From NCBI RefSeq assembly GCF_009389715.1, contig NC_052409.1, positions 908,001 through 972,000 of the forward strand: 64,000 bases of DNA, in the 5' to 3' direction. Positions 1 through 64,000 of the stretch are shown piece by piece. This DNA is from Phoenix dactylifera. Taxonomy: Eukaryota > Streptophyta > Magnoliopsida > Arecales > Arecaceae. Below the pieces are notes generated by a model. It was not told the origin of the DNA and did no database searches. It saw only the letters and a list, made by a program, of their open reading frames with translations. How positions within the stretch are numbered: the first letter of the stretch is position 1; every line of letters starts with the position of its first letter. The translations under genes and the position numbers were made by a program.

Positions 1-14
1 ATCAATTCTTGCAG

Positions 15-835
15 ATTGCCAAAGCTATGATCAAAACTGGGAAGCTGCTGTCTAGAGGTTCTGTTATAAAAACTGATGAGAGGCCTAAGAAGGAAAGCAG
101 GATGCTGAAGGTAACAGATTCTATTGCACACTTCAACTATATTATATGTTTTAATATTAAAACTGAGATCGATGTTCCATCGTTATTTTGCAGTTTGGAG
201 AATAACAAGTTGAGTGGACTCCAGGGAAAGCTTACATTGGTGCTGCTATTGGTTTTGATTTTGGGTAAGTGCAGCTCTTCAGCATTTCAACTAGTATAGT
301 GTATTTCTTAGTTTGGTAATTAACTGTGGGATCGAGAACCACGAACATCACCTACGGGTGACAAAAGAAAGTGTTCAAGGCCATTTCCTGGGTGGTGGTG
401 GTTCTCCATGGACAGGCATCCGCTCTTGATCAGGCAGCTATATATGAGTGAGATTCTTGATTGTTTTACAATGTGAAATTTGAGTTGATCATCATCAATT
501 TATCTAAAGAATGTGTTAATTATCTGTGGACTTTGAGATTAGATTGCTCTCTTGGGAACTAAGTCAGGGCATCAAAGCATTCCGGAAAGTTCATTGCAGT
601 ATGCTAATGATACTGCACTGCTCCTAGCGAAGGTGTCGACAAAATTACGCAGTTTTTTTTCCCACAGGAAAATTATAACTGCTGTTTAATTAATTTGGTT
701 CATGTTTTGAATGCAGACACTAAGAGAAGCTCTTCTTGTACCGCAGTCTTTATCTGCTTTTGCTTCAACGGGACTTGTGCTGTTAGGAAGACAACTGAGT
801 TCCGCAAGCAAGACAAAGAAACTGCAAATAATCAG
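15..835 (+). pseudogene. Broken copy 1 of a small membrane-protein gene (unit A1)
   Basis: I do not recognise the family. Exon-like pieces line up with the copy at 32239-33050: a basic stretch at 15-110 (IAKAMIKTGKLLSRG, then RPKKESRMLK) ending in a GT donor, a glycine-rich piece at about 194-264 (TPGKAYIGAAIGF) ending in GTAAG, a piece at about 540-630 (SWELSQG) and a last piece at about 714-835 that encodes a hydrophobic segment in the other copies. This copy has an in-frame TAA in the second piece (about 200), a one-base deletion in the third relative to 32.8 kb and a deletion of roughly 24 bases in the last. The introns are conserved, so it arose by DNA duplication and not by retroposition. 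The parent was probably a protein of more than 100 residues with two hydrophobic stretches. Confidence 0.55.
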
Positions 836-1034
836 GTTTACAAATGTCAGCCTGCTATTTTAAAGCTACAAATGTATTTTGTTGAAGTGTGGGATGAAAT
901 TTTTCAAATTCCTCCCTGCATATGTGAAATTTGTGTGCTCAATGCACATACCAATTGCTTAGCTTGTTATTTTAAAGCTGAAATATATGATTCATATGGT
1001 TCGGGTACGGATACATTCAAAAAAAATCAAAAAA

Positions 1035-1690
1035 TAACAGATTCCGGAGCGCACTAGGCACTTCCTTCTTTCCAACCCAAAGAGTATCTCCAAAATGGTT
1101 GGCCACATACGAGGCCACCCAATCTACAGTCTCATTGGCTTTTCTATACACGTCCTTTGCCTAAAAGGCCAGCTCGTTAGAAACCATAGCCTGGATATTT
1201 CTAAGCAGCGGGTGGTAGTCGCCCACACCACCAGTGCTTCGCTGGATCCAGCTAATAACCGTTGCCGAATCACCCTCAAGCAAAATAGCTCTAGGTTGCA
1301 GCGCCCGCCAAGCGTAACCCAAACTAGCCTAAGCTGCCCTCAGTTCAGCCTCCAGGATTGAGGTGTTCAAGATCTGGCAAGCACCAGCCACAACCATCCT
1401 GCAATTCAGGCCTCTGATGATAAAACATGCACCTTCCCTCCTGCCATTATTTAGCACGCATCCATCGAAATTGATCTTAAGGAAACTCAAGGGTGAGAAG
1501 TGAAAAACACCGCACGAGACGCTACAAGAGCAGAAGTAGAGTCCTAGATGCCCTAAGCTATCAAAGATCCATCCCATAGATTCTCCTGACCAATCTTAGC
1601 CGCCTAAAGCCTGGCCCGCTCTACAACAAACTTTCGGAAAGGACAACTCTCACCAATGGTCCAGACATTTCTGGCGAACTAGATCCGATA
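1035..1690 (-). mobile_element. LINE-type fragment with RNase H domain
   Basis: On the minus strand the frame from 1577 down encodes FLKINFDGCVL followed by IIRGL and EAELRAA. These are the first two conserved blocks of the plant LINE-type RNase H domain (RVT_3), with the first Asp in NFDG and the Glu in AELRA. Past the stop near 1330 the next block (LEGDSATVISWIQ) can be read in another frame, so the domain is frameshifted. The piece interrupts duplicated unit A: similarity to the 33-kb copy stops near 960 and resumes near 4188. Borders are approximate and no poly(A) tail or target duplication was found. Confidence 0.6.
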
Positions 1691-1856
1691 AGCACTGTGA
1701 CTGTTGATGGGGGCAAAATGGATCGTCCTGCTCAGGATAGGGACCACCCTGTTCCGACCAAGTAGATCTCAGCGCCGACCAGGCTAGACCTCGATCCTAC
1801 TGAGAGCCAGTCCTACCTCGGACTTCGCCGAAGGCCAAGCCGACCTCGGCCAGATC

Positions 1857-3278
1857 TAGGGCTGTCAAGGGGCCGAGCTACTCGGGCTCGGCTCGGGCCC
1901 GGCTCGGTAAAAGCCCGGCTCGGGCTCGGCTCGTTAGTCAAACGAGCCCGAGCCCGAGCCTAAAATGAGGCCCGTTTAAATCCGAGCCCGAGCCCGAGCC
2001 CGAGCTCGAGCCCGAGCAGCTCACGAGCCCAAACGAGCCCAAATGAGGGCTCAGCCCAATTAACAATTTAATTGGGTCCCAATTAAATTTGGACTCAACC
2101 CAATTAAATTTTATTTGGCTCAATCAATTTCAATCCTAATCTAATTGAACCCAGTTGGATTTAGATCAGACCCAACCCGAGCTAACCCAAATCCTTAAAT
2201 CGAATTGAATTGATTCGGATTCGGACTCAACCCATTAACCGAACCCAACCCGTTAATCCATTTTTAATTTCTTTAATTTCTTTCTTCTCGGTTTCTCCAG
2301 AACATTCCCTAGCCCTAGCCCTCCTTTCTTCTCCGTTCTCCTCGCCGGCTCGCCCCCAAGCTCGAAGCCGATGCCCCCTCCCCTCCGACGACGATGACGA
2401 CGCCGTACACTCGATCCAGCTCTCCGAGAAGCTTCGTCGCAACCTCCTCTCCCTTCTCCGCCCCCGATGCCGTCGCCCCCGGCGGGGAAGGCAACAAGCG
2501 TGAAGCGCCGCCGCCCCATCCGACCGTTTCTGCATCGAGGTCCCTCCAAGTCCGCCTCCGGACGGGCCCTCCAGGCGCCGCGGACCCTTCTGCAGCGGTT
2601 GGCGTGGATGGTACTATCGCTCCTCCTCCGGCGGCAGGCCATCTTCCTCTTCGCGCCGCTCCTGTACGTCGCCGGGATGCTCTTCTATATGGGCACCGTC
2701 TCCCTCGAGGGCGTTCCCCGCATCATCTCCCGCCCCGCTCCTGGCTCCATCTACCGGAGCCCCCAGCTGTACCAGCGCCTCCGCCCCGATATGGACTCTG
2801 ATAACTCTTCCGATGCGGTCAGTTCTTGAACCCACCCCCTTCTTTAAAGAATCCCTCTGGATCTGCTCTTTCTTGTATTTTCTGGCGCTTCGATTTCTCT
2901 CTGAGGGCGCTCAGATGGACTTTAGTTTCTGACAGCGCCTGCGGTCGACCCGCGGCCGACGCCCGTGCCGGTGGTGCTCGCGGCCGCCCCCTTCTTTCTT
3001 CTCTTCTTTCTTTTTTTATTTATTTCCTTCGTTCTTCTCTCCTCCCGTCCTCTGATGAATGAGAGATGGGGCGCCGGCCGCCGGGGCAGGCTCGGGCTCG
3101 GGCAAACGAGCCTCACGAGCTCGAGCCCGAGCCGGGGCTGTGCTAGGCGAGCCCGAGCCCAAGCCCAGTACAGGGCTCGGTACCGAGCCCGAGCCCGAGC
3201 CCGAGCCTAGATTTTTATGGAACGAGCCGAGCCGAGCCTGCTGTGGCTCGGGCTCGGCTCGGCTCGTTGACAGCCCTA
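1857..3278. mobile_element. Non-autonomous hAT element carrying a host gene exon
   Basis: The termini are perfect 12-bp inverted repeats, TAGGGCTGTCAA at 1857-1868 and TTGACAGCCCTA at 3267-3278. They are flanked by an identical 8-bp duplication, GCCAGATC, at 1849-1856 and 3279-3286; an 8-bp target duplication is the hAT signature. Both subterminal regions (about 1869-2040 and 3085-3266) are dense arrays of GAGCCC and GAGCCGAGCC. The interior (about 2150-3080) is not transposon sequence: it holds a 5' untranslated region and first exon of an O-fucosyltransferase gene, listed separately. No transposase is present, so movement would need a hAT transposase supplied from elsewhere. The element sits inside an older LTR-like sequence. 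Confidence 0.85.
2467..2817 (+). pseudogene. Captured first exon of an O-fucosyltransferase family gene
   Basis: The exon reads from ATG 2467 to a GT donor at 2818 (about 117 codons). It encodes a basic N-terminus (KRRRPIRPF), a signal-anchor helix (RRQAIFLFAPLLYVAGMLFY) and a stem ending in PGSIYRSPQLYQRLRPDMDS. From family knowledge this is the cytosolic tail, anchor and stem of plant GT106/O-FucT Golgi proteins. The next exon of such genes begins the GDP-fucose-binding catalytic domain; none was found downstream in this window. The exon lies wholly inside the hAT element at 1857-3278, so it is a transduplicated fragment and not a gene. If transcribed it could only give a membrane anchor without catalytic domain. 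Family assignment rests on recognised motifs, not a search. Confidence 0.7.
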
Positions 3279-3843
3279 GCCAGATCTCTTCGCTTCTACG
3301 ACCTGCAGCAACCTCCTCTGGAGTTTACAACGACGACCGCCCCGGCCAAATTCGGGGTGCCCTATGCGATGATGCGTCCCGTCCCAACCTCGGGGCGCCC
3401 TGCTGAGCAGACCTCCAAGTCAAGGAGGCTAGGCCGATCTCAGAACCCGCCAAGCTGACCTCACCGCATATTTATCGTGGCCCCCATGTCGGCCCGACCT
3501 CGGTGCCCTGCCAAGTGGGCAAGGCCGACCTCGGCCCTCGCCAAAGGCTGAGCTAATCTCACCCAGTACAAGCTGTGGCCATACCTTACGACAACCTCAC
3601 CGCACCATGCTTCGCTTGATGGCCACGTCAATATACGTCAACAAAAGGCTATGCCTTGCTGGCTCAGCCATGCCTACTGACAAGGGTCATACCCTGCAGC
3701 ACGTGCTAGCGCCATACTGTGCGCAGAGACAGCCAAACCGTGTGCCTCAAGTAAGCCGTGGTCGCGCGCCATCTAACCAGCATCATCTTCTCCCATGATG
3801 AGGATGGGCCATATCTCCGCCACCTGAGCATCTCTGTGAGAAT

Positions 3844-3850
3844 TATAAAT
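3844..3850 (+). promoter_or_regulatory. TATA box within the LTR-like sequence
   Basis: TATAAAT lies in an otherwise GC-rich stretch and is followed by AGCCCCATCAGGC. The position fits the U3/R boundary of the LTR. Confidence 0.4.
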
Positions 3851-4039
3851 AGCCCCATCAGGCAACGCCTAAGGACTTTTTTGGCCAACAAATACTCTAC
3901 GCTAACTTAAGCATCGGAGGGCCCTCACCGAAAACACCGATGAGGCTTTGTGTAGGTATGCCGGTGCACAAAAGGTGGTGTCCTTTCTTTGTCTCAACTG
4001 GCAGCTCCTCCGACTCCTCCGGCGTGGTGTCCTTTCTCC

Positions 4040-4080
4040 CCCCCCCCCCCCCCCCCCCCAAACCAAAAAAAAAAAAAAAA
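4040..4080. repeat. Homopolymer C then A tract
   Basis: A run of about 20 C is followed by AAACC and then about 16 A. The true length is likely to be unreliable in any assembly, and it hides the right border of the LTR-like sequence. Confidence 0.8.
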
Positions 4081-4187
4081 CACACGAACACACTCTCGTC
4101 CCTATCGTAGGAGCTGGGTTCGATTTGGATCATGCTGCATGTTGAAAAATCCTTCATCATGATCTGGATCTGATAATTTATTGCCCC

Positions 4188-4335
4188 CATCTTGAAGTAT
4201 CAGTTTCCATTCCCCTCAGACATCGTATTACTCCTAGTGCCGGTCTTCAAAATGAATCAAACTAATCAGAATCCCAGTAAGATTCATTGGAGGATTAGAC
4301 GCGTTTGGAGAGGCGTGCAGGCGGATGAATGACGG
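4188..4335 (+). repeat. Duplicated segment matching 33293-33435
   Basis: Sequence from CCCCCATCTTG through the GAGAGGCGTGCAGGCGGATG segment is nearly the same as at 33.3-33.4 kb. It is the continuation of duplicated unit A after the 960-4188 insertions, so it marks the right edge of those insertions. Confidence 0.75.
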
Positions 4336-4381
4336 CGCTTTAGAGTGGATGGCCTGACGGTCGCTGGGCGCGGAGGAAGGC

Positions 4382-5181
4382 GTGTCCTTCTTTCGCGCGG
4401 AAGGATGCAACCACGTTCCGGGGAAGAGGTGTGAGCCAGGAAGGCTAACAAAATTTCTTCCTGCCCCTCCCACCGGTTTTTTCGAGATAAATTTCGACGG
4501 AAGTATTAAGAAGGATAGTCGCTGCGGCATTGGTTTCGTCATCAGAGATCAGCAGGCCATGCTAATAACTATCGAGGGTCGGCACATCTTCGATCAGTTC
4601 GTTGCAGATGCCGAGATTCGTGCTATCTGAGAGGGTATTTTCTACATCAGACGAGTCGCATCATGATTGAGGAGAACTCTGCTATGGCGATCAAAGAGAT
4701 CTTGGGGCCCGGTAGTGCCGTCAGGGAGGTGCGGTTGCTTCATAATATTCGTCTTTTGTTAGGTGAATATATAGTATTTTGGGCCACTCATATCTTCAGA
4801 GAGGCCAATAGCATTGCAGATTGTGGCGCATCATATGCGGCTTATTACTCTAGAGATTTTCTCTAGAAGACCCATGATTCCGCTTTATCTCCCTTGTATT
4901 CTTTTCTATTACTTGGCTGTTTAGGTTGTGTTCGCATCAGGAGCGGCCCAATGTATTTGGGGGCCTAAGGCCGTTTTGTCTTTGAGGCCTTCCCTACAGT
5001 GGGCCGTCCTAAGACGAATTCACAGGGGGCCTTTTTTTTCCATTTTGTCTTTGAGGCATTTCTTGCGGTGGGCCTTCTTTGGGCCGGGGCCTTAGGCGAC
5101 CGCCTCAGTTGCCTAAGGGTTGGGCCGGCCCTGGTTCGCATGAGCTGTGGGTGAGCTGCCTGCCAAAAAAAAAAAAAAAAA
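4382..5181 (+). mobile_element. LINE 3' end with broken RNase H domain and poly(A) tail
   Basis: Frame 4382-4630 encodes FFEINFDGSIKKDSRCGIGF and later VADAEIRAI, the start of an RVT_3 RNase H domain. After a stop and a frame change, 4663-4866 encodes the end of the domain (AMAIKEILGPGSAVREV, then HIFREANSIADC). So the domain is complete but frameshifted. A poly(A) run at about 5164-5181 marks the LINE 3' end on this strand. A 196-bp hAT MITE is inserted in the 3' tail between the stop at 4866 and the poly(A). Confidence 0.75.
4938..5133. mobile_element. hAT-type MITE (196 bp) nested in a LINE tail
   Basis: The ends are CAGGAGCGGCCCAA and TTGGGCCGGCCCTG, imperfect terminal inverted repeats of the CAGGGCCGGCCC type. 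They are flanked by an identical 8-bp duplication, GTTCGCAT, at 4930-4937 and 5134-5141. The interior is GC-rich with repeated GGCCTTAGGC-like words and no coding capacity. Confidence 0.85.
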
Positions 5182-5189
5182 TCTTCGTA

Positions 5190-5880
5190 CCTTGTACCTT
5201 GTCTTTCGTGCAGGGAAGTGGTCATTACAGCCATCCAAATTTTGGCCGCAGCAGTTTCCTTGGACCATGGTCAAAAGTCATTTCAGCGTCCAACTTTTGG
5301 TCATGGATAAAGCTTCCAACATAGTCTTAATACTTTTGAGACAAGTAACAATATTCATTGTAACTGGTGTAATGGTCAAATGGTCAAATGGATTATTCTA
5401 TTATGCTGCCCCATGTTAAAAACTTAAAATTGTTATTCAAATGGTCAATAACAACTATTCCATGGCATTGTATCTTATTGTATCTTAGTGGCTTGGACAG
5501 CCTAGCCAAGAGGCTAAATCAGTCCAAGGAAACTGCTGCGGCACAAGATTAGGTCCTTCTATTTGCAGGCTCTGCACATAACCTAAAGTCATTGCAATCC
5601 CCGATGACGGTAAAGATAGCAAAGCATGATTCTCCTTCTAGCTATATTGTTATTGATCAGGCACAAGATACATGGCGAATCAAGAACTTCATCCATATGA
5701 AAGCATGATTTATCGAGTCAATATTTGGGCGGAAATTTGGATGCCGCCATTCCATGGCCAAAAGTTGTCCACTAATCACCCATGGCCAAAAGTTAGCCAG
5801 GATCCGCATGGAACTTTTGTCCATGGGTCTTCACTTTTGGCCAAAAGTTTTCACATGCATGTTGAAGTCCAAAAATAATC
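5190..5880. repeat. Dispersed repeat rich in CCATGGCCAAAAGT
   Basis: CCATGGCCAAAAGT and its reverse complement occur several times (about 5265, 5752, 5780, 5819-5845). The same words recur at 6320-6360, 6770-6820, 7350-7370, 28580-28610, 29060 and 29315-29335. No coding sequence is visible. It is probably a small non-autonomous DNA element; termini were not resolved. Confidence 0.5.
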
Positions 5881-6219
5881 TTTCCAAACTATAGGAATCG
5901 TAATTAAAATTTAAAAGAAGTGGAGTCAATTCTTAGATATTTCACACCAAGTCTGTACTTAAGGTTTAGATTAGTGAATACAATGGCATTATCTTTCTCT
6001 TATTTTTTTATTATATAAATTAATATATCATTGGACCAAAAAATCATTTTTGGAGCAAATCTTAAGAACAATTTAAATTTCAGAAAAAAATATTTTATTA
6101 AAAACTACAAGTGCAAATAATGATAACTGTTTATGTTATAATGGTCCATTATGATAAAAAGAATGAAAATAAAAAAAATAATGACTGCCATATTTTTTTC
6201 ATGTTATTTGTCTTAATAA

Positions 6220-7500
6220 TGTAAAAGAGGGCGGTCAAAGTGATTAGCTAGCAGTTATAATGTTTTTTATTTAGAACAAGGTATAAAGTATAAGACTATA
6301 TTTGGAAGCTTCATCCATAGCCAAAATTTGGATGCCTCTTTCACTTTTAGCCATGGTCCCGGAAGATTCCCATCTCAGTCTCTCAGACATGAGGAGAAGT
6401 TTGCGGAAAAGTGGACGGATACGCAGGGTGTATAAAAGGAGGGATCCTTTTAAAATAATGATTTCAAAAATCACGAATACTTATGTCCCCTTTAGTTTAG
6501 ACATGCACGTGAAGCCTTAGATGTCTCGACAATTAAATTAGTCGACCAGGAAAAACCAACTATAACGACGCCATGGCCTACGTACGAGGGGGATATAAGT
6601 CTAATCAATTGCCGTACACACGGCGATTAATTAGACATATCCCAATCCAAAAATAGAGGTCCAGGACATTGCAATTAATCGTCGTGTGTACACACGGGAG
6701 CGTTGGTCCTGCAAATATTTGGGCTGAAATTTGGATGCCGCCGTTCCATGCCCGATGGTTGTCCGCTGATCACCCATGGCCAAAAGTTAGCCGGGACCCG
6801 CATGGAAGTGTTGGCCATGGGCTGCTCTCTTTTTTTTTCTTTTTTTTTTTTTTTTTTGGTTAAAAGTGGCATTCATATAGTTTTCACACGAGTACAACCT
6901 ACCAAATTAAAAGAAAAAAAAGTGATATAGAAGGTAGAGTATATCTCTCATCCTAGCTCAAATCAATTCACCTGAATGCTAGGCCACAAAGAAGGCGACC
7001 TAGTTTGCCGCATTATTCGTCACCCGACAAACATGTGCTATCTGGAAGAAATTTGTCTCCCTGGCCAAGCCGCGGATCTCACAAAGCAATAGGTGCACGT
7101 CTCCTTCCGGATCCACTCTCCGTATCCAGTCAACTATCGTGACAGGGTTCCCCTTTAAAAATATCCTGCCGGCTCCAAAAACCCTTCTCGCATAGGACGT
7201 CCTTCCAAGCAGCCTGCAGCTCTACCTCAGTGATGATCCGGTCGATGATACATCGTCCTCCATATCTAAATGATCTCTAACCACAAAGTTCACTTCTCCA
7301 TGTGCCCTATCCTTAAATCAGCTATTATCCAAGTTCAGCCCATGGATCTTCACTTTTGGTCAAAAGTCTTGGCCTGCGCTTTGAAAATGCCAGGCTGAGG
7401 GGGCAGGTAAGTTACCGAAAGTCTTGATGACGTCATAATTTTATCATTATTTTAAAAGGATCCGGCCTTTTGTATACCCTGCGTGTGCGTCGATTTTTAA
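6220..7500 (+). repeat. Duplicated segment matching 28458-29470
   Basis: Both copies start TGTCTTAATAATGTAAAAGA and end near the words TATACCCTGCGT and GCGTCGA just upstream of a membrane-protein copy. The left copy still holds a LINE fragment (about 6830-7345). In the right copy most of that LINE is missing, and CCCATGGCC runs straight into CTCTCCGTATCCAG. The duplication therefore carried the upstream flank of the membrane-protein gene. Confidence 0.75.
6830..7345 (-). mobile_element. LINE 3' fragment, minus strand
   Basis: A T-rich run at 6830-6859 is the reversed poly(A) tail. It is followed by the ATTCATATAGTTTTCACACG type of 3' sequence seen again near 9700 and 29500. Minus-strand RNase H remnants follow to about 7345. 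No intact reading frame; 5' truncated. Confidence 0.6.
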
Positions 7501-7540
7501 CTTCACCCAAAAAAAAAAATGCCCTTCCCTACCGCCGAGG

Positions 7541-7627
7541 CGCACTTTGGTCCAAAGCATGCCCATGTTCGCTCTAGGCGTGGTGGTGACGCACTTCTCG
7601 TCCTACGTCGCCAATCCCATGAGAAGC
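7541..7627 (+). pseudogene. Small fragment of the unknown membrane-protein gene
   Basis: The segment CGCACTTTGGTCCAAAGCAT through TCGTCCTACGTCGCCAATCCC matches codons about 34-58 of the copy at 7840-8466. It lies about 300 bp upstream of that full copy, so this site carries a tandem remnant. Confidence 0.7.
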
Positions 7628-7752
7628 TAAGATTCCGTGCATTACGCCAATCACATTCCATCATATCATGTTAAGCTTGACATCTCATGACTCATGATGA
7701 AATGAACATCTCATGCTAAGCTTCACATGCTCGACAAGAGACCTTCCATGCC

Positions 7753-7759
7753 TATAAAA
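7753..7759 (+). promoter_or_regulatory. TATA box of the membrane-protein gene copy A
   Basis: CCTATAAAATCCCCTCCCAC lies about 85 bp before ATG 7840. A similar box with the same downstream CCCCTCC or CCATCC context precedes the minus-strand copy at 22.7-23.2 kb, which supports it as real promoter sequence. Confidence 0.5.
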
Positions 7760-7839
7760 TCCCCTCCCACCAGCTCTTTTCTGCCCTTCCCTATCTATAA
7801 CTTGCGACGGCCTCCGTGCAACGGCGAACACTTCTCCTC

Positions 7840-8466
7840 ATGTCTGAGATGGGAAGCTGCCGGGGCGCGGAATCCCGACTCTCCTGCACGAACCCACATA
7901 GAAATGGAGATGGTAGGGAGGCCTGCAACCACTCAGCTCTGCGCACTTTGGTCCAAGGCATGCCCATGTTCGCTCTAGGCGTGGTGGGGACACTCTTCTC
8001 GTCCCACATCGCCATGAGAGATGGGCAAGCTTTGATGAAGCCCAGCGTCGCCAACTTCACCTCGATGGACATGTTTGCCTTCTCTTTGCTCGGCCTCTTC
8101 TCCTCTTCTCTAGCATCCATCACGTTCCGTCCTAAACTTCCCTCCATCGCCTCGTTCTTTGAAGACATCACTGTTTTCTTCGTGGCGTCCACTTTCGGGT
8201 CGCTGGTTTGCATCGTTGCTCCCGTCCGGCATCCTTGGATTGTGTACTCGGTGTGCGCGGTTCCTTTGCTGCCTCTCGATCGAGGTCCATGGATGTTGCT
8301 GCTCCGTTGTTTCAATTGGATCCTCCGCAAAAACCCAGCATCAATTTTCGATCATGCGCATGCCATTGTCACAGCCTGTCATGGCTGCTTAACAAATCGG
8401 CTCTCCGCTGTATGGTTATCGACGTTGCTGGTTTTGCTGCTGCTGCTGCTGCTGCTGATGGTCTGA
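7840..8466 (+). CDS. Unknown multi-pass membrane protein, copy A (208 aa, open)
   Basis: I do not recognise this protein. It is an uninterrupted single-exon frame of 208 codons. ATG 7840 is chosen because it begins the stretch shared by copies A, B and C; a further in-frame ATG at 7816 is not shared. Hydrophobic segments lie at about residues 38-57 (LVQGMPMFALGVVGTLFSS), 77-95 (DMFAFSLLGLFSSSLASITF), 109-128 (DITVFFVASTFGSLVCIV) and 133-148, with a leucine-rich C-terminus at 189-207 encoded partly by a GCT repeat. A polar N-terminus of about 35 residues comes first. Four to five membrane passes are predicted by eye. A TATA box lies 85 bp upstream. Three more copies occur within 28 kb. Whether it is translated is unknown: the changes between copies include frameshifts, so selection on the protein is not shown. 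Confidence 0.45.
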   Translation: MSEMGSCRGAESRLSCTNPHRNGDGREACNHSALRTLVQGMPMFALGVVGTLFSSHIAMRDGQALMKPSVANFTSMDMFAFSLLGLFSSSLASITFRPKLPSIASFFEDITVFFVASTFGSLVCIVAPVRHPWIVYSVCAVPLLPLDRGPWMLLLRCFNWILRKNPASIFDHAHAIVTACHGCLTNRLSAVWLSTLLVLLLLLLLLMV

Positions 8467-8756
8467 TAATATGTAAAACGAGGAAAACAAAATAAATTAT
8501 TTGTAAACGAATGGGTCAATGATTATATATATGTAATCTTTGACCTGATTCCACTGTACTATTTTAGGTCGATGATTACCTTGGTGTTCTGTTTTTATTT
8601 AATATCCAGCAGGTACAATTTGTATCATCAAATAATATTTTTTTTGCTAGCATAATATTATACCGACCTATATTAGAGTCTGTGCACAAATATACTCGAA
8701 ATATACCGAATGTGAGGCAACGATAATTTTTCTTTCTCTTGATGACTCGAGCAAAA

Positions 8757-8805
8757 TTGATGCTGGGTTTTGCAAAGGATCCAGTTAAAACAATGGAGCA
8801 ACCAA
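8757..8805 (-). pseudogene. Short minus-strand fragment of the membrane-protein gene
   Basis: ATTGATGCTGGGTTTTGCAA followed by GGATCCAGTTAAAACAATGG is the reverse complement of codons about 157-167 of copy A. The fragment abuts the inverted ADH intron fragment at 8803. Confidence 0.6.
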
Positions 8806-9120
8806 AAGTACGAATTCTAGAAACAAGGGCGCGCATATAACAAAAATTGAAACACAAACTTCTTCATGAAATGCAAATCATGAAGAGCACGACATAAAAA
8901 ACCCTAATTTTTGAGGAGAGAGGAGCAGAGCCTTATGAACTCTGGCATAAGGTAGCAAGGCTGGAGCTCGGATCTTATTTGCGGACGCAAGGACTTCTTA
9001 CGAAGACCTCAAAATCTAGATCTCATTGATTAATTAAAGTGAAAGAAGCATTAACAAAAAAACGAGGACGACCTAATCATCATCAGCAGTGGCAGCCGTT
9101 GAAGATAACATCAGATGGCG
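8803..9120 (-). repeat. Inverted copy of class III ADH intron 2 sequence
   Basis: The reverse complement of this segment matches 16260-16590 and 36800-37135, which lie in intron 2 of the two ADH copies. It includes the words TCGTAAGAAGTCCTTGCG, GATCCGAGCTCCGGCCTTGC and TTCATGATTTGCATTTCATG. No ADH exon is included, so it is a dispersed intron fragment or a mobile repeat that also sits in the ADH intron. Confidence 0.75.
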
Positions 9121-9450
9121 AAAAAACACAGCCCCCTCAAGGAGAAAGACCGGTTGACGCCGGGAGGGCTGATAGAAGGGATAGCAGACTCTGTGAGGCT
9201 GAAGGCCGGGAATGTTCCAAGCCACTGGGTTAAGCCGGGGCAGCCGGGCTGGGAGACTGGTGGGATCAAGGTTACGATGTCACTGCTCGATCGGTTCCTT
9301 GACTACTGTGACAGCCTTAAGAGTGGTTTGGTGGCTCAACTCAACGCCAAGATGTAGAATGGGTATAGTGATGACTTCTTTATGGAGCTTCTTGGCAAGA
9401 CAGTGGATCGATCAGCTATGGAATGACTACAAGGCTAAATATGGAGGTTG
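9115..9450 (+). pseudogene. Unrecognised coding fragment
   Basis: Frame 9115-9357 gives 80 residues, including KAGNVPSHWVKPGQPGWETG and TMSLLDRFLDYCDSLKSGLV, which look protein-like in composition. After the TAG at 9355 the same frame reads NGYSDDFFMELLGKTVDRSA. So the original frame probably continued and has been broken. The first codons overlap the inverted ADH intron repeat, so the start is not original. I do not recognise the family. Confidence 0.3.
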
Positions 9451-9654
9451 AGATCGTGTTTTGTAATAATTATAGACTATTATATACTTTATGAATGCCG
9501 TGGACAACAGGTCTATCCGTGTGCGCACTTAAATAAAAAAGAGGCATTTTGTCAATTCTTAGACAAAGTTTATTTATAACCAAAAAAAAAAAAAAGAACA
9601 CAATGCTTATAATCTAGTTTGTTTCTCTAGGTGGAGGAGGTGCTGAGATCCTAC

Positions 9655-10269
9655 GAGATTATGTTTTATTTTATTTTATTTTATTTTTTTAAAAAAGCGG
9701 CAATTTATATAGCTCTAACGTGAGTACATCTTGCCAATTCAAGAGAAAGTACAAAGTACAGGGGAAGGGATATGTCTACTGCCGACATCCAAAGAAACTC
9801 TCCGGAGTGACGGACGATGAAGGAAGCGACCTAGTCTGCTGCACTGTTCGCCTATTTGAACACATGTGCTACCTGAAAATCGCTCAGCTCCCGAACTAGT
9901 CCATGAGATTCTCAGATGAGAGAATGAGCATCGCCATACCTGTCCACTTCCCGAATCCAGTCGATCACCATAGAAGAATCTCTCTCAAGGCACACACGCT
10001 CGGCACCCAGTACCCGTCTCGCACAAGAGATATCTTCCCAGGCTGCTCGAAGCTCTGCCCTAACTACAGTGAGTCCCTGATCATCCCAAAAGAGAACGTA
10101 GCGGCAATCGTGGTGACCTCCCCCGCATGAAGCATAGCTCTGTCCACCACCAACCTTGGAGACGACCTGATCCTGCCCTCAAACAGACAGGCATTTCTAT
10201 CCAACAATATATAATAAGCCAAGTATGCCCTAGGGCTCAACAGTACTACGACTCCGCATGGAGACTCTC
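9655..10269 (-). mobile_element. LINE 3' fragment, minus strand, cut by an LTR element
   Basis: The left end is a T-rich run (TTTTATTTTATTTTA) that represents the poly(A) tail. It is followed by TATAGCTCTAACGTGAGTAC, as in the LINE at 29482-30387. On the minus strand the piece around 10100-10270 encodes YILLDRNACLFEG, which aligns with YYIWLDRNAGLFED of that other LINE. Similarity stops exactly where TGTCATGCCCC begins at 10270. Confidence 0.65.
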
Positions 10270-10798
10270 TGTCATGCCCCGAATTCGGATCATGACACGG
10301 CTGTGCTATTGCAAACCTTTGCCCGCAATAGCACACAACCATATAAAATTTTAAATCCAAATGAACTATATTATTAATGAATGTCATAAAGTATTTGAAC
10401 AATAAGGAGCGATATAGAACTTCTAAAAATTTGTACAATATTCATTGTATCCCAAACTCTGGAGTGAGTCAAGCTCCTTGCTCCTAGCAGTCCTACTTAT
10501 CTATAAAGACATGAATGAATTGGCGTGAGCTATAAAAGCTCAATAAATAACCATGTAAAATCTTACCAGATCAAGCATAATATTCTTAATGTTGGTATAT
10601 TAATTTAGAAAATTAACAGTTATAACAAAGTATGCATTTCATATAGCATATATCCAAATCAGTCATTAAGCAATGCATGCCAATCATGCAAGTTCATAAA
10701 TATGGTTGTGCATCATAAAACATTGCCATTATTTCATACTTTGAAAACCGTGCTTCCAGATGGTAGTGCAGCTATGGTCACTATTATTGCTCGTGACA

Positions 10799-11165
10799 GG
10801 GCCATAATCTTTACCAACTATTATTTTCCGTTGGCAGAGTCTAAACCAAGCTATTATAACCCGCTTGTAAGGGCCATATGCCGAGCTATTATAATTCACT
10901 AGCGAGGGCCATAGTCTTTGCCAACTATTATTCTCCGTTAACAGAGTCTAAACCAAGCTATTATAACCTGCTGGTGAGAACCATATGCCGAGCTATTATA
11001 ACCCGCTGGTGAAGGCCATAGTCTTTGCCAACTATTATTCTCCATTGACAGGGTCTAAGCCAAGCTATTATAACCTGCTAGCGAGGGCCATAATCTTTGC
11101 CAACTATTATTTTCCGTTGGTAGGATCTAAACCAAGCTATTATAACCTGCTGGTGAGGGCCGTAT
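10799..11165 (+). repeat. Two-unit minisatellite (about 70 + 35 bp)
   Basis: A longer unit (GGGCCATAATCTTTGCCAAC then AGTCTAAACCAAGCTATTAT) alternates with a shorter unit (GGGCCATATGCCGAGCTATT). There are about four long and two short units with moderate divergence. Both share the word AAGCTATTATAACC or its GAGC variant. Confidence 0.8.
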
Positions 11166-12176
11166 ATAGTAATCTGAGAGTTCATAAACCATATCATGCT
11201 TTTCATAAATCTTACTTCATAAGTATATTAGAAATTGAATATTGGCGTCACAATATGCAAAAATCCATGATCATACTGCAACTTTATTTTTCCATGCAAT
11301 TTTCTACATCATCATAAATCATATGTACACAATATAGCAATCCTGATGAATATCATTTAGCCAAAATCATGGAATACTTGCTAACATATGCTTGATCATA
11401 ATATTTGAGAAATATAGCAGTAATATACAATTTCACATCCAATTATTGTCATGTATTGAAAGCAATAAGATTGTGTCAGGGTCATTTACTTTAATTTGCT
11501 CACTAAATCTTAGGCTTAGATGTTAATTCTCCAATACCTAAAAATGTCATTAAATTACATGTTACTTGCGCATTCAATTTCTATTTATTTATAATTTTTT
11601 TTCTTAATTAAAAGCATTTACAACCCATCCATATGATTGAATTTCATTTTTAGGTCCATAGCCTAATTTAATTTGTGGTTTAGGCCCATGGCTCAATTCA
11701 ATTTCTGGTTCAGGTCTAATCTAATTTCTGGTTCAGATTTGATTCAATTTATGATTCATATCTGTTTCAGCTTCTGGTTCAAATCTGATTCAACCTCTGA
11801 TTCAGGTCTAGTTCAGCTTTTTAGTTCAGACCTGATTCAACCTCTGATTCAGATCTGATTCAATCTCTGATTCAGGTCTGATTCAGCTTCTGGTTCAGGT
11901 CTGAGCCAATTTCAACTTCTGGTTTAGACTCAATTGCCTTTTAGTTCAAGTCTGGGCCCATTTGCATTCAAGCCCGAAGTTTAATTAAATTCTGAATCAG
12001 GCCCTTGGCCTGATTCAGTTACTGGGCCCATTGGTATTCAGGTCCAAAACTTGGTTAAATTCTGGAATAGGCCCTTGGCCTGATTCAGTCACTGGGCCCA
12101 TTTGTATTCAAGCCCAGTAACATGGTTAGTTAACTTATAATTAAACCCTATTAGTTTTAATTAATTTAAAGGACTC

Positions 12177-14483
12177 TGTTAGCATCCCTCATATGCCATG
12201 AAAATTTCGAAATAATTTTCAGATTGCAGCGGAAAAACATATGCGGGATCCGTTCATCGCATGAACGTATTTTAAAACTTTTCGTTTGTAGATAGATTAG
12301 AATTAAATTATTTTAAACCATTTTAAAATCATTAAGAAGATCAGATCTTCACCTTGTGCGGGTAGATGGTCTCCGCAAATCTGATTCACGTGGTATTTGA
12401 TGAAGGTTCAGTGGAAGCCGCACACGCGTCCGACCTCTACAGGTATCCATACGAAGTAATGAGTCGATCGAAGCCTTTGGATCTCTCCGGAGTGCTAGCT
12501 CCCTTGCAGAGAAGGCTATTGATGGTTGAATCCTTTCTCCTTGCAGCAATCAACACTTGGTTGCTTTCTCTTGAGGATGAAGAAGAGGAGAAAAAAAATA
12601 AAAAGAAGCATACACTTGCAACCTTTTATTTTTGGCGGAAGAAGGAAAGAAAAAGAGATGCACACGCCTCCCTTCTTTTTCTTTGTTGGTGGCTGATTAA
12701 ACCCCAAAAGAGGAGAGGGCTTCTCACGGCTCAAAGAAGGTTGAGAGGAGGAGAGGTACGGCTCAATAATGGAATGAAAAGATCCCATCCGGCAGCACCT
12801 CTTTTATTTTGTTTAAGATAAAGTTGGAGCTCCTAAAATTTAGGAGCTCCATCCTTATCCATTATTCGCGGGGGGCGGGGGGGGGGGGGGGGGGGGCGCG
12901 GTGAAATGCCAAGGGAGGGTACACCCCTCCCTCCTTATGTTACATCACGCACACCTCCACTTGAGGGGCTTATTCTTAGGGGGGTTTAGTCTCTTTCAAA
13001 AAAGAACTAGGTGCACCCTTTCTTTCATTCTAAATCCTAATTTAATTAAAATTTAATTGAACCAAGATTCCATTGAACTTTTCAATCCTAATCCAATTAG
13101 GAGTCATTTAATTAATTATATTAAAATTAAAATTAATTAAAACTTCAGAAAATTCTAATCTAATCAGGACTTGTTCAAATTTCAGCCCTAAGACAATTAG
13201 GACTTTAGAAATCCTATTCCAAGTAGGACTCTAATTTAATTTGAAATCCTAATCCAATTAGGACTTCATGAATCCCACTCCAAGTAGAACTCATGATCAA
13301 GTCCAATTAATTTAATTAAATTGCAATCCGATTGCAATTATTCCTTTTTCTAACCACTAACTCTTAGCGGGTTTTCAATTTATCAATCTAATTGATCATA
13401 TGTGATTCTTAATCACAATTCAACCATCGGATCGGTCAATACTTCTAATGTGTGTGACCCCATAGGTTTTATTCTGACTGGTAGTGAGATATATTGCGAT
13501 CTCTATCACAATATCATTGAAAACTCCTTTCAATCGGTTGAAACAATTCCAACTCAACTCGCCAGGGATCATCGACCATCAAGATGATCCCTGTAAGTCT
13601 CACCATCCATCAGTGACACCTAGCAGTATGTAGTGGCTACGCAACAGAATAGAATGATGAACCTCTAGGTGCAGTTATCGTATGATACAGTCCTTCTATC
13701 GTGGATCCTTACAGACCGGAGGTCATGGATAACTCGTTAAACCCCGTCGTCTGTCATATGTCTAGATTTATTTGACTTAAGTTCGATAGTGGAAAACTCT
13801 TTCTCCACTTTATATTACTGCCCTGGCCAAGGTCTTAGAACTCAGTCTAATAAATCACATAGGATCACTCCTCTTCTATCAAGATCGATAGATTCCATGT
13901 AAGTGCATACCCTACTTCTACACTGAACCTACTGCAGCCAATCTACACAACAAGGACCCATATGACTAGAGACCATGTATATGTGCAGTCAAACTACAAT
14001 AACCTCACTGTGAATAGCCGAAGCACCGCAGGTCAAAGGAGTAGTCACACTACTGCAACATCAAGCAAGTCACTGACGAGTGGATAGACATCCAAGTGAC
14101 TTCTTGTCTTGGTCATGCTCAGTACCCTTGTTCTCTAATAAGCACATGCACTATCACTTCAGTGTCCCTACACTGTGAACTTGAGTCTCGTCCATCCATA
14201 AGGAAAGCGATCTGTGCACTGATCGGATCGATCACCGTCCTCGTGATGATCTATTGATCAGGAGCATTTAAAAATTAATCACTAATGATACATGGCTCAA
14301 ATTCTCAACTCTTGAGAATATGTATCATCATCTTATTAATTTCTTGAACGATTCATAGACACATAAACAATATGAATGAAAAGATGCCCATTTATTATTC
14401 AATAATAATAAAGTCAAGTACAAATTTATATCCAGAATTAATAATGTGTCCGCCAGATTAGCTTTTAGGGCATACATCTAACA
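12177..14483 (-). mobile_element. SIRE/Copia-like solo LTR, minus orientation
   Basis: Read on the minus strand it begins TGTTAGATGTATGCCCTAAA and ends CATATGAGGGATGCTAACA, a TGTTAG...CTAACA pair at 14483 and 12177. This start is familiar from large plant Copia LTRs. There is no internal domain. The flanking five bases (GACTC on the left, ATTGG on the right) do not match, so the target duplication is missing. A run of about 20 G occurs near 12870-12897. Confidence 0.65.
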
Positions 14484-14904
14484 ATTGGCTCAGCCCATAT
14501 TGAATTTAACCCCTTCTTTTAAGGTTTGGGCTCTTCAGGCCCGGTTAGCTTTGGTTTGGGAATACTTAGCTGGGACTAAGCCCAGCCCAATCTCAGGTCT
14601 ATTATGACTGTCCGGCCCGTTTTAGGTCTTTTAAATCAGCCCGTGGCCCATTAACTGTTCCAAGTTTTAGATTGGGTCACTGGGCCTTAAATCCAATGAC
14701 CCAATGTCATATTTAAGTGCAACCATGGCCCATAAACTTATCCTTAAAATTAGCCCGGGCGCAGCCCACTAAAGACTCCCCTCCTAGATCTCAGCCCGAT
14801 CTCTTGGCACGTATAATTTCTCTAATTCCGTGGCCCGTATAATACTATATTTTTTAATAAAATATATATATTTTTTGATAGAAATTTGCATTTGACTATG
14901 GTGA

Positions 14905-15131
14905 AACGACAAAACTCATGTCGCCCCACAGAGCACTCGAACACACGTGTTCTCGTAACGCTAAGCCGGGGTTTAAGAAACTGACCAAATGCAATGATTT
15001 TTACTCATTACTGCGAAGGGCGGGTGGACCAATGGTGGGCTGGATGCATAAGCTCACCGCTCACCTGCCAGTGTTAAGATCCCACCCCAGCTCGCCCCTC
15101 TTTTAATTGCACCCTCGCCAAGGCCACTTCT
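14905..15131 (+). repeat. Upstream flank shared with 35970-36189
   Basis: AAGAAACTGACCAAATGCAA through GTTAAGATCCCACCCCAGCT and CGCCCCTCTTTTAATTGCAC are shared with the segment immediately upstream of the second ADH gene. It marks the left end of the ADH duplication. Confidence 0.75.
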
Positions 15132-15143
15132 GGAAAGGGATCC

Positions 15144-15656
15144 CACTGAGGTGACAGCCTAGTGGGAGTGTAGCCTTACTTCCAATTAAGTAGTTTCGAG
15201 TTTGAAATGCAGGGACATCGATTAAATTATGGAGACCGGATGCTTCCTCCTCGAACACGGGGTCTGAAAAAGCGTATCGCTCTGCTAGACCCACTGAGGT
15301 GGGAGTGTAGCCTTACTTCTAATCAAGTAATTTCGAGTTCGAAATGCACGGGCATCGATTAAATTATGGAGACCGGATGCTTCCTGCTCGAATACGGGGT
15401 CTGAAAGAGCGTATCGCTCTGCTAGTAGCTTCGGTGGTGCCAGATATGACGTACTCACACGTAGTATTCGTGCCGGTGTCCAGAAGAGTAATCGAGCCGG
15501 GCCAACAGATGGAGAGGTATGAGTAAAAATAATCGGGGTGTCCAACATACGATCATTTTTGTCCGAATCGAACATTCTTCCGATGGGATGGGATCCAGTA
15601 GGGACTGCCAGGGTGGGCTTGTCCCTTTCAAAAAAAAAAAAAAAAAAAAAAGAAAA
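15144..15656 (+). mobile_element. SINE with duplicated head, inserted upstream of the ADH pseudogene
   Basis: It has a tRNA-like head with A-box-like CAGCCTAGTGGGAGT and B-box-like GAGTTCGAAATGC. The head is present twice in tandem (from 15144 and from about 15290), followed by a body similar to the SINE at 27518-27905 and a poly(A) tail at about 15630-15650. The target duplication is imperfect: GGAAAGGGATCC at 15132-15143 and GAAAAAGGTCC at 15657-15667. The paralogous site (36190-36202) reads GGAAAGGGGTCC with no insertion, so this SINE arrived after the ADH duplication. Confidence 0.8.
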
Positions 15657-15763
15657 GAAAAAGGTCCAGCGAGAGCGGAGCGGACGGCGAGCGCGAGGAC
15701 GAGAGAGGAAGGAATAGAAAGAGATAAGAAAGCGACCAGATTAGAAGCTAAAAGCTCTCTCTC

Positions 15764-20835
<5,072 letters not shown>

Positions 20836-22330
20836 AGTGTTCCATCGTCAGATTGTATTCTAGGACCTAAGATTATGAGATCATCATCTGTAGTGGACTT
20901 TTGTGCATCCTGTCCTAGGGCAATGTGGTCTACAAAAGTAAGATGAGGGTGAAGCCATATTGCCAGTCATGTTCTAATGAACTTACCTTGTCGGTATTTT
21001 GCTGTCCTTTTTCTTTATTTGCCAGCTATTTACATGCTTCGGAATTGAGAACGAGGATAATGTATTCATCCGCGTATCTTTTGGGGAATATTCAACTTTT
21101 AAATGTGGTCAAGGCCAATATTCAGTATCTTCAGAAAATCCGTAGATGATATTTGGAGAAAAAAATAATTTTGTCAGCAATAAATGAGATGATGATTATG
21201 ATTGTGTTTGTGGAATTATAAATTCAAATTTCCTATTCATGTGAAATTATCTAAATAAAGATCTGACACCGTCGGTACTGCATTTGATTCTAAGCAATGT
21301 ATCCGGGTCGCTCACAATGAAATTGGCTCCTTGAACCTGAATATTTGTCTGGTGAGGGGGCTGTGTTTTTGTTTGTAAAATTTAATAAATTACAACTTTT
21401 TTAAAATTAAAAATAAATTATATTTATATTTAATAATTTGAAAAATTAATGCTTATCCTCTCGAGGCGGGAGAAGTTGAAAAATAATCAAAATAATTTTA
21501 AGTAATCTAACAACAAATCAAAGACACAAGGAACATAAATGAAGTGGGTATTCTTCTCTTCCCTCAAGAATAATTTAATTTTTTTATATAAAATAAATTA
21601 TTATATTAATTTTATAAATTTAATTAAATGTAAATATAGATTTTATAAGTTATTGGATGTAAATATAATAAATATATTTTTTTTAAAAAAAAAATTGTAA
21701 GTTATTCTAAAATTTTTTTATCTCTACTTGAAAGATTGTTTTGTTTTAATTCATCCACGAAATCATTTTACTTTGTCCCATCTATTAAATAGTATTTTAC
21801 TTTGTCCCATCTATTTAATAGTAAGAGAGGAGCTAGTACCTCTTATCCTATTCCATTTCTCGCTTCAGTCTCTTATATGCTCAGGAAATTATTAGCTGGG
21901 CCAGGTCTACCGGAAAGGGGGCCAATCCTTTTACGAAACGCCACGCCATACTAAAGGAAGAGAGAAAAAAGACGGAGAGAAAAAAGACGGAGGGAAGAAA
22001 GAGGGAGAAAGTGAGAAAGCGGAAGGGACAGCCAATCACAGCCGTGTTTGCTGGTGTTCGACGTCAGGCGGTGGTATCAATCGTAGGCGGAAAACAGGGA
22101 CCGAAAGTGGCTAAGAGGGAGGCGAGGTCGAGCGGTGAACCAGCCATCCCCGACTGGGCGGTGAAAGAAAGAGAGGGGCTGCAGACCTCCTCCAAAAGGA
22201 AAAAGCTAGAGAGGGATTCGAATTCTCGTTGGCAAAGTCCCTGGTCCCATGGCTACCAGTCAAAAGGTAGGGAAACCCTGGTGGTGAAACAACGAAAGGG
22301 ATGGAAGAGAATGGGGGCTCATCCTCGACC
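20836..22330. other. Downstream ADH flank then AT-rich spacer
   Basis: To about 21430 the sequence is the 3' flank shared with 41401-42030. The rest is AT-rich with purine-rich stretches (GAGAAAAAAGACGGA repeats near 21960-22000). A frame at 22011-22673 has biased composition and overlaps the 3' flank of the minus-strand membrane-protein copy; I see no evidence that it is a gene. Confidence 0.5.
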
Positions 22331-22659
22331 GGCAGTGGCATCTAGCTTCCCCCCCTTCACCGAAGAACACCAAGGTACTCATCCAAGACCAACCAAATTG
22401 GGAACAGAGCACATCCAGCTCAGTTTACTCAAATCGAACCCATTCACCGAAGAACACCAAGGTTATCATCGACGCAAAATAGTACAGTGGAATCAGGTCA
22501 AAGACGTAGTTTCGCTCGACAGTAACAGTAGGTTGGATCATTCGTTTACATATAATTTATTTTGTTTTTCTCGATTTACATATTATCAGACCATCAGCAG
22601 CAGCGACGGAAGCAGCAGAACCAGCAACGTCGACAACCATACAGCGGAGAACCGATTTG

Positions 22660-23211
22660 TTAAGCAGCCGTGACAGGCTTTGACAATGGCGTGCGCATGA
22701 GCGAAAATTGATGCTGGGTTTTGCGGAGGATCCAATTGAAACAGCGGAGCAGCAACATGCATGGACTTCGATCGAGAGGCAGCAAAGGAACCATGCACAC
22801 CGAGTACACAATCCAAGGATCCCGGACGGCAGCAACGATGCAAACCAGCGACCCAAAAGTGGACGCCATGAAGATAACGGTGATGTCTTCGAAGAACAAG
22901 GCGATGGAGGGAAGTTTAGGACGGAACGTGATGGATGCTAGAGAAGAGGAGAAGAGGCCGAGCAAAGAGAAGGCAAACATGTCCATCGAGGTGAAGTTGG
23001 CGACGCTGGGCTTCGTCAAAGCTTGTCCATCTCCCATGGCGACGTAGGACGAGAAGAGTGTCACCACCACGCCTATAGCGAACATGGGCAAGCCTTGGAC
23101 CAAAGTGCGCAGTGCTGAGTGGTTGCTGGCCTCCCTACCATCTCCATTTCTAAGTGGACTCGTGCAGGAGAGTCGGGATTCCGCGCCCCGGCAGCTTCCC
23201 ATCCCAGACAT
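22660..23211 (-). CDS. Unknown multi-pass membrane protein, copy B (183 aa, open)
   Basis: This is the inverted counterpart of the copy at 7840-8466. It runs from ATG at 23211 (MSGMGSCRGAESRLSC) and keeps the hydrophobic segments MFAIGVVVTLFSSYVAM, MDMFAFSLLGLFSSS and DITVIFMASTFGSLVCIVAA. After ILRK this copy has four A's where copies A and D have five. The frame therefore changes and ends TQHQFSLMRTPLSKPVTAA instead of the leucine-rich tail. Similarity continues about 330 bp past the stop into the shared 3' flank. Function unknown; the frame is open but translation is not shown. Confidence 0.4.
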   Translation of the reverse strand: MSGMGSCRGAESRLSCTSPLRNGDGREASNHSALRTLVQGLPMFAIGVVVTLFSSYVAMGDGQALTKPSVANFTSMDMFAFSLLGLFSSSLASITFRPKLPSIALFFEDITVIFMASTFGSLVCIVAAVRDPWIVYSVCMVPLLPLDRSPCMLLLRCFNWILRKTQHQFSLMRTPLSKPVTAA

Positions 23212-23354
23212 GAGGAGAAGTGTTCGCCGTTGCACGGAGGCCGTCGCAAGTTATAGACAGGGAAGAGCAGAGAAGCGCGGGTGGGGAGGGGATGTTGCAC
23301 TATAATACTTCGGCTAAAAGATATGGAACCATCTCGCATATAGGGAGGAGGGGA

Positions 23355-23361
23355 TTTTATG
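23355..23361 (-). promoter_or_regulatory. Proximal TATA-like box of copy B
   Basis: On the minus strand it reads CATAAAATCCCCTCC, about 145 bp before the ATG. The same downstream context follows the TATA box of copy A. Confidence 0.4.
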
Positions 23362-23423
23362 ACACAATCTTTTTCTCGCATATAGAGATAGGGAAGGGCA
23401 GAGAAGCGCTGGTGGGGATGGGA

Positions 23424-23430
23424 TTTTATA
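23424..23430 (-). promoter_or_regulatory. Distal TATA-like box of copy B
   Basis: On the minus strand it reads CCTATAAAATCCCATCCCC, followed by ACCAGCGCTTCTC. The same downstream words (GAGAAGCGC and its context) recur near 23270 and 23400, so the promoter stretch is duplicated here. Confidence 0.4.
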
Positions 23431-24199
23431 GGGGTCTGTTTGGGTCACCTTGCTTCCAAAAACGATGGTTTGACAATTGGAACCCCCTGCATTAAAAATC
23501 TAAAATACTAGTGAAAGAGAGGCAGCATGGTGGAGCACAAGGACCACTGAGTAAATATAGATGACCTCGTCATATCGTCCGCTACGGAAGGTCCGACGGC
23601 GCATCCTATAACTGGGACCGCCCCTGCGGACCGGTTGGTGGAAACGAACTTCCATTCTCCAAGTCCCCATAGAGTCCTATTTTCCCATTAGAGAGGGCCG
23701 GTACATGTTCTTCAGCATCACTTGTGATCGGCATGAAAAATTCTTAATATTAGTTGAGTCCCTCTTTTCATATGATTAAATCATAATAATACCTATATAT
23801 AGCTTCTTCCAATTCAACCGAAGCCGCCACGAGTACAACTCCAATCACAATGTATTCCATAGATCCAAAATGCGCTCTTGAAAATAAATGAAGCTCGTCA
23901 TCTAGACGAGGACTACTGAGATTCCTCATTTTTTGTTTTTTGTTTTTTTTTTTTTTTCTGATGACCAGCTATATGAAATGCCAAATTTATCAAGTAAATG
24001 AAGCTCGAATATATATTGATTGTGTCTGAAAAATTATGTACCATTTGACATATGAGTATATGACATATTGCATGCACTCCATGGATGTGTCCTTGTGTGG
24101 GGTTTTTAAAGCTTGAACTGTCAGACGCTTGCGGGCACCTAGACTACTAGGCATTCGTGTCAAATGTTCGGTAGCAATATTTATCTCACATACAAAATG

Positions 24200-24690
24200 C
24201 TCGTCCAGCCACCACTGAAACTTTGTGTATACCTGGACTACAAAACGGCACTCCTTTTGAACTCCCCACTACGCCCAGTCACTTCTTAATGCGGCCGCTC
24301 CAAAACAAAATCGATGTGCTGGGCAAAATGCTCCTTGAGCCAATCAATTCACCCGACATGAATGCTCAGGCAGCTCGGACCCATCAAAATGACCTCACGC
24401 TTAGCTAACAATTTTCTTACCCTCCACACGAAGTGCGTTCCATCTATCGCACGAAGATTACGATAATAATCTCCAATAAGATATTAAGATATAATTCACA
24501 GAAATTTCAAGATCCCAACCAATAATAGCCGTCGGCCCTTGCAAAATTGTTGTAAAGGGTCGGCCGTCAGCGTAAAGGGGTCGCTTCCTCTATTTTCTCC
24601 CTTACGCTGAGCTTGACATGGTGCAATGAGATTGGTGAATGCGCCGATGATGGTTACATAGTCATCTTTGCTCCCCATTTAGATAATCTT
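24200..24690 (-). mobile_element. Possible remnant of a PIF/Harbinger transposase gene
   Basis: On the minus strand near 24430-24470 the frame reads YYRNLRAIDGTHF. AIDGTH is the motif around the first catalytic Asp of DDE_Tnp_4 transposases. The surrounding frames are interrupted and the second and third catalytic blocks were not recognised. This rests on one motif. Confidence 0.3.
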
Positions 24691-24734
24691 TATCCATGAA
24701 GGATGTTTCGGCTATTGAATCAGCAGCTAAGTTA

Positions 24735-25085
24735 TGATCCTAAATGAGATCATCACTTAGTTATGTGGTCCACGTTTTTCTTTTTTTTAATGCTTCTTTC
24801 ACAATAGTTAATTCAGGAGTCTAAGGTATGATGCTAAATGAGATCATCACTTGGTTATGTGGTCCACGTTTTTTTTTTTTAATGCTTCTTTCGCAATAGT
24901 TAATTCAGGAGTCTAAGGTATGATGCTAAATGAGATCATAACTTAGTTAGGTCGTCCTCGTTTTTTTTTCAATGCTTCTTTCACAATAGTTAATTCAGGA
25001 GTCTAAGGTATGATGCTAAATGAGATCATAACTTAGTTAGGTCGTCCTCGATTTTTTTTTTAATGCTTCTTTCACAATAGTTAAC
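24735..25085 (+). repeat. Tandem repeat of about 92 bp, nearly four units
   Basis: The unit contains TTAATGCTTCTTTCACAATA, GTTAATTCAGGAGTCTAAGG and ATGATGCTAAATGAGATCAT and ends in a T-run after GGTCCACG or GTCGTCCTCG. It derives from the edge of the ADH intron 2 sequence at 16310-16350, which follows in longer form at 25065-25235. Confidence 0.8.
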
Positions 25086-25235
25086 CAATGAGATCTAGAC
25101 TTTAAGAACTTCGTAAGAAGTCTTTGTGTTTGCAAATATGATCCAAGCTCCGGCCTTGCTATCTTATGCCAGAGCTCATAAGGCCCTGTTCCTCTCTCCT
25201 CAAGAATTAGGATTTTTTCATGTCCTCAAGAATTA
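25065..25235 (+). repeat. Fragment of ADH intron 2 sequence
   Basis: Words shared with 16320-16490: AATGAGATCTAGA, TTCGTAAGAAGTC, AAGCTCCGGCCTTGCTA and CTCATAAGGC. It stops at TCAAGAATTAGG, where the sequence switches to inverted material matching 27080-27130. Confidence 0.75.
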
Positions 25236-25639
25236 GGGTCTCGAAGAAAACAGAGAAATTACTCATTGGAATGGTAAGAGGAGAAAAGGAGATCTTTTTA
25301 CACAATTTCTTTTAGATTTATAGATAAATTTGGGAAAGAGAAGAAGAGTTAACAATTTCTTTTAGCTTTATTGATAGATTTGGGTAAAAGAAGAAGAGTT
25401 GCTTTTTTCTGGGCTGACCGTTGTGCTTAGAATTAGTTTTGAATGAATTTTAATCTTTAGCATAATTTTTTTTCTTCAACCACGCGTTAAAAGATAAAAG
25501 TATGGCTCTTCTTTCCCGCGGATGAAATTCAATAGTTCCCGGATCTACAGAAAATGACCACGTCCCGGCACGAAAAACGGAAAGTCAAGGCCAGGAATAA
25601 ATTTTGTTAGCTTTCTTGGAATAGAGTATGCAATAGAAT

Positions 25640-25770
25640 CTGTTACCTTCAGCATCCTGCTTTCCTTCTTAGGCCTCTCACCTGTTTTTATAACTGGACC
25701 TCTAGACAGCAGCTTCCCAGTTTTGATCATATATAGCTTTGGCAATCTGCAAGAATTGATATGCAATACA
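25640..25770 (-). pseudogene. Copy 2 of unit A, inverted first exon
   Basis: On the minus strand it encodes MIKTGKLLSRGPVIKTGERP and then RPKKESRMLK followed by a GT donor, matching unit A copies 1 and 3. The inverted stretch continues to about 25935 with sequence lying upstream of the exon in copy 3. Confidence 0.7.
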
Positions 25771-25840
25771 CATGATGGCACCGAGTATTAAGGTTGATCA
25801 ATATAATTTCTACTAGGTAATTAAGCTGAACATACAGGTC

Positions 25841-26562
25841 ATGACTCAGATGCATGATAGTCAGGAGAAACTATAACCTATGCCATCACTATAAAGAATG
25901 GAACCGTTAGCTGTAGCACAGTTCAAACTGCTACAAATAGTTTACGGGCTCGTTTGGTTCGCGGAAAATATTTTCCTCTTTAGAAATATAATTCATGAGA
26001 AGTAAATTTCTAGGAAGAGTATATTTAGGAAAGTACTTTTGGCATGTTTGGTTGACCATTGAAAAGTGAGAAATTTCTAAAGTGCTTATGTTTGGTTGAC
26101 TATCCACTGTCCTGAAAAAGTTATATATAATTCCTATTATATCCTTCATAAAAATTAGATTTTTAATGCTTTTTAATGCTGAAGGGTCTTTTTAGGAAAA
26201 AAATAAAAATGGAGTGATTCCCGCCTGATGAAAAAGTAACTTTTCTATGTTTCTTATTGAAAAGACTTGCCCATGAAATGTGGGAATCATATTCTCATGA
26301 GAATACAACTTTTCCATCTTTCTCTTTTAAAATCTCCAACCAAACAAGAGACATCTCAATGATTAAACAGTTTGTTCAAACGAGCATCTCTTCTTTGAAT
26401 TCACCATGTGTAGATAGCGACTCAAGTGGGGCTTTTGAGTGTACTTTTTGGCATTTCTGTGGTCCGCTCTCTAAACCTTTTTGCTACAGCTAACGGTTCC
26501 ATTCTTTATAGTGATGGCACAGGTTATAGTTTCTCTGACTATCATGCATCTGGGTCATGCAC
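25841..26562. repeat. Inverted repeat from duplicated unit A, with a MITE between the arms
   Basis: The left arm (about 25841-25930) is the reverse complement of the right arm (about 26481-26562); both contain the segment around AACGGTTCCATTCTTTATAG. Between them lie a Tourist-like MITE and a stretch matching 31915-32040 in reverse. Copy 3 at 32 kb has only one orientation, so this locus has been rearranged to head-to-head. Confidence 0.7.
25946..26345. mobile_element. Tourist-like MITE, right end missing
   Basis: The left terminus GGGCTCGTTTGGTTCGCGG follows TTAC and the body is similar over about 400 bp to the complete element at 42578-43055. Similarity ends at AAGAGACATCTCA, before the right inverted repeat, so the right end of about 75 bp has been deleted. 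Confidence 0.7.
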
Positions 26563-26662
26563 AAAATTAATTCTTTATGTCATCTTAGTACGCAGATTTT
26601 TTTTTCCCCACAGGAGAATTATAACTGCTGTTTAATTACTTTGGTGCATGTTTTGAATGCAG

Positions 26663-26785
26663 TCACTAATGGGAGCTCTTCTTGTACTCGGTTACTCATC
26701 TGCAGTCTTATCTGTGGTTGCTTCAATGGGACTTGTGTCGTTAGGAAGACAACTGAGTTCCCAAAGCAAGACAAAGAAACCGTAA
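26663..26785 (+). pseudogene. Copy 2 of unit A, last exon
   Basis: After an AATGCAG acceptor the frame SLMGALLVLGYSSAVLSVVA continues through MGLVSLGRQLSSQSKTKKP to TAA 26783-26785. This is the best-preserved version of the C-terminal exon and shows one hydrophobic helix and a basic tail. The first exon at this locus lies in the opposite orientation, so no gene remains. Confidence 0.6.
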
Positions 26786-27517
26786 ATAATCAGGTTTACA
26801 AATGTCAGCTTGCTATTTTAAAGCTACAGATGTATTTTGTTGAAGTGTAATTGAAATATTTCAAATTCCTCCATGCATATGTAAAAATTTGCGTGCTTAT
26901 TGGCAAATACCAATTGCCTGAACGACGTGTTGCTTTCGACTGCGGTTGTGGTTTAGGCACGACCCTTGCAAGCAGGACAGGATGTTGCTACACTGCCTTG
27001 AAGAAAAATTACATCAAAGGCAACTCGTCTTCTCTCTCCCAAATCTATCTATAAATCTAAAGGGAATTGTTAAAAAAAAAATCTCCTTTTCTGTTCTTAC
27101 CATTCCAATGAGTAATTTCTCTGCTCCCTTGGAGACCCCAGGGGCGTGAATCACCTCAGTCAACCCGGCAGGTACAATTCTCCGCGCAATGGCTTAGACA
27201 TTAATATTCTGATATTAGCTTCTATCCTTGAAAAAATATCTTGAATTTAGTTATCAATTAGATTTCTAATTATTTTCCTTCCTCAAAAAGAATTTTTAAT
27301 TAATTTAATCATCTGACTTGTTTAAGCTAGAGGCTTTAGAAAATCAAAATGTTAAAAAACACATTGAGTTTGACTTGTTTTTAATTGAATGGGCTTGTTC
27401 TTAAGCTAGACTCGAGTAGATCTAAAAAAATATATATATGCTTGGAGCTTATATATTTTTCGATCTTTATTAATAAACAATCATTCCAAATAGCAATTTT
27501 TCAAGTGGACTCTCATA

Positions 27518-27905
27518 CTTCACCAAGGTGGTAGCCTAGTTGAAACGGGACGTTTGCTTCCAACCAAGTGGTTACAGGTTCGAAACGTGCGGGCGTCGAT
27601 TAAATTTGGGGACCGGATGCCCCACGCCTGGACACGGGGTCTGGAAGCGCTACTGGTCGGCTGGTAGCCTAGGTGGTGCCAAATGTGACGTACTCACACG
27701 GAGGGTCGGGTCGGGTCGGGTCGGGTAACCGAGCCGATCCACGGGTGGGGAGGGTATGAGTAAAACCGACCGGGGTGCCCAACACACGGTCATTTCTGCC
27801 CGCATCGAACATTCTTCTGATGGGGTGGGGGCCCAATAGGGGCTACTACGCGGGGGTGGGCTCCCCTCTTCCCCTTCTTTTTCAGCAAAAAAAAAAAAAA
27901 AAAAA
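27518..27905 (+). mobile_element. SINE with perfect 15-bp target duplication
   Basis: The target duplication AAGTGGACTCTCATA is at 27503-27517 and again at 27906-27920. The tRNA-derived head has an A-box-like GTGGTAGCCTAGTTG (27529-27543) and B-box GGTTCGAAACG (near 27578). A body of about 300 bp with (GGGTC)n at 27705-27724 and a tail of about 20 A follow. Related copies are at 15144-15656 and, on the minus strand, 54334-54699. Confidence 0.9.
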
Positions 27906-28283
27906 AAGTGGACTCTCATAAAAAAAAAAAGAGTAGAAGTGGCTTGAATTTGCAAAAAATAAGAATAAAGTAAGCCATTTTTATAAAATCCTCAAGAGAG
28001 GAATCTAACCAAAATTAATGCACTAAGTAAAACATATGTGATCATTGGAAGTTAATATATGAATACAATCTGTGTTAGGGTTCTACGAGCAAAATTTTTA
28101 TAAACATATGAAATAAACTGAAAAATAAGAGATCAAGGAATAAAATGATGGTCTAGAAACTCTCCTCGGCCTCCGGCTTATCATGATTGAACCGAACAAA
28201 CAAAACCGAAAGGACAAAGAAAAATCACGAGCGATAGTTTATCCCCAAGCACGCTCCGAAGGAGTTGGAATTGGTCCCGCGCG

Positions 28284-28288
<5 letters not shown>

Positions 28289-28321
<33 letters not shown>
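28289..28321. repeat. (TC)n microsatellite
   Basis: About 16 uninterrupted TC units. Confidence 0.95.
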
Positions 28322-28324
<3 letters not shown>

Positions 28325-28457
28325 TGGCGAGGGAGCCGCGGCTTCTGTGAAAGATCCCAACTGCATAATTGTGGGCCGTTGCATTGTAATCTGAGTCTTC
28401 TCTTCTCGGTTTCGATTCCGCTTGTATCTTCCCCAATGCTCGGGGGGTTCCTCGCTT

Positions 28458-29470
28458 TGTCTTAATAATGTAAAAGAGGGCGGTCAAAGTGATTAGTTAG
28501 CAGTTATAATGTTTTTATTTAGAACAAGGTATAAAGTATAAGACTATATTTGGAAGCTTTATATATCCATAGCCAAAATTTGGATGCCACCTTCACTTTT
28601 GGCCGTGGTCCCGGAAGATTCCCATCTCAGTCAGACATGAGGAGAACTTTGCGGGAAAGTGGACGGATAAGCAGGGTATATAAAAGGAGGGATCCTTTTA
28701 AAATAATGATTTCAAAATTCACGAATACTTATGTCCCCTTCAGTTTAGACATGCACGTGAAGACTTAGATGTCTCGACAATTAAATTAATCGATCAGGAA
28801 AACCAACTATAACGACTTCATAGTCTAACGACGTCATTTGCCGTACACACGGCGATTAATTAAGTGTAAGTGACACTAGACTATTTAAGTCTAATCAATT
28901 GCCGTACACACGGCGATTAATTAGACATATCCCAATCCAAAAATAGAAGTCCAGGACATTGCAATTAATCGTCCTTTGTACACACGAGAGTGTTGTTCCT
29001 GCAAGTATTTGGGCTGAAATTTGGATGCCGCCGTTCCATGCCCAATGGTTGTCCACCGGTCACCCATGGCCGCTCTCCGTATCCAGTCAGCTATCGTGAT
29101 GAAATTCCCCTTTAAAAATACTCTGTCGGCTCCAAAAACTCTCTTCGCATGGAACATGCCCTTTTAGGTAGCCTGCAGCTCCACCTCAATGACGGCCCAC
29201 CGGGTGATGCGTCGCCGTCCAGCTGCAATCAGCTTATCCAGATGATCTCTAATCACAAAGCTCACTTCTCCGTATGCTCCATCCTCCGACCAGCTACCAT
29301 CGAAGTTCAGTCGATGGGTCTTCACTTTTGGCCTAAAGTCTTGGCATGCACTTTAAAAATTCCAAGCTGAAGGGGCAGGTAAGTTACGGAAAGTCTTGAT
29401 AACGTCATGATTTTATCATTATTTTAAAAGGATCCCTCCTTTTGTATACCCTGCGTATGCGTCGACTTTT
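28458..29470 (+). repeat. Duplicated segment matching 6220-7500
   Basis: It holds two nearly identical hairpin-like words, GCCGTACACACGGCGATTAA, at about 28851 and 28902, and a residual LINE RNase H piece on the minus strand (about 29000-29160). It leads directly into the membrane-protein copy C region, which is now separated from it by a LINE insertion. Confidence 0.75.
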
Positions 29471-29481
29471 AAAAATGCCCT

Positions 29482-30387
29482 CTCTTTTTTTTTTTGTGAA
29501 AACGACAATTCATATAACTCTAACGTGAGTACATCCAGCCAAATCAAAAGAAAGTAAAGAGAACAAAGGAATGGGAGTATCAGCTACATATGTCCAAAGG
29601 AGTTCCCTGAAGTGTCGGGCGACGTAGGAGGCGACCCAATTAGCTGTTCTGTTCGCCTTCCGGTACACATGTGCTGCCTGAAAATCACTTATCTCCTAAA
29701 CCAATCTTCGGATCTCTAGGATGAGAGGGTGATCGTCACCGTACCTGTCCATACCCCAGATCCAATCGATCACCACATAAGAGTCCCCCTCGAGATGCAC
29801 TCGCTCGGCGCCGAGAACCTTCCTTACATAGGATAAACCCTCCCAAGCAGCCCGCAACTCCGCCCCAACAACGGTGAGCCTTGGCATACGACGGCCACCG
29901 GCGGCTATCAACCTGCCTAAAAAGTCTCTGATCACAAATCTCACACCTCCAGAAACACCGTCAACCGACTGATAACAATTAAAGTTCATCTTGAGATGAC
30001 TAAGGGGTGGAGGCACTCATAAAATAAGGGCGAACCTGGGCGCTGTAACAACGGAAAGAGTATTCCAGATGTCTCTGGCCATTCCAGAAGAGAACAAAGC
30101 AGCAGCAGCGGTGATCTCCCCTATATGTAGCACAGCTCGATCCACCACCATCCTCGAAGCCCACCTCTTATCCTCAAATAGACCAGCATTCCTATCCAAC
30201 CAAATGTAATAAGCCAGGTGCACTAACAGTATGCCCGCCTCGACAAAACTGGGACTCCGTATAGATGCTGTCAGCATGTGAATCAGATCCTATGCCGACA
30301 CTACCAAATGGGGTAATCGAACAGGACCTACTCTATGTCTCTGAGTCTCTCTGGGAAAAACAATACCCTTCATTTGACCAACAAAAA
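29482..30387 (-). mobile_element. 5'-truncated LINE with RNase H domain and target duplication
   Basis: On the minus strand the order is YYIWLDRNAGLFED (around 30200), then an RNase H domain at 30016-29696 with NFNCYQS, FVIRDFLGRLIAAGG, GAELRAAWEGL and LEGDSYVVIDWI, then 3' untranslated sequence and a poly(A) tail (T-run at about 29484-29494). The target duplication AAAAATGCCCT is at 29471-29481 and 30388-30398. The paralogous stretch at 7505-7530 runs through the same site uninterrupted, so this is an insertion after duplication. Confidence 0.85.
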
Positions 30388-30436
30388 AAAAATGCCCTTC
30401 CCTACTGTTAACTTGCGACGGCCTCCGTTTCTCCTC

Positions 30437-30883
30437 ATGTTTGAGATGGGAAGCTGCCGGGGCGCGGAATCGCGACTCTCCTGCACGAGCCCACATAAAA
30501 ATGGAGATGGTAGGGAGGCCAGCAACCACTCAGCTCTGCGCGCTTTGGTCCAAGGCATGCCCATGTTCGCTATAGGCGTGGTGGCGACACTCTCCTCGTC
30601 CTACGTCGCCATGGGAGATGGACAAGCTTCGACGAAGTTTGCCTTCTCTTTGCTCGGCCTCTTCTCCTCTTTTCTAGCATCCATCACGTTCCGTCCTAAA
30701 CTTCCCTCCATCGCCTCGTTCTTCGAAGACATCACCGTTATCTTCATGGCGTCCACTTTTGGGTCGCTGGTTTGCATCGTTGCTGCCGTCCGGGATCCTT
30801 GGATTGTGTACTCGGTGTGCATGGTTCCTTTGCTGCCTCTCGATCGAAGTCCATGCATGTTGCTGCTCCGTTGTTTCAATTGA
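30437..30883 (+). pseudogene. Unknown membrane-protein gene, copy C (truncated)
   Basis: From ATG 30437 (MFEMGSCRGAESRLSC) this copy follows copies A and B. It has a 33-base in-frame deletion (11 codons, including ANFTSMDM) that joins STK to FAFSLLGLF. A TGG codon is changed to TGA at 30881-30883 within CFNW, which ends the frame at 148 codons. Downstream it has the four-A version seen in copy B. The upstream promoter stretch is shortened: the bases between CGGCCTCCGT and CTTCTCCTCATG are missing. The LINE at 29482-30387 sits just upstream. Confidence 0.6.
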
Positions 30884-32238
30884 ATCCTCCGCAAAACCCA
30901 GCATCAATTTTCGCTCATGGTTCTCCGCCCTCAACAAATCGGTTCCCCGCTCTATGGTTGTCGACGTTGCTGGTTCTGCTGCTGCCGATGGTCTGGTAAT
31001 ATGTAAATGGAGAAAAACAAAATAAATTTTATGTAAACGAATGAGCCAACCTACTGTTACTGTCGAGTGAAACTACGTCTTTGATCTGATTCTACTATAC
31101 TATTTTGGGCGATGATTACCTTGGTGTTCTTCGCTGAAGGGGTTCGACTTGAGTAAACTGGGCAAGATGTGCTCTGTTTCCATTTTGGCTGGTCTTGTCA
31201 TGCTCCCGACCCAAAAACAGAGGTTGAGGACGTTGCAAGTAATCGCCATACACACGGAAGGATTGGTCCTACAAATATCAAGAACTTTTAACCTGCTAAT
31301 AAATTTAATGTAAATCTGATAATATATAATTCATACATAGATAATAATAATTGTTAAAATAACAAAAAATTTAAAATAAAATATTTAATATATTCATATA
31401 CATCACCGAGAGTCAGAAGCAAGATAATTCATGAGATTTGCAACCCTAAATTGAACTTCGGGTGCTTAGCATATCCGCAGTTAGTCCTCAAGTAAACTCA
31501 TTTCAAAAAAATGCTTTGTTTTTTCTCATAGAAAAATGTTTTTTTTAAATGCTTTTTAGAACCACTAAAGTATAGCCCCTGCTTAGCAGCATAAGAAGAC
31601 AAACAAATGTAAACCTTTTATTTATGTATCTATTAGTGCAGATACCTTTTAATCCTAATGACTATATGCTTGAAACTTTTCCTGTTTTAAAGTTTTTGGC
31701 TTTCCCCTGTGCAGAAGGCTCAGAAATAACTTGGTGGCTGATAGGTTTGTGGAGAAGACTAGGAGAGGAGAATCATGGGTGTGGCGGTTTCAGTAGTTGA
31801 TGGCTATAAGCGCCAACCATAGGGTTAACTTGGCAAGTTGATTTTGGGTGAAATCGCCAGGTGAGAGTTGAGGAGTTGGGTGGTTATCTTCCAGCTCAGA
31901 TACCTAGCAAAAAGGTTCAGAGAGCAGACCACGGAAATGCCTAAAAGTACACTCAAAAGCCCCACTTGAGTCACTATCTATACATGGTGAATTCAAAGAA
32001 GAGAGAGTCGTTTGAACAAAACCGTTTAATCATCATTTATGCAAACTATTTGTGGCAGTTTGAACTGTGCTACAGCTAACGGTTCCATACTTTATAGTGA
32101 TGACATAGGTTATAGTTTCTCTGACTATCATGCATCTGAGTCATGACCTGTATGTTCAGCTTAATTACCTAGTAGAAATTATATTGATTAACCTTAATCC
32201 TCGGTGCCATCATGTGTATTACGTATCAATTCTTGCAG

Positions 32239-33050
32239 ATTGCCAAAGCTATGATCAAAACTGGGAAGCTGCTTTCTAGAGGTCCTGTTATAAAAACTGA
32301 TGAGAGGCCTAAGAAGGAAAGCAGGATGCTGAAGGTAACAGATTCTATTGCATACTTCAACTATATTATATGTTTTAATATTAAAACTGAGATCGATGTT
32401 CCATCATTATTTTGCAGTTTGGAGGAGCACAAGTTGAGTTGACTCCAGGGGAAAACTTGCATTGGTGCTGCTATTGGTTTTGTTTTTGGGTAAGTCCAGC
32501 TCTTCAGCATTTCAACTAGTATAGTGTATTTCTTGGTTTGGTAACTGTGGGATCGAGAACCACGAACATCACCTATGGGTGACAAAAGAAAGTGTTCAAG
32601 GCCATTTCCTGGGTGGTGGTGGTTCGCCATGGACAGGCATCCGATCTTGATCAGGCAGCTATATATGAGTGAGATTCTTGATTGTTTTACAATGTGAAAT
32701 TTGAGTTGATCATCATCAATTTATCTGAAGAATGTGTTAATTATGATCTGTGGACTTTGAGATTATATTACTCTCTTGGGAACTAAGTCAGGGCATCCAA
32801 AGCATTCCAGAAAGTTCATTGCAGTATGCAAATGATAATGCACTGCTCCTAGCAATAGACTTTTTGTTTTCCCCACAGAAGAATTATAATTGCTGTTTAA
32901 TTACTTTGGTGCATGTTTTGAATGCAGTCACTAAGAGGAGCTCATCTTGTACTCGGTTACTCATCTGCAGTCTTATCTACTTTTGCTTCAATGGGACTTG
33001 TGTCGTTAGGAAGACATCTGAGTTCCCAAAGCAAGACACAGAAACCGTAA
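32239..33050 (+). pseudogene. Broken copy 3 of a small membrane-protein gene (unit A3)
   Basis: Exon pieces with splice-like borders: 32239-32334 (IAKAMIKTGKLLSRGPVIKT), 32418-32489 (FGGAQVE then a broken frame), a piece near 32760-32850 (SWELSQGIQSIPESS) and a last exon at about 32927-33050 ending KTQKP-stop, with a hydrophobic helix LVLGYSSAVLSTFASMGL. The second exon has one extra G near 32450 relative to copy 1 and TTG in place of TGG, so it is frameshifted. Between them the three copies let the ancestral exon order be read, but the family is not recognised. It is not similar to the four-copy membrane-protein gene. Confidence 0.55.
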
Positions 33051-33628
33051 ATAATCAGGTTTACAAATGTCAGCTTGCTAGTTTAAAGCTACAGATGTAT
33101 TTTGTTGAAGTGTAATTGAAATATTTCAAATTCCTCCATGCATTTGTAAAAATTTGCGTGCTTATTGGCAAATACCAATTGCCGGAACGACGTGTTGCTT
33201 TCATCTGCGGTGGTGGTTTAAGTGGGACCCTTTGCAAGCAGGACAGGATGTTGCTACGCTGCCTTTGATGACCACCAACTCATATTTCCCCCATCTTAGA
33301 ATACCAGTTTCCATACCCCTCAGACATCGTATTACTTCTAGCGCTGGTCTTTAAAATGAATCAAAATAATCAGAATCCCAATAAGATTCATAGGTGGATT
33401 AGATGCTTTTGGAGAGGCGTGCAGGCGGATGAATGAGGCGGATTAGATGCTTCTGTCAACTCAAGACTTGAGGCAAGCACTGATTAATAATTTAATATAG
33501 ACCGTTAGGTATAATTTGTATCATTAAGTAATAATTTTTTTTTGCTAGATAATTTTATATTAATCTATATTATTTTTGTTATATAGAATCTGTGCATGAA
33601 TATATTTCAAATATACCGAATGTGATGG

Positions 33629-33632
<4 letters not shown>

Positions 33633-33660
<28 letters not shown>
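33633..33660. repeat. (AT)n microsatellite
   Basis: About 14 uninterrupted AT units. Confidence 0.95.
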
Positions 33661-33769
33661 TCTCTTGATGACTCAAGTGAAATTAAAGAGTATGTATATG
33701 AATATATCTGAAATGTACCTATGATGAAATAGAAAGATATATTTTTTTTCCCTCTTGATTGCTCCAGCC

Positions 33770-33880
33770 CAATTGATGCTGGGTTTTGCGAAGTGTGGGT
33801 CCAATTGAAACAATGGGTCCAATTGAAACAACGGAGCAACATGCATGGATTTCCATCGAGAAGCAGCAAAGGGATCATGC
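33770..33880 (-). pseudogene. Minus-strand 3' fragment of the unknown membrane-protein gene
   Basis: The reverse complement covers the region from GGAAATCCATGCATGTTGCT to GGGTTTTGC's complement, equivalent to codons about 145-167 of copy A. The words GGGTCCAATTGAAACA are repeated in tandem here. The rest of the gene is absent. Confidence 0.6.
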
Positions 33881-34633
33881 AGAGACCGTTTTTGGGAGGG
33901 CATTGATAACAGTTTTTTTTTTTTTTTTTTTCCAAATACTTTTTAGAACCACTAAAGCATTTATAATTGTTATAAATCTTTAAAATAATATAAATCCGAT
34001 AATATGTAATTCATACATAGATAATAATAATTGTTAAAATAACTAAATCTGTAAAATAAAATATTTAATACATTTGTATGGACCACGGAGAGTCGAGATA
34101 ATAAGTTATTAGGAATATGACGGAACGAAAGACCAAGGAAAGGAATAAGAATGCACCAAAATGCAGTTCATGACATTTGGGATTCTAAAATGAACTTCGA
34201 GTACTTAATGTCTCCGCAGTTAGTCCTCAAGCAAACTTATTTTGAAAAAATGCTTTATTTTTTTAAAAAATATTTTTTATTTTTAAAATGTGAATGGATG
34301 GATTGTCACGGATCTTGGTGTACCCAACGGCCCTGACAACAGTGTTTCCACTCTTCTTCTCTATTTTCAAAGAGGGTGAAAAGTTTAGTCCCACATTGCC
34401 TGCCAAAAGCAACATCCGCGAGTTTAAGTAACATGAGCTTCCATATTGGGCTAGGAGTTTAGTCCACATTGTTTAACTCAAGATACATTTACTGGTTCAA
34501 ATAACATGGGCTCTTTTCTTATTATTGTAGTTTGATTAGCAGAAGATCTATTTGGAGAGAGAGCTGTCCTGAAAAATCACCTCCTAACTCTTCATCGTCA
34601 CGGGATCCAACAGAAATCAGCCAGGGACTCGGT

Positions 34634-34651
34634 GGTGACTAAATAGTCACC
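34634..34651. repeat. Perfect palindrome GGTGACTA-AA-TAGTCACC
   Basis: Eight-base arms with a two-base spacer. The same words recur as GGTGACTA at 34670 and TAGTCACC at 34693, giving an 85-bp cluster in inverted orientation just upstream of membrane-protein copy D. It looks like the end of a small DNA element, but no target duplication was found. Confidence 0.5.
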
Positions 34652-34730
34652 GACTGCGGCAGGCACGTTGGTGACTACTGAAATTAGTCAGTTAGTCACC
34701 AAGGTGCCCACAAAGTAATATGTTACTACC

Positions 34731-35358
34731 ATGAACGTGATGGGAAGCTGCTGGGGAGGCGCGGAATCCCGACTCTCTTGCACGAGCCCATATAGAAATG
34801 GAGATGGTAGGGAGGCAAGCAACCACTCAGCTCTGCGCACTTTGGTCCGAGGCATGCCCATGTTCGCTCTAGGCGTGGTGGCGACACTCTTCTCGTCCCA
34901 CATCGCCATGAGAGATCGATGGGCAAGCTTTGATGAAGCCCAGCGTCGCCAACTTCACCTCGATGGACATGTTCGCCTTCTCTTTGCTCGGCCTCTTCTC
35001 CTCTTCTCTAGCATCCATCACGTTCCGTCCTAAACTTCCCTCCATCGCCTCGTTCTTTGTAGACATCACTGTTATCTTCGTGGCGTCCACTTTTGGGTCG
35101 CTGGTTTGCATCGTTGCTGCCGTCCGGCATCATTGGATTGTGTACTCGGTGTGCGCGGTTCCTTTACTGCCTCTCGATCGAGGTCCATGGATGTCTCTGC
35201 TCCGTTGTTTCAATTGGATCCTCCGCAAAAACCCAGCATCAATTTTCGATCATGCGCATGCCATTGTCACAGCCTGTCGTGGCTGCTTAATAAATCGGCT
35301 CTCCGCTGTATGGTTGTCGACGTTGCTGGTTCTGCTGCTGCTGCTGATGGTCTGGTAA
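34731..35358 (+). pseudogene. Unknown membrane-protein gene, copy D (frameshifted)
   Basis: ATG 34731 opens a frame (MNVMGSCWGGAESRLSC) that matches copies A-C to about 34915. A four-base insertion (AGAGATCGATGGGC here, AGAGATGGGC in copy A) then shifts it to a stop at 35033. The original frame resumes from ATG 34930 (MKPSVANFTSMDM) to 35358, 142 codons, with the five-A version and the NPASIFDHAHAIV and LSTLLVLLLL tail of copy A. The sequence upstream of the start differs from copies A and B, so the TATA box is not conserved here. Confidence 0.6.
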
Positions 35359-35969
35359 TATGTAAATCGAGAAAATCAAAATAAATTATATGTAAAACGA
35401 ATGGGCCAATGATTATATGTAATCTTTGACCTGATTCCACTGTACTATTTTGGGTCGATGATTACCTTGGTTTTCTTTTTTTTTTTTTTTTTCTTTTGCT
35501 ACAAATTACTTGGTATTCTTCCGTGAATATGTTCGATTTGAGTAAACTGAGCTAGATGTGCTCTGTATCCAACTTGGCTGGTCTTGTCATGCTCCAAATC
35601 CAAAAATAGAGGCTGAGGACATTGCAATGAATCGCTGCACACACGCACACGGGAGGATTGGTCCTACAAATATGAAGAACCTTCAACCTGCTAATAAATT
35701 TAATATAAATCTGATAATATGTAATTCATACATAGATAATAATAATTGTTAAAATATCTAAAATTTTAAAATTCAATATTTAATATATCTGCACGGATCA
35801 CGAAGAGTCAGAAGCAAGATAATTCATGAGATTTGCAACTCTAAAATGAACTTTGAGTCCTTAGCAGGTCCGCAATTAGTCCTAAGTAAGCTCATTTAGA
35901 AAAAAATGTTATATTTTTTTAATAAAAAAATGCTCTTTCTTTTGGTACAGTGGCGGAAGACATGAGTCA

Positions 35970-36200
35970 CACGACTCGCAGAGCACTAGAACCACATATG
36001 CTCTCGTCACCGCTAAGCCGAGGTTTAAGAAACTGACCAAATGCAACGGTCTTTACTCATTCCTGCCGGGGGCGGACGGACCGATTGCACTCCGGTGGCT
36101 GGATGCATGAGCTCACCGCTCACCGGGTAGTGTTAAGATCCCACCCCAGCTCGCCCCTCTTTTAATTGCACCCTCGCCAAGACAACTTGGGGAAAGGGGT
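35970..36200 (+). repeat. Upstream flank of the intact ADH gene with an empty SINE site
   Basis: It matches 14905-15131 and continues directly through GGAAAGGGGTCCAGCGAGA, the unoccupied version of the SINE target at 15132-15667. Confidence 0.75.
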
Positions 36201-36305
36201 CCAGCGAGAAAGGAACGGACGGCGAGCGCGAGAACATAAAACGAGAGAGGAAGGGATAGAAAGGGATAAGAAAGCGACCGGATTAGAAGCTAGAAGCTCT
36301 CTCTC

Positions 36306-41400
<5,095 letters not shown>

Positions 41401-42114
41401 AGTGTTCCATCGTCAGATTGTATTATAGGACCTAAGATTATGATATCATCATCTGTAGTGGACTTTTGTGCATCCTGTCCTAGGGCAATGTGGTCTACAA
41501 TAGTAAGATGAGGGTGAAGCCATATTGCCAGTCATGTTCTAATGAACTTACCTTGTCGGTATTTTTCTGCCTCCTTTCTTTGTTTGCCAGCTATTTGCAT
41601 GCTTCGGAATTTGAGAATGAGGATAATGTATTCGTCCGCATATCTTTTGGGGAACATCCAACTTTTAAATGTGGTCGAGGCCAATATTCAGTATCTTCAG
41701 AAAATCCTTGGATGATAGTTGGAGAAAAAAATAATTTTGTCAGCAATAAGTGAGATGATGATGGATCTGGTACTTCATGTATAAGGACGGATTGTGTTTA
41801 TGGAATCCTAAATTCAAATTTCCTATTCGTGTGAAATTATCAAAATAAAGATCTGACACAGTCGGTACCGCATTTGATTTTAAACAATGTATCCGGGTCC
41901 CTCACGAGGAAATTGCCTCCTCGAACCCGAATATTTAGCTGCTGGTGGAGAGGCTGCATTTGTTTGAAAAATTTAATAAATTACCTTTTTTTAAATTAAG
42001 AATAAATTATATTTATATCTAATAATTTGAAAAATTAACCATCGCCGTTAGTGTTCGCACGGTAGAGGGATGTTCTCCTCCTTAGCATGAAACAGGGGCA
42101 TCTCCTGTTTGAGG
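41401..42114. other. 3' flank of ADH3, no gene seen
   Basis: To about 42030 the sequence is the flank shared with 20836-21430, which sets the right end of the ADH duplication. The remainder is AT-rich. Confidence 0.6.
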
Positions 42115-42519
42115 CTAGTTATCTATTTTTTGGAATGAGATGATGATGGAATCGGCCTCATATATGGCGGCGGCGGCGGCAGAGATCGTGGCAAAATGGG
42201 AGGCATCTAACCTTTGGCCCTTATGAAAGGAATTGTCTATGCCGACCTTGCCTGGAGGATCACCACCCTCAAGAACCAAGGGGTCAACGACGGCGGCAGA
42301 AGGGAAAGGGAAGGGATCGAACGATTTGAGGGCGAAGGAGGACGACGACAACAAGGCGTGGCCATGGAGGTTGGAGAGGGTTTGCTGGAAGGTGCAGGGG
42401 ACATTGTCAATGCTGGAGAATCCAATCTCCCGTTCGAGGACTCTTCTCCATCTGTCGCCGTCGTCCTTGGTGGTGGTAGCGAGGCTGTCAAAATCATTGT
42501 TGTTGGCTTCCTCCTCCAT
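42115..42519 (-). CDS. Hypothetical protein (134 aa)
   Basis: The frame from ATG 42519 (MEEEANNNDFDSLATTTKDD) runs open to 42115. It has an acidic N-terminus, then DRWRRVLEREIGFSS, a serine-rich stretch, and an alanine run (ISAAAAAIYEAD) from a CGG-type repeat. GC content is clearly higher than the flanks, which favours a real coding exon over chance. I do not recognise a domain. It may be the first exon of a longer gene or a truncated fragment; no further exon was found on the minus strand to the left. A Tourist-like MITE (42578-43055) sits 58 bp upstream of the ATG, so any promoter would be displaced or supplied by it. Confidence 0.35.
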   Translation of the reverse strand: MEEEANNNDFDSLATTTKDDGDRWRRVLEREIGFSSIDNVPCTFQQTLSNLHGHALLSSSSFALKSFDPFPFPSAAVVDPLVLEGGDPPGKVGIDNSFHKGQRLDASHFATISAAAAAIYEADSIIISFQKIDN

Positions 42520-42577
42520 TACGGGAACTCCCAAAACCCACGCACACACCCGTAGCGCACGGAGGCAGAAATTCTTA

Positions 42578-43055
42578 GAGCTTGTTTGGCTCGCGGAAAG
42601 CATTTTTCCTTTTAAAAATATAATTTCTGGAAAACAAATTTCTAGAAAGAATATGCCAAGAAAAATACTTTTGGTATGTTTGGTTGACAATGAAAAAGTG
42701 ACAAATTTCCAAAGTACTTATGTTTGGTTGGTCATCCACTTTCCTAAGAAAGTTATGTATAATTTCTATTATGCCCTTAATAAAAATTAGGTCTTTAATG
42801 CCTCTTTAATGCTTCTTTAATGCTGAAGAATCTTTTTGGGAAAAAATAAAAATAAAATGATTCCACCTAATAGGAAAGTAACTTTTTAATGTTTTTCATG
42901 AAAAAACTTTTCCATAAAATGTGAGAATCATATTTCTATGAAAATACAACTATTTCATCTCTCTTCTTTGAAAACTCCAACAAAAAAAAAGACATCTCAT
43001 TACTTTTCCGTTGACCACATTTTCTTTTTTTTTTTTTCGCGAACCAAACGAGCCC
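42578..43055. mobile_element. Tourist-like MITE, complete
   Basis: The termini GAGCTTGTTTGGCTCGCGGA and TTCGCGAACCAAACGAGCCC are inverted repeats, flanked by TTA at 42575-42577 and 43056-43058. A TTA duplication is typical of PIF/Harbinger-derived Tourist elements. The interior is AT-rich and non-coding. A partial relative is at 25946-26345. Confidence 0.8.
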
Positions 43056-43058
43056 TTA

Positions 43059-46000
43059 AACTTTCGCTAAGTATGAAGGTGGAGGCAAATGATAGGACCC
43101 ATCTACCGCTGAGCTGGTTGGTGGAGCCTTGGCGATTCTCTTGCACTCTGAGAGGCATGATTGGCACGTGTCAACATTGGGGGCCTATGCATTTCTTGGA
43201 TGGAAAAAGATAATTGAATTGCCGTACTCTCCATGTTCTCTCACAAGCTTGGGGGATTTACACGCTTCTTGGATGCAAAAACAAGGTCGACAGATCTACC
43301 TTGTGGAAAACTCAACTACCAAGAAATCAATTGAAACATATAGATGTATTAAATTAAATAAATATATTACATTATAAATATAGTTATTTTAAGTAATATT
43401 TCCATGAGAAGGAAAAAATAATCAATCATTTTTCTTTTCTTAGAAATTGAAAGGAAAAGAGATATATTCCATTTTATTATTTGATTTGTTGAAACTTTAG
43501 TATTTAAGATAATTTAAAATCAATATCTATGTATACTTAATATTACTTATTATTTATAATTTTTTAAGAAAATTAGAAGATTTTTTTTGTTTGTGTGTGT
43601 GTAACTAAAGAGTAGCGAAGATTGAAGAATGTAGATTTAAATGATTTAGTAGTACTAAAAATTAAAAATCCATTAATACTCTTGCATATTGTTTTTATAG
43701 TATATCCAGCAATTCTATATTTTATTTTCAAATATACTTTATAGTAACATGATTCAATCGATTGATCCAACGATTTCAACAGTAACCCAGTGAAGCAACC
43801 ACTTGGCCAAGTTGGTCTAGGGTCCATTTGTGGTAAGTAGGATAACTTGGGCAATAATGTGGGATAGGTCAGGTCTTATCATAAATTATTTTATGGGTCT
43901 ATAACGATAACCGGACCTGCAAGATGACTTTTTTAAACAAGAACAACTATGATAGATCATTGCTGGCATGCCTCTTTTCATATTTTTTTTACCGCTCCAT
44001 GATGGTGAGTGAAAAAATTAATTTTAGACCCTATATTAGTTCTCAATTCATTTAAGATGGATCTCCATCAAAGTAAATCTATTTATGCATCTCTTTAAAT
44101 TCTCAAATTTAAGTAACAATAAGATAGATATATTTCTACATCCCTTTCCATTGTATTTCACCTTATTAAATTTGATAAATCAAGAATTAAAAGAGATGCA
44201 TAACCATATTATCTATAATAAGGATCCATTGTAAAATAAATTCAGAACTAATATAGAACCTAGACGTGAGTCTTTATCACCATCAGATGCTGGAGAAGTT
44301 TTTTCATGGAAAGAGATATCAATAATCTATTTTTTATAATTGTTCTTGTCTAAAGAATCTTGTATCATCATGAAGTTGTATAAAAATTCAAGGAAAAAAG
44401 GGCCTGCAGTTAATTTATTGCCCTAATTATCTATGTCATCAAATCCATGCAACCATCAGGCCATCCATGCATATATATTTTGTAATGGTAGTTGATCACC
44501 TTGTTTTAGTATGCCTGTAAAATGGAGAGCCAAGGGGTCAAATCTATTGAAATATCATTTCAAGAGAACTCTAAATTTTAGAACTGGTTTCGCCGGATAA
44601 TAAATATACCTTCCTTCTCATACTCGGAGGCAGCTATTTAGAAATTCATAAAATCACTTTTTATTCTCATTTGAAAAAAGAGGCAAAGAAGTAAATCACG
44701 CCAAATTATTTTTTCATCCTTGTAAGATAGCACTGTAAAAAATCTCATGCCCAAGAGAAAACACCTTGGATTATTTATCTCCTCTCTCCCGATCCAACTT
44801 CTTTTTTTTGTTCTTTTTATTTGTTATTCTGATCTTAGCCGGTGGGTGATGCAGAGATGTTATAGCTGTATGATAATGGAAGCAAGAAAATAAAGCACAA
44901 CACAAAAGCCTGCACATGCATATTACTGGTAATTGAAATGTCCAGTGAATTTTTCATCTTCTAACCTGAAGGTTCCTTTCGACCAAGTGAAGTTTCTTCC
45001 GGGCTTCAGGGAAGGCAGGATGTTAACATGGAGATATTGAAAATATAAATGCATGAATTCTACAAAATATCAGACAAAATCTAAGAATACAATAGCAAGC
45101 TTCATCATAAACAAGGTCTTGTATGACAAACTTTTAAACTTTCATCCCTGAGGCATTTTGTAGAGCTTTCAAGAAACAGTTGGCTTAAGAATCTGAAATC
45201 AAGCGAATGTGAGTTCAATGAATTGGTTTTCTAATCCCATCAAGATGAGAAAAAAAAAAGGGCATGAGAGTTTGCAAAGAGAACAGAAAATATACTGGGA
45301 TTTGCTTTACTTTCTAAGGTATCTCTACAACTATACTTCACCATCTGCTCTGACCTCTTTTTTAATAATGTTCTGAGCCCAATCAGCAGAGTAGATCTAA
45401 GGTTTTATGCATTTCCGGTTCCTGAATAAAAATGCAAAGTACGATCAGAAATACAGGAAAAGCATAAAGCTAAAACCACCGGCGTTAACAAAATTTCAAT
45501 TGTTTTCAGGAGTCCTGACACAAAATTTGGACCATTTTCATATCAAATATCTAAAAATTATCAAAACAAGCCTTTGAGCCAATAATTTCAGAAATCTTGC
45601 AGAAAAATATTGTTGAGAGAATTTACAACTTGGTCTCAAAAAAATAGGCAATCAATTTATGCACCAGATGACATCTGCAAAATGATCAGACTGTAAACAA
45701 GTCGACGAGATGCCAATATTGTATATTTACAGATTAAAATAAATAGCTTTTATATGTATACCCCGTGCAACTATTGTTATTTACATAATAGTCGTTTACG
45801 TTCCATGGTTGGATTCTATTTATAGGTGCTTGTTTGGGCCTCCATCTGGATAAAGAATAGATCAGAAAAAGAATAGAGTAGTCGATTGGGCCGCCAATTG
45901 AGGGAGGTTTAGTGGGGAATAAATCATACAGGAAGGCTTTTATCACCTTGAGCTATGGCATCTATTGTATTTTGATACCTTGAGACTCCTACATAGAGAT

Positions 46001-47024
46001 CTATGCAACCACGGTCGGTTTTTGACCATTCTTCAATCCATCCTAAAACACACACATAGACATATCCACTACCACCAACCTACTCCTGCTTCACTTCATC
46101 GCCCCTACTCATTTTGTTAAGCAGCAGCACTGCTGCCATTACAGAGTTCCTTCCCTGTAAACAACATTGTAGCTGTCACTGATTGTCATTTTGACAAGGA
46201 TGCCACTGCAATTGAATCATGGTGTAAGATATGGTAATCAATAGATTTTTTGGATGCTTGGGTTCCCTATCAAATGGCAAAGAGAGAAATCCACGCATGG
46301 CAGATGAATCAAATGAATAAAAGTACTAAAAGAGATAATTTAGCAGGCGGTTAAAAACAAAAAGGTGTACATAAAACTAAAATTTCTAAAGGTATGAAAA
46401 AAGGATCAAGTGACATGCATTCAAGGTTGTTGTGGCAATCCAAGAGACTTTTCAGGCATCATAGGCTTAAACTAAAGGGTTGACCCTGAGCTAACTCTTC
46501 AAATTTGTGATAGATTACTTATGGTTTCAAGAGGAGGCTCCATGTGTGAGTGATATGCACACAATAAACTATTAATTGGTCGAGACAAAAAGAAAATTGA
46601 AAGCTAAATTGCAGAGGAAGTTGCATTGAATGAAGTTTCAAAATCAGGTGAACTTATACAGAGTATGCAAAATACGCCATCAACTTAAATATAAGCACTC
46701 TATGCACCTTAGATAACACAAGTGATCCTCCACGGTCATGACTTAAAGTAAAATTGAAAGTGTAAGACCACAAATTTCAGAAGGAATCAGAGATTAGCAA
46801 GGTGTAGAATACCCTTAAGTGGTCGTATTTTTCTGCTAGGACAAGCACTGCCAATCATGCAATCGATGATAGTAAGAGCCAATTGAATAGCCATCTGTAT
46901 TGCCAATCATAGTACATCATATTCACACAATTGAAGACACATTGTAAAGGATATTGCCATCTAACTCGTGCAAAAAAATACATCAATTTGAACATCAATG
47001 TACATAAGTTATTTGAAACTTTTA
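43059..47024. other. AT-rich intergenic region, no gene recognised
   Basis: No long frame, no repeat domain and no RNA gene were recognised. The sequence shows no match to the duplicated units of the left part, so the duplication zone ends before it. The part nearest 47024 is the probable 3' flank of DPH1. Confidence 0.5.
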
Positions 47025-48449
47025 CTAAAAGAATTCCTTACCAATATTTCTCCTGGGTCTTCTCTCACTGGTAGAAGTCCTCTTCCTAACATAAGAGCTA
47101 TTCCAGTCCCCTCCATCCTGAGCATAATAATCCATCGCATAATCTGTTTCTTTACCATAACTATTGCACTTGCAGCCACAGGATCCACCCTCGCAACCAC
47201 CAGATATCGAACAGCTCTCCTCCTTCTTTGCCATGCGTCCACAGTTAGAATTCTTTGGTTCTGTCCTCCTGTCATTCTCCCACCAACCGGGAACATACCC
47301 CAGAGCAATCTCCAGCTCAAATGTCGTCAGAAGTGGCCTTGGGAACCCCTCCCCCCAGTCAATGGAAAGCCGAGGGCAAGCAATCTGCACCCATGCATCG
47401 ACCGAGTCCCCGAACAAAGCAATCCTCCCCGGTGTAATTTCCGACATCAGCACCACTGAATATTCCAGCCCCTTCTCCTCCATGTGCTCCACCACTCTGT
47501 CCAAAACCCTAGTATTCCCCTGTCTGCCTAGAGTCCCAAGAATAACACCCCAATTTCTGGCCTCCCTGGCTGCCAGTATCGCATCTTTCCTCGCCTTCTT
47601 CATTCCCTCATGGTCATACTGTTCCAAGACGAGCACGCCGAGGTAGGGATCGTACCGGAAAGCCCGGATCCCCGGATTGGCGATCATGAACGCCTCGAGA
47701 TGGAACCGACCGTCTGCGACGAAGACGAGATCCTCCATCCCCCTGCTCTTGGGGATCGTAGGGGCCGTGCACCCGAGGACCTCCCCGGCGGAGAGCGGCT
47801 TAGCCTGGGGGACGGTGATGTCATACCCCTCGGAGGACAGGATCGATTTGGCGGCGTGGACGGCGGCAACGAACTGGACGGTGCCGGCGAGGGCCAGTTT
47901 AGAAGATGGGGGGAAGGCGGAGCGGACGGCAGCGGCGAGGCGTTGAACATCGATGCGGATGTCGACGAAGACGTAGTGGGTGGGGAGGCGGGCGGAGGGG
48001 ACGGGGACAAGGCAGGAGTGGCCGTAGTGAACGAGGAGGTCGGCTTGGAGAGCGGAGGCGGCGAAGTCGTCGAGGCAGCAGGCGCCGTAGGTGGGGTCGG
48101 CGAGGACGAGGATGTCTTCGGCGGCGGCGGAGGAGGAGCGGAGGATGTCGGCGAGGGGGAGGGCGTACATAAGGAGGCCGTCGGGGAGCTGGAGGACGAC
48201 GCGGCGGGCGGCGGAAGAGACGACGCGGTGGACGGTCTTGTGGATCTCGAAGTCGTAGTTGGAGGGGAGGAGGGCGGCGGCGGCGTTGAGCGCTGGGTCC
48301 GACAGGATCTCCAACGGGATCTGGCTCTTCACGAACCGCTTCGGGGCTGGCTTCTTCTTCGTCGTCGGCTTCTCGCCGCCATCGTCGGATTTAGGGCTAG
48401 GGTTTGGACGAGCGGAGAGAGGCAGGTTCGAATTGCTGACGTCCGCCAT
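47025..48449 (-). CDS. DPH1: Diphthamide biosynthesis protein 1 (radical ACP-transferase subunit)
   Basis: An uninterrupted frame of 474 codons. DPH1 with DPH2 forms the [4Fe-4S] enzyme that transfers a 3-amino-3-carboxypropyl group from S-adenosylmethionine to a histidine of elongation factor 2, the first step of diphthamide synthesis in the cytosol. The cluster cysteines are visible: Cys124 in DPTYGACCLDD, Cys227 in GEVLGCTAP and Cys358 in VQIACPRLSIDWGEGF. Other family landmarks are VLQLPDGLLMYALPLADIL and RYDPYLGVL. The first 40 residues are a low-complexity basic leader. A cysteine-rich tail (six Cys between 403 and 428) follows the last domain. The start MADVSNSN is the first ATG of the frame. 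The 5' half is very GC-rich on the coding strand. A possible donor (TTGGTAAGG) lies near the end, so the last residues could be spliced differently. Confidence 0.95.
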   Translation of the reverse strand: MADVSNSNLPLSARPNPSPKSDDGGEKPTTKKKPAPKRFVKSQIPLEILSDPALNAAAALLPSNYDFEIHKTVHRVVSSAARRVVLQLPDGLLMYALPLADILRSSSAAAEDILVLADPTYGACCLDDFAASALQADLLVHYGHSCLVPVPSARLPTHYVFVDIRIDVQRLAAAVRSAFPPSSKLALAGTVQFVAAVHAAKSILSSEGYDITVPQAKPLSAGEVLGCTAPTIPKSRGMEDLVFVADGRFHLEAFMIANPGIRAFRYDPYLGVLVLEQYDHEGMKKARKDAILAAREARNWGVILGTLGRQGNTRVLDRVVEHMEEKGLEYSVVLMSEITPGRIALFGDSVDAWVQIACPRLSIDWGEGFPRPLLTTFELEIALGYVPGWWENDRRTEPKNSNCGRMAKKEESCSISGGCEGGSCGCKCNSYGKETDYAMDYYAQDGGDWNSSYVRKRTSTSERRPRRNIGKEFF

Positions 48450-48588
48450 ATGCGCTGCTCGATTCAGCTGCAGGTTTTTGAAGGGAGTTTATTCAAGCTT
48501 CTGAAGGCGTTTGAGGAAGTGAGCATCTTTAATCCAACCGATCTACAATATGATTCGTCATTTATTATTAAAAACACAGTTTTCAGAT

Positions 48589-48593
48589 GCGGG

Positions 48594-48636
<43 letters not shown>

Positions 48637-48661
48637 GCGTGTTCGATCCACGCTCACCGCA
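48589..48661 (+). tRNA. trnF-GAA: tRNA-Phe (GAA)
   Basis: A 73-nt cloverleaf starting GCGGGGATAGCTCAGTTGG, with anticodon GAA at 48622-48624, a five-pair anticodon stem (TCAGA/TCTGA) and T-arm GCGTG-TTCGATC-CACGC. It ends at position 73 with A and has no encoded CCA and no intron. The acceptor stem has a G5-A68 mismatch, which I recall as normal for plant cytosolic tRNA-Phe. A-box and B-box promoters are internal. The downstream sequence is A/T-rich, but a clear T-run terminator within 20 bases is not obvious. It lies 140 bp from the DPH1 start, in the opposite direction. Confidence 0.97.
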
Positions 48662-50200
48662 ATAATTTAAAATTTTATCAATTAATTATATTCAAATTTT
48701 AAATTAAATTTCAAATTGTAAATGAGTGATTTTTGAATCTTACTTCTGACTAATCTAACATGTTTAACTAAATTATTTTGGAGCAATTTTCTATACCAAT
48801 AATAATCTTTTCAAAACTAAGATGCGTAGACTAAAATGATGTGTAGCATTAACAACAATCGATTGTTTTAAGCTTTTGTATGGAATGGCATTTTTGACAT
48901 AAAGTATTTTCTGATACATTGACTACTAAATTTTTTTCTGCACAATTAAAAGTATTATGGTTACGATCAAACAAATAAATGAAATTGCTCCATAGCTATC
49001 TCGGATAGATCGATAATTTAAGTAACTATGATCGGCTAAGTAGATGATGCCGGTTTGCATGATTATGAAGTGCACTGGGATGTAAGGTTGCATGCTTTTA
49101 TGCATCATGCTAAAACATGTTACTCATGTTTTAAAATCCAACTCGAGTTGGTTCCATATTCAGTGTATGTGCTATTATCATTAATCCCTATAATATATAT
49201 TTTTTTCTATACTAATTCAACCTAAACTGGGTTGCTGCATTCTGGTTTGAACACAACACAAGCTCAATGAGGATCTGTAGTATCTAAACCTATTTGATTG
49301 GAATTGGCCTAGATTCAATTATTCCATGCTATAGGCTTTTTTAAAAAAAATGGAAGGCCCGTTTAGGATTTTTCTGTGGACATGCATAATGCATTATGGT
49401 TGTACGAACTATGATTGTACCCTCACATTTGTATTGTTCATAATTTTTGCAAGGTTTTTGAGTTTTTTTACTCTTTTCCCAGATTCACGATATAGATTTG
49501 AGAACCTGATTGAATGCGTGTTTTTCCTTAAAGCATTATTTACATTTCATGATTTTGCAATTCTATTTACCCATGTTAAATAGCCACCAATACATGATGA
49601 GAGCAATGGCAAATATATCATATTATAACAATGGTCTAACTGTTCATGCACAATATGCTGTGGCCAGTGACAATATCCACAACTAGATTGAGACTCAATT
49701 ACAAAATGAAATTTTTCAAGTTCATAATTTCCTCGCATGGTGTCTTTTTCAAACATGTTAGGCAAATGAAGCTTTGCTCTAGGGGTACGACTGCTCCTCA
49801 GAGTTTGTCGTACCTCGTCGATAGAAGGGTTTTTTGATATTTTGCATTTGAAACAGAATCAAAGGGAATTTCTTTCCCTTTGGAGGGTGATAATACTTTG
49901 ACCATATCATCCAATCCAAAAGGAAATAGATGATATAATAGTAGAAAATGTTGATGTAAGTGTTGATATTTAACCTCTTTAATATAATTTCTTTCTCTAT
50001 TCTCTATATTGACACTTGACAGGATCAAGTAGTAGACTAGTGGGTAGTAGAGAGGTGCCCCCTTGTTCAAACCTCTTTCTTTTGATCATGGCCTAATCGC
50101 ATGGTGGCATAAGAATTTGATCCGAACTCGCTTTTAATGGAAAGAAATGGGCCCGTACCAACTCAATCAATTGACTCGATATGCTCGCCATGAGCGTCTC
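48662..50200. other. Intergenic region, no gene recognised
   Basis: AT-rich, with short scattered frames only. No repeats of the left region were recognised. Confidence 0.5.
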
Positions 50201-50214
50201 CATAAGGCTTCCAA

Positions 50215-50332
50215 AGCCCATCCGGCCCAGCTTTATTCGGTCCAACAGGCCCACATGCCATTATCGTAATTCCCTTGAGAAACATGTCCTGGAACGGAGA
50301 AAACGCGAAGCTAGGGTTTGCCGCTAGGGTTT
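50215..50332 (+). promoter_or_regulatory. Site II and telo-box promoter motifs of RPL18a
   Basis: Site II words (reverse complements of TGGGCC or TGGGCT) are at 50215-50220, 50224-50229 and 50248-50253. Two telo boxes (TAGGGTTT) are at 50312-50319 and 50325-50332. From established plant work, this pairing drives growth-linked expression of ribosomal-protein genes through TCP and Trb/Pur-alpha-type factors. The spacing and order upstream of ATG 50429 fit. Confidence 0.75.
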
Positions 50333-50428
50333 CTGAATACATTAACCTCCTCGTTTCCTGCAGAAAGAGAGTTTCTCTGAGGGCGGAGGCGGTGCGTCGT
50401 TGCAGCAGCGTCGGAGTTAGCGAGATCG

Positions 50429-53356
50429 ATGGGCAACTTCAGGGTAAGATCACTCCCAAACCTAAAGAATTCTCCTTTTCTTCTCTCCTCTTCCGCCGCC
50501 GCCTCCAAAATACTGGAGATTGGATCGAAAAAGATCACGATCTCCCGGACCGCTGGTAGCTCTCGATGGATCGCTAGATAGTAGGCTCCATTCGGCCCCA
50601 TACACCTGAAGCATCTCTGGTTTCGAAATGCCGCCGATCTTTGGATCGGGTTTGATCTGAGTCCATCAAGATTTCGTGTGCAATTTAGTCAAAATTGCGT
50701 GACTTTATCAAAGAAAGGTTTTACCAAGAGTGATGAGCCCAACCCATCTCCGAATGCCATCATTTTTCTCTTTTTTGGGTGTATGGATTGGGATTTATGA
50801 GCTTTTTTCTCTATTATTTTTAATTGTTCTTTGAGTTAGGTTTTCCTTTTCTGTTTTTTTCGTTGTTAATTTTGTCGTTTCTGGCTGAATATTGATTGTT
50901 TTCATGGTGATGGATGGGATTTGGGGGGCAGTTTCATCAGTACCAGGTGGTGGGTCGAGCCCTCCCGACCCCGTCGGATGAACACCCCAAGATTTACCGC
51001 ATGAAGCTCTGGGCTACCAACGAAGTCCGAGCTAAATCCAAGTTCTGGTAACAAGGAATTCTCGCTTCAACCTTATTTCCCGCCTTCCTAAGCATATTTT
51101 GTTTCCGCTTTTTCTTTCTCATTAAGTTGTATTATCTTTTGGTACATTTTAAAAATTTCAGGTATTTCTTGAGGAAGCTGAAGAAGGTGAAAAAGAGCAA
51201 TGGACAAGTGCTCGCCATTAATGAGGTTAGTTCGTTCATTTTTTTCTTGATCTTCACTCTCTTCTTATTTTCAAACTTATGCTTATTGAAGTTTTGGTGA
51301 TTGTTCTGTGTCTTTTGAGATGTGACTTTTAGTCCTGCCGTAAGTGTGTAGTTTGGCACAAATTATGTTCTGATATGATTATATTTAAGTATTGATTGGT
51401 GCATCTCCATGTCTCTAAAGTTTCAACTGAATCATCACCTATACCAGCATACATATGTTGCTCTGTTTTGGCATAAGTTGATGGCTGTTGCTGTCTTTCA
51501 CTTGAGTTAAGATGTTTTGCGGAATGATGAACATTGTAGGAATTGCCCACTGTCATTGTTAAACTCAGGCGTATATGATTTAGTATTCCATTGTATGACT
51601 GAATTTGCTTTGACGTCTTAGTCGGACCAGGAGACCATGGTTCCTTTGTTAGTTGATTGTGATAGTTGGATTTAATTTGAGCTATTCTTTCCATGATTAC
51701 ATCCTTAGATACATTGTTTGGATCTTAAATTCTTGTCTACGACAAGAACACGGGCTCTATGATACTTTTCCTAGATGCTTTCAGTTCCTTTGTTTTGCTA
51801 GCATTGCTCCTTTACTGATTTTCAGGTAGCTGAACTACCTGGGGTCAGTTTTACTTGATTTTGTCTTTCATTTTATTTGCAAATAGAAATGTATGAATAA
51901 AAGTGAGGTAGGACAGAGCATACTTGCTTTTCACCTTAGCCAATTTCTGATAATCTACCCATTCAGAACATTTTTTAAAAGGAAATTGCTGTCCTGCTGT
52001 GAAGATTGACATCTCTTCTTCTTTTTGGAGGGATAAAATTTATATTGAGAATGGATATATCTAGTTAGAGTCATATACATGCCCTGGGTTTGCTATGCAA
52101 GATGTGTAACTGTTAGATAAGGTGGTCAGACACCAGGACATGGACAGATATGCCTATCGAAATATAGGTTCTTGATTAACTTAGTTTTGGTGAGCTTTGT
52201 GGTTGAATTTTTGGAGCCGAAACCAATCAATTAGTAACCATAAAGGAAAAAAAATGAAAATAGAAATCTAGAAGATACAAAAATTTGTTTACTTGTAACT
52301 GCCCTTGTTGGGGTATCATCTGCTGTTGTTTATGCTTTGTTAGTAGCTTTTCTTTTACAGTTCTCTTGGTGGATTAGTACTCAGTTGAACTTCTTTCCCG
52401 TATAATATTTTATCTATTAAATGATGAATCTGGATATTGACAATGCAAAGAGGCATATTGTTAACAACCATGCAAAAGCAAGTTTTAGGGATCCTTAAAA
52501 GACATTGCTTGTCCTGCCCGTTTATTTTATTTGGGTAATTATTGATGTCTTCCTGTTCATTTCCTAACCATTTCTCCCTACATTGACTACGTCGTTGCAT
52601 GTAACCCTTTGATAGGGTTGATTATGAACTTTAAAAAGTTGGTCAGAAATGGCTGATCGTGGCTGGATGATTATAAGTACTTTCAGCTTCTGGTTGTCAT
52701 TGTGTTACAACCTGTGAACGCTCAATCAGAACCTGTGATAAATGCCATTGTTTTATTCATGTTATTATATTTCAACTCAAAGTTTTTATTTTTTTTCTAA
52801 AGCATCTTGGAACTTTGTTCAAAATATTCAATCGAGATATGCAGTGTTTTGTCTTAGCATTGCCCAGAATTTTAAGTTGCTGGTATGCCTCTGACATCCA
52901 TGGAACTTGGTGGGATTGTCTTTGGGAAAATTAGATCCTACAACTCCCTTAGTTATTCTGGTTTGTATTGATGCCTATAAACTAATTTAGAGCTGCTTTA
53001 TGATGTGAGGCCAGATATTTGAGAGGAAACCAACAAAGATCAAGAACTATGGCATCTGGCTGAGGTACCAGAGCAGGACTGGTTATCACAACATGTACAA
53101 GGAGTACAGGGACACCACATTGAATGGTGCTGTTGAGCAGATGTACAATGAGATGGCATCCCGTCACCGTGTCAGGCACCATTGCATTCAAATCATCAAG
53201 ACTGCTACAATCCCTGCCAAACTCTGCAAGCGTGAGAGCACCAAGCAGTTCCATGATTCAAAGATCAAATTTCCCCTTGTCTTCAAGAAAGTCAGGCCCC
53301 CTACCAGGAAGCTGAAGACCACCTATAAGGCCTCCCGCCCCAATCTATTTATGTAG
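50429..53356 (+). CDS. RPL18A: 60S ribosomal protein L18a (eL20)
   Basis: Four exons, 50429-50443, 50932-51047, 51162-51225 and 53015-53356, give 178 codons plus stop, the standard plant length. It is a structural protein of the large cytosolic subunit. The sequence starts [19 protein letters not shown] and contains [58 protein letters not shown] and the C-terminus [13 protein letters not shown]. All borders are GT-AG and phases agree. The first exon encodes only five residues, so the start was set from the conserved MG.FRFHQYQ N-terminus. Intron 3 is long (about 1.8 kb). The promoter has site II and telo-box motifs just upstream. Confidence 0.96.
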
Positions 53357-54316
53357 GAGAGTAAGCGGCGAGCACGTTCCCAAATGTTTTCTTTTGGGTA
53401 TGCTCCAGATTTTCTTCGTTTCATGGATTGTTGGATTTTGTGAGTCTCTTCCAGAGGTTAAACATTGCAATTCGCTTTTCTGTTTTTGGGTAGGAGCTTT
53501 GTGTAAGACCTTCTAAAGTGGTTTAGTTGATTTGCTGCAACTATGGGTAACAAGTTGTTTTTCACTATATTTTTTGGCATAAGTCTGTTTGACTATATTG
53601 TATTGGTAGCACGAACGAGTCATTGTTCCTTTCTGAGTTCTGGTTTTCTGGGTTCTCTTCTCCGCAGAGTGCAGGGAACTAAATCAGAATTTATCATTTT
53701 GCTGCATTGCAATTAGGTGACTGCGAAATAATTTCAAGAACCATGCCCTTTGGAGACAGAAATTTGAACATGAGGTTCAAGACGGATGCGTGGTGTTTAT
53801 CTTGGGAGCAAAGAATGTGTGTTGTTTATGATTTTTTTTTCCTACTTGTTGAACGATGATGCAAGGAGTTGATGATTCAATCATATTAATTGCGTCATTG
53901 AGCCTCTGTTTGCCCAAGTGATTGCTCTGGAGGTTTTTTGAGCCCTCCTGGGGACTGAAGGGGGATGATGTAGACTGAATTGTCGAAAAGATCGTCAGCA
54001 GTAATTGCAGGTGAAATTGTAACCATGTGGTGGGATCTTGCTCATGGTTGAATGTTGGATTGAGCGTAGGAGATACTGGAATGGAGATTTGGTGCGGTCT
54101 GTGGATGATGAAAAGTTGTGATTCCTTTCAGGCCGTACGGACCCTCATGGGATGGTGAAAAGTTGTGATTTTTTTTAAGGCCGTGCATGTGTTTTGGAAG
54201 ACATGCTATGTAGCTATTTCTCCATCTTTGCCGTTGCACCAAAAATAAATGAATAAAAAAAGATAAAAATTTTTAATATGTTAGGAAAGAAATGTCTTTC
54301 ATTTGGCCAGGCGTGG
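53357..54316. other. 3' flank of RPL18a, no gene recognised
   Basis: The start is the probable 3' untranslated region. The rest is moderately AT-rich with a short repeated phrase GATGGTGAAAAGTTGTGATT (two versions, about 54105 and 54153). No frame or RNA gene is convincing. Confidence 0.5.
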
Positions 54317-54333
54317 GCGGTTCGGATAGGTGC

Positions 54334-54699
54334 TTTTTTTTTTTTGGGTTAAAAAAAAGAGGAAGGAGGGAGGAAGAAACAAGCTTATTCCCGCGTAGCA
54401 GCTTTCATCCTGCCAGAAGAATGTTCAATGCGGGCAGAAATGATCGTATGTTGGGCATCCCAACCGGTTTTACTCATATTCTCCCCATCTGTGGGCCTGA
54501 TTCAATTATCCTTCTGGGTTCCGGTTTCTGGGTTCCGGTACGAATATCACGTATGAGTACATCACATCTAGCACCAGTAAGACCTCCATATTCTAGCAGA
54601 GAGTATTCAGTTTTCATAATTTAATCGATGCTCATGTATTTTAAACTCAAAACCATTTGATTGAAAGTAAGAATAGGCTCCTATTTGGCCACCACCACA
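54334..54699 (-). mobile_element. SINE, minus strand, diverged
   Basis: A T-run at 54334-54345 is the reversed poly(A) tail. The words AGAAGAATGTTCAATGCGGG, TTTTACTCATA and CATCACATCTAGCACCA correspond in reverse to the SINE body at 27518-27905. The target duplication is imperfect: GCGGTTCGGATAGGTGC at 54317-54333 and GTGGCTCGGATACGTGC at 54700-54716 (14 of 17). Its greater divergence suggests it is older than the other two SINEs. It lies about 180 bp upstream of the CtpA start codon. Confidence 0.75.
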
Positions 54700-54878
54700 G
54701 TGGCTCGGATACGTGCTTTTCCCCGCCCAATCGGACCGAACCTAAAGGCCAATTCGTGCCGGCAAATAAGGTCTCTCCTCTCCGCCCCTCAGCGTTCGGC
54801 CGCTATTCCCTGAAGGCAAGAGAAAGCGATAAGCGGGGAGTCGCTTGGGCAAAAGCGAACTCCCACTCCCCCAGGTGA

Positions 54879-57800
54879 ATGGAGGCCGTCGCCTCCTCCT
54901 TCGCCTCTCGCCCTCTCCCTCTCGTCTTCTCCAGCACCAGGATCAACAACTCCCAAATCCAGCGCCGATTCTTTCCCACTCGAAGGCCTCTCCCCAATCC
55001 TCATGTAAAGTTCGCATCTTTTCCTTTCTGTTCTATCAATTCCCTTTTTTGTTTCTCTGGTTTCTTCTGCTATAGGGTTCATGAAAGAGATGATTCTTCG
55101 GATATTCCTATTGAAATTGTTACCGTAACATGAGTTTTTTCCGTTTCAGTGCGTTCTTGATCTTATATCTGGGAGTGCCCGATAATTTTGGTGATAAAGC
55201 TTAGAATTTTATAGCATGGTAGGGAGTTGGATTCCAGATTTAAAATTGAAAATGGTGTGAATAACTAGGGTTAGCGGTAGGCCGTAAAAGCATATCTGAT
55301 CTGAGTCGGCCTGATTCCCCCCCAAAAACGGAAAGAAGTGGAAGAAATAGAAAAAGGAGAAAAGTGAAGAAGCTGCTGGGAAAAGAAGCGGCGGGAAAGA
55401 AAGGGGAAGAATGATCATATGTAACAACTTACAGCTACTGCTTATTTTTATGTGCTTTGCCTACCCTTCTCCTTGTGTCCTGATTGCTTCTTGCAGGAGG
55501 GCGAGAAACAGAAAACAAATGAGAAAGATTAGTAAAAGAGACTATAGAGAAAGGAAAAGAAAACTGTAAAAAAGATGTTGTTATTCCTCTTCTGTTACAG
55601 AATTTGCCTCTTCTTTGAATTCTTGAAATCAGGGCTATTTACTGAAAACAATTCCACAGCTTTTTCACAAACAAGCCTCATGTAAAGATAGAAATTCTAT
55701 ACTACTTTTTTTCATAAACCCTTTGCCTAAATTGCGGTCTTGATCCAATACCCATCAAAGCCTTTGTATCAAAAATTTCCATCAAAGCCTAAATTCACGT
55801 TTTGGAAAAAGATGGTCCCTTATCCAATTTGGGATCCCATGAATGGCCCAATCCCTTGCCAGCCACACCTAACCCCCGTGAATAACACCAATACCCTCCT
55901 CCCACATCATTCTGGGAGCTGGTTCGTGTTGAACCCTGTAGTAATATCCTTCAATGAAAAGGATATATACAAACATACCCAAGTCTAAATGTTCTTTATA
56001 CCCTGTTCTTGCTTTCTTCTACAAATTCCAATTCTGTGATCATAAATTATGTAGGCCATCATCTAAATCATGGCTACTTCAGAGTTTTGAGTCTTTTGAC
56101 CATGTCTAGACATCAAAGCTAGGGCTCTTCCCATTCACATAACTTTTTGATTATTTTTTGTACTTTTTTTTGGCAATCCTGGACATTTTATAAGTTTAAC
56201 AAGTCTATCTTGATGAATGGTGGGGCTCACCAACATACCACAAGATCAGGATATCTCCATGCATGTTCGATTCATGTACATACATTACTCCTGTTGTTTC
56301 AATATTCCATGCTGTGAACTCATCAGAATTCGGATTATTCATTTGATTGCAAATTTTAGGGTTCATGTTTTCCTACATTCTAATGCATTTTTAAGAAATA
56401 ACATGCTTTTGTATGTGAGAAGTATAATACTTTATCGCTCTCACACATTTAATATGGTTCTTCTTCAGTTCACATGGAAATTTCGGGTGTCAAATACCAT
56501 CCGAGGGTATTCTGTTAGTCCTTTATGGTGTGCAATCTGCAACTTCAGTGGAAGAACGAAATATCTGAAAGCAGTTAAGGGTGCCGAAGGAACTTTTGCA
56601 TGTACCTCCCTATTTCGTACATTGCAAAACTTGATTGTATCTTCGTGGAATGTTTCATGACTAGTCAACTATGGTAATCTTGCAGGTTGTGGTATCGACA
56701 TTCACCAAATAATAAGTTGGCGGGAGAAATTCAAGCATAATATTTCTATTATTTTTGTTCGCTTGGTAACATGCATTATGCTTTTTATATCGGTTTATCT
56801 AATTGTCAGTAAGACTCCATCAGGTAACCACACAGCCAAAAAGTCCATTGCCTTTTGCATTTTTTAACAACAGAGAAGCATATTTTATATGCTATCTCTT
56901 GAAGTATTATTATAAATGAATATCTTGTAAATGGTTTGGATGCAGGGGCACTCACAGAAGAAAATCTCCTTTTCTTGGAAGCATGGAGAACAGTTGATCG
57001 TGCATATTATGACAAAACTTTCAATGGACAAAGTTGGTTTCGTTATCGAGAAAATGCACTTCGAAACGAACCAATGCATACACGGGAGGAAACCTGTACT
57101 ATTTCATCTTTGTATAGGCTTTTTTTTAGCTTTTATGCAATTCATATTTATATTTATGCTGGACATAAGACTAACCATGAGCTGCCACATGAATAGATGA
57201 AGTTGCATGTGATTAGAAGATAAAAAACTGCAGTATGTCAATTAATGGATCTCAAGATGTAGAATGATCTTGATTGGGTATGCATAAAAACCTATTAACA
57301 TGTGGTGATTGTGATTTAGTGTTTTATTGTTTCTAAAGTCTAAACATCAAGTAGGTTCTATACTTACTGCAAGAATCAACGTGTATTGCCAAGTTTTAGA
57401 ACTACGAAGAACCTAGGGTACTATGAAGAGCTTGGGCTAAGGTTAACTCTTCATAAAGCAGTTATATGGATATTGTAGTCGGAACATTTAGTGTACTCTT
57501 GTTCTCTTTTAATTGTAATGTGTTATAGGAGTGTAACACAGGACTTTGGCTGTTGACAGAAATTTGTTTCATTTCTGATATACATGCAGTGCATTGTTTT
57601 ACTGGTCTAAAATATATCATCTTGATTCTAGTTAAACTATGGTAACTTGTTTCTCCCCAGATATGGCAATTAGGAAAATGCTTTCAACATTGGATGATCC
57701 TTTCACTCGATTCCTAGAACCTGAGAAATTCAAGAGTTTGCGGGTATGACTTTCATTTGCATATGTTATTATGTGATGTCAAGAGAATTTCACACTTGTT

Positions 57801-60800
57801 TTGCTGATTGTTGATGTTGTAGATTCATAATATACTTTGAAGTTCCATTTTGAGACCTATATGTATTTTTTGAAGGCAGTCTGGCGCTCAAGGTGCCCTC
57901 ACAGGTGTAGGGTTGTCAATTGGCTATCCTTCGATGCTTAATGGATCAGCTACAGGGCTTGTTGTAATATCATCATCCCCAGGAGGCCCTGCCAGCAAGG
58001 CTGGCATTGTACCTGGAGATATTATCTTAGCAATTGATGACACAAGTACAGAAGACATGGATATATATGACGCAGCAGATCGCTTACAGTAAGGATTTCA
58101 ATTTAACATAAATTATCTGTTTTGCTGTTTTATAACTATCTTATGCATATAGTTGTTTTTGTTTATTAAACAAGTTTTCTTATTTGTGACTGAGGGCATA
58201 TTTGATTGTCAACATCTGGTTCTGGCTGAAGCTCAAGTAATTAAGATTGCACCTCTCACGTTTATGTAAAAGTTGTCTGCTGGTCTTCATTAAGTGTATA
58301 ATGTAGTTCTTCAGGCTCTTGAAATTAGGTGGTAAGGTCCTTTGGCTGTTTACAAGCTTGTAGCTAGATTATTGAGGAGTTGTACTTGCCTAAGGACTCA
58401 AGCAAACAAGATGAACATGGTAGAGATGAAATGTTTAGATCAATTGTGGTAGAACTAAGAAGGATGAATGACGAAGGTGTATATCAGAGGAGTAGGATTT
58501 ATACTATTTGAGGATTAAATGATAGAGGTTTGTGCAATGAAGATGTGAGAATGTGGTAAGAAAATGTGCTCAACACTATGTTGAATTGTTTGGCAGGAAG
58601 ATACAGACTATGTCAACATGGGCAGAAGTTGTGACAAAGGCTTCTAAAAGGGCAAAAAAGAAGGGTTGGGTTGGGGTGAAGCCTTCATCGAGCAGATTGA
58701 ACAACACCTTTTTATGTTTATGTCTATTCTTTTAGCATTAGGGGTTCAAAATTTCCTTGATGATAAGGTGCTTTTTATTAACCTGAGTCCTTAATGGATG
58801 ACACCCTGACATTCCAAAGTTGCAAAAAAAGCCACTGGTTTAGAATTTATTAACTATTTATCACTTCATTATCATTAAAAGCTTTATGTTATGTATTGGG
58901 CGTACTACTTTTGAACTGTTTATTGTGTGTGCTTGTGTGTGTGTATTAAGACATAATCCTTTAAAACATAGAAACCTAACTCATAATTGTAAGGCTCTCT
59001 AGCATAAGTTGTTTTTGCTGCCTTGTCCTGCTTTAGGTTACTTATGATGTTTCACATATGAATATTAGATAGGGAGATGCTTCTTAATAACACGTGGTAG
59101 ACTTCTCAACAAGGTCTGAAAACCACAGGATGGGACTATACCTGTCACTGACGGGTAACATACAAACCATGGCACATGCCCATACTAGCTCACGATTTTG
59201 CTGGTTTGGCCAGTACCTTTTATGGATAAGGGTCAGCATGGATGGTATGTGAAGGCCATGAGGGCTGTCCTGACAATTCTCAAATCCTTGCTTCTCAGTT
59301 CTTTGATAAGCTGTTAGTGCTTTTCTATTTGATCATTCCATTTTCTCTTGCTAAACCCTGAGTACTTTACAGGGGTGCTGAAGGAAGCTTAGTGAAATTA
59401 GCTATTCGCAATGGATCTGAGATAAGGAATCTAGTTCTTAAGTAAGTTATTCTGTTACTTTAGTGCTCCTTATCAATATATTGTACTTTAATCAGCTATG
59501 CTACAATGCTTTAAGCTTGTTTTCTGTTGACTTTTGTAGTTCTTATGTATGCTACATATTTGAAAAATATTTGTAGGCGAGAAAAAGTTACATTGAACCC
59601 AGTGAAATCAAGGCTATGTGAAATTACAGGCTCAGGAATCGATGGCTTCAAGATTGGGTATATTAAGCTAACATCATTCAATCAAAATGCTTCAGGTTAG
59701 TATTGCTAGATATTATTGCTTTTCATGTGGAATTGTTTTTTTTACTTTTGGTGGAGTTGGGGGGGGGGGGGAGAGTAAGTCGTTAAACTTTTTTCCCTAG
59801 CATTTGAAGATTGGAGCCTCCAAGTCCTGCCTTATGGTGAAAATAACATTTTAACTATACAAGCTTCCATGGTCAATACAAAGCAACACCTATGATAGCT
59901 AGCTATTATAATGAACATACACATTTTGCTTTCTAGTCAATAAGAATGTTAGTTCATATGAAAACTGAGGCAAATGTTTCACATGGAATTATCACCCATG
60001 TTTAACCTACTGATTCATCATTTTTGGTTGTTGGAATGACTATTGCAAATGGCTGAAAGTATAAGTTATGAACTTTCTAAGCTAAAGGATATGTGACCCT
60101 CACATGGTCATGTTGGCCCTTGTTAAACATGGATATGAGGTGTCAGACATGGAATTCTGAGAAAATAATACTCCCAGCATTTTCATTTTATAGATGAATC
60201 AGTAAATGCATGCTAATGTTCTCATAAGCAGAATGCAAGATTTGGTGAAAACAGTCTTCTCTATAGATGGGTAACCTGGTTGCTTCATGATATTGTCACG
60301 ACGAGAACTTCTAATTGCTAAAAAATACTAGTAAAGCCATCATGTTGGGGATGTCCATTACATGGTGTAAACAGGTTTTTCCCCCTCCTTTTCTTTTCCT
60401 ACAGGAGCAGTTAAGGATGCCATTGAGACATTAAGAAACAACAATGTAAAAGCTTTTGTATTGGATCTCCGGAATAACAGGTGACTATTTTTGTAAGAAA
60501 CATTCATTCTTTTCCACATTAAGTTGCTATGGGATCTTGATATTCAAATCTTTGGTGCAGTGGTGGCCTTTTTCCAGAAGGAATTGAGATTGCAAAAATC
60601 TGGTAAGCTTGTTTACATGACTACCCTGTAAAATTATGCGCCTTTTCATATTTTTGATGCTTTAGCCTAACAATTAGATTGATATATACTCTTTTTTCTG
60701 CTATGGTTGGGGGATCATTGTCAATGAATGTATATTGTTTGTGTTTTAGGGAATTAATGCTCAGCTATGTGCTTAACTGGTCACAGTACTTTCATCGTGT

Positions 60801-63800
60801 AAACTTTACTGTGTCATCTGATACTTATGGCATTTTCCATCTGAGTGTCCAACAAGTGTATGTACATCCATCAGATGTGAGGATGACTGCAGAGGCAGAC
60901 ACTTATTGAGTCAGTAATGACGAAAATTTTAGTAGAAGTACAAGTCTCTTTGCACTGGTTATTGAATTTTAGAATCATTTTTTTATTTTATTTATATATT
61001 TATTTTTCATGTGTCTGTGTCTGTATATGAGGGCACATGCCATGTATAAGTAAATATCAGGTTTCAGTTTTCCAGTTCAGACTAGCAGGTCTTGTTTTGG
61101 AAATCAAGTTGATTTGACCATCTTATGCTCCATTACAAATTTTAATTTCTTCCTTCTTGCTGATTAGGCTGGAGAAAGGTGTAATAGTCTATATATGTGA
61201 TAGTCGTGGCATACGGGATATATATGAGGCAGATGGAAGCAATACGATGGCAGCATCAGAGCCTTTGGTTGTGTTGGTATGGTCTGACCTCTGACCCTAC
61301 TAATAATTCAAGTTTCAAAACTTTTGACACGACACTTCTTTGAGCTATGCATTAACAATTTGACACTTAAGTAACAACAAGTTTAAATTTTGCTGGTGCT
61401 ACACATATGATGGGCCATTTGAGTTGGTAACATGCTAAGTATGATCAACTACATTGGGAATGTGCTGAATCAAAAAGTTGGATGTGATGGTGATTTCATG
61501 TATGTGTCAAGAGGTCACAAAGTGAATAATGGTTAATAGCAAGATAAATAGTTTGCACAGTGGGACATCTAGTAAGACTTATATTTGAGAATCAATGGCT
61601 GATGCATCTTAAATTTTTTTTTTTGTCAATACTCAATCGGTTTAGATGCTTGCAAATGACTTGATTTAGAGGTAAGAAAGTTGCAAAAGTTTAATTTGCT
61701 TGTGAAAAATTTTGATGTCATAGATCACATTTTACGATGGCTCATTATTTGAATGGCACATTATGTAACTGGCCTTACTATATTTCTGTTTGATTTTCCA
61801 TTATGGTTGTAAGTTAAATTTATATATATAGTTGTGATTCTTAGGTGCTTCTGATAGATATTTTAATCTTGCATTTCTCCTGGCAGGTAGTTTATGTTTT
61901 CTTTGTGTATTTTTTTTTCCCCGAGCTTGGCAGGGCATTACAATGCTTGGACAAAACTCATTTCGGGGAACTTATTGCTACCTTTTCTTCTGAATTTATT
62001 AGGTCAATAAAGGAACTGCTAGTGCAAGTGAGATATTAGCTGGAGCGCTGAAGGACAATAAAAGAGCTGTGTTATATGGGGAGCCAACATTTGGAAAGGG
62101 GTAGCTTATGTTGCATTTTTGTTTTTCTTTCTTTATAACATTATGCTCAAATATATATTATTTCTTTCCTTTTAACTTATCTTATTCCATGCACAGGAAA
62201 ATACAGTCAGTTTTTGAGCTCTCTGATGGCTCAGGCTTAGCTGTCACAGTGGCTCGGTATGAAACCCCTGCTCACACTGATATCAACAAGGTTGGTAACT
62301 TTATGCTAGTGAGTGTCATGTTGTTCCAAGAGTTAGCTAAAAACTTTAATATTCAATATGTGGTGGCCTACTAATCACTTAATGCTTAATATGGTTCGTT
62401 AATTTTGCTTTATGTGACATATCTGGATGTCAAGATATTAGTGCAGATGTTGCAGGACTTACTGGATGGTTATCATAGTTTGTAATTATGTACTTTTAAT
62501 TCCTTACAACCAACCAAAAAAAGGTGTCAAGGAGCTTAATAATTTCATTAGATAGCCATATTATGTGGTTCATTAACTGGCACTGAGCTATCGGTCTTGG
62601 ATATTACTGATGCATGATTTTATCCATTCGGCTAAATGTTTAGTTCTGTTCTGTATGGAAAGCATTCAAGCATCCTCCATGCCAATTCTTAAGTTTCTGA
62701 TACCTTCTCATTTGTTTAATATATTTATCCCATTAGAGCATTACAACATATTTAAGAGACGTTATGTTTAAGAAACCTACTGACATAACTATGAGACATA
62801 GATGACCTTCACTCAGGTTCGTATGAATTTATGTATCTACAATTATTTCTTTTATAAGATATTTTTCCTTTTGTAAGCTTGTGATGTTTTTTTTGGACAT
62901 AACTGATAATAATTAATTTATCATTTTTTTGTCTTTTAATCATTTTGACTTCAAATGAAGAGCATCCTCTTTACTAAAATAAATGCACATCATATCTAGA
63001 TGTAAACTCCTCTATCCAAATCCTCTTTTTTGAAGTTTGGACAGCATAATGTCTGAAACTACAGTCTTACTGGTATGCAGCAATTGACTCAATGATCTAA
63101 TTTTATCAGCTCATTGTGCCAGCCATAGTCGTTCTATTTGACACGTCTACATTTGCAAAATATAGAGAACTCTAGATGGTTGATAGGTTCCTTGAGATTA
63201 ATCCTTTTGTCAGTAATTGTACATTGATTAGAAAATTATCTTCTGCATCTATTTACAAGTTGATTTGCTAAAGGTATCTTTTTCAATGTTATGCTTTTGA
63301 TGAAGTAATCTGTAAATGTGATTTGACTAGTTGGATTATACCTAAATTGAAAACTGATAACATACCCTTAGACTTTCTCTTTTTTTAAAAAAACAAAGAA
63401 ACCTGGCAAGGAGAATGAAGTTGTGGTCAATTGATTTTCTAGCATGTTCACAACATGGTTTGTTTGATATCGTTCAAGTCATACTGATCATCATTCTCCA
63501 TGAGGTCTTTAGTTTTGTTGTTTAGAAGTATGAGTTCATCAATCTCGCTGGCAGGTTGTTTTGGCTATGCAATTTGTAACTCACTAGAAAATGTCTCATG
63601 TATGCACAGGTACTTGCACAAGGAAAGTTCATTACTCTGTATCCTCCTGTACAAGTGACAGAGAGTTTGCTGTTTTTCTTTTCTTATAAGTGGGATATAT
63701 AGAAAATGTAGTAGGAAAGCACCAGTATTCTTTTTAGTAAGCTTGAGTTATAGAACATGTAGCAAGAAACACTGGTACAAAATTTGATGTGTGTCTAGTG

Positions 63801-64000
63801 TAATTGATGTCTTTATATGATTGCATGAATATACACCTGTACAAAATTATGCACTCCGCATTTGACACATAATTGTTTTTATAATTGTAATGATGTTCCC
63901 AGTGATAAAATTTGACCAGGTTGGCATCATTCCGGACCACACCCTTCCGACATCATTTCCAGTTGATGAAGATGGATTTTGTGCTTGCCTCAAGGACCCA
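54879..64000 (+). CDS. CTPA2: Chloroplast C-terminal processing peptidase (D1-processing, S41A), 3' end cut by window
   Basis: Exons with consistent phase: 54879-55004, one near 56469-56620 (end uncertain), about 56687-56823, 56946-57095, 57661-57743, 57880-58088, 59373-59441, 59577-59695, 60405-60480, 60561-60602, 61168-61276, 62003-62100, 62197-62290, 63920-beyond 64000. The N-terminus [20 protein letters not shown] is rich in Ser, Arg and Pro like a plastid transit peptide, and the third exon adds a hydrophobic thylakoid-targeting stretch. Then come [20 protein letters not shown], a PDZ domain ([28 protein letters not shown]) and the S41 protease domain. The catalytic Ser is in KGTASASE (codon 62021-62023) and the Lys in TFGKGKIQS (62096-62098). 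The family cleaves the C-terminal extension of photosystem II protein D1 in the thylakoid lumen, needed for manganese-cluster assembly. Only a few residues should remain beyond the edge (CACLKDP is near the usual end). Assignment to CTPA2 rather than a paralogue is from recalled similarity. Confidence 0.9.

Follow-up and report, generated by a model that had tools for sequence, protein, structure and literature searches.

Does the transposable element in this stretch of Phoenix dactylifera DNA carry a captured piece of an O-fucosyltransferase (O-FucT) gene and, if so, which part was taken, from where and by what route? The stretch, hereafter the window, comprises 64,000 nucleotides (contig C18:908001-972000). 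How cut-and-paste transposons gain gene pieces is still debated, the two proposals being fusion of neighbouring insertions and repair with template switching.

The element, its insertion site and its family

A hAT-type element of 1422 bp with perfect 12-bp termini and a perfect 8-bp duplication, as described in the original prediction, was found again at positions 1857-3278 of the window (Table 1). Its terminal inverted repeats (TIRs; TAGGGCTGTCAA and TTGACAGCCCTA) and its target site duplication (TSD; GCCAGATC) are directly observed, and short TIRs combined with an 8-bp TSD assign the element to the hAT type. GAGCCC/GGGCTC motifs cluster subterminally at both ends (element positions 28-191 and 1238-1394), and a single extra motif lies at 901; these are the arrays that the original prediction put forward as possible transposase-binding sites. 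No open reading frame (ORF) longer than 135 aa within the element appears in the ORF list, and the 120-aa ORF gave no match in a search against Pfam and NCBIfam profiles, indicating an element without a transposase of its own.

The insertion can be followed in related sites that lack it. Eleven repeat loci share part of the left flank, and at ten of them the joined flanks align without an insert; at the eleventh (L051), the joined flanks gave no alignment at E 1e-5. Six of the ten empty sites hold a single exact copy of the 8-bp target, three hold it with one or two mismatches, and one has a 16-bp deletion. Uninterrupted copies of the repeat thus contain the target once, showing that the duplication was made by the insertion and is not ancestral.

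Table 1. Features of the element and its borders, in window positions
Feature	Position	Strand	Remark
TSD, left copy, GCCAGATC	1849..1856	.	single copy in related empty sites
Left 12-bp TIR, TAGGGCTGTCAA	1857..1868	+	
GAGCCC/GGGCTC motif array, left subterminal	1884..2052	+	common to exon-less sisters
Older GC-rich inner element segment, including ATG at 2467	2282..2542	+	in sisters without the exon
Chimeric ORF, 120 codons	2467..2829	+	open in 6/6 carriers
Captured part of O-FucT exon 1, 275 bp	2543..2817	+	match to parent gene
Captured splice donor and first 112 bp of O-FucT intron 1	2818..2929	+	match to parent gene
Filler TGA, 3 bp, right capture joint	2930..2932	+	joint comparison with sisters
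GAGCCC/GGGCTC motif array, right subterminal	3094..3255	+	
Right 12-bp TIR, TTGACAGCCCTA	3267..3278	+	
TSD, right copy, GCCAGATC	3279..3286	.	

Elsewhere in the window, an ORF of 486-487 aa on the minus strand (47025-48488) matches Diphthamide_syn (PF01866, E 1.4e-103) and is adjoined by a tRNA-Phe (GAA) gene at 48588-48662. Four 90-bp tandem units with 93% matches lie at 24720-25084.

Relatives of the element were sought in the genome (773,078,369 bases in 2391 contigs), where 40 of 702 first-look candidates were scored. These comprise 38 family members, all of which were retrieved, together with a parent gene and its paralogue. Both ends could be located in 37 members, the left end of L040 being the one not found. 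The TSD is a perfect 8-bp duplication in 32 of the 37 and carries one mismatch in four; L017 has none. Five duplicate pairs share their flanks, leaving 32 separate places among the 37. In these pairs (L013/L014, L019/L020, L026/L033, L031/L032 and L035/L036) the TSDs are identical and the flanks 97-100% alike, and they represent either segmental duplications or unmerged assembly haplotypes. The family is larger than the 38-member sample: a 21-base terminus pattern has 267 forward and 259 reverse matches in the genome (526), and the reversed control pattern has none in either direction.

Six of the 38 members carry the O-FucT exon piece, namely the window copy (L001) and L002-L006, and both kinds of sister elements that the original prediction proposed to look for, with the exon and without it (L030, L042 and L011), are therefore present. 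The six carriers have perfect TSDs, all different, and likeness between their flanks is limited to L003/L004 (79% over 100 bp). They are six insertions that form one clade in the tree (support 95/92), with L012 as the closest sister at a fork supported by 99/95. A locus beside L003 (L062) looks rDNA-like by eye and gave no Rfam match at the gathering score.

The captured piece and its parent gene

The gene-derived part of the element is confined to 387 bp (window 2543-2929). Exon 1 contributes 275 bp of these and intron 1, which opens with the splice donor (GT at 2818-2819), the other 112 bp; exon edge and donor are taken from the sequence and not from annotation. A genome search with this piece returned eight places, all eight candidates being scored: the six carriers, a parent gene and a paralogue on C12 at 89%. 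The parental piece (C3:22792072-22792458) is identical over its 387 bp to the window copy and to L002-L004, and differs by one mismatch from L005 and by two from L006. After its exons had been read from translated frames and joined by hand, the C3 gene proved to be a full-length O-FucT gene, matching PF10250 over positions 1-326 of 326 (E 1.1e-103). The parental gene that was to be found for comparison of exon and intron is thus located, and the element carries part of a host gene that can be traced to its source, as expected of a Pack-hAT.

The direction of transfer can be read from the paralogue. It aligns with the parent through the 5' untranslated region (5'UTR), ATG, exon 1 and intron 1, indicating that the sequence passed from the gene to the element. 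The presence of intron sequence in the piece further indicates that DNA, not mRNA, was copied.

The original prediction held that the 5'UTR and start codon had been captured as well, and here the alignment with the parent leads to a different outcome. The captured piece starts 97 bp downstream of the parental ATG and does not contain it, so that a piece including the parental 5'UTR and ATG is ruled out. The ATG at 2467 belongs to the element, since the exon-less sisters L030 and L042 have it as well, and the entire segment at about 2282-2542 is likewise present in sisters without the exon. What does hold of the predicted exon capture is the exon 1 part, an anchor-like segment and the donor.

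As a result of the capture, the element contains a chimeric ORF, in which its own ATG and about 25 codons are followed in frame by captured codons, running past the donor to a stop. In parental numbering, the captured codons reach to about residue 124, short of the O-FucT domain, which starts at residue 132. A search of the element ORF for PF10250 gave no match, so the locus holds no complete O-FucT domain; the parental exon 1 alone likewise had no Pfam match. The captured exon part hence includes a hydrophobic, anchor-like segment without a start codon and without any part of the O-FucT domain. Judged by eye, this hydrophobic stretch may be a signal anchor.

That the exon is native to this place and the element ends around it are accidental is hardly conceivable, as there are six copies with separate TSDs, empty sites and exon-less sisters, and a full-length parent gene and a paralogue lie elsewhere in the genome. 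A truncated native gene is ruled out by the same separate TSDs, empty sites and sisters.

Capture joints and a second capture in a sister lineage

Comparison with the exon-less sisters and the parent gene allows the donor, the pre-capture form and both joints to be observed directly. Between AGGTC and CAGCGCC, the sisters L030, L042 and L011 have 68 bp, and the carriers have at this place the 387 bp followed by TGA. The left joint shows a microhomology of 2 bp (CC), a length of at least 2 bp being reached at about 0.19 of random joints, and the right joint displays the 3-bp filler TGA instead of microhomology. With a 2-bp left joint and a filler on the right, the O-FucT event alone does not prove template switching. 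Folding of the replaced 68 bp is modestly unusual relative to shuffled sequences (z -2.40, with 5 of 200 shuffles as good), giving a weak hint that this segment was a break-prone hairpin.

The closest sister of the carriers offers a second case. In L012 (C89:122600-125900), a different gene piece of 350 bp is located at element positions 554-903, with two places on C15 matching it at 97% identity. By frame reading, it is a GC-rich exon 1 that lacks its ATG, followed by a donor and the first part of intron 1, and its orientation agrees with that of the piece in the carriers; the captured exon alone had no Pfam match. Its left joint has a microhomology of 6 bp (TCGCGG) and its right joint one of 3 bp (GCC), both lengths read by eye from the sequence; at least 6 bp would be found at about 0.004 and at least 3 bp at about 0.07 of random joints. 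The right joint adjoins an internal jump of the element sequence, which takes place at a shared GACG. This capture is independent of the O-FucT capture and comes from another gene. The two C15 source places (11592798-11593024, minus strand, and 10497788-10498014, plus strand) are in opposite orientation and about 1.1 Mb apart.

Two separate internal replacements, in the carriers and in L012, fit a synthesis that switches template during repair, and the joints favour copying during repair. The template-switch model put forward for animal Pack-TIRs fits the same pattern of internal replacement, as far as the available text of that work goes (PMC8277862). We therefore regard the element as very probably a non-autonomous Pack-hAT that acquired its O-FucT piece by gap-filling and then reached at least six sites with the help of a hAT transposase acting in trans. 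In the route we infer, an ancestral exon-less element would have been broken in its middle. Repair synthesis would then have switched to O-FucT exon 1/intron 1 on another contig and copied 387 bp, after which copying would have rejoined the element, with loss of the 68 bp and the TGA left as filler. Finally, a hAT transposase provided in trans would have dispersed the altered element.

Alternatively, the O-FucT exon could have become flanked by two insertions of the family, which then transposed together as a unit. Such fusion has been proposed for plant Pack-TYPE elements including hAT, and it predicts element copies beside the captured DNA, according to the accessible portion of PMC8903248. 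The captured piece sits within one element, where it replaces exactly 68 bp, and the alignment displays neither internal TIRs nor duplicated element sequence. Moreover, the 9901 bp around the parent exon match the element nowhere but in the captured piece. With the 68-bp replacement and no element copies round the parent exon, fusion of neighbours is very unlikely; tandem insertion with fusion, a proposed mechanism and not part of the definition, does not describe the present case.

A broader reading of the two captures would make the family a serial exon catcher. Its middle, where the replaced 68 bp can form hairpins, would be a break hotspot mended time and again with sense-oriented copies of GC-rich exon-1/intron-1 boundaries lacking the start codon, and the element's ATG would turn these into in-frame first exons spread to new loci. 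We consider this rather unlikely.

Dispersal, possible function and known systems

Private substitutions average 0.36% per carrier, indicating that dispersal of the captured piece was recent. At substitution rates of 2.6e-9 to 1.3e-8 per year, dispersal would date to about 0.3-1.4 million years ago. Three private substitutions fall inside the captured piece and 27 outside it (Fisher p 0.04), but the outside portion includes repeat arrays with alignment noise, and we do not conclude that purifying selection acts on the piece.

The mover was likely a hAT transposase acting in trans, to judge from relatives of the element. Siblings of the L028 type have both ends in common with the element, and their interior is shared with 24 other clusters; two further copies of this type, on C1920 and C1430, lie outside the 38 members examined. 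A Dimer_Tnp_hAT domain lies no more than 5 kb downstream, on the same strand, in at least 9 of the 24, against 0.0005 expected per place and about 0.01 for the whole set; 150 of 1658 candidates were scored in this domain search, and absence at the other 15 clusters means little. On C1, a locus of 3568 bp (30693401-30696968) starts and ends with oppositely oriented copies of the 21-base family terminus (30693401 on the plus and 30696968 on the minus strand). Between the termini, a 609-aa open frame contains PF05699 (Dimer_Tnp_hAT) at 30695686-30695946. By its coordinates, a relative with like ends thus encodes a hAT transposase domain; the terminus matches listed cover this one of the nine domain loci. 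The locus is a candidate autonomous relative.

At its new sites, the captured piece could act as an alternative first exon, giving chimeric transcripts with a Golgi-type anchor. The 120-codon ORF is open in all six carriers with the donor unchanged, and a gene-like SR-rich ORF follows the L004 copy on the same strand, about 1.3-1.4 kb downstream. However, the parental start codon is missing from the piece, in every carrier four other ATGs come before that of the ORF, and an open frame is expected in copies so young. The SR-like ORF downstream of L004, moreover, had no Pfam match above the cut-off. We therefore hold this reading to be unlikely as an account of the element; the captured piece is most likely passive cargo, and an exon-donating role is possible. 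The SR-dipeptide-rich ORF itself starts at about position 1373 of L063 (C7:2671200-2681100, plus strand) and resembles the start of a gene. In the 10-kb stretches downstream of the six carriers, several long open frames look retrotransposon-like by eye; the scan against profiles covered two ORFs.

The kind of element described here is already known, Pack-hATs having been published; a literature search largely outside subscription journals found no report on this particular family. The worth of the case lies in the coexistence of pre-capture element, donor gene and product in one genome, almost without later mutation, and in a sister lineage that shows a second, separate capture, with joints that can be read directly. 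It also demonstrates that, after taking up part of an exon together with its splice donor, a hAT element can still spread, here to at least six sites. Like Pack-MULEs, the element carries a gene fragment on a non-autonomous TIR transposon, and in Pack-MULEs such fragments are often GC-rich. Pack-MULEs belong to another superfamily; the TSD of MULEs measures 9 bp and the TSD here 8 bp.

The statement that gene capture is less often documented for hAT elements agrees with the description of capture in maize Ds2 and Ds-l4 as 'a rare feature' in the available part of PMC3260210; a later survey describes Pack-hATs of maize and rice and includes a maize insertion that gave a gene a new splice donor (PMC8903248, in the sections accessible). 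As in Ds2 and Ds-l4, a hAT element here holds an intron-containing gene fragment from another chromosome, with the difference that one capture has dispersed to six sites (compared with PMC3260210 in excerpt). The Pack-hATs of maize and rice, as presented in the available sections of PMC8903248, share with it a non-autonomous hAT structure, the 8-bp TSD, an inner gene fragment and clusters with and without the fragment. Unlike the fusion favoured there, 68 bp were replaced inside one element, and the genome still contains both a sister in pre-capture form and a donor identical to the fragment. A parallel in joint structure is found in the gap-filling and FoSTeST models for animal Pack-TIRs, where the accessible text of PMC8277862 describes inner captures with short microhomology (a reported median of 2 bp) and extra bases at a joint in one case. 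The present family differs from those animal elements in being a plant hAT and in showing a separate capture in each of two sister lineages.
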